Shown here in pieces: positions 1 to 64,000 of a DNA stretch of 64,000 nucleotides. The notes under the pieces were generated by a model, which made no database searches, was not told the origin of the DNA, and saw nothing but the letters and a program-made list of their open reading frames with translations. The stretch comes from Gemmatimonadota bacterium (GTDB lineage: Bacteria > Gemmatimonadota > Gemmatimonadetes > Gemmatimonadales > Gemmatimonadaceae), in assembly GCA_021324635.1 (NCBI GenBank), contig JAJPIS010000107.1:124001-188000 (forward strand), written 5' to 3'. The translations under genes and the position numbers were made by a program. The stretch's first letter is position 1. Every line of letters begins with the position of its first letter.

Positions 1-1536
1 GCGCCTGAGCCGGTGTTCGCCGCCGCGGGAGCTCGCGCCCCGGGGCACCGGGGCGGGACGGTGGTGAGCCGCAGCGTCCTCCTCGGCGAGCAGGGTGTGA
101 ACGTTCGGTACATCATCTCCAATCTCCAGTTCGTCAGTCCACCCCTGTTCACCTTCGATGCGGCCGTGCAGAACCTCACGACCCAGCCTCTCGGTACCGC
201 GGACGGGCGCGCACCCGCCCCGGACAGCATCGAGGTGTTCTTCGCTCAGACACCGCTCGCGACACAGGGGACGGGGACGATCACGACGAACGCTCCTGAT
301 ACGGGCAGCTTCACGGCGACCAATCAGCCGTTCTATCGGTACCCCGGCCTCCTGCCCAGCAATGCCACGACACCGACGGTCAACTGGCAGTTCAACGTGC
401 CGTCGGGGGTGCAAGCGTTCCATTTCGCTGTCTATATCACGGGGCAGATGCCGGACACGAGCGCCGCCGCCCTGGCGATCCCGGCCCACGCCTTCGACAG
501 CCTGGCGATCGGGCTTGCGCACAGTTGCGCGGTGCGACCGGGCAATCACGAGTACTGCTGGGGGTTCAACGCGTACGGCGCGCTCGGCATTCAGGCGACC
601 CCACCGTCTCCCACGCCGGTCGGCGTGCTCGGCAACCTCGCCGTCCAGTCCGTGAGCGCCGGCAACGAGTTCAGTTGCGCGACCGCTCAGACGGGCGCCT
701 TCTGCTGGGGTGACAACGCGAGTGGTGAGCTGGGCGACGGGACGGTCACCGATCGGGGCGAGCCGGTGCAGGTGACCCCGCCGGTCGGCGCGTTCAGTCA
801 GATCGTGACCGGCGCCGAGTTCAGTTGCGGCCTCGCCGCGTCGACGGCGTACTGCTGGGGCGACAACTACACGGGGCAGCTGGGGAACGGCGGCACGACG
901 TCGCACGCCACGCCGACGGCGGTCGCCGGATCGATTCCGTTCGTGACGCTGACCGCCGGAGCGTTTCACGCCTGTGGGCTCACCGCAGGGGGCGCCGTCT
1001 ATTGCTGGGGCGCCAATGCCGATGGCGAGCTCGGGACGGGCAACACCACGTCCCACTCCACGCCGACCCAGGTGAATAGCAGCACGATCTTCGCGAGCGT
1101 CGCCGCCGGCACCAACTTCACCTGCGCCCTCGATGTGAACGGCAAGGCCTACTGCTGGGGCGCGAATACCTATGGCGCACTCGGGAACGGCGCGGTGGGC
1201 GGCGCCGTCTCCTCTCCGACTGCCGTCACCGGCAGCCCCGCGCTGACCAAGCTGGCGGCCGGTGGCTACCACGTCTGCGGCATCACGGCGGCCGGTGGCG
1301 CGTACTGCTGGGGGAGCAACTCGAGCGGGCAGCTCGGCATCAACTCCACGCAGGATCAATCGTCGCCGACGGCCATCCCGTCCTTTGCCTTCACCGCGAT
1401 CGCGGCCGGATTCGCACATACGTGCGCGCTGACCTCGAACGGCTCGACGTACTGCTGGGGCGACAACTCGAGCGGCCAGCTCGGCGACGGCACGCTGACG
1501 CAGCGCCTGACGCCGACGGCCGTGGCGCTCCCGTAG
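1..1536 (+). CDS. Secreted RCC1-repeat beta-propeller protein (5' end probably cut by the window)
   Basis: The reading frame is open to the left edge, so the true start may lie outside; the first usable codon inside is GTG at 13. About 160 N-terminal residues form an unrecognised, Thr/Pro-rich region. The rest is seven RCC1-like repeats, each with a CWG-x-N-x3-G-x-LG signature (for example YCWGDNYTGQLG), which is the number expected for one closed seven-bladed propeller. Every blade also carries a second cysteine in a motif such as FSCGL, HACGL or FTCAL, so each blade has a potential disulphide. That fits an exported protein rather than a cytoplasmic one. Family members of this kind act as surface or binding propellers; no enzyme activity is implied. 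The ligand is unknown. Confidence 0.85.
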   Translation, partial: APEPVFAAAGARAPGHRGGTVVSRSVLLGEQGVNVRYIISNLQFVSPPLFTFDAAVQNLTTQPLGTADGRAPAPDSIEVFFAQTPLATQGTGTITTNAPDTGSFTATNQPFYRYPGLLPSNATTPTVNWQFNVPSGVQAFHFAVYITGQMPDTSAAALAIPAHAFDSLAIGLAHSCAVRPGNHEYCWGFNAYGALGIQATPPSPTPVGVLGNLAVQSVSAGNEFSCATAQTGAFCWGDNASGELGDGTVTDRGEPVQVTPPVGAFSQIVTGAEFSCGLAASTAYCWGDNYTGQLGNGGTTSHATPTAVAGSIPFVTLTAGAFHACGLTAGGAVYCWGANADGELGTGNTTSHSTPTQVNSSTIFASVAAGTNFTCALDVNGKAYCWGANTYGALGNGAVGGAVSSPTAVTGSPALTKLAAGGYHVCGITAAGGAYCWGSNSSGQLGINSTQDQSSPTAIPSFAFTAIAAGFAHTCALTSNGSTYCWGDNSSGQLGDGTLTQRLTPTAVALP

Positions 1537-1540
1537 CGCC

Positions 1541-2494
1541 GTGCGAACGCATCGGACGGGCGTGGCGATACTGCTCCTCGCTTGCGGGGCGGCGGCGTGC
1601 CGGAGCGGCGAGGCCGTCGCGAGCCTCCTCCCGGCGCGGTCGCCGGCCGAAACCCCCGACCGGCCCGGCGTCCTCCCCCCTCGGGGGGCGGCGCGCCGCA
1701 TCGTCTTCGACATGCCAACGGCTGCCGGCGGCCCCCGTGACATCTATCTCGCCCAGCTCGACGGCGCGGGCCTCGTCCGGCTGACGTTCGACTCGGTGGA
1801 TCATCACACCCCCGTTGCGCGCGGCGGGACGGTCTACTTCGGCAGCACTCGCCGCGACGGGACGGTGCTTGCGGCGGTCCGACTGGCCGAGTCCGATGCC
1901 GCGGGCTGGACGATCGAACCGGGCGACGCGCCGACCCTGTCACCCGACGGGACGATGTTGGCATATCTGTCCACGACGGGGCCGCTCCCGCGCGTCTGGT
2001 TTTCGCGATCCGACGGCAGTGGCGCGCAACGGCTCGCTGCCGCTGAAGCAGGGTGGGACGGCGCGGTCGAAGCACATCCGGCCTGGTCGCCCCAGGGGGA
2101 TCGGATTGCCTACGTCTCGACCCGGAACGGCAATGCCGAGATCTTCGTCGGCGCCATCGACGGCCCCCCGGGATCCGCCACCGTCGTCGCCGCCGCACGC
2201 ACCGGCGCCAGCCTCGAGCCGGCGTGGAGTCCGGAGGGGCTCCGGATCGTCTTCAGCTCGGATCGCGATGGCTCGGCGGACCTCTATACCGTGACGCTGG
2301 CGAGCGGGGCCGTGACTCGGCTCACGACCATGGGGCACGTTGGACAGCCCGTGTGGCTTCGCGATGACCGGATCGTATTCACTCACTGGCAGCGTGGAGT
2401 CGCGGCTCTGGCCTGGCTCGACCCGAGACACCCCGCGACCATTCACCCGATCGCGACGGCTGGAGACGCGCAGCACGCTGCCGCCTACCCCTGA
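1541..2494 (+). CDS. TolB/PD40-like beta-propeller lipoprotein
   Basis: This 317-residue protein begins at a GTG 4 bases after the RCC1 gene stops, so the two are probably cotranscribed. The N-terminus (MRTHRTGVAILLLACGAAAC) is a lipoprotein signal with lipobox-type cysteines. After it come WD40-like PD40 repeats with the usual PDG or PEG turn followed by a hydrophobic strand (APTLSPDGTMLAYLS, PAWSPQGDRIAYVS, PAWSPEGLRIVFSSDRDGS), as in the propeller of TolB. It lacks the TolB N-terminal domain and has no pal or tolR neighbour, so it is not the Tol system component itself. A role in binding at the outer membrane or cell surface is likely, but the partner is unknown. Confidence 0.8.
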   Translation: MRTHRTGVAILLLACGAAACRSGEAVASLLPARSPAETPDRPGVLPPRGAARRIVFDMPTAAGGPRDIYLAQLDGAGLVRLTFDSVDHHTPVARGGTVYFGSTRRDGTVLAAVRLAESDAAGWTIEPGDAPTLSPDGTMLAYLSTTGPLPRVWFSRSDGSGAQRLAAAEAGWDGAVEAHPAWSPQGDRIAYVSTRNGNAEIFVGAIDGPPGSATVVAAARTGASLEPAWSPEGLRIVFSSDRDGSADLYTVTLASGAVTRLTTMGHVGQPVWLRDDRIVFTHWQRGVAALAWLDPRHPATIHPIATAGDAQHAAAYP

Positions 2495-2525
2495 CACCTC
2501 GCCCCTCTCCGGGCCTCCCTTTCTG

Positions 2526-4364
2526 ATGCCGCATCGACGTCTTCGACCGACACCTCCTGGCGTGTTCCTGCTCTCCACCGTGGCGCGGGCCGTGACCGTC
2601 GCGCTGCTGATCGCCGGTGCGGCGTTCCCGCCGCGCCCGGCGGCGGGGCAGGGGGTGAACACGGCGCTGATCAAGCTCTCCTACCGGTGCGGCAACTGGT
2701 TTCGGGTGCGAAATGCGAACGCCACCAGCGCCGCGATCCAGTACTCGGTGTATCGGACGTCCGAGACGGGCAGCCTCACGCTTCCCGCCGCGCCGACCGC
2801 CAACGGCTCCCCAGGGTACAGCGAGACGTGGTTGCAGACGACCAATCGCGGCCCCGTCCTCGTGACCTACAACGGCACGCGCGTCGCGGAGAAGCCCAAC
2901 GGCGGGGCGGCGTGCGCCACCACGGCCGCGCAGGGGCAGTGGTCGGACACGCTCTCATGGCCCATCATGCCGATCCACGCGGCGCTCCTGCCCGACGGTA
3001 CGGTCCTCACCTACGGCCGGGAGTTCGCGTCAGAAAATCCGCCCAATTACCCGATCCCAGTCGATCCATCGTTTCCTCGTCATGATGGGATCCCATACCT
3101 CTGGAACCCCGGCACCGGGCAGTTCACCCCGGTCGACGCCGGCCGGGACTTTTTCTGTAGCGGTCTGGCACTGCTCGAGAATGGCAACGTGATCGTCATG
3201 GGGGGTAACGCGACCCTGGACGCCCACGGCCAGCGGTACAACTACACGTACAACTGGCAGTCGAAGACGTGGACGGCCAATGCCGCCATGGCCAAAGGGC
3301 GTTGGTACCCGACGGTCACGACGCTGGCCGACAACGAGGTGTTCGTCATCTCGGGCCAGGACACGAACACTGCCTGGGACTCGATTCCCGAGGTCTACAA
3401 CCCCCAGACGAACAGCATTCGCGAGCTGACCAACATCAAGTCGCTCGTTCCCTACTGGGCCTGGACGTTCGTCGCCCCCAACGGGAAGCTGTTCTACGCG
3501 GGCGATCGCAACTTCACCTACTACATCGATCCGAGCGGCGCCGGGAACACCTCGGGCGGACTGACGACCGCGACGGCCCAGGCGCGCGAGTACGGGTCGG
3601 CGGTCATGTACGACGCGGGAAAGATCATCATCATCGGCGGCGGAGATCTGGATAGCATGAGCCAGGTCTCGGCCCAGGCCACCGCCGAGGTAATCGACCT
3701 CAATCAGCCGTCACCCTCCTGGCGGCAGATCGCGTCGATGCATTTCCCGCGACGACAGATGAACGCCGTGCTGATGGCCAACGGGCAGATCCTGGCCTCA
3801 GGGGGAGGCGCGGGGGTCGGCTTCAACCCCATCACTCCCATTCAGCTCACGCCCGAGATTTGGGACCCGGTGACCGAGGCGTGGACGAACGTCGCCCCGA
3901 TGAAGATCCCGCGCCTCTACCACTCGGAGACGCTACTGCTCCCCGACGGCCGGGTGCTCTCGCTCGGCGGCGGCCAACCGGCGGCGACCGGACTGACCGA
4001 CAACTTCAACGCCGAGATCTACTCACCGCCCTACCTCTTCAACCCCGACGGGACGCCGACGACGGCATCACGACCGATCATCACGTCCGCTCCGTCGCAG
4101 GTGAGCTACGGCTCGACCTTTCCCGTCCAGGTGCAGAACGTCGCCGCCGGCACCGCTCAGGTCCTGTGGATCAGGCTCGGTGCGGTGACCCACGCCATCA
4201 ACATGAACCAGCGGCTGAATCATCTCCCCTCCACGCAGTCGGGGACGACGCTGACCGTGACCGCACCCGCCAACGCCAATCTCGCCCCTCCCGGACACTA
4301 CCTGCTCTTCGTCCTCAACGGCCATCAGGTTCCGTCGGTCGGAACGATCGTTCAGATCCAGTAG
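2526..4364 (+). CDS. Secreted galactose oxidase-like copper radical oxidase (DUF1929)
   Basis: The chosen start is ATG 2526, followed by a signal peptide ending near PAAGQG; the frame is open further upstream but there it lies inside the previous gene. Mature residues form a kelch propeller followed by the early-set C-terminal domain (DUF1929). The ligands of copper radical oxidases can be placed: C211 (FCSG) and Y261 (GRWYPTV) for the thioether-linked Cys-Tyr cofactor, Y465-H466 (LYHSETLLLPDGR) and H556 (THAINMNQR). They match C228, Y272, Y495, H496 and H581 of fungal galactose oxidase in order and spacing. The enzyme should oxidise a primary alcohol or aldehyde with O2, giving H2O2. The substrate cannot be read from sequence. 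Its 3' end overlaps the convergent methyltransferase gene by 50 bases. Confidence 0.9.
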   Translation: MPHRRLRPTPPGVFLLSTVARAVTVALLIAGAAFPPRPAAGQGVNTALIKLSYRCGNWFRVRNANATSAAIQYSVYRTSETGSLTLPAAPTANGSPGYSETWLQTTNRGPVLVTYNGTRVAEKPNGGAACATTAAQGQWSDTLSWPIMPIHAALLPDGTVLTYGREFASENPPNYPIPVDPSFPRHDGIPYLWNPGTGQFTPVDAGRDFFCSGLALLENGNVIVMGGNATLDAHGQRYNYTYNWQSKTWTANAAMAKGRWYPTVTTLADNEVFVISGQDTNTAWDSIPEVYNPQTNSIRELTNIKSLVPYWAWTFVAPNGKLFYAGDRNFTYYIDPSGAGNTSGGLTTATAQAREYGSAVMYDAGKIIIIGGGDLDSMSQVSAQATAEVIDLNQPSPSWRQIASMHFPRRQMNAVLMANGQILASGGGAGVGFNPITPIQLTPEIWDPVTEAWTNVAPMKIPRLYHSETLLLPDGRVLSLGGGQPAATGLTDNFNAEIYSPPYLFNPDGTPTTASRPIITSAPSQVSYGSTFPVQVQNVAAGTAQVLWIRLGAVTHAINMNQRLNHLPSTQSGTTLTVTAPANANLAPPGHYLLFVLNGHQVPSVGTIVQIQ

Positions 4365-5847
4365 CGGCCGGAGCCTCCGGTCGCGACGGCGTGCGCAGGG
4401 GCGGCGCCGCCGGCGTCACGTACAGGTCGGCCCGGGTCCGCGGGAGCCTGACGACGCCGACCGGCGCCGCTTTCGCGAACAGCACCTGCGCCAGCCCGAT
4501 GCGCCGACTCGCAAACGCCTGAGCCGACGCGGCCATGTAGAGCCGCCAGGCGCGGTAGCGCTCCGAGCCGACGAGATGCTTCGCCCGTGGCGCCGCGGCC
4601 TCGAGCCGGCGCACCCAATGGCGCAGGGTCTGGACGTAGTGCTCACGTAGGGATTCGACATCGCGCACCTCGAATCCCGCCGCCTCCCCGGCCTCGACGA
4701 TCTCGCCGAGCCGGAGCAGCTCGCCGTCCGGGAAAATGTACCGATCGATGAACTCGCCCTCGTGCCAGAGGCGGCGCCGGAGCACATCACCCAGGCGCGT
4801 CGACACCGGCGCCGTGACGATCCCGTGGTTGAGGAACAGCCCGCCCGGCGCCGTCAAGCGGAACGCCGCCTGTGCGTAGCGCGCGATCTGTGCGCGACCG
4901 ACGTGCTCGACCATCCCGACACTCACGACTTTGTCGTATGGCCGCTCTTGGTCGACCATGCGGTAGTCGCAGACATCGACTCGACACTGCTCCGTGAGCC
5001 CGGCCGCGGCGATGCGCTCTCGCGCCAGCGTCGCCTGGGCGGGGCTGAGGGTGATGCCGTGTGCCTCGACGCCGTATCGCGCCGCGGCGTACATCACCAG
5101 ACCGCCCCAGCCGCATCCGATGTCCAGTAACCGCTCCCCCGGGTGCAGCCGTAGCTTCCGGCAGATGTGCTCGAGCTTCGCCTCCTGCGCGCGGTCGAGA
5201 TCCTCCGTTCCCGTCTCGAAGTACGCGCACGAATACACGAGTCGGCGGTCGAGCCAGAGGGCGTAGAAGTCGTTGCCGATGTCGTAGTGCGCCCGGATGG
5301 CCATCGCGTCCCGGCGCGGCGCATGGCGCCTGGGCCATCGCGTGAGCCGCCGGCCGCTGCGCGCGGCGTGCGACCGAGGCACGTCGGATCGGCGTGGGAG
5401 CCGAGTGAGGGCGCCGAGCACACGCATCGCGGTCGACGGATCGGCCAGCCGGTCCCGAAGTTGACGTCCGACGGTCTGCGCGACCTCGAGGTCCCCCTCC
5501 ACCTCGAACGCACCCTCGACGTAGGACGCGCCGAGTCTGAGCTCCGACGGGGGGAGGAGCATCCGCCGCAGCGACGCCGCGTCGTGCAGAACGAGTGTGA
5601 ATTGCGGTCGCGTACTGTCTGGCGGGCGCTCGACCGTCCCGTCCCAGAGACGCACCGCGAAGGCCCGCGCCTCCGGCGGGCCGAAGACGAGGCTCAGTGC
5701 GTGTCGCGTCCGCTGGATGACGGCATCCGCATCGCCACCGGCCGGGGAACGACCCTCGACACCTGTCGGCCTCTCACCCCCGCCACCTGACCGCCCCGGG
5801 CCGGGCCGACTGGGCCGGCCGACAGGCGGTTCTCGTGTCGTTGCCAT
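4315..5847 (-). CDS. cfa: Cyclopropane-fatty-acyl-phospholipid synthase family methyltransferase
   Basis: The protein has 510 residues with a typical CFA/mycolic acid cyclopropane synthase core. HYDIGNDFYALWLD (187-200) and YSCAYF (205-210) lie before the SAM-binding motif DIGCGWGG (242-249), and VGMVEHVG follows. Such enzymes transfer a methylene group from S-adenosylmethionine to the double bond of unsaturated acyl chains in membrane phospholipids. The first 40 or so residues are Gly/Pro/Arg-rich and poorly conserved in kind, so the true start may be further in. The N-terminal domain of about 100 residues before the catalytic core matches the lipid-binding part of the long bacterial forms. 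No lipid genes adjoin it. The exact product (cyclopropane or methyl-branched chain) is not determined. Confidence 0.88.
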   Translation of the reverse strand: MATTREPPVGRPSRPGPGRSGGGGERPTGVEGRSPAGGDADAVIQRTRHALSLVFGPPEARAFAVRLWDGTVERPPDSTRPQFTLVLHDAASLRRMLLPPSELRLGASYVEGAFEVEGDLEVAQTVGRQLRDRLADPSTAMRVLGALTRLPRRSDVPRSHAARSGRRLTRWPRRHAPRRDAMAIRAHYDIGNDFYALWLDRRLVYSCAYFETGTEDLDRAQEAKLEHICRKLRLHPGERLLDIGCGWGGLVMYAAARYGVEAHGITLSPAQATLARERIAAAGLTEQCRVDVCDYRMVDQERPYDKVVSVGMVEHVGRAQIARYAQAAFRLTAPGGLFLNHGIVTAPVSTRLGDVLRRRLWHEGEFIDRYIFPDGELLRLGEIVEAGEAAGFEVRDVESLREHYVQTLRHWVRRLEAAAPRAKHLVGSERYRAWRLYMAASAQAFASRRIGLAQVLFAKAAPVGVVRLPRTRADLYVTPAAPPLRTPSRPEAPAATGSERSFRPTEPDGR

Positions 5848-5983
5848 TGCAGTCCTCGACGTTTCGACCGTCGAAGGCGAGTACTACAAGAGTCCTGCCG
5901 GAACGCCTCGGCAGGGGCGTCTCTACCGACGAAAACCTCTCCTGCCGGCCGTTGCTGCGAGGGGCCCGCCGGGGCCCGCGGCA

Positions 5984-6361
5984 TCAGTCACCCCGCGGCG
6001 AGGCTCTCCAGGGTAGTTCGGCACTCGGTCGCGTGTCGGGCGGCGGCGGCAGGACGGCGCCGGAGCCTCGGACTTCGCCCTGCCGCGACCGGGCGCCGGG
6101 TCGACCGAGAAGACGCGAACCGGCCAGCGCGATCGTGCCGATGACGAGGCCACCAGCGCCGAGCGCGACCAGCACCGCGACACCGGCCGCGAGCAGCACC
6201 CCGCCCAGCGCGATCATACCGATCGCCAGCAGCACGAACGCCGCCTTGTCGACCGCGGACATCCGTCGCGGCACGAGCGGCCCGGACCCGGCCGCCCCCC
6301 CGTCGCCTTCCGCCCGCGGGGCGAGCTCGATCCGGCGGATCCGGAGGATGGGCTTCATCAT
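5984..6361 (-). CDS. Small membrane protein with two predicted helices, unknown function
   Basis: I chose the ATG pair at 6361/6358 (MMKPILRIRRIELAPR) rather than an earlier in-frame ATG at 6391. From it runs a protein of about 125 residues with a charged, basic N-terminus and two closely spaced hydrophobic segments (AAFVLLAIGMIALGGVLLAA and VALGAGGLVIGTIALAG), followed by a Pro/Arg-rich cytoplasmic-looking tail. The arrangement is like small phage-shock or PspC-type or DUF-family membrane hairpins, but I do not recognise the family. It lies 136 bases downstream of the methyltransferase start on the same strand and could follow its own promoter. Function unknown. Confidence 0.55.
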   Translation of the reverse strand: MMKPILRIRRIELAPRAEGDGGAAGSGPLVPRRMSAVDKAAFVLLAIGMIALGGVLLAAGVAVLVALGAGGLVIGTIALAGSRLLGRPGARSRQGEVRGSGAVLPPPPDTRPSAELPWRASPRGD

Positions 6362-6427
6362 ACAGGTAAGATACCCGGGGTCCCGCGGCATCTGGCCGCG
6401 GCCTCTCCGGGCGGGCCGGGAGGGGCC

Positions 6428-7459
6428 GTGGGGTCAGCAGGATCAGCGCCGACGGTCGATCGCACGCACGATCCGGGGGTCGACGTCGCGCGGGTGCGCG
6501 GGGAGGCGGCCGCCCGCGGGCCGGCCGCCCGGACGGGCCCCGTTCCGGCGCCCGGCCACCGCCTGCTGGTCGGCACTGCGGGCTGGACCGATCGCACGCT
6601 CACCGCGCGAGGGGTGTTCTACCCGGAGAGCGCGACTAGCCCCGAGACACGGCTCCGCTACTACGCGTCTCGCTTCTCGATGGTCGAGGTGGACGCCACG
6701 TACTACGCGCTACCCGTCCCCCGCATGGCGGAGTCCTGGGTCGAGCGCACGCCGCCCGACTTCATCTTCGACGTCAAGGCGTTCGCCATGATGACCGGTC
6801 ACCCGGTGGAGACGAGCCGACTGCCGGCCGACCTGCGCGATGCGCTCCCGGCGGCCCTTCGTGCCAGAGGGCGCGTCTACCCCAAGGACCTCCCGCACGA
6901 GGTGCGCGACGCCGTGTGGGCCACGTTCCACGACGCGATCGAGCCGCTGCACCGCGCCCGAAAGCTCGGGGCCGTGCTGCTCCAGTACCCCCGCTGGTTC
7001 GTGCCAGGAAGCGCGGCGCGCGAGGCGATCCTGGCGGCGCGCGCGCACCTTGGCGAGTTCCCATGCGCGGTCGAGTTTCGGAATCGCCGCTGGTTCACGG
7101 CCCACACCACCGAGCGGACGTTGCAGTTTCTGAGCGACCACGACGTGCCGTGCGTGATCGTCGACGGGCCGCAGGGGCTGGAGAGCAGCGTACCAGCGCT
7201 GCCGGCGGTGACATCTCCTTCGCTGGCTGTCGTCCGCCTGCACGGCCGGCGGGATGACCTCTGGGAGCGGCCGGGCGTCTCGACGGCCGAGCGGTACCGG
7301 TACCTGTACGACGAGCACGAGCTCACCGAATGGGTCCTGCGCATCCGTGCGCTCACCGAGAAAGCCACCGCCACCCACGTGGTGTTCAACAATTGCTACG
7401 CGAACTATGGCACGACCAACGCCCTGGAGATGCAAGCCCTGCTCATGCCCCGGTCGTAG
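6428..7459 (+). CDS. DUF72 (YecE-like) family protein
   Basis: The 343-residue product has the DUF72 hallmarks: an opening strand LLVGTAGWTDRTL, then FYPESATSPETRLRYYASRF and VEVDATYYALP, and a distal FNNCYANYGTTNA segment close to the usual FNNCxxGxAxxNA. The fold is a TIM-barrel-like domain whose biochemical role is still uncertain. About 45 residues precede the domain, so translation may begin later than the ATG used here. It lies in a short divergent gap (36-66 bases) next to the small membrane protein. Function cannot be stated beyond family membership. Confidence 0.88.
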   Translation: MGSAGSAPTVDRTHDPGVDVARVRGEAAARGPAARTGPVPAPGHRLLVGTAGWTDRTLTARGVFYPESATSPETRLRYYASRFSMVEVDATYYALPVPRMAESWVERTPPDFIFDVKAFAMMTGHPVETSRLPADLRDALPAALRARGRVYPKDLPHEVRDAVWATFHDAIEPLHRARKLGAVLLQYPRWFVPGSAAREAILAARAHLGEFPCAVEFRNRRWFTAHTTERTLQFLSDHDVPCVIVDGPQGLESSVPALPAVTSPSLAVVRLHGRRDDLWERPGVSTAERYRYLYDEHELTEWVLRIRALTEKATATHVVFNNCYANYGTTNALEMQALLMPRS

Positions 7460-7482
7460 GGGGGCCGTCGGCGGCGCGGCGG

Positions 7483-8010
7483 CTACCCCGGGAGCGACGT
7501 GGTCGGTGGCGCCGAGCGGCACCGGGCCACGAGTGTGTCCGCCGCTGCCCGAACCTCGGGCGAGGCGGGGAGGCTCTCGTCCGTCAGCCCGCGCCGCGTC
7601 TCCTCCTGCGCGATCGTCTCCGCGCGCACGTCGATCGTCGACCCGCCGCCCGCTCCGGTCCCGCCACCGGTCCTGACGACCTTCGCGACCAGCACGTTCT
7701 TCCGGGCGTACTCCGTGAGATCCGCCCCGTGCGCGGCCTGAGGAAGCGCCTGCTCGGCCTGGAGCTGGTGATGGCCGCTGTCAGGCGCCACCCGAAAGCC
7801 GAGCTGCTTCGCCTGCGTCACCAGGCAGCCAAACGCATCCGATGGTGACGCCTGTGTGCTGACGCGGGTTGCCGGCCACAGTGTGGTGCACCCCACGACC
7901 GCGAGCCCCGCGCCGAGCACGATCCGGCCGGCCGCGAACAGCCGTTTGGGCGTCGCGGTCCGAGCCGATCCGAGACCCGGGCGCCCTGTTCCATCGGACT
8001 GTCGTTCCAT
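7483..8010 (-). CDS. Putative lipoprotein, unknown function
   Basis: This is a 175-residue protein with a basic N-terminus, one hydrophobic stretch (LFAAGRIVLGAGLAVVGC) and a lipobox-type VVGC near residue 41, then a soluble domain. The long n-region before the hydrophobic core is unusual for a lipoprotein; a later start is possible but no better ATG is visible. The soluble part has one conserved-looking block (LVTQAKQLGFRVAPDSG) and a Gly-rich turn (RTGGGTGAGGGSTIDVRAET). I do not recognise a family. It is convergent with the DUF72 gene, ending 23 bases from it, and diverges from the transaminase with 44 bases between the starts. Confidence 0.6.
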   Translation of the reverse strand: MERQSDGTGRPGLGSARTATPKRLFAAGRIVLGAGLAVVGCTTLWPATRVSTQASPSDAFGCLVTQAKQLGFRVAPDSGHHQLQAEQALPQAAHGADLTEYARKNVLVAKVVRTGGGTGAGGGSTIDVRAETIAQEETRRGLTDESLPASPEVRAAADTLVARCRSAPPTTSLPG

Positions 8011-8054
8011 AATTTCCGAAGATACACCCTCAGGGCAGGAGTGCGATACACCGC

Positions 8055-8912
8055 ATGCGCAGCTACCTGAACGGAAAGTTCGTGGACGCGGACGCGGCAG
8101 TCGTGCCAGTGACGGATCGCGGCTTCATGTTCGGCGATGGCGTCTACGAGGTGACCCGATCCGCTGGGGGTGATCTCATCGAGCTCACCCGTCACGTCCG
8201 CCGACTGACGCGCAACCTGCGGGAGATGGCGATCTCGTTGCGCGAATCCGATGTGGCAACCATGGTCGACGTCTCGCGCACGCTCCTCCGCGACAATCGC
8301 CTGGACGGCGATGCGCTCGTATACTGGCAGGTGACGAGGGGGGCCGCGCCGCGCGTGCACCAGTTCCCGCCCGTCGGGACCGTGCCCACGGTCTATGTCG
8401 CCACCATGCCCGTCACGCTGCCGCACGCCGTGAGGACCCGCGGTGCGGTCGCGATCACCACCCCCGACATCCGCTGGGCGCGGTGCGACGTCAAGACGGT
8501 CAACCTGTTGCCGAACACGCTCGCCAAGCAGCGCGCGGTGGAGAGCGGTGCCGATGAGGCGATCTTTGTCCGGGACGGCACGATCACCGAGGGCGCGTCG
8601 AGCAATGTCTTCGCGGTGCTCGACGGCGAGCTCCGCACACACCCTCGATCGCCGTACATCCTTCCGGGAGTGACTCGCGACGTCGTGCTCGAGGTCGCTG
8701 GTGAGGCCGGGATGTCCGTGCGCGAGGAGCCATTCCGGCCGGACGACCTGGCGCGGGCCTCGGAGCTGTTTTTCACCAGCACGTTCAACGATGTCATGCC
8801 CATCGTGCGGGTGGACGGCCGGACGATCGGGAGCGGACGACCCGGGCCGGTCGCTCAGCAGCTCTACGCCGCGTTCCTCGAGCGGGTCAGCCCGGTCGCC
8901 GCGGCCCCCTAG
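8055..8912 (+). CDS. dat: D-amino-acid transaminase (class IV aminotransferase)
   Basis: The 285-residue enzyme is a fold-type IV PLP aminotransferase. K147 (CDVKTVNLLPN) is the Schiff-base lysine and EGASSN near 179-184 binds cofactor. Y31 (GDGVYEV), R100 and H102 (TRGAAPRVHQF) correspond, with a shift of two or less, to Y31, R98 and H100 of Bacillus D-amino-acid transaminase, the residues that read the substrate carboxylate. This favours D-amino acids (D-alanine, D-glutamate) over branched-chain L-amino acids. Such an enzyme could supply D-glutamate or recycle cell-wall D-amino acids. The length is normal for the family. A branched-chain aminotransferase is the main alternative, but the RxH signature argues against it. 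Confidence 0.87.
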   Translation: MRSYLNGKFVDADAAVVPVTDRGFMFGDGVYEVTRSAGGDLIELTRHVRRLTRNLREMAISLRESDVATMVDVSRTLLRDNRLDGDALVYWQVTRGAAPRVHQFPPVGTVPTVYVATMPVTLPHAVRTRGAVAITTPDIRWARCDVKTVNLLPNTLAKQRAVESGADEAIFVRDGTITEGASSNVFAVLDGELRTHPRSPYILPGVTRDVVLEVAGEAGMSVREEPFRPDDLARASELFFTSTFNDVMPIVRVDGRTIGSGRPGPVAQQLYAAFLERVSPVAAAP

Positions 8913-8936
8913 CCCGGCTCCGGCGCGAGCGCTCCG

Positions 8937-10142
8937 GTGAGCGCCGTGGGCGTCGGCTCCCGCCTTTCCGGTGCGCCCGGTCGGGGTGTCCTGCGGGACG
9001 TTCGCGTCGACGGCGCGGCGACAGTGTACCGCCTCTACGACGTCGGCTTCGGGATCGACCTCGTCCAGGCCGCCGATCTGCTGGCGTCGAGCGCGCCCGA
9101 GCGCGTGCGTCCCAGCCGGGGCGAGGCACAGGCGATCCAGATCGCCAATCCGCCGGTGACGGTCGCCCTCGGGACGGAGCCGGTCGCGATTCCCGACGCC
9201 GCCGGTGAGGTCGAGGTCTCAGCCCGTATCTTCGACTTCGGCGTCGTCTCGATGCGAATCCGGATCCGCGCTGCGCCCAACCTCCCGTGGAGCGCGTACA
9301 CCGCCTTTGGCAACGCCGTCGATGTGGGGGTCGATCTCACGCCCGCCTTCGAGCGCCACCTGCGCGCGCTGCTCGATCGCATCCGACCGGCTGTGATCCG
9401 CCCCGCGATCGCGCCGGTGACCGAGGATTATGTGGTCTTTCGGATCGACGCCGTTCATGCGTTGCCGGCCGGAGAGGCGGATCCGGTCGGACAGGCGGGG
9501 CCCGACGGGGCGGTACCGCTCCCTCCGGCGAGCTGGGAGGACGAGGAGTTCGTCCCGCTGCTCCTCAACGAGCAGCGCCCGCTCTCGGCGACCGCTCGGC
9601 GCGAGCTGCTCCCCCACCGCTTCTCGTACTACCCCGATGACCTGACGATCCTGACCTGGGACAACGCGCTCGTCGTCGAGCCGTCGCCGGCGGACACCGA
9701 CGTGCAGTACATTCTCGAGTTCGCGAACGCGCAGTTGCTCGAGCTGCGGGTCTACGACGCCCTGCTCGACGCCGAGTTGCCGGCGATGTACGATCGGATC
9801 GCGTCCAGCCGCCCTCGTCGGCTCGCCGTGCTTCAGCGCCGCTACGCACGCTTGCTCGCCGACTTGCAGGCACTGGTGGCCGATTCGACGGAGCTGGTCG
9901 AACGCGTCGAGAGTGCGTTCAAGGTCACCGATGATGTCTACCTGGCGCGCATCTATACGGCAGCGCTCGACATCTTCCGCGGCCGGGAGTGGCGGGCGGG
10001 GATCGATCGCAAGTTGGCGATCATCCGCGAGACGTACGCGATGTTGAACGCTGAATCGCAGGCGGCGCGAGCCGAGGCACTCGAGGTGCTGATCGTCGCG
10101 CTCATTACCGCCGAGCTGGTGCTGGCGGTGTTTCTGCGCTGA
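8937..10142 (+). CDS. RMD1/DUF155-like protein with C-terminal membrane anchor
   Basis: The 401-residue protein starts at GTG 8937, 25 bases after the transaminase. An N-terminal region contains ARIFDFGVVSMRIRI, similar to the FDFG(V)V strand of DUF155 proteins. The C-terminal part has YPDDLTILTWDNALVV, a helix-rich segment RIYTAALDIFRGREWRAGID, then KLAIIRETYAMLN and a final hydrophobic helix LEVLIVALITAELVLAVFL. That order (helical pair, R...L.....W...ID.KL..I...Y.ML, terminal TM helix) is the pattern of the RMD1/Sif2/YagE family. The family is best known from fungal sporulation and mitochondrial proteins, and its bacterial role is unknown. I see the motif order clearly, but the identification rests on pattern only. 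Confidence 0.65.
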   Translation: MSAVGVGSRLSGAPGRGVLRDVRVDGAATVYRLYDVGFGIDLVQAADLLASSAPERVRPSRGEAQAIQIANPPVTVALGTEPVAIPDAAGEVEVSARIFDFGVVSMRIRIRAAPNLPWSAYTAFGNAVDVGVDLTPAFERHLRALLDRIRPAVIRPAIAPVTEDYVVFRIDAVHALPAGEADPVGQAGPDGAVPLPPASWEDEEFVPLLLNEQRPLSATARRELLPHRFSYYPDDLTILTWDNALVVEPSPADTDVQYILEFANAQLLELRVYDALLDAELPAMYDRIASSRPRRLAVLQRRYARLLADLQALVADSTELVERVESAFKVTDDVYLARIYTAALDIFRGREWRAGIDRKLAIIRETYAMLNAESQAARAEALEVLIVALITAELVLAVFLR

Positions 10143-10161
10143 GGCCCGGAGATGAGGTCCG

Positions 10162-10920
10162 ATGGCGAGAGTTGCGGGGGAGGGCCGGGGGGCAGGGCGT
10201 GCGCAGGCAATCGCGGTGGCGTGCGCGGTCGCGTGGGTGGTCGCGTGGGTGGTCGCGTGGGCGGTGTCCCTCGAGCCGATGGAGGCGCGGGCGCAGCCGC
10301 GACCGACTCGGTGCGAGCCGGTTAGCCGTCGGGATGCGGTGCTCCCGGGCGCGCTCATCGACACCGGCCAATACGTCCTGACCCTGGTCGCGACGACGGG
10401 GCGATCGCAGGGCGCGTCCGTCCGTGGGAATCTCTGGCTCCGATCGACCACCGAGGCGCACGATAGCCTCGTCGTGGCCGGGGTCCGGCGGCCGGTCCGC
10501 GATACCGCGCGCGTGCCGCTGTACGGCGCTCTGACGGTCGACCTCGCCGGCGTCAGCGCGCCCGTGCCGTACGGCGGCGCGGTCGTCCCCGACCCGCGTT
10601 CGTTCGACCCGCGCCGGCCTGGCGTGATCGTCACCCGAAGGCTCGACTCGGCGGGAGGCAGCCTCGATTGGCAACTGTTGATCGCCACGCGCGCCAACGA
10701 CCGCCGCCGGTGCGACAGCGGCGGCCCCTGCATGGACCGCGCGCCCGACGACGGGCCCGGCGTGGTCCTCGCCATCCACAAGCACGACGGCGGTGGCTTT
10801 GCGGGATCGTGGCGGCCCGTCGCGGGCACCGAGACGGGCGGGTACTTCTGCGCCGAGCCGGTGCGGTACTACTCGCCATATCGAACCAAGCGAGTCGCCC
10901 TGCCGCCGCCCAGCCACTGA
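10162..10920 (+). CDS. Secreted protein of unknown function
   Basis: A 252-residue protein with a signal peptide whose hydrophobic core is partly made of a DNA repeat (VAWVVAWVVAWAV, encoded by three 12-base units), followed by an AxA-like cleavage region (MEARAQ). The mature part contains GNLWLRSTTEAHDSLVV, an RDTARVPLYGALTVDL strand pair and four cysteines (CEPVSRRD, RRRCDSGGPCMD, YFCAEPV), which suits an exported disulphide-bonded beta protein. A GAGGT Shine-Dalgarno lies just upstream of the ATG. It follows the DUF155-like gene by 19 bases. I recognise no domain. Confidence 0.65.
   Translation: MARVAGEGRGAGRAQAIAVACAVAWVVAWVVAWAVSLEPMEARAQPRPTRCEPVSRRDAVLPGALIDTGQYVLTLVATTGRSQGASVRGNLWLRSTTEAHDSLVVAGVRRPVRDTARVPLYGALTVDLAGVSAPVPYGGAVVPDPRSFDPRRPGVIVTRRLDSAGGSLDWQLLIATRANDRRRCDSGGPCMDRAPDDGPGVVLAIHKHDGGGFAGSWRPVAGTETGGYFCAEPVRYYSPYRTKRVALPPPSH
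10228..10263 (+). repeat. Three 12-base tandem repeats inside a signal peptide
   Basis: The unit gtcgcgtgggtg occurs twice exactly and a third time with one change. It encodes VAWV repeats in the hydrophobic core of the secreted protein at 10162. Twelve bases keep the frame, so copy-number change would lengthen or shorten the signal peptide without breaking the gene. Confidence 0.85.
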
Positions 10921-10933
10921 GCGCGATCGGGCC

Positions 10934-12820
10934 TCAGCCCTCGGTGCTGACCTGCTTGGCCGCGACCGCCGGAAGCTCGAACCAGAAGGTGGTCAACACG
11001 CCCGGGTCGGAGGTGACGCCGATCCGGCCCCCGTGCTGTTCCACGATCGCCTTGGAGATCGCCAGCCCCAGGCCAGTCCCGCCCCGTTGCCGGCGGTCGG
11101 ACCCATCGAGCTGCTGGAACCGCGCGAACAGCCGGTCGAGGTCCCGCGGGGCGATTCCGGGCCCCGGGTTCTCGACCACGAACCGAACCGGCGCCCGGCC
11201 GAGCCGCACACGCTCGGCGAGCGCCCCGTTGGTCGGTTCCACCGGGATCGCCCGAACGCGCACGACGGACCGGGCGGGACAGAACTTGACCGCGTTGGAC
11301 AGGAGGTTCGTCAACACCTGAAGGACACGGTCCCGGTCGCCCTCGAAGGTGCGATGGGCCTCGACCTGTTCCTCGATCCGCACGTCGTACTCGTCGGCGA
11401 GGCCGCGGATGCCGTCGACGGCGGTCCGCACGAGCTCGGCCGGGATCAGGGCAGCGGTGCGCAGCTCGAGCTTTCCCGCCTCGATCTTGTCGAGGTCGAG
11501 CATCTCGTTGATGAGGCGGATCAATCGATCGGTGTTGCCACACGCGATTCGCACGAGGCCCTGCGCCTGGGTCGACAGCGCTCCCGCGACTCCGCCCTCC
11601 AGCAGGCCGAGTGACCCGCGGATCGATGTGAGCGGCGTCCGCAGCTCGTGGGAGACCGTCGAGACGAACTCCGACTTCAATCGGTCGAGCCGCTTCCAGT
11701 CGCTGATGTCGCGCATGATCGTCGAGATGAACCAGACCCCGCCCTGAGCAGAGGGATGCGCGATCACGACCTGGGAGACGGGAATCTCGCATCCGTCGAC
11801 GCCCTCGAGCACGCTCTCGCCGCGCCAGGTGCCCTCGCGGGACGCGTGCGGCAGCACCTCGGTGAGCTGGCGCTCGCGCTCGCGCGCGGGGAAGACGGAC
11901 TCCACCCGCCGGGTCGTGATGTCCTCGCGCTCATCGATCCCCGCCATGCGCCGGCCCGCGGGATTCAGATAGACGCAGTAGCCGTTCGCGTCACTGATGC
12001 CGACGAAGTCGCTCGTCGCTTCCAGAGTAGCGGCGAGGCGCCGCTGCGCGTCCTCGGCCCGCCGCTGATCCGTGACATTCCGGAACCAGCCCTGGAGCTC
12101 CCGATCGGCACCGTGCATGGTCCGGCAGGTGACGCGTCCCGTGAGCACGAGTCGCCGCCGGTCGTGGCCGACGAACACGGCGTCGACGGGGACACCGGCC
12201 GGGTGATTGCCGGCGAGCGCCTCCGCGACGGCGCGGTCGAAGGCGTCCCGAAATTCGGCGGCGACCACGTCACCGATCCGCACTCCCGCGACGTCCGCCG
12301 GGGCGTAGTCCAGCGCCTCCCGCCAGGTCTTGTTCACGAACTGGATGGTGCCGTCCGCGGCCGCCGTGAAGACGAGATCGTGCGACTGGTCGAGCACGTT
12401 GCGGAGTCGCTCCTCACTCGCCAGGCTCTCCCGTTCGGCCCGCTTCCGCTCCAACGCGTACCGGATCGCCCGCTCGAGGAGCCACGGGTCGAGGCGTGAC
12501 TTCTCGATGTAGTCGGCCGCGCCGGCGCGCATCGCCGCCTCGTCGTCCCTCCGATCGCCGGCGCCGGTGACCAGGATCACGGGCCCCTGACACCGGCGCC
12601 CGTCGGCGAGGAGCTCGACGCCCGTGTGCGCACCGAGCCGATAGTCCACGAGATACACGTCGTGCGTGTCCGCGCGCACGGCTGCCGCGCCCTCGTCGTA
12701 TGTCCGCGCCCAGTCGACGGAGTAGCGGCGCGTGGGGATCTCCGCCAGGAGCCCGCGCGTCAGCACGAAGTCATCCTGATCATCGTCGATGATCAGGACG
12801 CGGAGGGCTGCGTCAGCCAT
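10934..12820 (-). CDS. Hybrid sensor kinase: N-terminal receiver, two PAS domains, HisKA-HATPase
   Basis: The start ATG 12820 gives a protein beginning MADAALRVLIIDDD, directly the first strand of a receiver domain; an earlier in-frame start would put it inside the upstream kinase gene. Domains in order are: a receiver with acidic pocket and phospho-acceptor D59 (VYLVDYRLG); two PAS domains (SHDLVFTAAADGTIQFVNKT, and TSDFVGISDANGYCVYLNPA, which ends in a PAC-like segment before IMRDISDWKRLD); a HisKA with H391 (SHELRTPLTS); and a HATPase with N box (NLLSNAVKF), a G1-type box (VENPGPGIAP) and G2 (GGTGLGLAISKAI). It lacks membrane segments, so it is cytosolic. The receiver may take phosphate from the kinase upstream, 34 bases away. 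Confidence 0.92.
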   Translation of the reverse strand: MADAALRVLIIDDDQDDFVLTRGLLAEIPTRRYSVDWARTYDEGAAAVRADTHDVYLVDYRLGAHTGVELLADGRRCQGPVILVTGAGDRRDDEAAMRAGAADYIEKSRLDPWLLERAIRYALERKRAERESLASEERLRNVLDQSHDLVFTAAADGTIQFVNKTWREALDYAPADVAGVRIGDVVAAEFRDAFDRAVAEALAGNHPAGVPVDAVFVGHDRRRLVLTGRVTCRTMHGADRELQGWFRNVTDQRRAEDAQRRLAATLEATSDFVGISDANGYCVYLNPAGRRMAGIDEREDITTRRVESVFPARERERQLTEVLPHASREGTWRGESVLEGVDGCEIPVSQVVIAHPSAQGGVWFISTIMRDISDWKRLDRLKSEFVSTVSHELRTPLTSIRGSLGLLEGGVAGALSTQAQGLVRIACGNTDRLIRLINEMLDLDKIEAGKLELRTAALIPAELVRTAVDGIRGLADEYDVRIEEQVEAHRTFEGDRDRVLQVLTNLLSNAVKFCPARSVVRVRAIPVEPTNGALAERVRLGRAPVRFVVENPGPGIAPRDLDRLFARFQQLDGSDRRQRGGTGLGLAISKAIVEQHGGRIGVTSDPGVLTTFWFELPAVAAKQVSTEG

Positions 12821-12854
12821 GATCGCGACGAGGTCCTGCCCGACGGCGCATCGG

Positions 12855-14315
12855 CTATGCGGCGCGCGATCGGCCCGGAGGAGAGATCGACGGACGCACC
12901 CGGCCCGCTCGGGCGCCCGGCCGCCCTGCATCGGCGGGGAAGGATGCGGTGAAGATGGAGCCCTGACCGGGGGTGCTCGTGGCCGTGATCGTACCGCCGT
13001 GTCGAGCGGCGATCTTGCGGCAGATCGCGAGTCCCATCCCGGTCCCTTCGTACTCGCTGCGGCCGTGCAGGCGCTGGAACGGAACGAAGATGCGATGCAG
13101 CGACTCCGCGTCGATGCCGATGCCGTTGTCCGCGACGACGATCGCCCACATCGCGCCGCTCGGCCCGTCCCGGCGCTCCCCGCGCACGGTCACGACCGGG
13201 GGCACGCCGGGCCGATGGAACTTGAGGGCGTTCCCGACCAGGTTTTGCAGCAGTTGCCGCATCTGCATCGCGTCGGCGGTGACTTCGGGCAGCGGCCCGG
13301 CCACCACCTCACCACGCGTCATGCCGATCCGGGCCTCGAGGTCGGCGATGACCTCGCGCGCGACCTGCGTCAGATCGACCGGACCGAAGGCACACGCCGC
13401 CGCTGACACCCGCGCGTACGCGAGGAGGTCGTCGATCAGTGTCTGCATCCGCTCGGTGGCGCGCACGGCGCGACTCAGGCAGTCGGCGGCCTCTGGCGCC
13501 AGCTCCTCACCAGCGAGCCGCCTCGCCCGATCCGCAAATGCCTGGACCTTCCGGAGCGGCTCCTGGAGATCGTGGGAGGCGATGCTCGCGAACTCCTCGA
13601 GCTGGGCATTCGACTGGGCCAGCTCCTCGGCGACCTGCCGCGCTTCCGCTTCCGCCAGCCGAAGCGCGGCGTCGGCCCGGGTCCGGGCACCGAGCTCGCG
13701 CGTGATGCTGACCACGCTCACGGCACCGAACAGGATCGACAGGACTGTGCCCAGCCCGATGGTCAGGTCGGCCCGGGCCGCACTGGCGTCAGCGACTTCC
13801 ATGCGATCCGCCAATAGGCCCTGCTCCTCGCGGCGCATTGCGAGGACCTGTCGCCGGATCTCGTCCGTGATGCGCTCGTTCTCCAGGGCCGCGCTCCCGA
13901 ACTCGCGCTGACCCGGCCGGCCCGCCATCCGCGCGAGCCGCTCGCGCGCGAGCATCGCGAGCTCCTGCTGGACGAGTCGGCTCAGCGTGTCGAGACGCGC
14001 TTGCTGCCTCGGATTGTCGCTCGTCAGTCGGCGGAGGGTCGACGTGGCCCGCTGAAGGTCGGCGTCGGCGGTTCGGTACGGCGCCGTCGCCCGCGCATCC
14101 CCGGTGAGGACGTACGCCCCGGTGCCCAGCTCGACGCCGCGCAGACGGCTGAGCGTGAAGTCAAGCGTGTCGATCACCTGATAGGTGTGCATGACCCAGG
14201 CGGCGTCCGCGCGGGCGCCCCGGGCGCTCCGCCACCCGGCGCCCGCCACTCCGGCGAGCAGCACCAACCCGACGCCGTAGCCGAGCGCGAGTCGCCGGGG
14301 CAGGGAAAGAGCCAT
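12855..14315 (-). CDS. CHASE3-type membrane sensor histidine kinase
   Basis: The 486-residue kinase has an N-terminal membrane helix (ALGYGVGLVLLAGVAGAG) and a periplasmic helical region with the CHASE3 look (SRLRGVELGTGAYVLTGD). A second membrane helix near 190-205 leads to a coiled linker rich in AEAEARQVAEEL. HisKA follows with H248 (IASHDLQEPLRKVQAF, the phytochrome-like subtype), then a HATPase with N box (NLVGNALKFHRP), G1 (VADNGIGID) and G2 (GTGMGLAICRKIAARHGG). The sensed signal is unknown. It lies directly upstream of the receiver-PAS kinase on the same strand, and no DNA-binding response regulator adjoins the pair. Confidence 0.92.
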   Translation of the reverse strand: MALSLPRRLALGYGVGLVLLAGVAGAGWRSARGARADAAWVMHTYQVIDTLDFTLSRLRGVELGTGAYVLTGDARATAPYRTADADLQRATSTLRRLTSDNPRQQARLDTLSRLVQQELAMLARERLARMAGRPGQREFGSAALENERITDEIRRQVLAMRREEQGLLADRMEVADASAARADLTIGLGTVLSILFGAVSVVSITRELGARTRADAALRLAEAEARQVAEELAQSNAQLEEFASIASHDLQEPLRKVQAFADRARRLAGEELAPEAADCLSRAVRATERMQTLIDDLLAYARVSAAACAFGPVDLTQVAREVIADLEARIGMTRGEVVAGPLPEVTADAMQMRQLLQNLVGNALKFHRPGVPPVVTVRGERRDGPSGAMWAIVVADNGIGIDAESLHRIFVPFQRLHGRSEYEGTGMGLAICRKIAARHGGTITATSTPGQGSIFTASFPADAGRPGARAGRVRPSISPPGRSRAA

Positions 14316-14354
14316 CTGCTCCCGACGACCGCTCCCGGTGGGGAGTAAAACGTC

Positions 14355-14912
14355 CTACCGCGCTGCCCGCACGGTGGGCTGGAGCTCCGGGTGCCCGACG
14401 TACCGCCCGATACTGCGCTGGACCTCCTCCCGCGCGGCCGCGCTGCCCTCCCAGCCGACCACCTGTACCCGCTTCCCTTCGAGGTCCTTGTAGATCTCGA
14501 AGAAGTGCGCGATCTCCCGGAGCGTATGACTCGGCAGGTCGGTGTACTCGGAGAACTCGTTCTGGAAGGGGTCCTCAGCCGGAACCGCCAGCACTTTGTC
14601 ATCGTGCTCGCCGCGGTCGAGCATTCGGAGCAGGCCGATCGGCCGGGCGTCGATGAGGCACCCGGTGAAGGTCGGCTCGGTCGTGAGCACGAGGATGTCG
14701 CACGGGTCGCCGTCCTCGGCCAGGGTCTGGGGAATGAAACCGTAGTCCCCAGGGTAGTGCACCGCGGAGTAGAGGAGACGGTCCAGCCGGAACAGCCCGC
14801 TGGCCTTGTCCAGCTCGTACTTGTTGCGGCTGCGGCTCGGGATCTCGACCACGGCCAGGACCTCGTGGGGCGCGTCCTTGCCGGCCGGGAGATCGTGCCA
14901 GGGGTGGATCAT
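14355..14912 (-). CDS. ppa: Inorganic pyrophosphatase
   Basis: From ATG 14912 (MIHPWHDLPAGKDAPHEVLA) this is a 185-residue family I soluble pyrophosphatase. The signature DGDPCDILVL carries the three metal-binding aspartates. Active-site neighbours are also visible: EIPSRSRNKYELD, YPGDYGFIPQT, and FFEIYKDLEGK. It hydrolyses PPi to two phosphates in the cytoplasm and so pulls biosynthetic reactions forward. The ORF extends upstream to 14951, but the internal start fits the family's usual N-terminus. It lies 39 bases from the membrane kinase and diverges from tatA. Confidence 0.95.
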   Translation of the reverse strand: MIHPWHDLPAGKDAPHEVLAVVEIPSRSRNKYELDKASGLFRLDRLLYSAVHYPGDYGFIPQTLAEDGDPCDILVLTTEPTFTGCLIDARPIGLLRMLDRGEHDDKVLAVPAEDPFQNEFSEYTDLPSHTLREIAHFFEIYKDLEGKRVQVVGWEGSAAAREEVQRSIGRYVGHPELQPTVRAAR

Positions 14913-15012
14913 CGGGGGGCCGCGGCCGGAGAGGCGGATGCGCGTGCGCACGGCCCCGGCCGGCCGCCCCGGGTATTAGCATTCACAGTCAGAGTCCGCA
15001 CGAGGGAGACGC

Positions 15013-15276
15013 ATGTTTGGCGAAATCGGAATCGAGAAGATCCTTCTCATCCTGGTCGTGGTGCTGTTGCTGTTCGGCGCGAAGCGCATTCCCGAGATCG
15101 GCTCATCGCTCGGCCGTGGCATCCGCGAGTTCAAGCGTAGCATCAGCGACCTCCAGAACGACGTGCACGCCGAGGTGAGCCCACGCGACAGCCGGGTGGT
15201 GACCCCGCCGTCCGATGCGACGCCGGTGCCGCGACCGGACGAGGTGCGCTCCGAGCCCAAGCGGCTGCTGGGGTGA
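15013..15276 (+). CDS. tatA: Sec-independent protein translocase subunit TatA
   Basis: The 87-residue protein has the TatA/B pattern: a short N-terminal helix (IEKILLILVVVLLLFGA), the FGAKRIPEIG hinge and an amphipathic helix SSLGRGIREFKRSI, then a polar tail. It forms the pore of the twin-arginine pathway that exports folded proteins. The FG-K-hinge and short length suggest TatA rather than TatB. A strong Shine-Dalgarno (GAGGGAGA) lies 5 bases before the ATG. It diverges from ppa, with 100 bases between the starts. tatC is not in the window. Confidence 0.93.
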   Translation: MFGEIGIEKILLILVVVLLLFGAKRIPEIGSSLGRGIREFKRSISDLQNDVHAEVSPRDSRVVTPPSDATPVPRPDEVRSEPKRLLG

Positions 15277-15286
15277 AGATAGCGCG

Positions 15287-17050
15287 TCACCCGGCGCGCT
15301 CGGGACCCCAGCGCCGGAGCCGGCGGCTGGCCTGATAGGGGAAGACGTCGAGGATCTCTCCCGTGCGCAGGCGCGCCTGCATGTCGCGCCAGTACCGGAC
15401 GCTCAACAGATCGCTGTGCGCGTCGAGGAACGCGTCACGTAATGCCCCCGGCGGAACGAGGAAGGAGCGAAACTCTTCCGGAAATACATCGCCCTCGCCG
15501 ACGTAGAATGCCGGCTCGGCCGCCCATTCATCCTCCTCGTGCACCGGCGGCGGCAAGTGGCGGAACTGACACTCCGCGAGCAGGGTCAGCTCGTCATAGT
15601 CGTAGCAGATCACGCGGCCGTGCCGGCTCACGCCAAAGTTCTTGAGCAGCATGTCGCCCGTGAAGATGTCGGCCCCGGCGAGGTCCTTGATCGCCTGACC
15701 GTAGTCCAGCACGGCATGGCGAGCCGCGCTGAGCGGCGCCGACTTGAGGAACAGGTTGAGGGGAGTGACCTTCCGCTCTGTGTACGCGTGCTGCACGACG
15801 ACACGGTCACCCGCGACGTGGACGGTCTCCGCGCAGGTCGCGAGCAGATGATCCAGCAGAGGGGTCGTGAAGCAGGTGACCGGGAACTCCAGGAACTCGA
15901 ACTCCTGGGCGTCGGCGAGCCGCCCCACCCGGTCCCGGACGAACACGAAATGGTACCGGTCCATGACCGCGCGCCTGGTGGTCGTCTTCGGCGGCGCGAA
16001 GCGGTCCTTGATGACTTTGACCACGACGTTGAACGAGGGGAGCGCAAAGACGCTCATGACCGTTCCCTCGTCCCCCTCGGCCGGCGCGAACCGCGCGTCC
16101 GGATGTTCCGCGAGGTGCCGCATCAGGCTGCGATACAGCTCGGTCTTCCCGTGCCGGTTGTAGCCGATCGCCGTGTACAGCTCGTCGATCCGCTTGTGTG
16201 GCATGATCGACCGCAGGAACACGACCAGCCCACCGGGGTCCTGGGTCTCGACCGAGAAGTAGGTCCAACTGACGCCGAACACGATACTCGCCTCGTCGGG
16301 CGTCGGCAGCACGGCGTCGATCACGATCCCCTCCGGCCGACGGGCGAGCGCGATGATCAGCGGGATCGCGCGGCGGCCGGAGCGCACACGGGCGACGAGA
16401 TACGCACCCTTGTTCCGATAGAAGGGGGCCCGCAAAACGTCGATGCCGTCGATCGGCGCGCCCGCGCAGCGGGCGATCAGGTCGGCGGCGACAATCTCGG
16501 CCGCCCGCGCCGCATCGCCCTCGGGATCGAGATAGCCGATGTCCCATGTCGGCACGGCGAGGATGCGTGCAATCGTCGACGCGTCGAACGCCGCGCATTC
16601 GACGGTCTCGTACAGGGCGCCAGGATCGGCGCGGCGCGGCCGAGCGGTCGACTCGACGAACGTCGTGAGGGGGTCACCCCCGATGGTGCCCTGGATCCGG
16701 CGCACGACGGAGTTGAAGAAGGTCTCCGCGATCTCGGCGTCCGCGCGCTCGCAGACGGCGGTGCCGTACGCCGCCTTGGCCTCCGCCCAGAACGGGGCCG
16801 CCCGGGTCCCGCCGAGCCGGGCCTTGATGTCCTGCACGGCGGTGGCGACAGCCAGCTTGTACAGCGCCAGCCGCTCGGCGCCGTCGCGCTGCACACCGGC
16901 CCAGTCCGCATCCTCGAAGCGCCCGCGCGCCCGCCGCGTGACGGCGCGGAAGGTGTGGTGATACGCGCCGAACGCGTCCAGCAACTGCGCAGCCACGTCC
17001 TGCGGTGTGGGATCCGTGCCTCGGTTGCTGGGCACTGGGGCGCTCCGCAT
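15287..17050 (-). CDS. aceK: Isocitrate dehydrogenase kinase/phosphatase
   Basis: I take ATG 17050 ([20 protein letters not shown]) as start, giving 587 residues against 578 in E. coli; the longer frame would run through the divergent icd gene. The N-terminal AceK regulatory domain contains [20 protein letters not shown]. The kinase/phosphatase domain has [18 protein letters not shown] with the ATP-binding lysine, and [20 protein letters not shown] with the catalytic aspartate-asparagine pair, close to E. coli AceK. The enzyme phosphorylates IDH on a serine to divert isocitrate into the glyoxylate bypass and reverses this as needed. In enterobacteria it sits in aceBAK; here it diverges from its own substrate gene, with 91 bases between the starts. 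Confidence 0.95.
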
Positions 17051-17069
17051 ACTTCTCGCCGTCACCGGA

Positions 17070-17090
17070 GCGCCGTCGCACCGACGGCGC
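17070..17090. promoter_or_regulatory. Inverted repeat in the aceK-icd divergent spacer
   Basis: GCGCCGTCG and CGACGGCGC form a perfect 9-base inverted repeat with a 3-base spacer, 20 bases upstream of the aceK start and 52 upstream of icd. It could be a regulator site that serves both genes, or a hairpin in the aceK leader. GC-rich spacers often contain chance palindromes, so this is tentative. Confidence 0.4.
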
Positions 17091-17141
17091 GCATCTCGCT
17101 CCTTCCTTCCGCGCGACCCGTCCGGTCGCCGCTCGAGTGCC

Positions 17142-18397
<1,256 letters not shown>

Positions 18398-18401
<4 letters not shown>

Positions 18402-19336
18402 CGCTGGTCGGCGCCTCGCCGGTCGTGGACGCGCTGACCGCGGAGGTCGTCGACTATGCGGGGCTCTTCCCGCCGGCCGCACTCGACATGGCCACCGCGG
18501 TTCGGCGCTACGCGGCGTATCTCGCGAGTGACGAGCGGGCGCTGCTCGGGCGGTTCGTCGTCCCGGTCGCGAGACTCGAGGAGTTCGAGCACGAGCTCGA
18601 GGCCGCGACGCGGGCGCTCCACACCGAGCCACGGACCGACATCGGCGCCAGGACCTGGCGGTTGGCCGCCCTCGCCGGTGACGACCCGCTCGCCGACTCG
18701 CGACGGATCGCCGCATTCAACGCCGCACAGCGAGCGGTGCGTGGAGGCCACGCCCTGATCGACACCGTCGAGACGCGAGCGGCGCGCACCGACGACGTGG
18801 TCACGGCGGCGGCACTGGCCCACGGCGGGCAGGTCGTCTTCGTCGAGGTGCCATCCACGGGAGAGCTGGATCCACTCCTCCCGGCAGTCGCGCGATACGG
18901 GCTCGGCGCGAAGGTCCGAACCGGCGGGGTCACTCCGGACGCCATCCCGCCGGCGGCTAGCGTGGCCCGGTTCCTCGTCGCCGCGTCATGCGCCCACGTC
19001 CCGTGCAAGGCGACCGCCGGGTTGCACCATGCGTTCCGGGGTCGATATCCGCTGACGTACGCGACCGACAGTCCACAGGCGATCATGCACGGCTTCGTGA
19101 ATGTGCTGCTCGCGGCCGCGCTGGTCCACGGCGGCGGGCAGGAGCGCGAGGCGGTCATGCTGCTCGACGAGATGGACCCGTCCGCGTTCGAGTTCGACGC
19201 GACCGAGGTCCGCTGGCGCCAGCATCGCATCGCCGCTGCGCAGCTCCGGGTCGCTCGGGCGGAGTTCATCAGGTCGTTCGGGTCCTGCTCGTTCGACGAG
19301 CCGGTGGAGACTCTCCGCGCGCGGCAGCTCCTGTAG
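18398..19336 (+). CDS. Uncharacterised protein coupled to icd and fahA
   Basis: Translation starts at GTG 18398, within the GTGA overlap with icd, and ends 3 bases before fumarylacetoacetase, so the three are almost certainly one operon. The 312-residue product opens with [20 protein letters not shown] and has a block of strand-like motifs ([41 protein letters not shown]) and [17 protein letters not shown]. The alternation of short strands with Gly-rich turns and a KxRTGG motif looks like an alpha/beta barrel, perhaps an aldolase-like enzyme, but I do not recognise the family. There is no signal peptide or membrane helix. A role linked to aromatic amino acid breakdown is only inferred from position. 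Confidence 0.75.
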
Positions 19337-19339
19337 CGC

Positions 19340-20665
19340 ATGCGCCCGCTCGACGAGACTCACGACCCGGGGCTCGCGTCATGGGTCGAGTCGGCGAACC
19401 GTCTGGACGCCGACTTCCCGATCCAGAATCTGCCGTTCGGGGTTTTTGCCCGCGACGCGCGCGACCCGGGTCGCGTCGGCGTGGCGATCGGCGATTGGAT
19501 CCTCGACCTGTCGGCAGTGCACGCCGAGGGGTTGCTCACCGGCGATGCGGAGATCGCCGCGCGCCGCAGCAGCGTCCCGCACCTCAACGATCTGATGCGC
19601 CTCGAGCTGCGGTATCAGAGGGCGTTGCGCGCCCAGCTCTCGGGTCTTCTGCGCGCCGGATCGCCGACGGAACGCATCCCGGGGCTGGCCGATCGCATCC
19701 TGATCCGGGCGGCGGCCGCTGTCCTGCGCGTGCCGGCGGCCATCGGAAACTACACCGACTTCTATGCCTCGGTGTACCACGCGACCAACGTCGGATCGCT
19801 CTTTCGCCCGGACAACCCCCTGCTGCCGAACTACAAGTGGGTGCCGATCGGCTATCACGGCCGCGCCTCGTCGATCGTCGTCAGTGGCACCCCGGTGCGA
19901 CGGCCGTCGGGCCAGTGCAAGCCGGCGGACGCCGCTGCCCCGAGCGTCGGACCGACACGAGCGCTGGACTACGAGGCGGAGCTCGGGTTCTTCGTCGGCC
20001 GTGGCAACGCGCTCGGGGAGCCCGTGGCGCTCGACGACGCGGCGGACCGACTCTTCGGCATCTGCCTGGTCAATGACTGGTCGGCCCGTGACATCCAGAG
20101 TTGGGAATACCAGCCGCTCGGCCCATTTCTGGCGAAGAACTTCGCCACGTCGGTGTCGCCGTGGGTCGTGACGCTCGAAGCCCTCGCGCCCTTTCGCACC
20201 GAGGCGGCCCCGCGACCGCCCGGTGACCCGGCGCCGCTCCCGTACCTTACCGGCACACGTCCCGACGCGAGCGCGGTCGATCTCACGATCGAGGTCTGGC
20301 TCTCCTCGGATCGGATGCGGGCCGAGGGCCGAGCGCCGATGCGTCTGAGCGCCGGCAGCGCGCGGGACCTGTACTGGACCCCGGCGCAACTCATCGCGCA
20401 TCACACCGTCACCGGCTGCAACCTGCAACCCGGGGATCTCGTGGCGACCGGCACGGTGTCGGGACCCACGAGCGACTCGCTCGGGTGCCTGCTCGAGATC
20501 ACCCGGCGCGGCGCATCGCCCCTGACGCTCCCGACCGGTGAGCAACGGGCGTTTCTCGCCGACGGCGACGAGGTCACCCTGCGCGGCTATTGCGCCCGTG
20601 CGGGCGCCCGACGGATCGGGCTCGGAGAATGCCGCGGCGTCATCGTGGGCGCGCCGGCGCGCTAG
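19340..20665 (+). CDS. fahA: Fumarylacetoacetase
   Basis: The 441-residue protein matches full-length fumarylacetoacetate hydrolase. An N-terminal SH3-like domain begins with FPIQNLPFGVF, followed by the FAH domain with YTDFYASVYHATNVGSLFRP (metal-binding Asp, catalytic His), GYHGRASSIVVSG, DYEAELGFFVG, NDWSARDIQSWEYQPLGPFL and GDLVATGTVSG. It cleaves fumarylacetoacetate to fumarate and acetoacetate, the last step of tyrosine and homogentisate breakdown. The upstream enzymes (hmgA, maiA, hppD) are not in this window. It follows the unknown gene by 3 bases and is likely cotranscribed with icd. Confidence 0.95.
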   Translation: MRPLDETHDPGLASWVESANRLDADFPIQNLPFGVFARDARDPGRVGVAIGDWILDLSAVHAEGLLTGDAEIAARRSSVPHLNDLMRLELRYQRALRAQLSGLLRAGSPTERIPGLADRILIRAAAAVLRVPAAIGNYTDFYASVYHATNVGSLFRPDNPLLPNYKWVPIGYHGRASSIVVSGTPVRRPSGQCKPADAAAPSVGPTRALDYEAELGFFVGRGNALGEPVALDDAADRLFGICLVNDWSARDIQSWEYQPLGPFLAKNFATSVSPWVVTLEALAPFRTEAAPRPPGDPAPLPYLTGTRPDASAVDLTIEVWLSSDRMRAEGRAPMRLSAGSARDLYWTPAQLIAHHTVTGCNLQPGDLVATGTVSGPTSDSLGCLLEITRRGASPLTLPTGEQRAFLADGDEVTLRGYCARAGARRIGLGECRGVIVGAPAR

Positions 20666-20707
20666 CCTTGGCGGCACCTCTCGTCGCCGGTAGTGTACAG
20701 GAACGCC

Positions 20708-21235
20708 ATGAAACGCCCCGTTTTCGCTGTGCTCGTCGCTGCGGCCCCCCTGGTCGCCTGGTACGCCCCCGCGGAGGCGCAGACCCGTCCGGTCATGTGG
20801 GCGGCGTCCGCGAGCCCGGCGGGTCCTGTGGCGCCCGGCGCCGTCGTCCGCGTGCGACTCACGGCGACGGTCGACCCTGGGTGGCACCTCTACTCGCTCA
20901 CCCAGGGCGCGGGCGGGCCCATTCCGACGCGCATCCGGCTCGCGGCGGACCAGCCCTTCCAGCTGGCGGACTCGATTCAGGCACCCGGCCCCACCAAGTC
21001 GTTCGACCCGAACTTCGGCATCCCGGTCGAGATGTACAATGGCACCGTGCAGTTCGTTCTTCCGGTGCGAGTGAGCCGCGATGCCCGGTCGGGCATCGAC
21101 TCGATCGCCGTCGAGACGCGCTTCCAGGCCTGCGACGCGACGCTCTGTATGCCGCCGCGCACCGAGCGGATCGCCGTCCCCGTCGCGGTCCGAGCGGCGC
21201 CGGCTCGGCTTCGTCCGGCTGCGTCGGGGCGGTGA
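20708..21235 (+). CDS. Periplasmic DsbD alpha-domain-like protein
   Basis: From ATG 20708 the product has a signal peptide (MKRPVFAVLVAAAPLVAWYA, cleaved near AEAQ) and one immunoglobulin-like domain. The pair of cysteines in FQACDATLCMPPRT, together with TVDPGWHLYSL and PTKSFDPNFGIPVEMYNG, are those of the N-terminal (alpha) domain of DsbD, which passes electrons to periplasmic partners. The next gene, 10 bases on, encodes the membrane and thioredoxin parts, so DsbD is split into two polypeptides here. Confidence 0.85.
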   Translation: MKRPVFAVLVAAAPLVAWYAPAEAQTRPVMWAASASPAGPVAPGAVVRVRLTATVDPGWHLYSLTQGAGGPIPTRIRLAADQPFQLADSIQAPGPTKSFDPNFGIPVEMYNGTVQFVLPVRVSRDARSGIDSIAVETRFQACDATLCMPPRTERIAVPVAVRAAPARLRPAASGR

Positions 21236-21245
21236 GGGGCGCGCG

Positions 21246-22562
21246 GTGACCGCGGGCCTCGCCTGGCTGGCCGCGTCGGCCGGCGCGCTGTCGCTGCTGA
21301 CGCCCTGCGTGTTCCCGATGGTGCCGATCACCGTCGCGTATTTCACCGAGCACAGCGCGCCGACCCGGCGGCTGGCGGTCCGGCACGCCCTGCTGTTCGG
21401 TGTCGGCATCATCGCGACGTTCACGGCGGTCGGGCTCGCGCTCGCCGGGCTCGTCGGCGCGACGGCCGTGATGCAGATCGCCGCCAGCCCGTGGGTCAAT
21501 CTCGCGCTCGCGGCGATCTTCATCGCGTTCGCCGTCAACCTGTTTGGGCTCTACGAGGTCGCTCTGCCGAGCGCCTGGGTCGTTCGGGCGGATGCCGCCG
21601 CGCGCCGCCGCTCGGATCGGGGTCGCGCGATCGATGTCGCGGCCGCGGCGTTGATGGGGTTGACGTTCACGCTGACGTCCTTCACGTGCACGGCCCCGTT
21701 CGTCGGCACGGTGCTGGTCGCCGCCGCCCAGGGCAGTTGGCGCATGCCGATCCTCGGGATGTTGGTGTACTCGACGATCTTCGCCCTTCCGTTCTGCGTG
21801 TTGGCGGCTGTCCCCTCCTGGCTCACGCGCCTGCCACGGGCCGGACGCTGGCTCGAGAGCGTGAAGGTCGTCATGGGGCTGCTCGAGGTGGCTGCGGCGA
21901 TGAAGTTCCTCGCCAACGCCGATCTCGTCTGGCACTGGGGCATCTTCACCCGGTCCGTCGTCCTCGTGGCCTGGATCCTGGTCGCCCTCGCGGCCGCGGT
22001 GTACCTGGTGCGGCCGGCGCCGCGCGCGACCGCCGGGCCCACCGTGCGGAGGCTCCCGGGTCGACTCGTTGCCGCCGCGTGCCCGCTCGCCGCGGCGGTG
22101 TGGCTGACGAGCGGCCTCCAAGGACACGGGCTCGGCGAGCTGGAGTCGTTCCTGCCGCCGGCGGCGTCGGAGGTCACCGCGCCGGCTGCCCTGGCCTGGC
22201 GCGTCAACGACTACGACGGCGCCCTCGTCCAGGCCAGGCGGCAAGGGAAGCGCCTGTTCATCGATTTCACCGGTTACACCTGCACCAACTGCCGGTGGAT
22301 GGAAGCCAACATGTTCACACGCCCGGACGTGCGCGCGGCCCTCGGCCGGTACGTGCTGGCGCGGCTGTTCACCGACGGGGAAGGGGCGATCTACGATCGC
22401 CAGCAGGCGCTTCAGCAGGCACGGTTCAACACGGTCGCGCTCCCGCTGTACGCCGTTGTCGATGCCGACGGCCGCACGGTCGCGAGCCTTCCGGGCCTGA
22501 CGCGCGACCCGGCTGTGTTCGTCGCCTTTCTGCGCCGCGGGTTGGGCTCCGCTCCTCGGTAG
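21246..22562 (+). CDS. DsbD/CcdA-type membrane thiol transporter with C-terminal thioredoxin domain
   Basis: I use GTG 21246, 10 bases after the alpha-domain gene; earlier in-frame codons lie in that gene. The 438-residue protein starts at once with the first CcdA helix, SLLTPCVFPMVPITVAYF. The second redox cysteine region is LTSFTCTAPFVGTVLV. About eight membrane helices follow in total. The last 110 residues form a thioredoxin-like gamma domain with a CTNC active site (FTGYTCTNCRWMEANMF). It carries reducing equivalents from cytosolic thioredoxin across the membrane to the alpha domain and on to periplasmic disulphides or cytochrome c maturation. The alpha/beta-gamma split is unusual. Confidence 0.9.
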   Translation: MTAGLAWLAASAGALSLLTPCVFPMVPITVAYFTEHSAPTRRLAVRHALLFGVGIIATFTAVGLALAGLVGATAVMQIAASPWVNLALAAIFIAFAVNLFGLYEVALPSAWVVRADAAARRRSDRGRAIDVAAAALMGLTFTLTSFTCTAPFVGTVLVAAAQGSWRMPILGMLVYSTIFALPFCVLAAVPSWLTRLPRAGRWLESVKVVMGLLEVAAAMKFLANADLVWHWGIFTRSVVLVAWILVALAAAVYLVRPAPRATAGPTVRRLPGRLVAAACPLAAAVWLTSGLQGHGLGELESFLPPAASEVTAPAALAWRVNDYDGALVQARRQGKRLFIDFTGYTCTNCRWMEANMFTRPDVRAALGRYVLARLFTDGEGAIYDRQQALQQARFNTVALPLYAVVDADGRTVASLPGLTRDPAVFVAFLRRGLGSAPR

Positions 22563-22648
22563 GCGCCCGCCGCCCCGGTCGCGAGGGGCCGGCGGACCCG
22601 GTCAGGCCGTGACCCCGAGAACACCTCGGCGGTCACAGTCCGAGACCC

Positions 22649-23071
22649 GTGAGCCCTCCGTCATCGCGTAACCGCCCTGGCGCACGCGGCGTGCGCGCCG
22701 GTTTCACCATCATCGAGCTTTTCATCGTGATGGTGGTGCTCGGGATCCTGGCCGCCCTCATGGTCGTGCACATCACGAACGTGAAAGAGCACGCCTACCT
22801 CGCCACCATGCAGTCGGACCTCCGCAACCTCGAGACGGCCGAGGAGGCGTACTTCGTCGAGTTCAACACATACAGCTCGGCGCTCCCCTCTGCCCGGTAC
22901 TCTCCGAGCGCGAACGACACGTACACGATCACGTCGGCGAGCGTGACGGGATGGTCGGCGACCGTGACTCGGCCCAACGACACCGGACTCGGCGTCACCT
23001 CGTGCCATATCGCGGTCGGCTCGTCCGAGACGACGGCGACCGAATGGCCCGGGGCGCCGTACTGTCCGTAG
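22649..23071 (+). CDS. Type IV pilin / pseudopilin-like protein
   Basis: The 140-residue protein begins at GTG 22649 and has a classical prepilin signal: a basic leader ending RVRAGF, then FTIIELFIVMVVLGILAALM with Glu at +5 of the mature chain. PilD should cleave after Gly18 and methylate Phe. The soluble part has two cysteines (SCHIAVG and PYCP at the very end), which would form a D-loop disulphide. No pilus assembly genes adjoin it, so it is a lone pilin, either a minor pilin or one assembled by machinery elsewhere. Confidence 0.85.
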   Translation: MSPPSSRNRPGARGVRAGFTIIELFIVMVVLGILAALMVVHITNVKEHAYLATMQSDLRNLETAEEAYFVEFNTYSSALPSARYSPSANDTYTITSASVTGWSATVTRPNDTGLGVTSCHIAVGSSETTATEWPGAPYCP

Positions 23072-23216
23072 GGCGCTCCTTCCTTCCCTCTCCGCTCGCT
23101 CGCGTAAGCGATCTCGACGGTAATGAGTGGGTGACGTGACGCGGTTGGCGGCATATATTCGCGCCGCCCGCACGCGATCCGGCGGGTGCGCCGCCGGCGA
23201 ACCCAGGGAGGACGTC

Positions 23217-23813
23217 ATGTCCGCACCACCGCCCGTTGCACTCCAGCGAGGTCTCGTCACTCGGGCCAAGGCGATCCTGCTCCAGCCACGGACCGAGTGG
23301 CACGTGATCGACACCGAGCCATCGACGATCGGGTCGATTTACACCGGGTACGTCCTACCGCTCGCCGCCATTCCGGCCATCTGCGGCGCCGTGTGGCTCT
23401 TCCGATTCACCCCCGGACTCGCGCTGCGCTACGCGATCACCACGTACGTGCTCGCCCTGGTGAGCGTTTACGTGCTTGCCCTCATCATCGACGCACTGGC
23501 CCCATCCTTCGGAGCGCAGAAGAACCTGCTCCAGGCCTTCAAGGTCGCGGCCTACTCGTACACGGCCTCCTGGGTCGCGGGCGTCTTTCTGCTCCTCCCG
23601 GCGCTCGGGATCCTGGCGCTGATCGGCTCCCTGTACTCGCTCTACCTGTTCTTCGTCGGGCTCCCGATTCTCATGAAGGTCGCGGCCGACCGTGCCACGA
23701 GCTACGCCATCGTCTGCATCATCGCAGCGATCGTCGTCGCGGTGGTGATCGGCTACATCGCCGGCGCCGTGGGCGGCCTGGGTGGTGTGTACGGGGCGGG
23801 GTTCTATCGGTAG
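23217..23813 (+). CDS. Yip1-family membrane protein
   Basis: From ATG 23217, 5 bases after a strong AGGGAGG ribosome site, the 198-residue protein begins with a soluble LVTRAKAILLQPRTEWHVID segment, the usual opening of bacterial Yip1-domain proteins. Five hydrophobic helices then follow (YVLPLAAIPAICGAVWLF, AITTYVLALVSVYVLALIID, ASWVAGVFLLLPALGILALI, and two more). The tail is Gly-rich (GAVGGLGGVYGAG). The bacterial function of the family is not established. The frame is open further upstream, but the ribosome site fixes the start. Confidence 0.85.
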   Translation: MSAPPPVALQRGLVTRAKAILLQPRTEWHVIDTEPSTIGSIYTGYVLPLAAIPAICGAVWLFRFTPGLALRYAITTYVLALVSVYVLALIIDALAPSFGAQKNLLQAFKVAAYSYTASWVAGVFLLLPALGILALIGSLYSLYLFFVGLPILMKVAADRATSYAIVCIIAAIVVAVVIGYIAGAVGGLGGVYGAGFYR

Positions 23814-24110
23814 TGGGGTGATCCGACCCGCAGGGCCGCCCGTTCCTCCCGCACGCGCCGGCCGGGCCTAACGCTCGACCGGCGCGTCGCCGTCTGAACG
23901 CCGCCTGAACGCTGGTCAGCACGCCGGCTGCTCGTCGGGTGATCGCACGGTGCGGCTGTCTCGTGGTCCGGATGTCGGCGGGCGGCTCGAGGACCCCCGA
24001 TCCGGGGCGTCGAGCGTGCGCGTGGTGCATGTAGTATCCTGTGGGGAGCGGCCGTGGCGTTTGTGGTGGCCCAAACGTCTGAATGAGAGACGGCTCCGGG
24101 GCTGGGGGGG
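23814..24110. other. Intergenic region upstream of the YbjN-like gene
   Basis: About 300 bases with no convincing coding sequence. A TAGTAT hexamer near 24031 lies 80 bases before the next gene and could be part of a promoter, but no good -35 partner is visible. Nothing else stands out. Confidence 0.5.
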
Positions 24111-24701
24111 ATGATGACGACGGGATCGACGAACGAGCGGACAGCGTCAGCGCCCGAGGCGGCGACCCCAGCATCCTGGCGGGGGTTGCGCGACGCCATG
24201 CTCGCCATGCTGGCCGACCATGGCTACGCGGTCGATGCGCGCTGCGACGGGCAGGACCTTCGCTTCCACGCCGTCACGAGCGACGAGCGCCGATGGCGCA
24301 CGCAGGTCCTCATCGACGAGCGACACCCGGTCGCCCGGCTGTACGTCTATCTGGACCTCAACTATCCAGCCCATCAACGCCTCTGGGTCCTGGAGCTGGT
24401 GTGCCGCATCAACACGCTGCTCGCGATCGGCGCGTTCGATTTCGAGTGGGACAGCGGCGCGGTCACGTTTCGCCACGGCCGAGACTTTACAGGTCAGTCG
24501 ATCGACGGCGCCCACGCCGCACAGCTCCTCAAGGTGGCGGTCGTTGCGCTCCGGCTCTTCACGCGCGCGTACGCCTACCGGTCGACATCCGATGTCACGC
24601 CCGCCGGCGCCATCGACGCCGCGCGAGTCGCCGAGGATCTCGCCGACGACGGAGTCAGCTCGAACGCCGGGCGGCGCGCATTGGTGCGCCTGCTGAAGTG
24701 A
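24111..24701 (+). CDS. YbjN-like sensory/chaperone-fold domain protein
   Basis: The 196-residue protein has an N-terminal linker (about 20 residues) and then a domain with the shape of YbjN/type III chaperone-like folds: AMLADHGYAVDARCDGQDLRF, TQVLIDERHPVARLYVYLDL, and CRINTLLAIGAFDFEWDSGAVTF, followed by a helical RTxAYRST part. Such domains are alpha-beta dimers of unclear function that often bind partner proteins. Two adjacent ATG codons at 24111/24114 follow a run of G that may serve as ribosome site. It could form a unit with the ANTAR regulator downstream. Confidence 0.65.
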   Translation: MMTTGSTNERTASAPEAATPASWRGLRDAMLAMLADHGYAVDARCDGQDLRFHAVTSDERRWRTQVLIDERHPVARLYVYLDLNYPAHQRLWVLELVCRINTLLAIGAFDFEWDSGAVTFRHGRDFTGQSIDGAHAAQLLKVAVVALRLFTRAYAYRSTSDVTPAGAIDAARVAEDLADDGVSSNAGRRALVRLLK

Positions 24702-24715
24702 GCGACCGGCGGCCC

Positions 24716-24868
24716 GTCACAGACTGCCACGCTGGTGTCACACTTCACGACAGCGCCCGCGGTCATCCTGTGATTCTGGTCACCGCCTGCGACAGAGTGA
24801 CCGCCTAACATCCTCCTGGCACCCGTCACGAGTGCGCGGCCGTGCACAATCCCGCGCGAAAGCGTGAC
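24716..24868. promoter_or_regulatory. Cluster of GTCAC/GTGAC pentamers upstream of the ANTAR gene
   Basis: Six GTCAC or GTGAC pentamers occur in the 200-base gap before the ANTAR regulator: 24716, 24737, 24779, 24797, 24825 and 24864. Several fall in longer near-repeats such as GGTGTCAC, GGTCACCG and AGTGACCG. They could be operator half-sites. No factor is known to bind them, so this is a candidate only. Confidence 0.35.
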
Positions 24869-24901
24869 ACCGTCGGTCGACCGTGAGCGCAGGAAGGACA
24901 G

Positions 24902-25786
24902 ATGGCCGGACGACACTCGAGAGCTGAAGTGCCGCGTGCCGACCTGACCCGGGCGGCAGCCGCTGCTCGGCCCCGCGAGACAGCGCGGAACACGCCACCG
25001 GATGGCACCGCGCGCGTTCCCTACCGTATCCTGCTCGCCGAGGGTCGCGCCACGGCCAAGTCGGAACTGTCGAAGCGGTTGACGCAGCTCGGGCACGAGG
25101 TCCTCGGCCGCGTCACGACCGCCCAGGGCGCCATGGACTACGCCGCCCTGCTGCACCCCGACGTCGTCGTCCTGGCGCCGGTCCTCGAGGACGGCAGCGG
25201 GCTCACGACGGCGATCGCGGTCATCCGCGCCAATCCCGGCGCCGCCGCCGTGGTCCTCACGGGCCATCCCGCCGCCGCCGATCCCTCCGCTCGGCCAAAC
25301 TGGGGCGCGGTCGCCGTGATGCCCGTCGACGCGGCCCCCGATGACCTTGGCGCCGAGCTGCGCAGGGTGATTGCGCGCGCCCGTGCGGCACCGTCCGCCG
25401 CCCAGCCGGTCGGCCCGTCCGCCGATAGCAGCGCCGACGCCCTCGCCGACCCGCTCGCCGACGTCTCGTTGGAGGAGCTACCCGGGGCAGCGCCGGACAC
25501 CCCGCGTCCGGGCGCCGCTGCCGCAGCGCCGCCATCCGCCGCGCAGGCGTCCGTGCCGCCGCTGTCCGTGGCGCCGCTGTCCGTGCCGGAGCCGAGCGAC
25601 GATGAGCTTGTCCGACGGGCAGCCGAGTGCCTGCTCGAGCGGACTGGACTATCGCATCTCGACGCGATGCGGCTGATGGAGGCCGAAGCGGCCGATTCCG
25701 GGCAGTCGCTGGCCCACGTCGCCCGTGGCGTGCTCGGGGAAGAGCAGGGCGCCCCGGAAAGCGGAGCGGTCGCGGCCGTGGCGTGA
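24902..25786 (+). CDS. ANTAR-domain regulator with degenerate receiver domain
   Basis: The 294-residue protein starts at ATG 24902 after AGGAAGGA. Residues 41-160 have the receiver fold (YRILLAEGRATAKSELSKRL, LGHEVLGRVTTAQGAMDYA, HPDVVVLAPVLEDGSG), but the acceptor Asp is Ala92 and the usual invariant Lys is Met140, so it cannot be phosphorylated in the normal way. An Ala/Pro linker of about 75 residues, with a near-duplicate PLSVAPLSVPEP, precedes an ANTAR domain at 233-278 (AAECLLERTGLSHLDAMRLM then SLAHVARGVL). ANTAR domains bind two-stem-loop RNA elements and act as antiterminators. Signal input may come from a ligand or a partner protein. Confidence 0.8.
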   Translation: MAGRHSRAEVPRADLTRAAAAARPRETARNTPPDGTARVPYRILLAEGRATAKSELSKRLTQLGHEVLGRVTTAQGAMDYAALLHPDVVVLAPVLEDGSGLTTAIAVIRANPGAAAVVLTGHPAAADPSARPNWGAVAVMPVDAAPDDLGAELRRVIARARAAPSAAQPVGPSADSSADALADPLADVSLEELPGAAPDTPRPGAAAAAPPSAAQASVPPLSVAPLSVPEPSDDELVRRAAECLLERTGLSHLDAMRLMEAEAADSGQSLAHVARGVLGEEQGAPESGAVAAVA

Positions 25787-25819
25787 GCCGTGCAGCTCCG
25801 GTGAGCATCGGAGGTCACG

Positions 25820-26092
25820 GTGTCACGAGCATTCGTCAACGAAGACGCCGGTGGCGAGCGGGCGCGGTCGCGCGTGGCGCTACCGGCGCGTGATGACCCG
25901 GAGTATGATGCCGCCGCGGCCGAGGCGCTGCTCGAGGGCGCCCGTGCCGGTGAGACGGGCAGCGCCGAAGCAGCGACCGGATACTACTGGGGCGAGCGGC
26001 GCTTACGACCCTTCGTCGAGCGCATCCGTGAGCGCGCGGCGGTCGCGGGTGACGAGCGGCTGGTTCAGCTCGCGGAGCGGTTTCTCCGGTAG
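25820..26092 (+). CDS. Small conserved-looking protein (MSRAFV...), unknown function
   Basis: The 90-residue product begins at GTG 25820, seven bases after a GGAGG site. Residues read MSRAFVNEDAGG at the start, a beginning seen in Gre-family and Gre-neighbour proteins. Then come DPEYDAAAAEALLEGARAG, ETGSAEAATGYYWGER and a terminal EIR-like helix (GDERLVQLAERFLR). It has no Gre coiled coil. It follows the ANTAR gene by 33 bases and its last 90 bases overlap the 3' end of the convergent MMPL gene. I do not know its function. Confidence 0.65.
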   Translation: MSRAFVNEDAGGERARSRVALPARDDPEYDAAAAEALLEGARAGETGSAEAATGYYWGERRLRPFVERIRERAAVAGDERLVQLAERFLR

Positions 26093-28411
26093 TCGTACCG
26101 GGTCGGCCACTCGTGGCTTCGCTGGCACGCTGCCGGGCACGCCGGGCCACCAGTTCCACCGCCCCGCCAGTCGCAGAAGGGCCGGACCGACCGCCATCCG
26201 GACGACCGTGGCGTCGATCAGGATCGCCGCCGCCAATGTGAAGCCGAGAATCTTGATCAACAGGAACTGCCCCATCGCGAACGCGCCGAACACGACGACC
26301 ATGATGCCCGCCGCGCTCGTGATCACTCCACCCGTACGCGCCACGCCATCCGCGACCGCCTGCTCCGGGTCCGCGCCGGCCCGCGCCGCCTCCGCCACCC
26401 GGGCGACGAGGAACACCTCGTAGTCCATGCTGAACCCGAACACGAGACAGAAGACGACCAGCGGCACGGCCGGGAAGAGGCCGTCGATCGGTCCGGGCAG
26501 ACCCAGCCACCGTGCACCGTAGCCGTCCTGAAAGACGAGCACCGCCGCCCCGAACGCGCCGACCACGGACGCCAGATTGAGCAGGACGGCTTTGATCGGG
26601 ACGAGGATCGAGCGGAAGCCGATCAGCAACGCGAAGAAAGATCCGAGCACCACGAGCCCAACGATCGCGGGTAGGCGCGCCCGCACTTCGTCCTGGTACT
26701 CGGCGTTGAAGGCCGGGAGGCCACCGACGAGCATCCTGGCCCCGGCCACACCCGTCAGCCGGCTGGCGTCGGCGAGCCGCAGCTCCCGCGAGAGGCTCAC
26801 GATCGCGCTGATCGGGACGCCTTCACGGGGCGTCACTTCCAGTACCGTCTCCCGGTCGTCCCGGCTCACGAATGTGCGAAGCAGGTCCGGGGGAAGCAGC
26901 GTGATCAGCGTCGCGCTCGGATGGATGGCATGTGTCACACTCGGCAACGAGCGCACGCTCGCCACGCGAGCGTCGGCGGCGATCGCTCGGGTGGCCCGCA
27001 TTGTCGCATTCCATCCCGCGTCCGTCAGCGGCCCGGCGCCGGGTGGAAGCACCAGCAGCACCCGCAGGGACTGAACGAGTCCGCTCCTCCCCATTGCCTC
27101 GAGCGTCCGCAAGGCCGCCGCCGACTGCGTGTCTCGTGGGAGCCAATCGCCGCTCGGCAGATGCGCATTCAACCGCGGGGCCTGGAGCCCGAGGGCGAGC
27201 AGCGGCACGCCCCCGACCGCGAGCGCGGCCCACGGATGCCTCGCCGTCCACCGGCCCCACCCATGCCACCCACCACGCCCGGGCTCACTCCGCGGCCTCC
27301 GGCGGTGCCGGCGGGGCAGCCGGATGCGAAACGCGTCCACGCGCGGGCCGAGCCAGGCGAGCAGACCCGGGAGGAGGGTCGTGCTCAACAGGGCCGACGT
27401 GGTGACGACGAGCAGGCCTCCGGTGGCGATCGAGCGGAGCTCGTTCGCCTGCACGGACAGCAAGGCCGCAAAGCTGATCACGACCGCGGCCGCCGACAGG
27501 ATGACCGTGTGTCCGGCGTGGCGGAGGGCAAACTCGGCAGCCTCGGTCGAGGACAGACCGTCGGCGAGCCCCTCCCGGAAGCGACTCACGACCAGCAGCG
27601 CGTAGTCGATCCCGACGCCGAACCCGAGCATGGACACGGAATTTCGAAGCACGATGCTGAGCGGCCAATGCGCCCGCACGAGCAGCACGGTCAGCCCGAG
27701 GCTCATCACGATCGCGACGCCTGCCGCCAGGAGGGGGAGGAATGCGGCGACGGCGCTGCCAAAAACAATCAGCAGCAACACGAGCGTGACCGGGACGATC
27801 CGTTGCTCGGCGTGCGCCGCATCGGTCGCGGTGGCGCTTCGGAAGTCGTAGTTGAGGGCCGCGTTCCCGGTCCACGCGAAGCGGGCCGCCGGATACCGCG
27901 CCTGCATCCGCTGCTGGAGCGCGGCCGTCGTTCCACGGAGCGCCTCGATCCAGTCATCGGCCGCGGCGTGGGGTTGATTCACGCCGACGACCATGAAGGT
28001 CCCGTGCGCGCTCAGGAACGTCGTGTCATGGGACGTGAGGTATGAGACCGTCCGCGCGACACCCGGCGCGGCCGCGACCGCGGAGCGGACCTCCCGCAAC
28101 GCGGCGAGTCCTTCAGGCGACGCGGGCGACGGCAGTCCGGTGATGACGACGATGGCATACCGCGCGTAGGGCGAGGCGAAGTCCGAGGCCATGCGACGCT
28201 CGACGGTGGCCGCCTGGCTCGTCCCGGTCCGATTCCCGGCGACGTCGAGCGCCGAGTCGATGTGGCGGGCCACTGGTGCCAGCCCGACGACGGCGACCAC
28301 CCAGACCGCAGTGATCCACGGGCGACCTCGGACGATCGCCCGCGCGAGGCGCGATGCTGGGCTCCGCCGCGACTGCGTGGCGGCGTCTGGGGCAACGAGG
28401 TCAACGGACAC
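26003..28411 (-). CDS. MMPL-family RND-type membrane exporter
   Basis: From GTG 28411 the protein has 802 residues and two repeats of a helix, a large extracytoplasmic loop and five or six helices, the MMPL plan. The paired TM4/TM10 signatures with the Asp-Tyr proton relay are GFGVGIDYALLVVSRFREGL and VFGFSMDYEVFLVARVAEAA. The first loop starts at DVAGNRTGTSQAATVERRM. It should export lipids or hydrophobic compounds using proton motive force. No periplasmic adaptor accompanies it, as is usual for MmpL. The C-terminus overlaps the small gene at 25820 on the other strand. Confidence 0.92.
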   Translation of the reverse strand: MSVDLVAPDAATQSRRSPASRLARAIVRGRPWITAVWVVAVVGLAPVARHIDSALDVAGNRTGTSQAATVERRMASDFASPYARYAIVVITGLPSPASPEGLAALREVRSAVAAAPGVARTVSYLTSHDTTFLSAHGTFMVVGVNQPHAAADDWIEALRGTTAALQQRMQARYPAARFAWTGNAALNYDFRSATATDAAHAEQRIVPVTLVLLLIVFGSAVAAFLPLLAAGVAIVMSLGLTVLLVRAHWPLSIVLRNSVSMLGFGVGIDYALLVVSRFREGLADGLSSTEAAEFALRHAGHTVILSAAAVVISFAALLSVQANELRSIATGGLLVVTTSALLSTTLLPGLLAWLGPRVDAFRIRLPRRHRRRPRSEPGRGGWHGWGRWTARHPWAALAVGGVPLLALGLQAPRLNAHLPSGDWLPRDTQSAAALRTLEAMGRSGLVQSLRVLLVLPPGAGPLTDAGWNATMRATRAIAADARVASVRSLPSVTHAIHPSATLITLLPPDLLRTFVSRDDRETVLEVTPREGVPISAIVSLSRELRLADASRLTGVAGARMLVGGLPAFNAEYQDEVRARLPAIVGLVVLGSFFALLIGFRSILVPIKAVLLNLASVVGAFGAAVLVFQDGYGARWLGLPGPIDGLFPAVPLVVFCLVFGFSMDYEVFLVARVAEAARAGADPEQAVADGVARTGGVITSAAGIMVVVFGAFAMGQFLLIKILGFTLAAAILIDATVVRMAVGPALLRLAGRWNWWPGVPGSVPAKPRVADPVRLPEKPLRELNQPLVTRDRRALTDALDEGS

Positions 28412-28491
28412 GTGGTCGCAGGATAATCGGTGCTTCGAGGTCCCGCGCCGCCCGACGCGGCGGCGTCGGCGGTTTCCGGCGCGGTCTCCCG

Positions 28492-29034
28492 CTACAGACC
28501 AAGGGATGGCTCCCCGGGATACGTCAGCGCGTCACCGCTGAGAACGGCGGGAGGAGCAATCCGATGGAGGATCGCGCTCCGGCGTGAGCCGATGTGGAGC
28601 ACGCGATGACCGGCGGCGGTCAGAAAATCAGCGATGAGACGTCGGTGGCACTGCACCCATTGCGCCTCCGCGCACATCACGGCCACCCGCTCCTCCCGCG
28701 CCAGCGCCAGGAGCCGCGCGATGCCGAGCCGGAACTCCGGCGTCTCCATGTAGTCGGCATACCCGCGAAACGCCGGATGCCGCCATCCAAGGTTCGTCGA
28801 GTCGGGCCGCGGGACCCGCCGACCGCCCAGATCCGGGAACCCCTCGTAGCGAATGCCGGCCCGCGGCAGCGCGGCTTCGAGCGCCTCACGGTTGTACTGA
28901 GGGTGCCGCCGCGACCCGGGAAAACGGCGCACGTCGGCGATCGCCGTGATGCCGTGCGGCTCGATCCGGCCCTCGAGCTCGGGCAGCGATAGCGTCGAGT
29001 GCCCGACCGTCCAGACCGCGAGGGCGTCCGGCAC
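28492..29034 (-). CDS. DUF488-family protein
   Basis: I place the start at GTG 29034 (VPDALAVWTVGHSTLSLPEL), 20 bases after the upstream gene, giving 180 residues, the normal family size; the frame is open further up but inside that gene. DUF488 motifs include WTVGHSTLSLPELEGRI, AIADVRRFPGSRRHPQYN, RYEGFPDLGGRR, and the Cys-His region VMCAEAQWVQCHRRLIAD near the C-terminus. The family has an unresolved biochemical role, possibly linked to nucleotide or stress metabolism. It lies in a minus-strand run with an ECF sigma factor, a DUF922 protease and MMPL. Confidence 0.88.
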   Translation of the reverse strand: MPDALAVWTVGHSTLSLPELEGRIEPHGITAIADVRRFPGSRRHPQYNREALEAALPRAGIRYEGFPDLGGRRVPRPDSTNLGWRHPAFRGYADYMETPEFRLGIARLLALAREERVAVMCAEAQWVQCHRRLIADFLTAAGHRVLHIGSRRSAILHRIAPPAVLSGDALTYPGEPSLGL

Positions 29035-29054
29035 CTCGGCGTCATCCCTCGCGC

Positions 29055-29771
29055 TCAGCGCGTCGTCACGAATGGCGGCCAGCGGGATCCCTGCATGACG
29101 CCGTGCCGGGTCGCGGCGTCGTACGCGAGCTGATGCTGGTTCCCCAACTCCCACTGCGCGTTGGCGCTCGCGTTGGCCATCTCGTCCAGCTCGGCGCACG
29201 GGAGCCCGCGCTCATCGGCGAGGGTCCGGGCGATGGCCGCCGCGGTATGGAGCGCGATGTTGCGGTGCCCCTCCTCGTGCCGCTCGGTCGCTGCCAGGAA
29301 GTCGTCCCACTGGTGCACCAGGGTCGGCGGCGGCTTCGGGGGACGCGACCACGCCGGGAGCCGCGTCTGGACCGTGAGGAAGACCGCCACGCTGGTGATG
29401 GTGCAGCTGTCGCCCGCACGTCGCTGCGTGAACTCCCATCGGAGTTGCGCGGCCGTGGCACCGATGTAGTCGGAGTCCGACGTGCTCCCCCGGTCGACGC
29501 CGAGCTGCCGCCCGAGCTCGGCAACGGTCCGCCCCGTCACGCGGTAATGGACGGTGTCGTCGGCCACGTGGACGGACGTGGGGAGCACCGGAGGGGCGGC
29601 GGCGAGGCTGAGACTGGCTCGTCCCGCAGGCGTCGAGGCCGCCGGGGGCGGCGCGGGCGGCGGGGCTGGAACGGCGTACGGGGTCGACCCGCCACACGCT
29701 CCAGTCGAGCAGAACAGGACAACGAGCAACGCTCGCGGTCCACGACCGCGAGGGATGGGAGCGCCGATCAC
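29055..29771 (-). CDS. DUF922 secreted zinc metalloprotease-like lipoprotein
   Basis: The 238-residue protein starts at GTG 29771 with an exported signal (RALLVVLFCSTGAC, lipobox-like) and a Pro/Ala-rich linker. The DUF922 domain follows: HYRVTGRTVAELGRQLG, YIGATAAQLRWEF, TSVAVFLTVQTRLPAW, and the zinc-binding HEEGH at 165-169 (ATERHEEGHRN), with a downstream region rich in Asn/Gln. Members are predicted periplasmic proteases related to gluzincins. It could act on cell-wall or secreted substrates. It sits between the sigma factor gene (72 bases) and DUF488 (20 bases). Confidence 0.85.
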   Translation of the reverse strand: MIGAPIPRGRGPRALLVVLFCSTGACGGSTPYAVPAPPPAPPPAASTPAGRASLSLAAAPPVLPTSVHVADDTVHYRVTGRTVAELGRQLGVDRGSTSDSDYIGATAAQLRWEFTQRRAGDSCTITSVAVFLTVQTRLPAWSRPPKPPPTLVHQWDDFLAATERHEEGHRNIALHTAAAIARTLADERGLPCAELDEMANASANAQWELGNQHQLAYDAATRHGVMQGSRWPPFVTTR

Positions 29772-29843
29772 GATCTGAGTATCCGAGTTGGAGCCGCCAG
29801 CGTCCAGCGCTCGAAGTCGGCGACCGCACCGGCTCGGCGGGAG

Positions 29844-30530
29844 TCACTGCCGCCTGAATGTACACCTGTTTGTGGGCGGCCGGACCCCGTCCGGCCTCGC
29901 GGCCGTCCCCTCGGACCGGCGACCCTCGGACGCCCGGCTTTGGCTCGCGCGAAGGGGGGCCAGTGCCTCCCTGAGCTGCGCTCTCGCGCGGGTCAGCCGC
30001 ACGCGGACGGCCTGTTCGCTGACCCCGAGCGCCCGGGCGATCTCGTCGACGTCCAGGCCTCGGACGATCCCGCACACGACCGCGTGCAGGGGCGCCGAGC
30101 AGGTCGTCCGCGCAGCACCCAGAACGGCGCTGGCCAGATCCTCGAACTCCACCCGCCGATCCGCGTCACCGAGCACCGGCAGGGCCGACGCGTGCTCCGC
30201 AGGGACGAAGCGCCCGGCCGCCCGCGCGCTCCGGCGGAACTCATCGCGCACCAGATTCCGGGCGATCGTGACCAGCCAACGCGCCGCCCGCAGGGGGTCC
30301 AGACGGCGGTACTCCCGCGCCACGATGAGAAGCGTGCGCTGCGCCAGATCGTCGGCGGCCGCGCCGTCCACGCGACGCGCATAGTAGGCGTACAGGGTCG
30401 GGCGGAGAGCGGCGAGTAGCTCGTCCAGCTCGGGACCGGTTCCACCCTGGGCCCGCCGCACGAGATGTGCGACCACGTCGGGCGCCAACCACCGCTCGGC
30501 CGATCGTGTCGACCCGCACCCGTGGAGCAT
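29844..30530 (-). CDS. ECF-type RNA polymerase sigma factor
   Basis: I choose ATG 30530; the longer frame would need a TTG. The 228-residue protein has sigma2 (ELLAALRPTLYAYYARRVDG then DDLAQRTLLIVAREYRRLDP, ARWLVTIARNLVRDEFRR) and sigma4 with a helix-turn-helix (GLDVDEIARALGVSEQAVRV, RLTRARAQLREAL). It directs RNA polymerase to a specialised promoter set. No anti-sigma gene with a clear zinc motif adjoins it; downstream on the same strand are a DUF922 protease, DUF488 and MMPL, which may form part of its regulon. It diverges from the decarboxylase, with 115 bases between starts. Confidence 0.9.
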   Translation of the reverse strand: MLHGCGSTRSAERWLAPDVVAHLVRRAQGGTGPELDELLAALRPTLYAYYARRVDGAAADDLAQRTLLIVAREYRRLDPLRAARWLVTIARNLVRDEFRRSARAAGRFVPAEHASALPVLGDADRRVEFEDLASAVLGAARTTCSAPLHAVVCGIVRGLDVDEIARALGVSEQAVRVRLTRARAQLREALAPLRASQSRASEGRRSEGTAARPDGVRPPTNRCTFRRQ

Positions 30531-30645
30531 GTCGGCAGGATGCCGGCAGGCCGTCAACCCCGGGTCAGCGGCGGCCGGTCATCGGAGGCGCGGGGTCGCC
30601 GGATGCGTCATCCTCCGGGCGGCGCCGCGGAGGTTACCTTGCCGC

Positions 30646-32166
30646 ATGGCAGAACCGGCTCCCGCCCGGGCGCTCGGCGATCTCTCGCCGAGTGAGTTCG
30701 CCGCCGCCGGGCACGCGCTCATCGATTGGATCGCTCGATATCTCGACGAGATCGACCGGTACCCTGTCCTCTCTCGTGCCGCGCCCGGCGACGTGCGCGC
30801 TGCGCTTCCGGCGGCGCCTCCCGATGGCCCGGGCTCGTTCGCCGGGCTACTCCAGGAGTTCGAACGGTCGATCCTGCCGGGCGTGACCCACTGGAACCAT
30901 CCCGGTTTCTTCGCCTACTTCGCCATCTCGGGATCGGCGCCCGGTATCCTCGCCGAGCTGTTGACGGCCGCACTCAACGTCAACGGCATGCTCTGGCGGA
31001 CCAGCCCCGCGGCGACCGAGCTCGAACAGCTCGTGCTCGATTGGCTCCGCCAGCTCCTGGGACTCCAGTCGGCGTGGTCGGGGATCATCTGCGACACGGC
31101 GTCGATCGCCACCATGCTCGCCCTCGCCGCCGCGCGGGAAGCGCACCCGGGGCTCGCCATCCGCCAGCGTGGTCTCGCCGGTCGCCCCGAGATCCCGCCC
31201 CTCCGCGTCTACACATCGGGCCAGGCGCACTCCTCGGTCGACAAGGCCGCGATCGCCCTGGGGCTCGGCCACGACAACGTCGTGCATGTGGACGTCGACG
31301 ACGCGTGGCGCCTCCGCCCGGATGCGCTCGCGGAGGCGATCGCCCGCGACCGCGCGAGCGGCCTCCTCCCGACGGCGGTCGTGGCCACGGTCGGCACGAC
31401 GGGGACGTCGAGCATCGATCCGGTCCCGGCGATCGCCGAGATCTGCGAGAGGGAAAAGGTGTGGCTCCACGTCGATGGCTCCTACGGCGGGATCGCCGCC
31501 GTCGTCCCGGAGCTGCGGCCAGTGCTGGCCGGTGTCGACCGGGCGGACTCGCTCGTCGTCAACCCGCATAAGTGGCTCTTCACGCCGATCGATTGCTCGG
31601 CGTTCTACTGTCGGCGACCGGACGCGCTGCGCCGCGCGTTCGCACTCGTCCCGGACTATCTGGCCACGACACCGGCCGACGACGTGGTCAACTACATGGA
31701 CTACGGTGTCCAGCTCGGCCGCCGGTTTCGTGCCCTCAAGCTCTGGGCGGTGATCCGGGTGTTCGGGGCCACGGGCCTCGCGGCGCGGATCCGGTATCAC
31801 TGTGAGCTCGCGCGTGAGCTGGCGCGGTGGATCGATCAGACACCGGAGTGGCATCGGGTCGCGCCGGTGCCGTTCTCACTCGTGTGCTTCCGGTATGCGC
31901 CTCCGGGCCTCGAACCGGCCGAGGTGGACGCGTGCAATGCGGCGATTCTCGAGCGGGTCAACGCGTCGGGGCGAGCCTACCTATCGCACACGAAGCTGGC
32001 AAATCGCTACGTGCTGCGGCTCGCGATCGGCAACATCCGCACCGAGCGGCGCCACGTCCAGGAAGCCTGGGATCTGCTTCGCACCGCTGCGGCCGCCGTC
32101 GCGGCGGAGCGGCGCTCGCCGGATCAGACGCCGGCGACCCGCCGATCGGCGAGAAGCTCGGCATAA
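30646..32166 (+). CDS. Group II PLP-dependent amino acid decarboxylase (aromatic-L-amino-acid type)
   Basis: From ATG 30646, after GGAGGTT, the protein has 506 residues. The PLP lysine is K309 in NPHKWLFTPIDCSAFY. HVDGSYGG holds the PLP-ring aspartate. TSGQAHSSVDKAA is the loop holding the stacking His, and the N-terminal HWNHPGFFAYFAISGSAPGI is typical of DDC-type enzymes. It should decarboxylate an aromatic amino acid such as tryptophan, tyrosine or DOPA to the amine, though a phenylacetaldehyde-synthase-like activity cannot be excluded. The 3' end overlaps the convergent glycosyltransferase by 43 bases. Confidence 0.9.
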   Translation: MAEPAPARALGDLSPSEFAAAGHALIDWIARYLDEIDRYPVLSRAAPGDVRAALPAAPPDGPGSFAGLLQEFERSILPGVTHWNHPGFFAYFAISGSAPGILAELLTAALNVNGMLWRTSPAATELEQLVLDWLRQLLGLQSAWSGIICDTASIATMLALAAAREAHPGLAIRQRGLAGRPEIPPLRVYTSGQAHSSVDKAAIALGLGHDNVVHVDVDDAWRLRPDALAEAIARDRASGLLPTAVVATVGTTGTSSIDPVPAIAEICEREKVWLHVDGSYGGIAAVVPELRPVLAGVDRADSLVVNPHKWLFTPIDCSAFYCRRPDALRRAFALVPDYLATTPADDVVNYMDYGVQLGRRFRALKLWAVIRVFGATGLAARIRYHCELARELARWIDQTPEWHRVAPVPFSLVCFRYAPPGLEPAEVDACNAAILERVNASGRAYLSHTKLANRYVLRLAIGNIRTERRHVQEAWDLLRTAAAAVAAERRSPDQTPATRRSARSSA

Positions 32167-33320
32167 TCCGCGAAGAGGTCGTCGAACACGCGGTCCCACG
32201 TGCAGCGGCAGGCGAACGCCACCGCTCGGCGCGCGAGCTGTGCGCGCCGGTCGGGTGCTGCCACCAGCTCCAGGATCCGCGCCGCGAGCGCGGATGCGTC
32301 CCCGGGCGGGAAGAGCACACCCGTGCGCTCGGCAACCAGCTCGCGCGTGGGCCCGACATCAGCGCCGATGACCGGGAGTCCTGATGCCATCGCCTCGAGC
32401 AGCACGTTGCCGAAGGTGTCCGTCGTCGATGGGAAGACGAAGAGGTCGGCCGAGGCGTAGAACTCACTCAGCGCCGTCCCGGTCAGCCGTCCCATGAAGA
32501 TCGTGCCGGCAGGCGCCAGCCGTCGGGCGGTCTGGCCAAACGGACCGTCGCCCGCGAGCGCAAATCGGACTCGCCCCGGCGCGGCTGCTTCGACCCGGTG
32601 CATCGCGGCGAGCGCGACGTCCAGGCGCTTTTCCGGGCCGAGACGCCCCACGTAGATGGCGAGCACGGTGTCATCGCTCACGCCCAGGCGCTGCCGGAGC
32701 GACGGTTGCCGGTACGTCGGGCTGAAGATCGTGCTGTCGACCCCTCGGCTCCAGATGGCCGTGTTCTCGAACCCGCGAGCGGTGAGCTCACGCTCGACCG
32801 CGTTGGTCGGGCAGTAGGTGCGCACGCCGGCGTTGTGGAACCAGCGGAGATAGCGCCACGCGGCACCCTCGAGCGCGCCCAGCTGATAGAAGCTGCTGTA
32901 CGCGCTCCAGTTGGTGTGATATGACGTGACGAAGGGCACCCCGATCACGCGCGCTGCCGACCGTCCCGCCAACCCCATACCGAACGGACTCGCGGCGTGC
33001 ACGATCGTCGGCTGCCACGCGCGCAGTTCGCGCTGCACACTGGGCCGCATCGGCAGCGCCACCCGATGCTCCGGATACATCCAGAACGCGAAACTCGGCC
33101 AACGCCGGATGTCATCGGCATCATCGCCGGCTGGATCGGTCGTCGTGAAGACCCGGACCGCGCCGCCCCGCGCCCTCACCGCATCGACCAACCGAGTGAG
33201 GAGGAGCGCGACCCCGTTGATCTGCGGGAAGTAGCTGTCGGTGAACAGGGCGAGACGGACACCCGAGGCCGACGGGCGCCGAGCGGCGCCGATCGCCCGC
33301 TCGCGTGCCGTCGTGGTCAC
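32124..33320 (-). CDS. GT4-family glycosyltransferase (mannosyltransferase-like)
   Basis: A GTG start at 33320 gives 398 residues. The N-terminal GT-B domain reads ALFTDSYFPQINGVALLLTR, with RVFTTTDPAG and TSYHTNWSAYSSFYQ. The C-terminal domain has YVGRLGPEKRLDVALAAMHR and the nucleotide-sugar EX7E signature in STTDTFGNVLLEAMASGLP. These features match the MgtA/PimB-like alpha-mannosyltransferases that make mannosyl-diacylglycerol or similar glycolipids. The acceptor is not clear from sequence. It stands alone on its strand. Confidence 0.85.
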   Translation of the reverse strand: MTTTARERAIGAARRPSASGVRLALFTDSYFPQINGVALLLTRLVDAVRARGGAVRVFTTTDPAGDDADDIRRWPSFAFWMYPEHRVALPMRPSVQRELRAWQPTIVHAASPFGMGLAGRSAARVIGVPFVTSYHTNWSAYSSFYQLGALEGAAWRYLRWFHNAGVRTYCPTNAVERELTARGFENTAIWSRGVDSTIFSPTYRQPSLRQRLGVSDDTVLAIYVGRLGPEKRLDVALAAMHRVEAAAPGRVRFALAGDGPFGQTARRLAPAGTIFMGRLTGTALSEFYASADLFVFPSTTDTFGNVLLEAMASGLPVIGADVGPTRELVAERTGVLFPPGDASALAARILELVAAPDRRAQLARRAVAFACRCTWDRVFDDLFADYAELLADRRVAGV

Positions 33321-33622
33321 CTGGGTCGTCGCCCCATGTCGGCGTCCAGAGCCGTCACGACGCGGACCGGCGAAGCATCAGGACTGTGTCGGTCGCGCAC
33401 TGGCCGAGATTCGTCCGCCGAGAAGGATAGAGGAAGGTGTACAAAGCCGAGCCCGGCGCGCAATGTCCACAACGTCCACAGTGTCGCTGGGCAGCTAGCG
33501 TCCACGCGCCGGCCTCCGTAGCGTTGAAGGCCGTGGGTCGCCGCGTACGAGACGACGCTGGTGCCCCGCCGCGTACGAGACGACGCTGGTGCCCCTGACG
33601 TCCCAACCCTGAGCCGCGTCCA
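33321..33622. other. Intergenic region with short repeats
   Basis: About 300 bases between the glycosyltransferase start and the next small gene. Three GTCCAC copies occur at 33465-33470, 33474-33479 and 33500-33505. A perfect 28-base tandem duplication follows at 33539-33594. No coding sequence or RNA gene is convincing. Confidence 0.5.
33539..33594. repeat. 28-base perfect tandem duplication
   Basis: The unit cgccgcgtacgagacgacgc plus tggtgccc occurs twice, head to tail, without a mismatch. It lies 29 bases upstream of the small membrane protein gene. Exact identity suggests a recent duplication or a maintained site. Confidence 0.9.
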
Positions 33623-33820
33623 ATGTTCACGATCCTGGCCTGCCTGTTCGTCCTCTTCGCGATCGACGGCATCTTTCGGGGCCGCACCTTGAACGATGAC
33701 AGCGCGATGACGGAGACCGGGAGCGGAGCCGGCTCCAAGCGGCTGGGCGCGGCCAGGTCGGTGCTCTGGGGCGTCCTGGCGCTCATCTGCCTCTTCATCG
33801 CGTCGCAGTTCGAGTGGTAG
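33623..33820 (+). CDS. Small protein with two membrane helices, unknown function
   Basis: The 65-residue ORF starts at ATG 33623 and has two hydrophobic segments, one at the N-terminus (MFTILACLFVLFAIDGIF) and one at the C-terminus (RSVLWGVLALICLFIASQF), with a polar Gly/Ser loop between. This is a natural design for a tiny membrane hairpin, but no strong ribosome site precedes it. Existence as a gene is likely but unproven, and function is unknown. Confidence 0.5.
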   Translation: MFTILACLFVLFAIDGIFRGRTLNDDSAMTETGSGAGSKRLGAARSVLWGVLALICLFIASQFEW

Positions 33821-33934
33821 GATGACGGGTCGCCCGCAGACCGGAGGTCGCGCGAGGCGATCAGGGAGGGAGGGCAGGGGAGGACCGCGTTGGGTCCGAA
33901 CGCCGGAGCGGCGGACCGCGAAGGCGAGCGCAGG

Positions 33935-34411
33935 TCAGCGTGGCAGGGCGCGTGCGAGCAACTCCTCGAGCGTCCGTTGGGGGACGGCACCTGTCTGCCG
34001 TGCCACTTCGCGGCCGCCATCGAACACGATCACCGTGGGCACGCCGCGGATCTGGAACTCGCTCGCCGTCCGAGGGGCGTGGTCCGTATTGAGCTTGCCG
34101 ACCAGCGCGCGGCCCTGGTACGCCGCCGCAACGGCATCGACCGCCGGCGCCATCACTTTGCACGGCGCGCACCAGTCGGCGTAGAAGTCCACGAGCACGG
34201 GAAGCTCGCTCGCATCGACCGTCCGGCGGAAGGTCTCCTCGCCGAGCGGCACCGGCCGGTCGAGGAGCAGCGGGCGACGACACTTGCCGCAGGTGGGGCG
34301 GTGCTGTGCCCGCGCCGCATCCACCCGATTCCACGTTTCACAGAACTGGCAGCGGACCGTGACGTGCTTCGTCGTCTGGTCGGGTATGGTCGTCGCGCTC
34401 GGGGTCGTCAT
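33935..34411 (-). CDS. trxC: Thioredoxin with N-terminal zinc ribbon (TrxC type)
   Basis: From ATG 34411, preceded by a GGAGG site, the protein has 158 residues. Cysteines at 21, 24, 41 and 44 (CQFC and CGKC) form a zinc ribbon, as in thioredoxin 2. The thioredoxin domain has WCAPC at 80-84 (DFYADWCAPCKVMAPA) and the cis-proline loop IRGVPTVIVFDGG. It is a general cytosolic disulphide reductase that in the TrxC type is often tied to oxidative stress. The frame is open further upstream without further support. The Ig-like gene diverges from it. Confidence 0.93.
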   Translation of the reverse strand: MTTPSATTIPDQTTKHVTVRCQFCETWNRVDAARAQHRPTCGKCRRPLLLDRPVPLGEETFRRTVDASELPVLVDFYADWCAPCKVMAPAVDAVAAAYQGRALVGKLNTDHAPRTASEFQIRGVPTVIVFDGGREVARQTGAVPQRTLEELLARALPR

Positions 34412-34663
34412 CCGCTCGTATCCTCCACTTGGCAGCTCGCTATCGGCCTGCGCGAAAGCTAGCGGGGCCAAGCGGCCGCCTCCGATCGCCAGTGCGTCCG
34501 CCCGGCATCGCCCGGGCATCGCTCCGCCATCGGTCCGGCATCTACCAACCTCATCCGACCGGTCGCGGGGGCCAGTTGGCCGGTCCCAGCCGTGGCCAAC
34601 CCCGTGGCTGGAACACGTTCTGCACCCACGGCTGGACGGCACTCCGACTCAGAGCGCGGAACA

Positions 34664-35458
34664 GTGATCACTTGGCAAACGGTTGTCGACAGACGTGTGT
34701 GGCGCGCCTCAGCGCTGGGGGTGCTCCTGACCGGATGTTCGAGCGCGACCGACGTCAGCGCCGTCTCGCGCATCGATGTATCACCCTCGTCCGCCACGGT
34801 CCCGAGCGGCGGTCAGCTTGTCTTGCAGGCGACAGTGGTCGGAACCGACGGGCGACCAGTGACCGGACGGACCGTCTACTGGTCGTCGGAGGATCCCACG
34901 ATCGCCGTCGTGTCCTCCGTGGGGCTCGTCCGCGCGAGCACCCCCGGCCGGGTCCGTATCGCCGCGAGTCTCGCCGGCGTCACCGGCACATCGGCCATCA
35001 CGGTGCAGTCCGTGGACGTCCAGTCAGTCGTCCTCGTGCCCTCGACCGTGACGGTCGCGGCGGGCTCACATGCCCAGCTCCAGGCAGCCGCCTACGACTC
35101 TCGAGGACAGGTGGTCCCTGGGCTTGGGATCACGTGGGGGAGTAGCGACCAGGGCATCGCGCGGATCGACAGCGCCGGAAATGTCACCGGCGTGACTCCG
35201 GGTGTCACCACGGTCGTCGCCGCGATCGACGGCCTCCTGGCATCCGCCAAGGTCACGGTCACATCTGGTGGGGACGGCGGCGGGGGTGGCGGGGGTGGTG
35301 GGGGTGGTGGGGGCGGGGGCGGTGGGGGCGACTCCGGAGGAGGGAGCGGAAGCGGCGACGGCGGCGGGCACGGCGGGCACGGCAGGCACGGCGGCCACCA
35401 TGGCCACCATGGCGAGGGCGGCAACGGCGGTAACGACGGGCTCGGTATCGGGCTTTGA
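34664..35458 (+). CDS. Big_2-type Ig-like lipoprotein with Gly-rich and His/Gly tail
   Basis: I use GTG 34664 (VITWQTVVDRRVWRASALGV), which places a lipobox (LLTGC) at the right depth, giving 264 residues. Two bacterial Ig-like (Big_2) domains follow, each with the pattern IDVSPSSATVPSGGQLVLQA, VYWSSEDPTIAVVSS and VTGVTPGVTTVVA. The C-terminus is a poly-Gly run (about 20 residues, from a GGGGGT-rich DNA tract at 35272-35330) and then a His/Gly tail (GHGGHGRHGGHHGHHG) that could bind Ni, Zn or Cu. It would be a surface protein anchored in the outer or inner membrane. It ends 49 bases before the channel gene. Confidence 0.8.
   Translation: MITWQTVVDRRVWRASALGVLLTGCSSATDVSAVSRIDVSPSSATVPSGGQLVLQATVVGTDGRPVTGRTVYWSSEDPTIAVVSSVGLVRASTPGRVRIAASLAGVTGTSAITVQSVDVQSVVLVPSTVTVAAGSHAQLQAAAYDSRGQVVPGLGITWGSSDQGIARIDSAGNVTGVTPGVTTVVAAIDGLLASAKVTVTSGGDGGGGGGGGGGGGGGGGGGDSGGGSGSGDGGGHGGHGRHGGHHGHHGEGGNGGNDGLGIGL
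35272..35330. repeat. GGGGGT/GGGGGC simple repeat tract
   Basis: A tract of guanine runs of four or five broken by T, C or single bases encodes the poly-Gly part of the lipoprotein. It has the makings of G-quadruplex DNA and of replication slippage. In-frame length change would vary the linker length. Confidence 0.8.
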
Positions 35459-35507
35459 TGCCTGATATCGGGCGAGCCGCGGTGCCCGCACCCGCTCCGG
35501 CCCGACG

Positions 35508-36638
35508 ATGATCACCGCCGCCGCAATCGTTGTCGCTCTCGCAATCCTCGGTGCCGTCCTTCAGGACGCGTTCGAGGTCATGTTGCTGCCGCGGCGAATC
35601 CGGCGTCGGCTGCGCCTCGTTCGTGCTTTCTTCACCTGGACCTGGCGGGGGTGGACGGCGGTCGCCCTCCGGATCCCGCCAGGGCATCGGCGCGACGCCT
35701 TCGTGAGCTTCTATGGGCCTCTCTCCCTTGTCGCCCTGTTGGTCATCTGGGCCTGCGGGCTGATCCTCGGCTTCGGGATCCTGACGTGGGCCCTCGCCCT
35801 GGGCGGGCCCGCACCGCTCGCCTTCCCGACCGCGCTCTACGTGAGCGGCGCCACGTTTTTCACGCTGGCCTACGGCGACATGGTCCCGCGAACGACAGCG
35901 GGTCGCGTCCTGGCGGTGATGGAGGCCGGCACCGGCCTGGGATTCATCGCTGTCGTCATCGGCTACCTCCCGGTGCTCTACCAGCTCTTCTCTCGACGCG
36001 AGGGCCCCGTCATTCTCCTCGACGAGCGGGCGGGGTCACCCCCCAGCGCGACGGCGCTCCTCGTCCGCCACGCGGAGGGTGAGAGTCTCGATCGGCTGGA
36101 CGAGTTGCTCGCCAGCTGGGAGCGCTGGGCGGCTGAGCTCGTCGAGAGTCACCTCTCGTACCCGATGCTCGGCTACTATCGCTCACAACACGACAACCAG
36201 TCGTGGCTGGCGGCCCTCACCGCCGTCATGGACACCTGCGCGCTCGTGATGGTGGGATTCCCTGGTGTCCGGACGTTCCAGGCGCGGATGACCTTTGCCG
36301 CGGCCCGGCTGGCCGTCGTCGAGCTGAGTCGCGTCTTCGTCGCGGCGCCACGGCCGCCCCACTCCGACCGGCTGGGCGCCGCCACGTTCGCGACCATGCG
36401 GCAATTGCTGGAGCAAGCCGGACTGCCATTCAGCGATGACGCGACCGCCGAGCAGACGCTGGACGAGTTCCGGAAAACCTACGAGCCGTTCGTCAACGGA
36501 TTGGCGTCGCAGCTACTGATGACGCTGCCACCGTGGGTCGGCGACCCGCACGGCGATGCACTCGACAACTGGCAGCGGAGCCGCCGCGGCCGGACGGTGA
36601 AACGACTGGTCGAAGGCGTGCCAGCGAAACCCGCCTAA
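35508..36638 (+). CDS. Potassium-channel-like two-TM pore protein
   Basis: The 376-residue protein has an N-terminal hydrophobic helix (MITAAAIVVALAILGAVLQD), then two more with a pore loop between: FPTALYVSGATFFTLAYGDM, where AYGD at 121-124 stands where K+ channels have GYGD. The selectivity filter is thus close to, but not identical with, the K+ consensus TVGYGD. The long C-terminal cytoplasmic region (from about 170) is alpha-helical and has no RCK/TrkA or cNMP domain I recognise. Ion selectivity is therefore unproven. Its end overlaps the next, convergent gene by 4 bases. Confidence 0.75.
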   Translation: MITAAAIVVALAILGAVLQDAFEVMLLPRRIRRRLRLVRAFFTWTWRGWTAVALRIPPGHRRDAFVSFYGPLSLVALLVIWACGLILGFGILTWALALGGPAPLAFPTALYVSGATFFTLAYGDMVPRTTAGRVLAVMEAGTGLGFIAVVIGYLPVLYQLFSRREGPVILLDERAGSPPSATALLVRHAEGESLDRLDELLASWERWAAELVESHLSYPMLGYYRSQHDNQSWLAALTAVMDTCALVMVGFPGVRTFQARMTFAAARLAVVELSRVFVAAPRPPHSDRLGAATFATMRQLLEQAGLPFSDDATAEQTLDEFRKTYEPFVNGLASQLLMTLPPWVGDPHGDALDNWQRSRRGRTVKRLVEGVPAKPA

Positions 36639-37189
36639 CCCTCGGCGACGTGCACCTCGACATCGCTGGCGGCGATGAGGCCCCGAGTGCGCAACCACTC
36701 GAGCGGCCACCGGAGTAGCTCGCCCAGGGCCTCACTCGAGACGGGGACCAGAGCCTGTGCAGACGCCGAGGTCACGCCGATGACGAGCGCGGCGAGCGGC
36801 TCGGACAGCTCCGGGAACTGCGGGGTGCCCGCCACCCCGGCGGCGGCGATCCCGCCCATGACCGCGACCAGTTGGTCGAGCGTGTCGGCCACCACGCCGG
36901 CACTCCGCCGCGCGCGCACTTCGCCGGCGAGACGCCGCAGCTGTGCGCAGCGGCTCGCGTCCACGACGCCCGTGCGCATGGCGTCCAGCACCGCGAAGTA
37001 CGCCTTCTTGGCGCGCCGCTCCAACGCATGGACGGCCCGCATGCTGGCGCCGCCAAGCGGTGGCAGCGGCAGGTGAAAGACAACACTGGAACTTCGTTCC
37101 CCGCCCCCGGACACGCATCCCTCTACGCGCAGCATGGGCGCCCCATTGGGCGCACGCGGACGGCGTGCCTCGTGGGTACGATCGTGCAT
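36635..37189 (-). CDS. Uncharacterised small soluble protein
   Basis: Start ATG 37189 is fixed by a GGGAGG site 6 bases upstream; the frame is open beyond. The 184-residue protein has a basic N-terminus and a segment FHLPLPPLGGASM, then helices (RAVHALERRAKKAYFAVLDA, MRTGVVDASRCAQLRRLAG, and LGELLRWPLEWLRTRGLIA). There is no signal peptide or membrane helix. The TGxxDA...LR segment loosely recurs in the gene at 37485 (ATGAIDAEPLRSAVRAF), which may hint at a shared helix pair. I do not recognise a family. Confidence 0.6.
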   Translation of the reverse strand: MHDRTHEARRPRAPNGAPMLRVEGCVSGGGERSSSVVFHLPLPPLGGASMRAVHALERRAKKAYFAVLDAMRTGVVDASRCAQLRRLAGEVRARRSAGVVADTLDQLVAVMGGIAAAGVAGTPQFPELSEPLAALVIGVTSASAQALVPVSSEALGELLRWPLEWLRTRGLIAASDVEVHVAEG

Positions 37190-37484
37190 GGCACCTCCCA
37201 TGAGCCGTTCCGTCTGTGGCGGTGACAACGGTTGCTCACCGCCTCGGCAAAGTACCGAACGAACAGTCGCGCCACCAGTCACAAGTTCGTGATCCCGACG
37301 GCGGCTGCCGGACTCGTCCTTGCAGCGCGCTGCCGCATCGCGTGCGCCGCAGATGCATCCGGTCTGAGGAGAGCGCTGGCACAGCGTGCAACGTTCGCCC
37401 GACAGCCGCGGCGCGCGTGTGGCGCTCTCCGCGGTGCGTGGCAGCCCCTGTAGCCGAGGCGCCGCGAGCGCGCCCGGCGCCGGC
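37190..37484. other. Intergenic region between two small minus-strand genes
   Basis: About 295 bases with no gene I can support. It must hold the promoter and ribosome site of the gene starting at 37189, whose GGGAGG site is at its left edge. No repeat or hairpin stands out. Confidence 0.45.
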
Positions 37485-37865
37485 TCAGTCCGCACGGTAA
37501 TAAGCCTGAACCGCCCACTGAACGACGCACCGCAGGAGCGCGGTCGAGACGGCCGGGTCGATGTCGCGGCGCCGGTGCGTCGCGTCCGTGACGAGGTGCT
37601 TCACCGCGATCAGGGCTCGCTCCGGTGGCTCGCCTATGGCGCGGAGCGTGTCGGTGAAGGCGCGAACCGCTGAACGCAGCGGCTCAGCATCGATCGCGCC
37701 GGTCGCCACGGCCGCTCGCAACGCGGACAGGAGCGCTTCCGCAGCCGCGGGCGGCACATTCGGCGCGTCCGCTTCGGGCCCAGACGTGGGGCCGCTGGGG
37801 CCGCTGGGACCGCTGGGGCCGGGGACGCCCGGCTTGCCGTCGGTGTGGTGATCCGCGGGCCGCAT
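37485..37865 (-). CDS. Small protein with collagen-like N-terminus, unknown function
   Basis: From ATG 37865, after a GGAGAA site, this is 126 residues. It opens with MRPADHHTDGKPGVPGPSGP and then GPS/GPT triplets that resemble a short collagen-like stretch. The rest is helical: AEALLSALRAAVATGAIDAE, PERALIAVKHLVTDATHRRR and STALLRCVVQWAVQAYYRAD at the end. The GPSGPS run could also be simple low-complexity from DNA repeats of ggccgctggg. No export signal is visible. The gene belongs to the same strand and style as the one at 36635, and its function is unknown. Confidence 0.55.
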   Translation of the reverse strand: MRPADHHTDGKPGVPGPSGPSGPSGPTSGPEADAPNVPPAAAEALLSALRAAVATGAIDAEPLRSAVRAFTDTLRAIGEPPERALIAVKHLVTDATHRRRDIDPAVSTALLRCVVQWAVQAYYRAD

Positions 37866-38174
37866 GGCCAGTTCTCCGTGGGTTGGTCCGTTCGGCGGCC
37901 GGACTGGCGTGGCGGTCGGCGGGGCCGATCGCGGTAGCCTCCAGAGCTTTGCGTCGCCGGCTTTCGCCGGCTTTGCCGTTGTCGTGGCCCCCCGGAAGAT
38001 CGGGAGCGGCCGACGAGCGCTTGACCGGCGCGCACATGGGATATTTCGCCGCATGCCCGCCGTGTGTTCACCATAGGACACCGACCCGCGATCGCGCAAG
38101 AGACAAGTGGCCCGATCCGGCCGCCTGTCCCGGACGCACGCGCCCCTGCCCCTTCCACTGGAGGCGCTCCTGCC
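37866..38174. other. Divergent intergenic region
   Basis: About 310 bases between the collagen-like gene and the DinB gene. There is a short direct repeat GCCGGCTTTCGCCGGCTTTGCC near 37960. It should hold promoters for both genes. I see no coding sequence or structured RNA. Confidence 0.4.
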
Positions 38175-38633
38175 ATGGACTTCGTGCAGCTGTTCGACTA
38201 TGACGCCTGGGCGAATCGCGAGGCGGTGCGCTCGCTCGATGCCGCCGTCAATCCGCCGTCACGCGCGCTCGCGGTGATGGCGCACATCATCGGCGCGGAG
38301 TGGCTCTGGTGGACGCGCCTCCATCGCTCGGCGCCGCGCCTCGCCGTCTGGCCGGCGCTCACGATCGCCCAGTGCGGTGCGGAGGTGTCGGAGCTCGGGC
38401 CGCAGTGGCGCGAATACGTCGCCCGCCGAGGCGCGGCGGAGAACACGGAGGCGGTCCCCTACGTGAACAGCCGCGGCGAGTCGTTCAGCAGCTCGGTGGG
38501 AGACATCCTCTTTCACGTCATCACCCACTCGGCGTACCACCGCGGGCAGATCGCCATGGCGCTCCGGGCGAGTGGGCACGAGCCGGCATACACCGACTTC
38601 ATCCACGCCCGCCGGCAGGGGTTGATCGCCTAG
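38175..38633 (+). CDS. DinB-family putative metalloenzyme
   Basis: The chosen ATG 38175 (MDFVQLFDYDAWANREAVRS) gives 152 residues, the usual DinB length. The four-helix bundle has metal-ligand histidines in the expected places: one in VMAHIIGAEWLWW, and the pair in ILFHVITHSAYHRGQIAMAL. The YDAWAN opening is typical. Family members include bacillithiol- or mycothiol-dependent S-transferases, but a specific thiol cannot be assigned. It ends 101 bases before the pentapeptide gene. Confidence 0.88.
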   Translation: MDFVQLFDYDAWANREAVRSLDAAVNPPSRALAVMAHIIGAEWLWWTRLHRSAPRLAVWPALTIAQCGAEVSELGPQWREYVARRGAAENTEAVPYVNSRGESFSSSVGDILFHVITHSAYHRGQIAMALRASGHEPAYTDFIHARRQGLIA

Positions 38634-38734
38634 GCCCATCGTCCGAGCGCGCCACCCGGACGTGTCGCCCGCCGCATCGCGCAGGCGGCACCGCCCCGAT
38701 AAGCTTTCCCACGTCCGCTCACCGGGAGGCCCCC

Positions 38735-39529
38735 GTGACATGCCAGCCGACCCTACGCGCGCGCTTCATCGGGTTCGCCGTCGCCCTCGCCCTGTCGACC
38801 GGCCCCACGGGTGCACAACAGCCGGCGGGCGGGACGCCCCAGGCCGGCGGTCCGCGACTGAGTCGGGCCGACGTGCTCGCGAGACTATCGGCAGCATCGG
38901 AGGCGCAACCGGCTGACTTCGCCGGGCAGGACCTCTCCGGTCTCGATCTGTCGGGCGTGGATCTCAGCCGAGCCAAGTTGTCCGGCGCGCATCTCGACCG
39001 CGCTCGGCTCGTCCACGCGCGGATGTTCTCGGTCGACCTCGATCACGCGACCGCTCGCGAGGCGGACCTCACCGGTGCGGTGCTCGACGTCTCCGCGATG
39101 CGAGCGGCCGACTTCAGCCACTCGATCCTCCGGGACGCCAGTCTCTACGCGGTCATCATGCCGGGGGCAAACTTTACCGACGCGGACCTCACCGGGGTGC
39201 GCCTCATCGCCGCCGCGGACGGCGCCATCTTCGTCCGGGCGACACTGGTGCACGCCGACGTCGGCGCCGACCCTCGAAACCAACCCATGGGCGTCATGCG
39301 CACCGACTTCACGAATGCGGATCTCTCGGGCGCGGATCTCACCAGCGCGAACCTCCGCAAGGCCCGACTCGTGAGGGCGAACTTCACTGGCGCCAACCTG
39401 AGCGGCGCCGACCTCGCGCTCACGGATCTCACCGACGCCATTTTCCATCAGATCCGAGGGCGCAGCACCATCAAGGGCCTGGACCGGGCCATCGATGTCG
39501 CCGGCGCGCACTGGGATAGCACGCCCTAG
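38735..39529 (+). CDS. Exported pentapeptide-repeat protein
   Basis: A GTG start at 38735, six bases after GGGAGG, gives 264 residues. A signal peptide (LRARFIGFAVALALSTGPTG, then AQQP) is followed by a helical linker (LSRADVLARLSAASEAQPAD). About 30 pentapeptide repeats of the A(D/N)LXX type follow (DLSGLDLSGVDLSRAKLSGA, NADLSGADLTSANLRKARLV). They fold into a right-handed quadrilateral beta helix. Export argues against gyrase protection; a periplasmic or surface structural role is more likely. A hairpin that looks like a terminator lies 38 bases after the stop. Confidence 0.88.
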   Translation: MTCQPTLRARFIGFAVALALSTGPTGAQQPAGGTPQAGGPRLSRADVLARLSAASEAQPADFAGQDLSGLDLSGVDLSRAKLSGAHLDRARLVHARMFSVDLDHATAREADLTGAVLDVSAMRAADFSHSILRDASLYAVIMPGANFTDADLTGVRLIAAADGAIFVRATLVHADVGADPRNQPMGVMRTDFTNADLSGADLTSANLRKARLVRANFTGANLSGADLALTDLTDAIFHQIRGRSTIKGLDRAIDVAGAHWDSTP

Positions 39530-39970
39530 ACCCGGCCCCCGCCGCGGTCGCGACCCCTGATGACGAACGCCCACTCATCGAGCGAGTGGGCGCACTCCCA
39601 AGCGACCCCCCAGCGACCCCCCAGCTATCCCCTTCCGACAGCGGTCACTCCGCGGCCGTCAGCCGCACGCCTGCGGGTTGATTTGGCAACTGACGCCGAT
39701 CTGGAGCAGAGCGGCGACCATGGGGACCGCCCCGTTGGACACGCGCACCATCGCTGTCAGCGGACCGTGCTCGGTCAGCGTCGGCGGGAGCCACGGGCGG
39801 GGCAAAGCTGGGACGATCACGGCCGCACGAGCACTCATTGGTCCGCTCCCGCAGGCGGTCATTTCAACGGGCTGCGATGGCCATCGCGCTACACTGTCAA
39901 AGACGATGACACCACCCCGAAGGTTACGGACGCCACCCGATCGGACGCGGATCCCCGGCACGCGTGTGAT
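39530..39970. other. Intergenic region, 440 bases, with hairpin repeat and possible small minus-strand ORF
   Basis: After the pentapeptide gene comes a hairpin (39568-39592) and a duplicated GACCCCCCAGC at 39605-39624. On the minus strand, 39659-39862 could encode about 67 residues starting MTACGSGP and ending with a Cys-containing tail (QIGVSCQINPQACG), preceded by a TTTGACA-like box. It lacks a good ribosome site and homologues are unknown, so I list it here rather than as a gene. It might be a remnant. Confidence 0.4.
39568..39592 (+). terminator. Hairpin behind the pentapeptide gene; degraded copy of a dispersed hairpin
   Basis: CGCCCACTC pairs with GAGTGGGCG over nine bases with a 7-base loop, no strong T tract. 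The left flank (GATGACGAACGCCCACTC, 39559-39576) differs by two bases from the left arm of the 19-bp hairpin at 55777, so the two are related elements. It could end transcription of the pentapeptide gene. Confidence 0.6.
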
Positions 39971-40504
39971 TCACGTCACAGTCGACCGGTCAGACGCCTG
40001 CGACCGGCGCCCGGGGGCGAGGAGCTCGAGCTGAAGCTCGAGGCTCTCCCCCGGCTCGAGCGCGAGCCAACGCCGACGGAGTGAGGCCAGCTCGGCGCGC
40101 ATGGCGTGAAGCACCGTGGGGGTCAGGTCCATCGGCCGGTAACCCGGACGCATCTCGCCGCACTTGGTCGCCACGGTGTCGTTGAAGTCCGTCAGCGTGA
40201 GCCGGTGACCGGTCATCGCCTCGAGCGACAGCAGCCCCGCGATCGCCTCGGCCCGGACCGCGTCCACCCCGATGCGCGCCAGCGCGCCGCGGTCGAACTC
40301 GGCAAACGCGGCACCCTGCGCGAGTAAGCCGAGGAAGCCTCCCGACAGGTTCAGCTGGCTCTCCACCACGGCGTGCGCCAGGTCGTGCACCGGGCCGAAG
40401 CCCTCCGCCGGCCCGATCGACGCGCAGTCCGACGAGCCATCGGTGCGCACGACAGTCAGCGACGCGTGAGCGTCGGGCACTTTCTTGAAGCGCAGCGTCA
40501 GCAT
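39971..40504 (-). CDS. Uncharacterised protein, conserved-looking
   Basis: The 177-residue protein starts at ATG 40504 (MLTLRFKKVPDAHASLTVVR). It has a clear HDLAHAVVESQLNLSGGFLG helix containing a HxxxH-like pair, an acidic ILE-rich middle and a C-terminal helix with MRAELASLRRRWLALEPGES. A HDLAH motif in a helix can bind metal, but there is no third ligand I can assign. It diverges from the NHL-type propeller gene with 169 bases between. Function unknown. Confidence 0.6.
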   Translation of the reverse strand: MLTLRFKKVPDAHASLTVVRTDGSSDCASIGPAEGFGPVHDLAHAVVESQLNLSGGFLGLLAQGAAFAEFDRGALARIGVDAVRAEAIAGLLSLEAMTGHRLTLTDFNDTVATKCGEMRPGYRPMDLTPTVLHAMRAELASLRRRWLALEPGESLELQLELLAPGRRSQASDRSTVT

Positions 40505-40673
40505 GGGGTGCCTGATGCTATGTCAGGTCGCCGCAGCCGACCAGGGCTGCTCCGTTGCCCCCACCGCCGCGACGTTCGCCGTGCGCGCCCTGCCACTCGC
40601 CCCGGAGGTGTTGTCGCCCCGCGCGGTCGTCGCGAGCTTCGCTCGTCTCTCTCATCTCCAGGAGGACGCAGCC

Positions 40674-41828
40674 ATGCCACGCGCGCACTCCCTCGCCGCG
40701 ATCGCCGCGACAGTGGTCGCGGCCGCGCTCGCGGTCGCGTGCGCAGGACCCGACCGCTCGCCCACCAGCCCGCCGAGCGACGCCGCGAGCTCGGCCACGG
40801 CGACGGATCGGGTCGACTCGCGAAGCGCGACGCTCTTCGGCCGGCACCACGTGATGATGATCGCCGACCAGTTCAACAACCGGGTGATCGAGGTCGATGA
40901 GACCGGCGAGATCCGGTGGCACTTCGGCAATGGGCCGAGGGATGTCACGGCCGCCTCGATCATCGGTGTCAACGACGCCCAACCCGTCGGTGACCTGGTG
41001 CTCATGGCAGGGACGGGAGCGCCGCCAGGCACGGAGCTGCTCTGCCCCCAGGGGTGCGCGGACAACCGCGTGCTGCTGGTCAACCGCAGCGGCCACATCG
41101 TGTGGCAGTATGGGACATTCGGCGTGACGGGCGCGGGACCCAATCAGCTCAGCAGCCCGGTCCAGGCGACCTTTCTCCCCAATGGCCACGTCCTCATCAC
41201 GGACCAGGGCAACCAGCGCATCATCGAGGTAAATCGCCATCATCACATCGTCTGGCAGTACGGCCAGACCGGGGTGGCCGGTATCGGCGCTGGCCAGTTG
41301 AACAACCCCAATAGCGCCGAGCTGCTCGAGAACGGGCACATTCTCATCGCCGATGAGAACAACAACCGAGCGATCGAGGTCACCCGCCACCACACCATTG
41401 TCGCGACGTTCACCGGAGGGGGTACGCTGAGCGGTGTGGCGTTCGCCAGTCGGCTGCCGAACGGGCACACGCTGATCACCGACTCGAACAACAACCGTGT
41501 GGTCGAGCTCGACTCCCACGACCACATTGTCTGGTCCTATGCGACCAACACGCAGACCGGGTCCAACGCCAATCCGCTCCCCACACGGGCGCTCCGCCTG
41601 GCCAACGGCCTGACGCTCATCAGCGACCAGTTCAACGATCGTGTCATCTTCGTGAACCATGCCGGGCGGATCGTCGGACAGTTCGGAACGCTCGACGTGC
41701 CGGGTTTCGGCACCGACGACACCAGGCCGGGGCTCAACGCCCCCTACGACGCCAAGATCGTGGGCGACTTCACCGGCATCACGGCACCGGTTCCGGACGG
41801 GGACCACGACGGCGACGACCCGCGCTGA
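40674..41828 (+). CDS. NHL/PQQ-like beta-propeller lipoprotein
   Basis: Start ATG 40674 is set by AGGAGG. The 384-residue protein has a lipoprotein signal (MPRAHSLAAIAATVVAAALA then VACAGPDRS). The rest is a propeller of about six blades in which each contains a strand such as HVLITDQGNQRIIEVNRHHH and IVWQYGQTGVAGIGAGQL, ending in NNRVVELDSHDHIVWSY. The DxxNNR(V/A)xE motif resembles NHL or arylsulfotransferase-like propellers. His-rich turns may bind a metal. The molecular role is unknown. Confidence 0.8.
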   Translation: MPRAHSLAAIAATVVAAALAVACAGPDRSPTSPPSDAASSATATDRVDSRSATLFGRHHVMMIADQFNNRVIEVDETGEIRWHFGNGPRDVTAASIIGVNDAQPVGDLVLMAGTGAPPGTELLCPQGCADNRVLLVNRSGHIVWQYGTFGVTGAGPNQLSSPVQATFLPNGHVLITDQGNQRIIEVNRHHHIVWQYGQTGVAGIGAGQLNNPNSAELLENGHILIADENNNRAIEVTRHHTIVATFTGGGTLSGVAFASRLPNGHTLITDSNNNRVVELDSHDHIVWSYATNTQTGSNANPLPTRALRLANGLTLISDQFNDRVIFVNHAGRIVGQFGTLDVPGFGTDDTRPGLNAPYDAKIVGDFTGITAPVPDGDHDGDDPR

Positions 41829-42064
41829 CGGCGGGTCGCTCCTGACGCTCCTGGGGCCAGTCGGAGATGTCGTCCGCTGGCCCCAAGTCGCGCCTGTGGC
41901 CCGTGTCGGTGTCCGGCCGCCGCCGGGCGCGCCTGGATCTTGCCCCCACTTGTCGACGTCGACGCGCGTGGGCGATCCTTCCAGCGCGCCCGTACCGGTG
42001 GCTCCGAGCCGCCGGCGGCGAAGGACGCTGCGGCGCGCAATCGACACCGACCGGAGTGCAGGCT

Positions 42065-43696
<1,632 letters not shown>

Positions 43697-43742
43697 AGCG
43701 GTCACTTGCGCGGGCCCCGCGCCGGGTCGCACGATTCGCGGC

Positions 43743-44783
43743 ATGCCGCTCCCACGGTTCTCGCTTGTCCACGGCGTAACGCCCCTTCACGAGCTGCCAC
43801 GGCTCCGGGCCGCCCTCGGCGGCCCGTCCCGCTGTCCGCCGATCCTGATCAAGCGCGATGACCTGGCAGGCCCTGCGATGGGCGGCAACAAGGCGCGGAA
43901 GCTCGAATACTGTGTCGCCGACGCCCTGGCCGCCGACGCGACCCACCTGGTCACCGTCGGAGCGACGCAGTCCAACCACGCCCGCATGACCGCTGCCGCC
44001 GCGCGTCTGGCCGGCATGCGCTGCGTGCTCGTGCTCACCGCGGCCGGCGCGCAGGCGCCGCAAGGAAACCTGTTTCTCGATCAGCTCCTCGACGCCGAGC
44101 TCCACTTCGTGGCGCCGGGCCCGGTTGCCCTCGGGCCCAACCCGCACGAGGACGCCTGCGTCGCCGCCGTCATGCGGCGGCTCGAGCAGCAAGGGGGTCG
44201 CCCGTATTTCGTCGCCCTCGGCGCTTCGACGCCGCTCGGCGTCGTCGGGTACGTCGAGGCGATGCGCGAGCTCACCCGCCAGTGCGCCGACCTCGGCGGA
44301 TCCGCCCCGCCCGCACGCCTGTATTTTGCCGCCGGGTCGCGTGGCACCCAGGCCGGAATCGTCCTCGGCTCCATCCTGCACTGCGCCCCCTGGACAGCGC
44401 ACGGCATCGCGGTCAGTCCGGGCGACCCTGACAAGACCGAGCGCGCGGTCGAACTGGCCGCCGGTGCCGCCGAGCTGCTCGGCACCCATGTGCGTCTGAC
44501 CCGGGATCAGATCATCACGCACCAGGAGTTCTACGGGGCCGGGTACGCCGTCCCGACCGAGGAGGGCGATGCGGCCGTCCGGCTCGTGGCCCGCACCGAG
44601 GCGATCTTCCTGGATCCCGTCTACACGGGCAAGGCGATGGCCGGGCTGATCGCCCACGTACAGCGCGGCGACATCGACCAAGAGCGGCCGATCATCTTCC
44701 TCCACACCGGCGGTCTCCCGGGACTCTTCGCCCAGGCCGACCGGTTGGGGGATCCCGCCGACGCGCGCCCGGGGTGCGACTGA
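43743..44783 (+). CDS. ACC deaminase/D-cysteine desulfhydrase family PLP enzyme
   Basis: The 346-residue enzyme has the fold-type II core: LIKRDDLAGPAMGGNKARKL with PLP lysine K50, VTVGATQSNHARMTAAAA, and FAAGSRGTQAGIVLGSILH for phosphate binding. ATG is at 43743, 46 bases after aceB. The family includes D-cysteine desulfhydrase and 1-aminocyclopropane-1-carboxylate deaminase; sequence context does not favour one. D-cysteine desulfhydrase, making pyruvate, ammonia and sulphide, is the more common activity for such proteins. A strong hairpin follows the gene. Confidence 0.85.
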   Translation: MPLPRFSLVHGVTPLHELPRLRAALGGPSRCPPILIKRDDLAGPAMGGNKARKLEYCVADALAADATHLVTVGATQSNHARMTAAAARLAGMRCVLVLTAAGAQAPQGNLFLDQLLDAELHFVAPGPVALGPNPHEDACVAAVMRRLEQQGGRPYFVALGASTPLGVVGYVEAMRELTRQCADLGGSAPPARLYFAAGSRGTQAGIVLGSILHCAPWTAHGIAVSPGDPDKTERAVELAAGAAELLGTHVRLTRDQIITHQEFYGAGYAVPTEEGDAAVRLVARTEAIFLDPVYTGKAMAGLIAHVQRGDIDQERPIIFLHTGGLPGLFAQADRLGDPADARPGCD

Positions 44784-44798
44784 GCGCGATGGACAACG

Positions 44799-44825
44799 GG
44801 GCCGGCATCGCGACGATGCCGGCCC
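44799..44825 (+). terminator. Hairpin between converging desulfhydrase and hpnJ genes
   Basis: GGGCCGGCATCG and CGATGCCGGCCC form a perfect 12-base stem with a 3-base loop (44811-44813), 15 bases after the stop at 44783. It is followed by ATCTTCCT rather than a clean T tract. It could work for both convergent transcription units. Confidence 0.7.
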
Positions 44826-44878
44826 ATCTTCCTGGACCTAGACCTCATGTAGAAGGTGAAACAGCCGGCTCTAACTCG

Positions 44879-46318
44879 CTATGTGTTAGCGGCTTGCCGG
44901 CGTCTGCTCAGGAACTGCACGAACTCGGCCCCTTCGCGGAGGCGCCGCTTCATCATCTGCGGGCTCCGCACCATCTCGGCGGTCATCTCGGCGATCTTCC
45001 CAGCCCGGAAATAGAATCGCTTGTAGAACGTCTCGACCGAGTCGAAGATCTCCGTCCGGTTGAGATGCTCATACGAGAGCGCGCTCGTCTGGACACCCCG
45101 CTCGTTCACGAGCGTGGCCGCGCTGTCGTCCTCGGGCAGCCAGCCGTTCTCCTTGGCCTGGTTGTACAGGTACGTCCCCGGATACGGCGCGGCGATCGAG
45201 ACCTGGATCGTATGGGGATTGATCTCCTTGGCGTACCGAATGGTCTCCTGGATGGTCTCGCGCGTCTCGCCCGGGAGACCGAGGATGAAGGTGCCGTGAA
45301 TGGTGACGCCCAGGGCCCGGCAGTCGCGGGTGAAGCGGCGGGCGATGTCGAGCCGGATGCCTTTCTTGATGTTGTTCAGGATCTGCTGGTTGCCCGACTC
45401 GTACCCGACGAGGAGGAGCCGCAGCCCGTTGTCTCGCAGCACCTTCAGTGTCTCGTAGGGGACGTTCGCCTTGGCGTTGCACGACCAGGTCAGCCCGAGC
45501 TTCCCCAGCCCGCGAGCGATCTCCTCGGCGCGCGCCGTGTTGTCCGTGAACGTGTCATCGTCGAAGAACACTTCCTGAACCTGCGGGAAGTACTTCGGGA
45601 TGAGCGCGATCTCCTCCAGGACGTGCGCGGCGCTCCGCGTGCGGTAGCGGTGGCCACCCACCGTCTGCGGCCAGAGGCAGAACGTGCACTTGGAGCGGCA
45701 GCCCCGTCCCGTGTAGAGGGATACGTACGGGTGCTTGAGGTAGCCGATGAAGTAGTCCTCGATCCGCAGATCGCGCCGGTACACCTCGGTCACGAACGGC
45801 AGCCGGTCCATGTCCTCGAGCACGGCGCGATCCGGGGTGTGCACCACCCGGCCGGCTGTGTCCCGGAAGGTCAGCCCGTCGATGTCCGCGTACGGCCGCC
45901 CCTCGGCCACTTCCGCGATCGTGAAGTCGAACTCCTCGCGCGCGATGAAGTCGATCGCGGGAGAGGCGAGCAGCGACTGCTCCGGCTCCACGGCGACCTT
46001 GGCGCCGACGAACCCGACGCGCAGGGCGGGGTTCTCCTGCTTGAGGGCCTCCGCGACCCGCACGTCACCCGGAAACGAGGGCGAGCTCGTATGCAGCACG
46101 GCCAGGTCGTACTGCCGCGCCATGGGCAGCACGTCGGCCAGCGAGAGCCCCGCGGCCGGCGCGTCGACCAGCTTGCTGTCGGGCACCAGCGCGGCCGGCT
46201 GGGCGAGCCAGGTGGGGTACCAGAAGGACCGAACCTCACGGCGGGCCTGGTAGCGCGAGCCCGCGCCGCCGTCAAAGCCCTCGTAGGACGGGGGATGCAA
46301 AAAGAGCGTGCGCATCAT
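44879..46318 (-). CDS. hpnJ: HpnJ, hopanoid radical SAM protein
   Basis: The 479-residue protein opens with FLHPPSYEGFDGGAGSRYQA and VRSFWYPTWLAQPAALVPDS, a stretch specific to HpnJ. A B12-binding-like domain precedes the radical SAM domain with CRSKCTFC (GRGCRSKCTFCLWPQTVGG). HpnJ is required to convert N-acetylglucosaminyl or glucosaminyl bacteriohopanetetrol to the cyclitol ether. It is the downstream gene of a pair with hpnI, sharing a 4-base ATGA overlap, in the minus-strand half of the hopanoid locus. Confidence 0.93.
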   Translation of the reverse strand: MMRTLFLHPPSYEGFDGGAGSRYQARREVRSFWYPTWLAQPAALVPDSKLVDAPAAGLSLADVLPMARQYDLAVLHTSSPSFPGDVRVAEALKQENPALRVGFVGAKVAVEPEQSLLASPAIDFIAREEFDFTIAEVAEGRPYADIDGLTFRDTAGRVVHTPDRAVLEDMDRLPFVTEVYRRDLRIEDYFIGYLKHPYVSLYTGRGCRSKCTFCLWPQTVGGHRYRTRSAAHVLEEIALIPKYFPQVQEVFFDDDTFTDNTARAEEIARGLGKLGLTWSCNAKANVPYETLKVLRDNGLRLLLVGYESGNQQILNNIKKGIRLDIARRFTRDCRALGVTIHGTFILGLPGETRETIQETIRYAKEINPHTIQVSIAAPYPGTYLYNQAKENGWLPEDDSAATLVNERGVQTSALSYEHLNRTEIFDSVETFYKRFYFRAGKIAEMTAEMVRSPQMMKRRLREGAEFVQFLSRRRQAANT

Positions 46319-47553
46319 GCGGGCATCGCCTCCTCACTGCCGTGGAGCACTCCATCTGCACGAACCTGCATAGCCTGCTGTCTCCAGGTGACGCGGCGAT
46401 TGGCGAAGCTGATCGCCCACACGCCGAACGAGAGTATGTCGCGGAGCGGCACGAGCCAGGCCGTCCCGCGGCCGCCCCGGGGCATGGCGGGTACCTGCTG
46501 CCTCGCGACGACGAGCCCCCGGCGCACCACCCAATGTAGTACCAGCCGGCACAGGACAGCGACCGGCAGGAGCGCCAGCACCCACCGGTCCCTGCCGGCC
46601 ATGAGCGCGGCGAGCGCCGCCATCGGGATGGTGTACGTCACGACCGAGCAGAAGTGGCCGAGCGGCTCGACCGTGCGGATGGTCCGTGTCCACCGCAGCT
46701 CGTGGGCGACGAGCGCCGACAGGCTCGGCTCGTCGACCGTCGTCGCGACCTCGTAGGGCACGATGACGCAGCGCAACCCGAGCGCGCGGACGCGCCGCCC
46801 GAGCTCGTAGTCATCGGCGAGGAGCGGCGCCAGCGCCTCGAAGCCGCCACTGCGCGCGAGCACGTCGCGCCGCACGGCGATGGTCGCGCCGGAACAGTAC
46901 GCCTCGGACCCCACAGCGCGGGCGACGAGCACCGAGGGAGCAAACCACTCATCGATCGACAGCGCACCCAGCCGCGACCAGACGGAGCCCGTGGGCGCCC
47001 CACGGTACAGGCAGGTCGCCACGCCGACGGACGGGTCGCCGAGTGCCTCCGCGAGGGTCGCGAGATAGGTCGGGCCCACGCAGATATCGCTGTCGGCGAG
47101 CACGAGGATCTCCGAGCGCGCGTGCATGGCGAGCCGCGCGAGCGTATTGACCTTCTGGTTGGACCCGAGCTCGTACGACCCGGCGAGGACCTGGACGTGA
47201 CCGCGCGCGGTCGCCGCCACGCGGCGAGCCACGGCGAGCGCGGGATCCCCGGCCGAGCGGGCGCCGACCACGACCTCGTACGCCGGATACTCCTGCTCGC
47301 AGAACGACCGCAGGTTGCGCTCGAGGCCGGGCTCACTCCCACACAGCGGCTTGAGCACCGAGATGGACGGACGACCTGCACGGGCGCCCGCGGGCAGCGC
47401 ACGGGCCGATGGGCCGGATGTGGACACCAGCGACGCCCGCACGTGCCGCTGCCAGCGCCAGGTCAGGACGATGCACGCGACCACGTAGACGAGCGACAGC
47501 CCGGCCATCGTGATCCCGACCAGCCGCGCGGCAGTGTCGATCTCTCGTATCAT
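46315..47553 (-). CDS. hpnI: HpnI, hopanoid glycosyltransferase
   Basis: The 412-residue protein has an N-terminal membrane helix (GITMAGLSLVYVVACIVLTW), a GT2/GT21-type catalytic domain with VLKPLCGSEPGLERNLRSFC, DSDICVGP (the DxD-type metal site) and DDYELGRRVRALGLR, then HELRWTRTIR (the Q/RxxRW-type signature). C-terminal helices follow. It matches HpnI, the ceramide-glucosyltransferase-like enzyme that adds N-acetylglucosamine to bacteriohopanetetrol. The usual deacetylase HpnK is not beside it. It diverges from the squalene synthase gene over 182 bases that probably hold the promoters of both arms. Confidence 0.92.
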   Translation of the reverse strand: MIREIDTAARLVGITMAGLSLVYVVACIVLTWRWQRHVRASLVSTSGPSARALPAGARAGRPSISVLKPLCGSEPGLERNLRSFCEQEYPAYEVVVGARSAGDPALAVARRVAATARGHVQVLAGSYELGSNQKVNTLARLAMHARSEILVLADSDICVGPTYLATLAEALGDPSVGVATCLYRGAPTGSVWSRLGALSIDEWFAPSVLVARAVGSEAYCSGATIAVRRDVLARSGGFEALAPLLADDYELGRRVRALGLRCVIVPYEVATTVDEPSLSALVAHELRWTRTIRTVEPLGHFCSVVTYTIPMAALAALMAGRDRWVLALLPVAVLCRLVLHWVVRRGLVVARQQVPAMPRGGRGTAWLVPLRDILSFGVWAISFANRRVTWRQQAMQVRADGVLHGSEEAMPA

Positions 47554-47735
47554 GCGGTCGCTGGATGTCCGGATCTCACGCCGAACGATGGCGCGCCGAG
47601 GCCGGGAACCGGTAGCCCCCCGACCCCCTGCGCGGGCCGCGCCGTGCGTGCCGGCGGCCGTGCGCTGGCCCTTCGCTCGGACGGACGCCGCCCTTTGGCA
47701 CCGCCGAGCCGCAGGCGAATAGATTGCACGGCGTG

Positions 47736-48776
47736 ATGGACGGGCCGCGGCATACCGGACAGGACACCGAGGGAGCAGCGCTACAGGAGCTGCTGCTGCC
47801 AGGGGTCTCGCGCACGTTCGCGCTCACGATTCCGCAGTTGCCGCCGGCGCTGCGCACACCGATCACGAACGCCTACCTGTTGTGCCGCGCCGCCGACACG
47901 ATCGAGGACGAGGTCTCGCTGACGGCGGAGCAGAAGCAGCACTTCCATGCGCGGTTCGTGGCGGTGGTCGAGGGTCGTGAGGCGCCGGACGCGTTCGCGA
48001 CCGACCTGGCACCGCTCCTCTCGGCCGCGACGCTCGACGCCGAGCACGAGCTCATCCGCCAAACCCCGCGGGTGGTCGCCGTGACGCACGGCCTGGGGGA
48101 GCGGCAGCGGGCGGCGATCGAGCGGTGCGTGCGCATCATGTGCGCGGGGATGCCGCCATTCCAGCGGCGGACGCGCCTCGGGGGATTGGCGGACGTCGGC
48201 GAGCTGAACCAGTACTGCTATTACGTCGCAGGTGTCGTCGGGGAGATGCTCACGGACCTGTTCTGCGCCTACTCCCCGGCGATCGATGCGCGTCGGCCGG
48301 TGCTCGCGCCGCTCGCGACGTCCTTCGGCCAGGGTTTGCAGATGACGAACATCGTCAAAGATTTGTGGGCCGACCGCCAGCGCGGCATCTGCTGGTACCC
48401 CCGCGATGTGTTTCGCCGCACCGGGGTCGACCTCGAGACCCTCGCGCCCGGGCGCGACAGCGAGGGGCTGGCTGCCGGTCTGGAGGAGCTGATCGGTATG
48501 GCTCACGGGCACCTGCGCGACGCGCTGACCTACACGCTCGCGATCCCGCCAGCAGAGACAGGGATCCGCCGGTTCTGCCTGTGGGCGCTCGGCCTGGCCG
48601 TGCTGACGTTGCGGAAGGTCTACCGCAGCGCCGATTTCCTCGCCGGGCGGTCGGTCAAGGTCTCGCGCCGCATGGTGCGCGCGACGGTCGTCACCACCTC
48701 GCTGCTCGTCCGGAACGACGGGGTGCTCACCCGTCTCTTCGACTGGGCGGCGTCGCCGCTTCCGCGATGCTCATGA
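47736..48776 (+). CDS. Squalene synthase (farnesyl-diphosphate farnesyltransferase-like)
   Basis: I take ATG 47736; a TTG 12 bases earlier is the alternative. The 346-residue protein is an all-helical trans-isoprenyl synthase. The first Asp-rich motif is DTIEDE at 54-59 and the second is in QMTNIVKDLWADRQRGICWY. YCYYVAGVVGEMLTDLF is close to the YCHYVAGLVG motif of one-step squalene synthases rather than HpnC or HpnD. It should join two farnesyl diphosphates to squalene with NADPH. There is no HpnC, HpnD or HpnE in the window. It leads the plus-strand operon and overlaps the cyclase start (ATGA). Confidence 0.88.
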   Translation: MDGPRHTGQDTEGAALQELLLPGVSRTFALTIPQLPPALRTPITNAYLLCRAADTIEDEVSLTAEQKQHFHARFVAVVEGREAPDAFATDLAPLLSAATLDAEHELIRQTPRVVAVTHGLGERQRAAIERCVRIMCAGMPPFQRRTRLGGLADVGELNQYCYYVAGVVGEMLTDLFCAYSPAIDARRPVLAPLATSFGQGLQMTNIVKDLWADRQRGICWYPRDVFRRTGVDLETLAPGRDSEGLAAGLEELIGMAHGHLRDALTYTLAIPPAETGIRRFCLWALGLAVLTLRKVYRSADFLAGRSVKVSRRMVRATVVTTSLLVRNDGVLTRLFDWAASPLPRCS

Positions 48777-50770
48777 AGTTCCCCATCCTCTCCAGTGTGG
48801 CGACGGGCGCGCGAAGGTCCGTCGCGACGCCCCTCTCCGGAACCGCGCTGCGTCAGACAATCCGGCCGCCGATCGACCGCGCGGCGTTGCAGTCCGCGAT
48901 CGACCGCGCCGCGGCGGCGTTGACACGCACGCAGGCGGAGGAGGGGTACTGGCGCTTCGATCTCGAGGCCGATGCGAGCATCACGGCCGAGTACGTCCTG
49001 ATGATGCACTACATGGACGAGATCGACCCCGAGCTGGAGGCGCAACTGGCGACGGCCCTGCGGGCCGCACAGGCGCTGCACGGCGGGTGGGGTCTGTACC
49101 CGGGAAGCGCGATCGACCTGAGTTGCTCGGTCAAGGCCTACTATGCGCTGAAGCTGGCCGGCGACGATCCCGCCGCCCCGCACATGGCGCGCGCGCGCGC
49201 CGCGATCCTCGCCCAGGGCGGCGCCGCCCGGTCGAATGTGTTCACGCGCATCGCCCTGGCGATGTTCGGGCAAGTGCCCTGGCGGGGCGTGCCCTTTCTG
49301 CCAGTCGAGATCGTGCTCCTGCCGCGGTGGTTCCCCTTCCACCTGCACAAGGTCTCGTACTGGTCTCGCACCGTCATGGTGCCGCTCGCGATCCTCTGCA
49401 GCCTCAAGGTGCGCGCCCGCAACCCGAGGGGGGTGAATATCCGTGAGCTGTTCGTCACCCCCCCCGAGGAGGAGCGCGAGTACTTCCCGGTCCGCAGTCC
49501 GCTCAACCGGGCGTTCACGACGCTCGACGCACTCGGTCGCGCGAGCGAGCCAAAGCTGCCCGCCCGGCGCCGGCGCATCGCGCTCGTCCGCGCCGCCCGC
49601 TGGTTCATCGCCCGCCTCAACGGGACGGACGGCCTCGGGGGGATCTTTCCGGCCATGGTGAATGCCTACGAGGCGCTCGCGGCGCTCGGGTACGGGTACG
49701 ACCATCCCTACCGCGTCCAGGCGCGGACTGCGCTCCGTAAATTGCTCGTCCGCGGCGAGTCGGCGACCTGGTGTCAGCCGTGCGTCTCGCCCGTCTGGGA
49801 CACGGCGCTCGCGACACTCGCGCTCGAGGAAGCGGCGACCGAGAGATCGGGTGCAGCGGTGACCCGGGCCCTGGACTGGCTCGTCTCGCGGCAGCTTCCC
49901 GACGGCGAGCCCGGTGATTGGCGGGGTGCGCGTCCCGGCGTCCGCGGGGGCGGATGGGCATTTCAGTTCGCCAACCCGCACTATCCCGATCTCGACGACA
50001 CGGCCGCCGTGATCTGGGCGATGACGCGGGCCCCGGACTCCACGCGATACGAGGCGTCGATCGCGAGCGCCCTCGATTGGATCGCCGGCATGCAGAGCCG
50101 CAACGGCGGGTTCGGCGCGTTCGATGCCGACAACACGTTCCGCTACCTCAACGAGATCCCGTTTGCGGATCACGGGGCCCTCCTCGATCCGCCGACGAGT
50201 GACGTGAGTGGCCGGTGCGCGTTGGCGCTCGCGCGCGTGGGTCGCACGCGCGACCGCGCGGCGCTCGACGCCTGCCTGGGGTTCCTCCGCCGCGAGCAGG
50301 AGGAGCCTGGCGCCTGGTTCGGTCGCTGGGGCACGAATTACGTCTACGGCACCTGGTCGGTGCTCGCCGCCCTGTCACAGACCGCGCGTCCGGAGGACGC
50401 CGCGCGCGTCGCGCGCGCCGCCGCCTGGCTCATGACCCGCCAGAACGACGACGGGGGCTGGGGCGAGAGCTGTGACAGCTACTGGGATCCGGGCTGCGTC
50501 CCACGGAATGATCCGAGCACCGCGTGCCAGACGGCGTGGGCGCTCCTGGGACTCATGGACGCGGGCGAGGTCGAGTCGCCGGAAGTGAGGCGGGGCATCG
50601 CCTACCTGCTCAGGCGGCAGCAGGAGAGTGGGTTCTGGGACGACCCGTGGTTCAACGCGCCTGGGTTCCCTCGCGTGTTCTTCCTCAAGTATCACGGATA
50701 CGCCAGGTACTTCCCGCTCTGGGCGCTCGCCCGCTACCGGAATCTCACGAGTGGGGATGCGATGGCGTGA
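48773..50770 (+). CDS. shc: Squalene-hopene cyclase
   Basis: The start is ATG 48773 in an ATGA overlap with the synthase; a second in-frame ATG 6 bases earlier is possible. The 665-residue protein has the protonating motif DLDD at D406-L-D408-D409 (PHYPDLDDTAAVIWAM) and several QW repeats (ALDWIAGMQSRNGGFGAFD, AAWLMTRQNDDGGWGESC, AWALLGLMDAG). These match the DxDD acid and aromatic lining of bacterial SHC. It cyclises squalene to hopene and hopanol on the inner side of the cytoplasmic membrane. It is the central enzyme of the locus. Confidence 0.97.
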   Translation: MKFPILSSVATGARRSVATPLSGTALRQTIRPPIDRAALQSAIDRAAAALTRTQAEEGYWRFDLEADASITAEYVLMMHYMDEIDPELEAQLATALRAAQALHGGWGLYPGSAIDLSCSVKAYYALKLAGDDPAAPHMARARAAILAQGGAARSNVFTRIALAMFGQVPWRGVPFLPVEIVLLPRWFPFHLHKVSYWSRTVMVPLAILCSLKVRARNPRGVNIRELFVTPPEEEREYFPVRSPLNRAFTTLDALGRASEPKLPARRRRIALVRAARWFIARLNGTDGLGGIFPAMVNAYEALAALGYGYDHPYRVQARTALRKLLVRGESATWCQPCVSPVWDTALATLALEEAATERSGAAVTRALDWLVSRQLPDGEPGDWRGARPGVRGGGWAFQFANPHYPDLDDTAAVIWAMTRAPDSTRYEASIASALDWIAGMQSRNGGFGAFDADNTFRYLNEIPFADHGALLDPPTSDVSGRCALALARVGRTRDRAALDACLGFLRREQEEPGAWFGRWGTNYVYGTWSVLAALSQTARPEDAARVARAAAWLMTRQNDDGGWGESCDSYWDPGCVPRNDPSTACQTAWALLGLMDAGEVESPEVRRGIAYLLRRQQESGFWDDPWFNAPGFPRVFFLKYHGYARYFPLWALARYRNLTSGDAMA

Positions 50771-51636
50771 CCGTGCACGGACGGACGGCGACCCCCCGGG
50801 GGAGTGGCGAACCTCCAGCCGGGATGCACCGGCCGGAGGTCATCGGGATCGTCGTAGCCCTTCCGGCGGAGGCGCGCGGCATGCTCGACACCGTACCCGC
50901 GCGTGGCGCGTTGACGCACGTGAGCGAGCACGTGCTCCTCTGCCGCGCCGGCGTCGGCAGCCGCCGCGCGGCCGCGGCTGGCCAGGGACTCATCGACGCA
51001 GGGGTGGGTGCGCTCGTCAGCTGGGGTTGCGCGGCGGGTCTCCAGGCGGGGCGCCCGGCCGGCACGCTGGTGCTCGCCGATCGCGTCGTTCGTCCGACGC
51101 ATCGCAATGAGAGCCGCGAGCACGCCGGCACCGGCGATGAGACCAGGTCGCCGACACAGGCGATCGCGTCGACCTGGCTCGACCGTCTCGCCACGCGTCT
51201 GGCCCCGGAGCTGAACACCGTGCGCGGCGCGATCGCCGATGCGGGAGGGATCCTCCGGACGGCGGACGACAAGCGGGCCCTGGCGTGCACCGGCGCGGAC
51301 GCCGCCGACATGGAGACCGCCGCCGTGGCGGAGGTCGCCGCCCGCGCGGGCGTCCCGTGGGTCGCGGTGCGGGCGGTGGCCGACGGCCACGATGCGACCG
51401 TCCCGGCCAGTGTCGTCACCGCGCTCGACGACGACGGCCGCCTTCGGGTGATGCCATTCGCGGCCGCCCTCGCCCGCCGGCCGGCCGACGCGCTGGCGCT
51501 CCCGCGGCTCGCGCGTGGGTACCGGGCAGCCCTGACGGCACTGCGGACGGTGCGACGCCTCGCCGGACCGACGCTCCTGGCGCCCGGCCTGGAGGCGCTG
51601 TCGCCTGTGGCGGCGCCCGGCGTGGCTCGGTTGTGA
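50767..51636 (+). CDS. hpnG: HpnG, adenosylhopane nucleosidase/phosphorylase
   Basis: I use GTG 50767, overlapping the cyclase stop by GTGA; ATG 50824, from which residues read MHRPEVIGIVVALPAEARGM, is the alternative and closer to the usual HpnG start. The fold is that of nucleoside phosphorylases, with an N-terminal Gly-rich strand, SWGCAAGLQAGRPAGTLVLA, and DMETAAVAEVAARAGVPWVA with the Asp-Met-Glu nucleoside site. HpnG removes adenine from adenosylhopane to give ribosylhopane (or its phosphate). It lies between the cyclase and hpnA with overlaps at both ends. Confidence 0.9.
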   Translation: MTVHGRTATPRGSGEPPAGMHRPEVIGIVVALPAEARGMLDTVPARGALTHVSEHVLLCRAGVGSRRAAAAGQGLIDAGVGALVSWGCAAGLQAGRPAGTLVLADRVVRPTHRNESREHAGTGDETRSPTQAIASTWLDRLATRLAPELNTVRGAIADAGGILRTADDKRALACTGADAADMETAAVAEVAARAGVPWVAVRAVADGHDATVPASVVTALDDDGRLRVMPFAAALARRPADALALPRLARGYRAALTALRTVRRLAGPTLLAPGLEALSPVAAPGVARL

Positions 51637-52616
51637 CCCTCCTCGTCACCGGCGCCACGGGCTTTGTCGGTGCCGCCGTGGCCCGCGCGCTCATCGCGCG
51701 CGGCGAGCGGGTCCGGGCCCTCGTCCGGAGCGGGAGTGACCGCCAGAACCTCGAGGGGCTCGGGGTCACGCCGGTCGTCGGGGATCTCACCGACGCTGCC
51801 TCGCTCGAGCGAGCGGTGGCCGGATGCGACGGCGTCTTCCACGTGGCCGCGGACTACCGCCTGTGGGTCCCGGACCCGGCGGCGATGTACCGTGCCAACG
51901 TCGAGGGCACACGCGCTGTCCTCGATGCCGCGGCCGCTGCCGGAGCTCGCCGCATCGTGTACACGAGCAGCGTGGCCACGATCGGCACCGTGGCTGGCGG
52001 GGGGGCAGCCGACGAGGACACACCGTCGACCCTCGCCGACATGATCGGCCACTACAAGCGCTCCAAGTACATGGCCGAGGAGGTCGCGCGGGAGCGAGCC
52101 GCGCAGGGTGTCCCGGTGGTGATCGTCAATCCCTCGACGCCGGTCGGACCGGGGGATGTGAAGCCGACACCGACAGGGCGGCTGATCGTGGATGCACTCG
52201 CCGGACGGATGCCCGCCTACGTCGACACGGGACTCAACGTCGTGCACGTGGATGACGTTGCGGCTGGCCATCTGCTCGCGTACGATTGCGGCCTCGTCGG
52301 CCGGCGCTATATCCTCGGCGGTGCCAACCTCACGCTTCGCGAGATCCTGACCGAGTGCGCGCGCCTGGCCCGTCGGCCGCCGCCCCGCATCCGGTTGCCA
52401 CACGCTGCGGTCCTGCCGATCGCGTATCTCGCCGAAGGATGGGCGCGCATCACGGGGCGCGTGCCTCGGACGACAGTCGACGGCGTGCGATTGGCCAGGA
52501 AGATGATGTTCTTCTCGAGCGCGAGAGCCGAACGGGAGCTCGGGTACCGAGCGCGCGACGCTCGCGATGCGTTGCGCGACGCGGCCCAGTGGTTCCGTGG
52601 GCACGGATACGTTTGA
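51633..52616 (+). CDS. hpnA: HpnA, hopanoid-associated sugar epimerase (NAD-dependent)
   Basis: From GTG 51633, overlapping hpnG by GTGA, the protein has 327 residues. The Rossmann motif TGATGFVG is at the start, followed by VRALVRSGSDRQNLEGL, FHVAADYRLWVPDPAAMYRA and the catalytic YxxxK (GHYKRSKYMAEEVARERA). NPSTPVGPGDVKPTPTG is characteristic of HpnA. It belongs to the extended short-chain dehydrogenase family; its exact reaction in hopanoid tailoring is not settled. It is followed by a 318-base interval before hpnH. Confidence 0.92.
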   Translation: MTLLVTGATGFVGAAVARALIARGERVRALVRSGSDRQNLEGLGVTPVVGDLTDAASLERAVAGCDGVFHVAADYRLWVPDPAAMYRANVEGTRAVLDAAAAAGARRIVYTSSVATIGTVAGGGAADEDTPSTLADMIGHYKRSKYMAEEVARERAAQGVPVVIVNPSTPVGPGDVKPTPTGRLIVDALAGRMPAYVDTGLNVVHVDDVAAGHLLAYDCGLVGRRYILGGANLTLREILTECARLARRPPPRIRLPHAAVLPIAYLAEGWARITGRVPRTTVDGVRLARKMMFFSSARAERELGYRARDARDALRDAAQWFRGHGYV

Positions 52617-52717
52617 TCGAGGATCGGGATGAGGCACGACGCGTGGACGCGATGGTGGCACGCGGGAGGCCGGGGCTCAGGAGGGGATCCGGTCGTACCT
52701 CAGCGAGGGGCTGGACG

Positions 52718-52912
52718 ATGCGGCCCGAGTGGCTGCCCGCCGGCGGACGAGTGGCGCCCACGGCCGGGGCGTCGACCCCCGAGGTGCTGGTCGGCCTGGT
52801 GCTCGACCGGCTGTGGCAGTTGGGTGCCCGGTCGGTGCAGACAGTCGACGGGATCGACGAGGTGACTACATTTCGGCTGCCGGCCGAGTTGGACCGGCCA
52901 ACGGCTCGCTGA
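52718..52912 (+). CDS. Possible small protein between hpnA and hpnH
   Basis: A 64-residue frame starts at ATG 52718 after GAGGGG at good spacing and ends 22 bases before hpnH. Residues read MRPEWLPAGGRVAPTAGAST and then EVLVGLVLDRLWQLGARSVQ, TVDGIDEVTTFRLPAEL, which has the look of one helix and a strand, with no known domain. A second frame at 52681 spells EEGIRSYLSEGLDDAARVAA and runs out without a start. Gene status is uncertain; it may be a remnant or a small companion of hpnH. Confidence 0.4.
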   Translation: MRPEWLPAGGRVAPTAGASTPEVLVGLVLDRLWQLGARSVQTVDGIDEVTTFRLPAELDRPTAR

Positions 52913-52934
52913 CGGCACCCCGAGGACCTGGATC

Positions 52935-54062
52935 ATGGGCATTCCGTTGTTGCAGCAGTACCGGATCGGTCGCTACGTCCTGGGCAAGAAATTGCGCCGC
53001 GAGCAGCGCTACCCGCTCGTGCTCATGCTCGAGCCGCTGTTCCAGTGCAACCTGGAGTGTGCCGGCTGCGGGAAGATCGCCTACCCGACGGACGTCCTGC
53101 GCAAGCGGCTGACGGTGGAGGAGTGCCTGGCGGCCGTCGACGAGTGCGGCGCACCGGTCGTGTCGATCCCTGGTGGCGAGCCCCTGATCCACGCCGACAT
53201 GCCGCGGATCGTGGCCGGCATCGTGGCGCGAAAGAAGTTCGTCTACCTGTGCACCAACGCGATCCTTCTCGCGAAGCGGCTGGACGAGTTCACGCCCTCA
53301 CCCTACCTGACGTTCTCCGTCCACCTCGACGGGCTCGCCGCACGGCACGACGCGTCGGTGTGTCGTGATGGCATCTTCGAGAAAGCGGTGACGGCGATCC
53401 GCCTGGCCCGGCGGCGCGGGTTCCGGGTCTCGATCAACTGCACACTCTTCCAGGGCGAGAATGCGGACGAGGTCGCGGAGTTCCTGGACTTCGTCACCGA
53501 GCTCGGCGTCGAAGGGGTGACCATTTCCCCCGGCTACAGCTACGAGCGAGCGCCCCGGCAGGATGTCTTCCTCGGCCGGACGCAGAGCAAGCAGCTCTTC
53601 CGCGAGATCTTCAAGCGTGGCCGCGGGAAGCGGTGGCCGCTGACCGACTCGACCCTGTTCCTCGATTTTCTGGCCGGCAACCAGACGTACGAGTGCACGC
53701 CGTGGAGCACTCCGACACGCAATGTCTTCGGGTGGCAGAAGCCGTGCTATCTCCTCGTCACCGAGGGCTACGCCCCGACCTTCAAGCACCTCATGGAGGA
53801 GACGCCGTGGGACCAGTACGGGACGGGTCGGAATCCCAAGTGTGACAACTGCATGGCGCATTGCGGCTACGAGGGCACGGCCGTCAATGATGCCGTGCGG
53901 CACCCGCTCAAGGCGCTCGCGGTCTCGATCCGTGGCCCGCGCACGGATGGACCCCTCGCGCCCGAGCTGCCGATCCGGTACGCCCGCGACACGCGAAGCC
54001 TGCCACTCGCCGTCGTCGACCCGCCCGGCCCGGCGGCGCAGCCGCTCCGAAGGTCCAGCTAG
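52935..54062 (+). CDS. hpnH: HpnH, adenosyl-hopene transferase (radical SAM)
   Basis: The 375-residue protein has the radical SAM cluster cysteines C38, C42 and C45 (CNLECAGCGK), the HpnH opening GIPLLQQYRIGRYVLGKKL, and SIPGGEPLIH for SAM binding. C-terminal YECTPWSTPTRNVFGWQKPC and CDNCMAHCGYEGT supply the SPASM-like cysteine region. HpnH joins the adenosyl group to hopene (diploptene), the first step of side-chain extension. Loss of hpnH in other bacteria leaves only short-chain hopanoids. Confidence 0.96.
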   Translation: MGIPLLQQYRIGRYVLGKKLRREQRYPLVLMLEPLFQCNLECAGCGKIAYPTDVLRKRLTVEECLAAVDECGAPVVSIPGGEPLIHADMPRIVAGIVARKKFVYLCTNAILLAKRLDEFTPSPYLTFSVHLDGLAARHDASVCRDGIFEKAVTAIRLARRRGFRVSINCTLFQGENADEVAEFLDFVTELGVEGVTISPGYSYERAPRQDVFLGRTQSKQLFREIFKRGRGKRWPLTDSTLFLDFLAGNQTYECTPWSTPTRNVFGWQKPCYLLVTEGYAPTFKHLMEETPWDQYGTGRNPKCDNCMAHCGYEGTAVNDAVRHPLKALAVSIRGPRTDGPLAPELPIRYARDTRSLPLAVVDPPGPAAQPLRRSS

Positions 54063-54081
54063 GCGGATCTGCGAATCGCCC

Positions 54082-54112
54082 CCCCCCCCGCCACACGCGC
54101 GGCGGGCGGGGG
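54082..54112 (+). terminator. Imperfect GC-rich hairpin after hpnH
   Basis: A run of C ending CCCGCC (54087-54092) can pair with GGCGGG (54101-54106), and more C with the GGGGG that follows past one bulged C. The loop is ACACGCGC. It lies 20 bases after the hpnH stop and 12 bases before hpnB, and could weaken read-through into hpnB. No T tract follows. Confidence 0.4.
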
Positions 54113-54124
54113 CTCGTTCCACCG

Positions 54125-55285
54125 ATGATCCTGACCGTGCTGACGGCCGCTGCCGCCGTGCTCTGGGGCGGCATACTGCTCGCCCCGTGGCGCCCCTGGT
54201 CCACGCGCGAGCAGCTCGACCCGGAGCCAGGACCCTCCGATCCGGTCGACCTCTCCGAGGTGACGGCGCTCATCCCGGCGCGCGACGAGGCCCCCGTCAT
54301 TGGGCGGACCGTCGTCGCGTTGCGCGCGCAGGGGCCGGGGCTCCGCATCGTGGTCGTGGACGACCAGTCGAGTGATGCGACCGCCGCGGTCGCCCGGGCG
54401 GCTGGCGGGCCGACGTGCGACATCGTAGCGGGCGCGCCGCTCCCGGACGGGTGGGTGGGGAAGCTCTGGGCGCTGGAACAGGGACGGCGACGCGTGCGCA
54501 CGCGGCTGGCACTCCTGGTGGACGCAGACATCGAGCTCCGCCCGGGGCTCGTCGCCGCGCTCGTCGCCCGGAGCCGGCGCGACGGCCGGGAGCTCGTCTC
54601 GCTGATGGCCGTCCTCGAGCAGCACACGACATGGGAGCGTCTGCTCGTCCCTGCCTTCGTGTACTTCTTCAAGCTCCTCTATCCGTTCCGCATCGCCAAC
54701 TCGCCCAGCCGGCTGGTCGCCGCGGCCGCCGGTGGCTGCGTGCTCATCGAGACCGCGTGGCTCGACCGGATCGGCGGGTTCGGGGCGGTCCGATCCGCGC
54801 TGATCGACGACTGCGCGCTGGCCCGCCGGGTCAAGGACGTCGGCGGCCGCACCTGGATCGGCCTGACGCATGCCGCCGTCAGTCACCGGCGGATGGAGTC
54901 CCTGGGCGCGATCTGGCGCATGGTCGCCCGCAGCGCCTTCGCCCAGCTCCGGTTCTCGACTCTCCTCCTCCTGGCCTGCGTCGGGCTGTTGATGGTCGCG
55001 TTCTGGGTTCCCCCGGCTGCGCTGGCGCTGGGGAGTCCCCGCACGCGCCTCGTCGCCCTCGCGGTCCTGGCGGCAATGGTGCTCTCGTACCTGCCGGTGC
55101 TCCGGTTCTACCGCTTGAATGCGCTCTGGGCTCTCGCCCTGCCGCTCACCGGTACGGTCTATCTGCTCATGACCATTTCGTCCGCGATGCGCGAGTGGCG
55201 GGGCGCCGGGGCGGTCTGGAAAGGGCGCGCCTATGGGCGGGGCGCCGGCCGTCGCATCGTGGCGGCGAGTGGGTCCGAAGGTTAG
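54125..55285 (+). CDS. hpnB: HpnB, hopene-associated glycosyltransferase
   Basis: The 386-residue protein begins with a membrane helix (ILTVLTAAAAVLWGGILLAP) and a GT2 domain: ALIPARDEAPVIGRTVVALR, VVVDDQSSDATAAVARAAGG, LPDGWVGKLWALEQG, DADIELRPGLV. The conserved HpnB tail has DCALARRVKDVGGRTW and helices (LLLLACVGLLMVAFWV and others). HpnB is a membrane glycosyltransferase named by association with hopanoid genes; its acceptor has not been shown. It is the last gene of the plus-strand arm. Confidence 0.93.
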   Translation: MILTVLTAAAAVLWGGILLAPWRPWSTREQLDPEPGPSDPVDLSEVTALIPARDEAPVIGRTVVALRAQGPGLRIVVVDDQSSDATAAVARAAGGPTCDIVAGAPLPDGWVGKLWALEQGRRRVRTRLALLVDADIELRPGLVAALVARSRRDGRELVSLMAVLEQHTTWERLLVPAFVYFFKLLYPFRIANSPSRLVAAAAGGCVLIETAWLDRIGGFGAVRSALIDDCALARRVKDVGGRTWIGLTHAAVSHRRMESLGAIWRMVARSAFAQLRFSTLLLLACVGLLMVAFWVPPAALALGSPRTRLVALAVLAAMVLSYLPVLRFYRLNALWALALPLTGTVYLLMTISSAMREWRGAGAVWKGRAYGRGAGRRIVAASGSEG

Positions 55286-55376
55286 CGCGCTCTCACGATT
55301 GCATGCGGGCGAGCATTCGCGTATCGGCCACCGGCGCCGGTCGTCTCGGGGTAAGCCCGCAACGTGGAGAGCGGCA

Positions 55377-55754
55377 ATGAAGGTCCTGATCGCCGATGAT
55401 GACCCCGATTTCGTGGTGCTCGTCAAGACGTTCCTGGAAGCCCAGGGCTGTCGAATCGTGGTGGCGCAGGACACCATGCGGGCGGCCATGCTGGCGCGTC
55501 GCGAGGGGCCGGACGTCGTCCTGCTCGACGTCAACATGCCGGGCGGCGGCGGCATCGGCACGCTGAAGCAGCTCAAAGCATCGACCAAGTTCGGGGCCAT
55601 CCCTGTGGTCGTGATCTCGGCCCGGGACGACGAGGAGCTGCCGCGGACTGCCGCCGAGCTGGGCGCGGCACGCTTCATCCGTAAGCCGGTCGATCTCGAG
55701 ACGATGCATCGTACGCTCCTCGACCTGGTGGCGGCGCCCGCGCCCGGGCGGTGA
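55377..55754 (+). CDS. Single-domain response regulator
   Basis: Start ATG 55377 after GGAG gives 125 residues, one receiver domain and no output domain. The acidic pair DDDPDF near the start, acceptor Asp (VVLLDVNMPGGGG), Ser (VVVISARDD) and Lys (RFIRKPVDL) are all present. It resembles CheY- or Spo0F-like phosphorelay proteins. It may serve a kinase elsewhere, for example the pair at 10.9-14.3 kb. A perfect 19-base hairpin follows the stop. Confidence 0.9.
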   Translation: MKVLIADDDPDFVVLVKTFLEAQGCRIVVAQDTMRAAMLARREGPDVVLLDVNMPGGGGIGTLKQLKASTKFGAIPVVVISARDDEELPRTAAELGAARFIRKPVDLETMHRTLLDLVAAPAPGR

Positions 55755-55776
55755 CGGTCGCCACGGCCCGAGGCCC

Positions 55777-55819
55777 GATGACAGACGCCCACTCGGGTTG
55801 CGAGTGGGCGTCTGTCATC
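55777..55819 (+). terminator. Perfect 19-base hairpin, member of a dispersed hairpin family
   Basis: GATGACAGACGCCCACTCG and its complement form a flawless 19-base stem with a 5-base loop (GGTTG, 55796-55800), 22 bases after the receiver gene stops and 66 bases before the convergent lipoprotein ends. No T tract follows. The left arm matches 39559-39576 at 16 of 18 bases. It could block transcription from both sides. Confidence 0.8.
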
Positions 55820-55884
55820 CGCCTGACGCTGGCTCAGTCCCGCGTCGAGGGACGCGCCATCGGCGGCGCCTCCTCTGTGAGGGC

Positions 55885-56352
55885 TCAGTGCTTGGTCGTG
55901 TCCTTCGGCTGAGTCACCGTCGTCGTGTCCGCGACATCGTAGAACGTCACGATCCCCGGTACCAGCGACCACGCAATGGTGCCGGTTCGGTCGCTGGCGA
56001 TCGTGAACGGCGGTGAGCGAAGCGGCGGTCCCAGTTGCCGGCGCCCGATGAGCCGGTAGCGGTCGCCCCAGCTGATCGGCGTGAAGGTGAATGTCTTTGT
56101 CTCGTTGCCCGGCACGGTGCCGATCATCCGGCTGAAACCGCCCTGATCCTGCGCGATGTAAATCGTCAGCTCCGTCGGGACGGTCAGATTGTTCTGAACC
56201 TCGACGGCGATCGGGTGCGGAGGCGCCTCATTGGTTCGGTGATGCGACGATGCGCAGGCCGACAACCCCCATCCGGCCGCGCCGGCGAGAAGGCCGGCGG
56301 ACGCGAGGCGCCGGGTCACGCGATGAACAACACGGGAGAAACCGAGGGGCAT
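55885..56352 (-). CDS. Lipoprotein of unknown function
   Basis: From ATG 56352 (MPLGFSRVVHRVTRRLASAG) the 155-residue protein has a lipoprotein signal with lipobox LSAC (GWGLSACASSHH). The mature part includes HPIAVEVQNNLTVPTELTIY, GFSRMIGTVPGNETKTFTF and DRYRLIGRRQLGPPLRSPP, and a Thr-rich C-terminus. It looks like an all-beta, Ig-like domain. It is convergent with the response regulator and separated from DoxX by 272 bases. I know no family for it. Confidence 0.65.
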   Translation of the reverse strand: MPLGFSRVVHRVTRRLASAGLLAGAAGWGLSACASSHHRTNEAPPHPIAVEVQNNLTVPTELTIYIAQDQGGFSRMIGTVPGNETKTFTFTPISWGDRYRLIGRRQLGPPLRSPPFTIASDRTGTIAWSLVPGIVTFYDVADTTTVTQPKDTTKH

Positions 56353-56624
56353 AGCGGGCTCCGGGGTCTGATGGCGAGATGACGCAAACGTCAGGGCATG
56401 TCGCGGGCCAAGGCGGCTCGCAGGGGCGGCCAGAGCCGCGACGGACGGGCGGTGACAGCAGCGGTTGCAGCAGGGCCGCAGCACGGCTGCGGCGGGGCCG
56501 CGCGGCTGTCACGCGGCCGTCACACGGCTGTCGCGCTCACGACCCTGTCTGTGCGACACGACTGGACGCGTACGGAGGGCGGCGATACGTTCGCCAAACT
56601 CTATTCTTTTCAGGAGGAGGTCCG
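56353..56624. other. Divergent intergenic region before DoxX
   Basis: 272 bases. Near 56500-56540 the motif CGGCTGTCACGCGGCCGTCACACGG repeats CGGCxGTCAC in tandem, in a generally GC-rich setting. A TATTCT box at 56602 precedes the strong AGGAGGAGG ribosome site by about 10 bases. It probably holds the promoters of both flanking genes. Confidence 0.4.
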
Positions 56625-57101
56625 ATGGCGGAGCGCGGCGGAGGTGGACGTTGGGATGCAGACGGGGGTAGGGGCGCGGGTGGCGCGCAGGTGGTCTACG
56701 CGTGTGTGCGCGTCGTCGCCGCCTGGGTGTACGTCCAGCACGGCGCTCAGAAGATGTTGGGCGTTCTGGGTGGGGTCGGCCCTGGTGGCGCGACAGCGCC
56801 TTTCCCATCGCTCTTCGGATGGGCCGGCGTGATCGAGCTCGTCTGTGGTGCCCTGATCCTGGTCGGCCTCGCCACGCGGGTCGCGGCATTCCTTGCGTCG
56901 GGTGAGATGGCGACTGCGTATTTCATCGCGCACGCCCCGCACGGCTTTCTCTTTACCGTCCAGAACCACGGCGAAGTTCCAGCGATGCTGGCGTTCGTCT
57001 TTCTCTACGTCGCCGTGATCGGCGGTGGCCGCTACAGCCTCGACACTCTCATCGTTCGGGCGCGGGCGAGTCGAGCCTTCCCGGCACCACAGACGCCATA
57101 G
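56625..57101 (+). CDS. DoxX-family membrane protein
   Basis: ATG 56625 is fixed by AGGAGGAGG; an upstream in-frame region is not needed. The 158-residue protein has four helices of the DoxX type, with ACVRVVAAWVYVQHGAQKML as the first and conserved polar spots (FPSLFGWAGVIELVCGALI, LASGEMATAYFIAHAPHGFL, FLYVAVIGGGRYSLD). The family is linked to thiosulphate or quinol chemistry and oxidative stress, but most members are uncharacterised. A signal peptide is absent. Confidence 0.88.
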   Translation: MAERGGGGRWDADGGRGAGGAQVVYACVRVVAAWVYVQHGAQKMLGVLGGVGPGGATAPFPSLFGWAGVIELVCGALILVGLATRVAAFLASGEMATAYFIAHAPHGFLFTVQNHGEVPAMLAFVFLYVAVIGGGRYSLDTLIVRARASRAFPAPQTP

Positions 57102-57192
57102 CGAGCTCTTGGCCGCGGCTCGAATGTGGCACCGATGACGCTGCCGAAGCAATGACCCCGCGCACCCTTCTCGTCGCCCTTCGGAGCCCGCC

Positions 57193-58221
57193 ATGCCGAC
57201 CTCGGTGATCATCTCCAGCGCCCCCTCGCGACCGGCGACGCACTTCAACGTCGTCTCGACGTCGATCCTGCTCACGGGCGTGCTGACCGGCCTGGCGGTC
57301 ACCGGGCTGACCCAGAGCGTGGCCGGCGTGGTCGCCGGGGCCGTGCTGGGATTCGTCGGCTCGCTCGCCCCACAGGTCGCGCGCCAATGGGAGCGCGCCG
57401 TGCTGTTGCGGATGGGGGTCTATCGTGGCCTTCGCGGGCCCGGCCTCTTCTGGCGCATACCGTTCGTCGATTCGATCCCGACCTGGGTGGATCAGCGGGT
57501 CATGACGACCAGCTTTGCCGCCGAGGAGACGCTCACGTCGGACACCGTTCCCGTGAACGTCGACGCCGTGCTCTTCTGGATGGTCCACGATCCGGAGAAG
57601 GCTGCGCTGGAGGTGCAGGACTACGCGCACGCGGTGAGCTGGGCGGCGCAGACGGGACTCCGCGACATCATTGGGCGGACCTCGCTCGCCGAGCTGCTGC
57701 GCGGCCGGGAGCGAATCGAGGGCGAGCTTCAGACGCTGATCGACGAGCGGGCGATGCCGTGGGGGATCACGGTCCAGTCAGTCGAGATGCGCGATGTGGT
57801 GATCCCGACATCCCTCCAGGACGCGATGTCCCGAGAGGCGCAGGCGTCGCGGGAGAAGTCGGCGCGGATCATCCTCGGCCAGGCCGAGGTCGAGATCGCG
57901 GCCCTGTTTTCCCAGGCAGCCCTGAGCTATCAGAGCAATCCGACCGCTCTACACCTGCGGGCGATGAACATCCTCTACGAGGGGCTCAAGGAGAAAGGCG
58001 CCCTGATGGTCGTACCGAGCAGCGCCGTGGAAACGATGGGCCTGGGCGGCCTCTTCGGCGCCGCGGCCCTGAGCCAGACGACCGGCCAGTCGCCACCCGA
58101 CCGAGGGGCGGGCCCGGCCGGGAGCCCGCCGTCCGACCAGCGCAAGGGCCAGTCGGCGATCTCGAGCGGCCCCGCCGCGCTCGGCATCCCAGCGCTCCCG
58201 ACAGGATTCCCCGCGGGCTGA
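57193..58221 (+). CDS. SPFH/band 7 protein (slipin/stomatin-like)
   Basis: The 342-residue protein has two hydrophobic helices near the start (SILLTGVLTGLAVTGL and AGVVAGAVLGFVGSLA) and then a band 7 domain: ERAVLLRMGVYRGLRGPGLF, VMTTSFAAEETLTSDTVPVN, LRDIIGRTSLAELLRGRERI, and VQSVEMRDVVIPTSLQDAM. The coiled tail (EAQASREKSARIILGQAEVE) is typical of slipins. Such proteins build oligomeric membrane scaffolds and often sit with NfeD proteases, but none is here. It follows DoxX by 91 bases. Confidence 0.92.
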   Translation: MPTSVIISSAPSRPATHFNVVSTSILLTGVLTGLAVTGLTQSVAGVVAGAVLGFVGSLAPQVARQWERAVLLRMGVYRGLRGPGLFWRIPFVDSIPTWVDQRVMTTSFAAEETLTSDTVPVNVDAVLFWMVHDPEKAALEVQDYAHAVSWAAQTGLRDIIGRTSLAELLRGRERIEGELQTLIDERAMPWGITVQSVEMRDVVIPTSLQDAMSREAQASREKSARIILGQAEVEIAALFSQAALSYQSNPTALHLRAMNILYEGLKEKGALMVVPSSAVETMGLGGLFGAAALSQTTGQSPPDRGAGPAGSPPSDQRKGQSAISSGPAALGIPALPTGFPAG

Positions 58222-58310
58222 ACCGGCCGGCCCCGACCCTCTCGGACCCTCGACCGCGCTCGGGAGCGCACGCGCGACCAGGACCGGGGCAGCGGACCTG
58301 TGCTGAGGTG

Positions 58311-59507
58311 CTACCGGGTCGGGTCCCGGGTCCGGGCCGGATAAGGCACGTGCAGCAGACCGGCCGCCGCGCGCTTGGTGCGCTCGTCGCGCCGGTCGTA
58401 GCGGGCGGTGGTCTGCACGTTCGCGTGCCCCGCGAGTCGCTGCACGGTGCTGATGTCCGCGCCCGCGTCCAACAGATCCCCGATGAAGGTCCGGCGCACG
58501 TCGTGTGGTGAGAACGGCGCCACCCCGGCCGCCACCGCACGCCGCTGCAGCACGAGCAGCACGCCGGAGGCGGTGAGGCGGCGGTCGGTCACGTGCCCGC
58601 CTCTCCGAATGCGCGTGAAGAGGGGCTCCGGCGGGTGCCCGGGCGCGCCCGGCCGCGGCGCGTCCGGCGGCGTCGCCGACCCCGGCTCGGGATGGACACC
58701 GCGGACGGCGAGCCAGCTGTCGAGCGCGACGGCGGCACCCCCTTGCAGGTAGGTGAGGCGTGACTTGCGCCCTTTCCCGCGCTCGATGCGCAAGGCGCCA
58801 CTCGCGCGATCGTAGTCGGCAACGTTGAGCGCCACGGCCTCGGCGCGGCGCAGCCCGCCTCCGTAGAGCGCGCCGAGGAGCGCGGCATCGCGCGCCCCGA
58901 GTGGTGAGTCGTCCGTGGTGCAGTGCGCGAAGAGGGTGCGGATCTCGCCCGCGCTCAGCGCGCGGCCGCGGAGCAGTGTGGCCCCGCGCACGCCGCGGAC
59001 GTCGGCCGCGCGCTGGTACTCGTCGGCGTCAATGAGGCGGAGCCGCCACGCCTCCCGCAGCACACCGCGGACGGCTGCCAGGATCTTGTTCGTGGTGGCA
59101 GGCGCATAGCGGTCCCAACACGCGGCGCGGAGGGCCGCGGTGTGTTGATACCGGAGCGCGCCCCACGGGAAGCTCATGATCGTCGCGCCGTCCCCGCCGA
59201 GCGCGCCGGCGACCACGCCCAGGGCCTGCTCCATCGTCCGCCGTGAGCCGGGCGCGAGCCGGGCGAGGTACACGAGCGCGGGGTGCCGCGCCGGGTCATC
59301 GATCCGTCCGCTCCCGGTCGCGAGGGCCGGGACACCCACCCGATCCTCCGGCGCGATGCCGAGCGGTACGCCGCTGACCGCGAGCGACACCGGCCTCACG
59401 GCATCCGGGCCGGCCCCGGCGGCCGCCACGCCGCCGCCGGCTCCGTGGCCGGGCGGCCCGGTGTCCCGATGCGTCATGTCGCCGAGGTGGCCGTCGGAGT
59501 CACGCAT
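58311..59507 (-). CDS. Tyrosine recombinase/integrase
   Basis: I use ATG 59507 (398 residues); ATG 59477 is an alternative. After an Ala/Gly-rich opening come a SAM-like core-binding domain (YAPATTNKILAAVRGVLREA) and the catalytic domain with the R-K-H-R-H-Y set: GGGLRRAEAVAL, GKGRKSRLTY, SPHDVRRTFIGDLL, LAGHANVQTTARYDRRD. All six residues are present, so it should be active. XerC/D are usually about 300 residues; this one is longer and lies alone without other mobile genes. It could belong to a small element or be a chromosomal integrase. Confidence 0.88.
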   Translation of the reverse strand: MRDSDGHLGDMTHRDTGPPGHGAGGGVAAAGAGPDAVRPVSLAVSGVPLGIAPEDRVGVPALATGSGRIDDPARHPALVYLARLAPGSRRTMEQALGVVAGALGGDGATIMSFPWGALRYQHTAALRAACWDRYAPATTNKILAAVRGVLREAWRLRLIDADEYQRAADVRGVRGATLLRGRALSAGEIRTLFAHCTTDDSPLGARDAALLGALYGGGLRRAEAVALNVADYDRASGALRIERGKGRKSRLTYLQGGAAVALDSWLAVRGVHPEPGSATPPDAPRPGAPGHPPEPLFTRIRRGGHVTDRRLTASGVLLVLQRRAVAAGVAPFSPHDVRRTFIGDLLDAGADISTVQRLAGHANVQTTARYDRRDERTKRAAAGLLHVPYPARTRDPTR

Positions 59508-59931
59508 GCGCCGCGGATACTGTGGTCCGCGGGCACCTCCCGCAATACTTACCAGACCCCGCATTCCCGACACGACCCGCACCCGCTACGGCAGGCCGCA
59601 GACGCCGACGCTCCCGCGCACTGCACCGACCCGACAGTTCACCGCATCGACCGACGTCCCTCGTCGTCCGCGGCAACCCACGCAATGGGGCGCACCGTCG
59701 CTCGTGACGAGTTTCGCCGACGGGGTGCTCGAGCGCCAGCAATTGCAACCGCCTCGTTCCGACCGATGCCCCGTCCCGCTACCGTCTGACAGTGCGCATC
59801 GTAACTCGTGTCGTGGTGAAGCGTTGATCGGCTCGATGTCACCTTGGACATGAGCCACGCCTGGCGCACGGCTGAGGCATGTAGGGCCGACCTTCGCCGG
59901 CCGGAGCGGCCCGACGCGCGCAGCACGCGCG
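59508..59931. other. Intergenic region upstream of the TPR gene, 424 bases
   Basis: No gene, tRNA or clear repeat is visible. GC content seems somewhat lower than in flanking genes and the plus-strand text includes several stops. It contains the recombinase's leader on one side and the TPR gene's leader on the other. An attachment site for the recombinase could lie here, but no direct repeat supports this. Confidence 0.4.
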
Positions 59932-61338
59932 GTGACCGACCTATCACATCTGGCATGTATGCGCGTTGTCGATCCGGCAATGTCGCACCGCGTGATACCC
60001 CCGAGCGGATCTGTGACTGTTGGTCCCGCTCCGATCCGCCATATTGTGGCCGTGCTCGCCCTCGCTGATCTGACCATCCCGCGGCCGTCGGCGGTCGCCC
60101 ACGGACCGTTCGTGGCCGCGCTCGCCGCTGCCAGCGACCACGAGGCCGAGACGTCGGCGCGGTGGCAGGCGACGGCGGCCGGGCTCCTCGTGCTGCACGT
60201 GCTCGATCTCTGGGCGAGCGATCCCGCGGACCTGTCGGAGTCGTGGAGGAACGTCGTCGCCCGGGTCGAGCGCTTGCCGCAGGCGGAGTCGATCCGCGCG
60301 TTGCTGCTCGCCGTGGCGTCGGCCGCCCGGACGCCCGCCCGGCAGGGGGGGCAGTCGCCGCTCGTGCCGCTCACGGCGTACGCCCGCGCCCTCGAGCGCG
60401 ACGCCGAGTGGTCGCTCGCGGCCGACGTCTACGAGACCGTCATCGCCCGCGCCTCCGACGTAGGCGCACACGATCTCGTCCCCAGCGCGTACGAACGCCT
60501 CGCGTATTGCAGCCGCCTCCGCGGCAACCTGGACGCCGCCGATCGCGCGATTCAGGCGGGCCGAGCGGTCGCGCGTGCGCAGCGCGATGAGACGGCGGAC
60601 CTCTGGCTCCGCCTCTCGGCCGCGAACCTCATCGTGCACCGCGGGAACCTGCCCGCTGCGGCAGCCGCGTTTGAGGCTCTCATCGCCGACGCCACCGCGG
60701 CGGGCGCGTTCCAGATCGCGATCTCGGCGCGCCACGATTCCGGCGCGGTCGCGTTTGCGCGCGGAGAGTACGAACGGGCGGCGCTCCTGTACTTCTCGGC
60801 CGCCGAAGCGTACGAGGACTCCGATCAACGAGCCCGAGCGCTGTATGACCTCGGCACCGCGGCGTCGGCGCTCGGACACCGGCATCTCGCCCGGTGCGTC
60901 AACGAGTGCATCTTCGCCGCCGCCCCGAGCCGCGAGTTCCGGTGGACGGCGGCGGTCAACCTACTGGAGCAGGCGGTGTTGGACGGCAGCGAGACCATGT
61001 TCGAGTACTACCGGCAGAGCCTCCAGGATGAGCCGCTGCCGGTGTCGCTGCTCGCCAACTTCCACCTGTACACGGGCCGGGGATACGTTCGATTCGGCCG
61101 GTTGCTCCTCGCGCGCCAGGCCTTCGGCCGCGTCCTGGGGGTCGCGACCGATGCATCGCTGAATCAGATTCGACACATTGCGGATGGCGAGATCGAGGCG
61201 CTCGACCGCGTGGTGGTCTCAGTGCCGGAGGAGCGGCGCCGGCACCCGGCGCCCACTCCTGCTCCCGGCAGCTGGTCACCCGCGGTGGATGATCTCGTGC
61301 GAGGCGTCGATCGCCTCAAGGCGGGAATGGCCGGTTAG
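59932..61338 (+). CDS. TPR-repeat protein
   Basis: The frame opens at GTG 59932 (468 residues); a later start such as GTG 60046 or 60052 (VLALADLTIPRPSAVAHGPF) is quite possible because the first 40 residues are not domain-like. From about 150 the chain is helix pairs of the TPR type: WSLAADVYETVIARASDVGA, HDLVPSAYERLAYCSRLRGN, GNLPAAAAAFEALIADATAA, RGEYERAALLYFSAAEAYED and RALYDLGTAASALGHRHLAR. It should be a soluble scaffold or regulator-binding protein. No partner is evident. Confidence 0.75.
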   Translation: MTDLSHLACMRVVDPAMSHRVIPPSGSVTVGPAPIRHIVAVLALADLTIPRPSAVAHGPFVAALAAASDHEAETSARWQATAAGLLVLHVLDLWASDPADLSESWRNVVARVERLPQAESIRALLLAVASAARTPARQGGQSPLVPLTAYARALERDAEWSLAADVYETVIARASDVGAHDLVPSAYERLAYCSRLRGNLDAADRAIQAGRAVARAQRDETADLWLRLSAANLIVHRGNLPAAAAAFEALIADATAAGAFQIAISARHDSGAVAFARGEYERAALLYFSAAEAYEDSDQRARALYDLGTAASALGHRHLARCVNECIFAAAPSREFRWTAAVNLLEQAVLDGSETMFEYYRQSLQDEPLPVSLLANFHLYTGRGYVRFGRLLLARQAFGRVLGVATDASLNQIRHIADGEIEALDRVVVSVPEERRRHPAPTPAPGSWSPAVDDLVRGVDRLKAGMAG

Positions 61339-61487
61339 TGGCCGGAACCCATCGTGACGCCGTCGTGCGAGACGGGCGAGTGATAGGCGCCACTTGGGGC
61401 GGTGGGGCTGGTGCACGCGGCAACGGCGACGACGGTGGCGAGTGCGGTCAGGGCGGTCGCGACGACGCGACGCATGGAGCGGTGCAT
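61335..61487 (-). CDS. Tiny lipoprotein
   Basis: From ATG 61487, after GAGGGA, this is 50 residues: a basic N-terminus, a hydrophobic stretch (VVATALTALATVVAVAAC) ending in a lipobox-like AVAAC, and a short Ser/Pro/Gly tail (TSPTAPSGAYHSPVSHDGVT). It overlaps the TPR gene's stop by 4 bases on the other strand and is divergent from the AraC regulator. It is a plausible small outer-membrane or periplasmic lipoprotein. Confidence 0.6.
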   Translation of the reverse strand: MHRSMRRVVATALTALATVVAVAACTSPTAPSGAYHSPVSHDGVTMGSGH

Positions 61488-61672
61488 GGATCCCTCGAGC
61501 GTTGAGATGGCGGGCGGATGGACGCGCAGAACGATGGCCGCCTGAACCGCGCGCACGAGGGGCAAACCCGGAACCCCGCGGGGCAAAATCGGCACTGCCG
61601 AGGGCACCGCCGGCACGCCCGGGCACGGGCACGGCGGATCCGGAAAGCGCCGCATGCAGCCGAGACCCGGCA

Positions 61673-62497
61673 GTGCTGATCGTCACCTGCCTCCCGTTTG
61701 CGCGCCACCGGTACCTGTGCGACGTGGTCGGACAGGATCACCGCGTGGTGGCCGCCGAAAGCTGGGCCGATTTCCTCGAGCGGGTCCTCACGCTCCGCCC
61801 ACACGTCGTGGTCGTCGACCCGACGCCGATGCCGCAGAGTCTCCCGATCGCCCTCGACGCCATCTCGGCGGCGTCGGCCAGGGTGCCCGTCCTGCTCTAC
61901 ACGCCGCTCTCCCCGACGGCCGCCCGCGCCGTTCAGAGTCTTCGCGGCGAGGGGCAGTGCCTCTGGGTCCTGGAAGGGATCGACGATGATCCGGTCCGCT
62001 TCCGGGCGACGCTCGCCCGACACCGCCGCGCCGGCGGCGAGGAAGCGCTGGTCGTGCCGCTCCTCGCGGCGCTCGGGGCAGGGAAGGGGACCGCCGCACT
62101 TTCGGCGGCGATCCGCGATCTCTTTCGGGCCCCTGCTCGGTACCGGACGGCGCAGGACCTGGCCCGCTCGGCCGGGATGAGCCTGCGGTGGCTCAACGCC
62201 CGGCTCCATGCGGCGGGGCTGGCCTCAGCCGGGGCGGTCGTCGCGGCCGCCCGCGTCTACGCGGCGTTCGAGTACCTCCGCGACGGCGCGCTCTCCGTCG
62301 GCCAGGTGGCGGAGATGCTCCGATACCCGGACGCCAAGAGTCTCCGGCGCCATGCGCTCGCGTTCACCGCCCTGGTCCCATCGGCGTGGGCCGACACGCT
62401 CACCGACGAGGCCTGCATCGCGCGGCTCGCCGCTCGGCTGCGCGTGCGCCCCGATCGCCCGCTGGTACTCGTTCCCCGTGCCGCGCGGAACCGCTAG
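61673..62497 (+). CDS. AraC-family transcriptional regulator with receiver-like N-terminus
   Basis: I choose GTG 61673 (VLIVTCLPFARHRYLCDVVG), giving 274 residues; the frame is open far upstream but that part is Arg/Pro-rich and overlaps the lipoprotein leader. The first 130 residues have alternating strands and helices like a receiver or PAS-like domain (RPHVVVVDPTPMPQSLPIAL, ARVPVLLYTPLSPTAARAV), with D or P near the acceptor position. The C-terminal 110 residues are two AraC helix-turn-helices (RTAQDLARSAGMSLRWLNAR, SVGQVAEMLRYPDAKSLRRH). It should regulate nearby or distant genes. Signal unknown. Confidence 0.75.
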   Translation: MLIVTCLPFARHRYLCDVVGQDHRVVAAESWADFLERVLTLRPHVVVVDPTPMPQSLPIALDAISAASARVPVLLYTPLSPTAARAVQSLRGEGQCLWVLEGIDDDPVRFRATLARHRRAGGEEALVVPLLAALGAGKGTAALSAAIRDLFRAPARYRTAQDLARSAGMSLRWLNARLHAAGLASAGAVVAAARVYAAFEYLRDGALSVGQVAEMLRYPDAKSLRRHALAFTALVPSAWADTLTDEACIARLAARLRVRPDRPLVLVPRAARNR

Positions 62498-62595
62498 CCG
62501 ATATTTTTTTCGGCATGGGCGGAGCGACCACCAATGGACATGGTGGCCGGCTCCCAGCATCACGCCACGACGCAACGCGCATCCAGGAGCACGCG

Positions 62596-64000
62596 ATGAG
62601 GTGGACGGAACGACCCGTGTGGCAGGGCGCGCGAGCTGGACGAGAGCTGGCGGTCGCCGTCATGGCGGCGAGCTGCCTTTCGACCGCGGTCCTGCCCGCG
62701 CAGACCGCTCCCGGTCGACCCGCCGTCACCGCGGAGGACTACGCCCGGGCCGAACGGTTCCTCGGACCCCATACCGCTCCCCTCGTGCTCCACGGGCGCG
62801 TCAGCCCCACCTGGGGGACCAATGACCGCTTCTGGTACCGCACCTCGACCGAGCGAGGCGAGGAGTTCGTGACAGTCGATCCGGCCACGCGCCACCGCGG
62901 GCCGGCGTTCGATCAGTCGAAGCTCGCCAGCGCGCTCTCGGCGGCCACGGGCACCAGGGTCGATCCGTGGCACCTCCCGTTCTCGACGTTCACGCGGGCC
63001 GCCGACGGCGCCAGCCTCACCTTCGACGTCGGCCCGGCGCACTGGCGATGCGACCTTCACACTTACCAGTGCGCGCGGGCGGCCGACCCCGGTGAGGCGA
63101 CCCGGGACAGCGCCGAGCGCGCCAGCGTGCCGTCGCCCGACGGCAGGCGCGCCGTCTTCATCCGCAACTTCAACCTGTGGGTGCGGGACGTCGCGACCGG
63201 GCGAGAGACGCAGCTCACCCAGGATGGCGTCGAGAACTTCGGCTACGCCACCGACAACGCCGGGTGGCGGCAGAGCGATCGGCCGGTCGTGCTCTGGTCG
63301 CCCGACTCCCGCAAGATCGCGACGTATCAGCAGGACCAGCGCGGCGTCGGCGAGATGTACCTCGTCGAGACGACGACAGGACACCCGAAGCTCCGCGCGT
63401 GGAAGTACCCGCTGCCCGGCGACGACACGGTCACCACGATCCAGCGGGTCGTCATCACGGTCGATACCCCACACGTCGTTCGCTTGCACATCCCGCCCGA
63501 TCAGCACCGGTCGACGGTGTGCGACGACATCGCCTGCGGCGGCGAGCTGACGGACGTCCAGTGGAGTCCGGACGGCACACAGCTCGCGTTCGTGTCGACG
63601 TCCCGCGATCACAAACGCGAGCAGTTCCGCATCGCCGATGCGACGACGGGCGAGGTGCGTGACGTGTTCGACGAGACGGTCCCGACGTTTTTCGAGTCCG
63701 GGGCCGGCCAGGCGGACTGGCGCTATCTGCCGGCGTCACACGAGGTCATCTGGTTCTCGGAGCGGAGCAACTGGGGACAGTTGTACCTGTACGACACCCG
63801 CACGGGTCAACTGAAGCATCCGATCACGGCGGGGGAGGGGAATGTCACGCGACTGCTGCGGGTCGATGCGCGCGCGCGTCAGGCGTACTTCCTCGGGGTC
63901 GGGCGCGAGAAGGGGCGGGATCCGTACTTCGTGCATCTCTACCGTGTGGGTCTCGACGACGGGCGTACGACGCTGCTGACCCCCGAGGACGCGACGCACG
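62596..64000 (+). CDS. Dipeptidyl peptidase IV-like (S9B) protease, N-terminal part, cut by the window edge
   Basis: ATG 62596 after CCAGGAG opens a frame that stays open to the right edge, so about 468 residues are visible. A signal peptide (ELAVAVMAASCLSTAVLPAQ) is followed by a DPP IV beta-propeller: YARAERFLGPHTAPLVLHGR, TQDGVENFGYATDNAGWRQS, VVLWSPDSRKIATYQQDQRG, VGEMYLVETTTGHPKLRAWK, YPLPGDDTVTT and ADWRYLPASHEVIWFSERSN. The catalytic hydrolase domain (GxSxGG Ser, Asp, His) would lie beyond the edge. The enzyme should remove X-Pro or X-Ala dipeptides from peptides in the periplasm. A T7 run (62504-62510) stands out in its leader. Confidence 0.85.
   Translation, partial: MRWTERPVWQGARAGRELAVAVMAASCLSTAVLPAQTAPGRPAVTAEDYARAERFLGPHTAPLVLHGRVSPTWGTNDRFWYRTSTERGEEFVTVDPATRHRGPAFDQSKLASALSAATGTRVDPWHLPFSTFTRAADGASLTFDVGPAHWRCDLHTYQCARAADPGEATRDSAERASVPSPDGRRAVFIRNFNLWVRDVATGRETQLTQDGVENFGYATDNAGWRQSDRPVVLWSPDSRKIATYQQDQRGVGEMYLVETTTGHPKLRAWKYPLPGDDTVTTIQRVVITVDTPHVVRLHIPPDQHRSTVCDDIACGGELTDVQWSPDGTQLAFVSTSRDHKREQFRIADATTGEVRDVFDETVPTFFESGAGQADWRYLPASHEVIWFSERSNWGQLYLYDTRTGQLKHPITAGEGNVTRLLRVDARARQAYFLGVGREKGRDPYFVHLYRVGLDDGRTTLLTPEDATH

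Follow-up and report, generated by a model that had tools for sequence, protein, structure and literature searches.

Canonical response regulators that join a receiver (REC) domain to an ANTAR domain include Rv1626 of M. tuberculosis and EutV of E. faecalis. The structure of EutV with RNA named the residues in contact with the nucleic acid, R142, K143, K149, E160 and Y164 among them (PMC8934654), and NasR was found to require residue R340, which is conserved almost universally, for RNA binding (PMC7496416). Further, five exposed ANTAR residues are strictly conserved, namely three alanines, one alanine or serine and one aromatic residue (PMC3369931). Aspartate-less receivers (ALRs) carrying ANTAR domains are also known, and ANTAR outputs are enriched among them. 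Their type case is AmiR of Pseudomonas aeruginosa, whose unphosphorylatable receiver is connected by a long coiled coil to an ANTAR-type C-terminal domain and whose action on RNA is controlled by the ligand-binding protein AmiC (PMC4395418, PMC3369931). About 70% of ALRs retain a basic residue at the position of the receiver lysine (PMC4395418). Pseudo-receivers (PsR) are common, and their signalling mode is largely unknown (PMC12632262).

The gene discussed here lies in a 64-kb window (the whole stretch of DNA that was analysed) from a Gemmatimonadota genome of 4.09 Mb in 127 contigs. Its product has the domain order and fold of the canonical regulators. What is new is that the phosphorylation site and the RNA surface both appear to be lost in one conserved protein; an aspartate-less receiver–ANTAR protein as such is known from AmiR, and none of the papers searched describes one that has lost its RNA surface too.

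Gene and domain layout

The open reading frame was confirmed as a real gene (Table 1). The receiver–ANTAR order proposed in an earlier note on this DNA agrees both with Pfam, where the two matches are weak, and with a structure model. Response_reg matches residues 43–139 (E=1.5e-3, below the cut-off) and ANTAR (PF03861) matches residues 235–278 (E=3.5e-5, 23.9 bits in the protein scan against a cut-off of 27.3). The genome profile search gave 27.9 bits for the same ANTAR domain, which is the only ANTAR match of the host genome. In an AlphaFold2 model, built from four sequences only and of moderate confidence in the receiver, strands and helices alternate over residues 42–162 in a CheY-like (beta-alpha)5 fold, and Foldseek matched it to CheY-like receivers with TM-scores on the target of up to 0.75. 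The three-helix signature of ANTAR domains was looked for in the model and is present at residues 233–278, where helices 233–248, 252–266 and 270–278 (pLDDT 83–88) form a bundle. The best PDB matches of the model are the REC–ANTAR proteins Rv1626 and EutV (1s8n, 6ww6/6wsh).

Table 1. Features of the locus, in positions of the window
Feature	Coordinates	Strand	Basis and remarks
REC–linker–ANTAR-like protein, double-degenerate, 294 aa	24902..25786	+	ORF, Pfam, orthologues, purifying selection
Receiver domain, residues 41–162	25022..25387	+	Alignment and structure model; pocket: acid 2 = G48, acceptor = A92, Lys = V142
Pro/Ala-rich disordered linker, residues 163–230	25388..25591	+	pLDDT, fast drift
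ANTAR-like three-helix domain, residues 231–280, RNA-contact residues absent	25592..25741	+	Model, residue table, net charge
Predicted CRP-like operator TGTGATTCTGGTCAC (TGTGA-N6-TCAC)	24769..24783	+	Conserved in orthologues
Possible -10 element TAACAT	24805..24810	+	Inference by eye; class-II CRP spacing
YbjN-like gene	24111..24701	+	PF10722, 27.2 bits; neighbour only, outside the conserved unit
Small conserved gene, 90 aa (MSRAFVNED...)	25820..26092	+	Beside the target gene in all three orthologous loci

Loss of the receiver phospho-pocket

Residues were compared between 28 canonical relatives and a degenerate group of four members, namely the present protein, its same-genus orthologues in the genomes G131 and G132, and a receiver-only protein from another genus. 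The acceptor column reads A/S/S/A in the degenerate group and Asp in 28/28 canonical relatives, which bears out the replacement of the acceptor by Ala92 that had been read from the sequence alone. With a CheY-like fold and no Asp at the acceptor position, the protein falls among the aspartate-less receivers. Like ALRs and PsRs it has Ala or Ser at this position and keeps acid 1 of the acidic pair (E47/G48), but the second Mg2+ ligand is lost: the acid 2 column is G or R in the four degenerate members and D in 28/28 canonical relatives. The loss at G48 had been overlooked in the earlier note. In contrast to most ALRs, the protein has also lost the lysine, the column being V/A/V/L in the four members and K in the canonical relatives. 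The absence of this residue had been recognised before, although its place was given as Met140; gap-free alignment of 'FLPKP' with 'VMPVD' puts the Lys site at Val142 and Met140 opposite Leu, and no Lys occurs within residues 138–145.

A further difference from ALRs is a group-specific motif, HP....P..RP.WG, which replaces the alpha4 region. All four members share H122, P123, P128, R131, P132, W134 and D143, residues that canonical relatives seldom or never have, and the full motif HP....P..RP.WG....D suggests a rebuilt receiver surface around alpha4. With acceptor, acid 2 and Lys all replaced, the proposal of an unphosphorylatable receiver is supported; judged from the alignment, the receiver is not phosphorylatable in the usual way and probably works independently of phosphorylation.

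The linker and the ANTAR-like domain

Canonical relatives have a short linker or coiled coil between the domains, whereas the present protein has residues 163 to about 232, some 70 in all, predicted to be disordered with pLDDT mostly <50. The unusually long Pro/Ala linker described in the earlier note is thus confirmed, at ~70 instead of 75 residues. Its identity among the orthologues is 30–37%.

The residues by which EutV contacts RNA are gone from the ANTAR half, a point overlooked in the earlier note. R142, K143, K149 and E160 of EutV are kept in 28/28 canonical relatives and Y164 in 27, with Phe in the remaining one, whereas the present protein has D234, E235, A241, H252 and M256 at these five positions. 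In the order own/G131/G132 the replacements are D/A/A for R142, which is the same position as the essential R340 of NasR, E/D/D for K143, A/A/A for K149, H/R/R for E160 and M/M/M for Y164. One contact, K147, is retained as Arg, as it is in the canonical relatives. The argument on the RNA surface rests on five positions because other EutV contacts vary in the canonical relatives too, which differ from EutV at R168 (Q), M172 (Q), R175 (S) and R177. Of the five strictly conserved ANTAR residues, A240, A255, A263 and A274, as mapped by alignment, are retained, while the aromatic residue is replaced by Met256 in all three orthologues, so the five-residue signature of an ANTAR domain is broken. Further, the net charge of the domain is -5/-4/-3 (own/G131/G132) compared with about +4 (range +2 to +5) in canonical relatives. 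The label of an RNA-binding regulator, given to the protein in the earlier note, is not supported, with the contact residues replaced in all three orthologues, and the protein probably does not bind RNA; a different surface could still contact RNA or DNA.

Relatives and selection

The orthologues in G131 and G132 are 49–50% identical to the protein overall and share its degenerate state. Between G131 and G132, dN/dS is ~0.11 for the receiver, ~0.05 for the ANTAR-like domain and 0.56 for the linker, with dS near saturation. Because dN/dS is low in both domains while the linker drifts, both domains are taken to be under purifying selection. Only three REC–ANTAR members of the degenerate group are known, all in draft genomes. 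The fourth member (L034/L097) is a receiver alone; at L034 it occupies positions 4609–5103 (genome G020), lies directly downstream of gyrB, ends where a convergent gene begins and carries no ANTAR remnant. Its existence indicates that the receiver can do without the ANTAR domain. In the tree the four members form one clade with 100/100 support and a long stem; the branch order inside the clade is uncertain and the receiver-only branch is long.

Canonical receiver–ANTAR regulators occur in 84 of the 179 genomes searched in the family, which is probably Gemmatimonadaceae, and those proteins are the best matches of the receiver described here. ANTAR matches occur in 87/179, with G131 below the threshold, and score ~27 bits in the degenerate genus compared with 54–83 bits for the main match in the other genomes. 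An order-wide profile search fell from 249 bits (the receiver-only member) to 69 bits beyond the four members. Across 84,980 species, scanning recovered only the same three relatives and two ordinary Actinomycetota response regulators that keep the acceptor Asp; spread of the protein beyond the genus was rejected on these two results. A plasmid search gave no match, nor did an earlier species-wide scan using the protein alone. Among named organisms, the closest relatives are Gemmatimonadetes MAGs recovered at palsa and fen sites and at Centralia.

Promoter and leader

The six GTCAC/GTGAC copies noted earlier upstream of the gene are present (24716–24868) and form the densest 200-bp cluster of the window. 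Since 8/300 dinucleotide shuffles also reach six copies, the cluster is weak evidence alone, and it gains meaning because a conserved CRP-like palindrome sits inside it. An array of direct repeats was rejected, given the weak window-wide excess and the palindrome as the conserved part. The operator accounts for two of the six copies by proximity and for one exactly (24779–24783). TGTGA-N6-TCAC stands at the same place in all three orthologous loci, as TGTGATTGGGGTCAC in G131 and TGTGACTGGGGTCAC in G132, the sole such site in each 18-kb stretch, and the leader from promoter to ATG is not conserved. By shuffling, 0.21 matches would be expected in the window; the whole genome has 23 strand-counted matches compared with 4 for the reversed pattern, and it encodes CRP-type HTH proteins, with a CRP homologue in the region G000:C36:15641-15847. 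The distance from the operator centre to a TAnnnT hexamer, read by eye, is 29–30 bp in all three orthologues, a spacing that possibly fits a class-II CRP promoter. A sigma-70 scan found no full promoter.

Such sites also occur elsewhere in the genome. A second CRP-like site, fully palindromic (TGTGATTCACGTCACA), lies at 39965–39980 of the window, inside or at the end of an ORF on the minus strand (39971–40504). Two sites lie 38 bp apart on contig 102 (G000:C102:39530-39582), and one (G000:C36:15455) is found near a CRP-type regulator gene and upstream of a metallo-hydrolase-like gene.

The leader contains no ANTAR hexaloop (stem of at least 4, loop A1/G4), no terminator and no Rfam match, and its folding is not unusual (z=0.19). 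On these grounds, and with neighbours that are not dedicated to the gene, the suggestion that the locus is a small RNA-level control unit was rejected.

Neighbouring genes and the kinase

The neighbours in the window encode DsbD, pilin, Yip1, YbjN, a 90-aa protein and MMPL. Only the DsbD, 90-aa and MMPL genes accompany the target gene at the orthologous loci, where pilin, Yip1 and YbjN are absent. The YbjN-like gene upstream and the small gene downstream, both listed in the earlier note, are thus real neighbours, but neither qualifies as a dedicated partner. Neither the G131 nor the G132 locus has a match to YbjN. The 90-aa gene, although 77–79% identical at the two orthologous loci, occurs at up to 79% identity in 151/179 family genomes, most of which lack the degenerate protein, and at 27 loci outside the genus no ANTAR, YbjN or MMPL gene lies within ~1.5 kb of it. 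Searches of Pfam and NCBIfam assigned the 90-aa proteins (loci L065–L094) to no family above cut-off; their N-terminus presumably resembles that of GreA/GreB-type proteins. As called in the window, the 90-aa gene (+) and the MMPL transporter gene (-) share 90 bp at their 3' ends (26003–26092), and in G131 they barely overlap.

A hybrid kinase is encoded directly upstream of the canonical gene in six genomes (G113, G102, G008, G119, G044 and G043; 471–1469 bits). The best matches to that kinase in the three genomes of the degenerate genus reach 122–135 bits, which is background and resembles genomes without ANTAR. The absence of the kinase alone is not decisive because several canonical relatives (G121, G129 and G037) lack a strong match too, and an unlinked kinase is a possible partner of the protein.

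Proposed role

Since the phosphate site, the RNA-contact residues and the kinase are lost yet both domains remain under selection, reuse as a protein-binding adaptor is probable. Our preferred reading, to which we give a little better than an even chance, is that the protein is a phosphorylation-independent protein-interaction adaptor, its level governed by a CRP-family activator. The ancestor would have been the receiver–ANTAR response regulator of the family, the present protein being its descendant or a close relative, and three losses would have gone together, those of the phosphorylation pocket, the face that grips RNA and the cognate hybrid kinase. The folded domains are nevertheless strongly constrained, and a long flexible linker now tethers them. 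A CRP-family activator at the promoter would set the amount of protein, which would act through protein contacts made by the rebuilt loop and alpha4 face of the receiver (HP....P..RP.WG....D) and by the three-helix C-terminal domain. Of this reading, the residue losses, the conservation, the missing kinase and the conserved operator are seen in the sequences; the lack of RNA binding, the binding of a partner and activation by CRP are inferred. The fuller statement, that both domains were recycled into a CRP-controlled protein–protein adaptor with a new conserved interaction motif on the receiver, its ANTAR-derived domain having ceased to bind RNA, is put forward tentatively, at just short of an even chance.

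The view favoured in the earlier note, in which the receiver responds to a ligand or partner in place of phosphate and RNA is still bound, corresponds to an AmiR-like regulator whose ANTAR domain grips RNA hairpins to control termination. The precedent of AmiR itself, the enrichment of ANTAR outputs among aspartate-less receivers (PMC4395418, PMC3369931) and the retained alanine and alanine/serine positions speak for it. We nevertheless regard it as unlikely: all three orthologues lack the strict aromatic residue and the contact Arg, Lys and Glu, and the charge of the domain has changed sign; the model has a disordered linker in place of the inter-domain coiled coil of AmiR; and no AmiC-like neighbour, hexaloop, terminator or structured leader is found near the gene. 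A C-terminal domain that kept nucleic-acid binding and switched its target, to DNA or another form of RNA, would account for a three-helix fold that is well predicted and strongly conserved, but it is doubtful for a domain of acidic charge with Glu, Asp, Met and Ala on what used to be the binding face.

That phosphorylation goes on close to the old site, with E96 or D97 of 'LEDG' standing in for the acceptor, is very improbable. E96 is indeed invariant in and specific to the degenerate group, but no substitute acceptor Asp was found nearby, D87 and D97 aligning to Asp residues that canonical members have besides the acceptor; in addition, G or R occupies the place of the second Mg2+ ligand, the Lys has been lost and the linked kinase is absent. 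That the gene is a decaying, functionless remnant, as the lost active-site residues and weak Pfam scores might suggest, is hardly credible, since three species keep the ORF open at ~50% identity, dN/dS is low in both domains, the replacement residues are shared, and synteny and operator are conserved.

Implications

Compared with canonical REC–ANTAR proteins, the adaptor proposed here has lost the phospho-pocket, the RNA-contact residues, the inter-domain helix and the adjacent kinase. It offers a small, datable case in which all of these disappeared in one genus under strong selection, and for which the canonical relatives in sister genera serve as controls. If the ANTAR-like domain binds no RNA, a profile match by itself would be an unsafe basis for annotating ANTAR proteins as RNA binders, and such annotations could be filtered by the contact residues.
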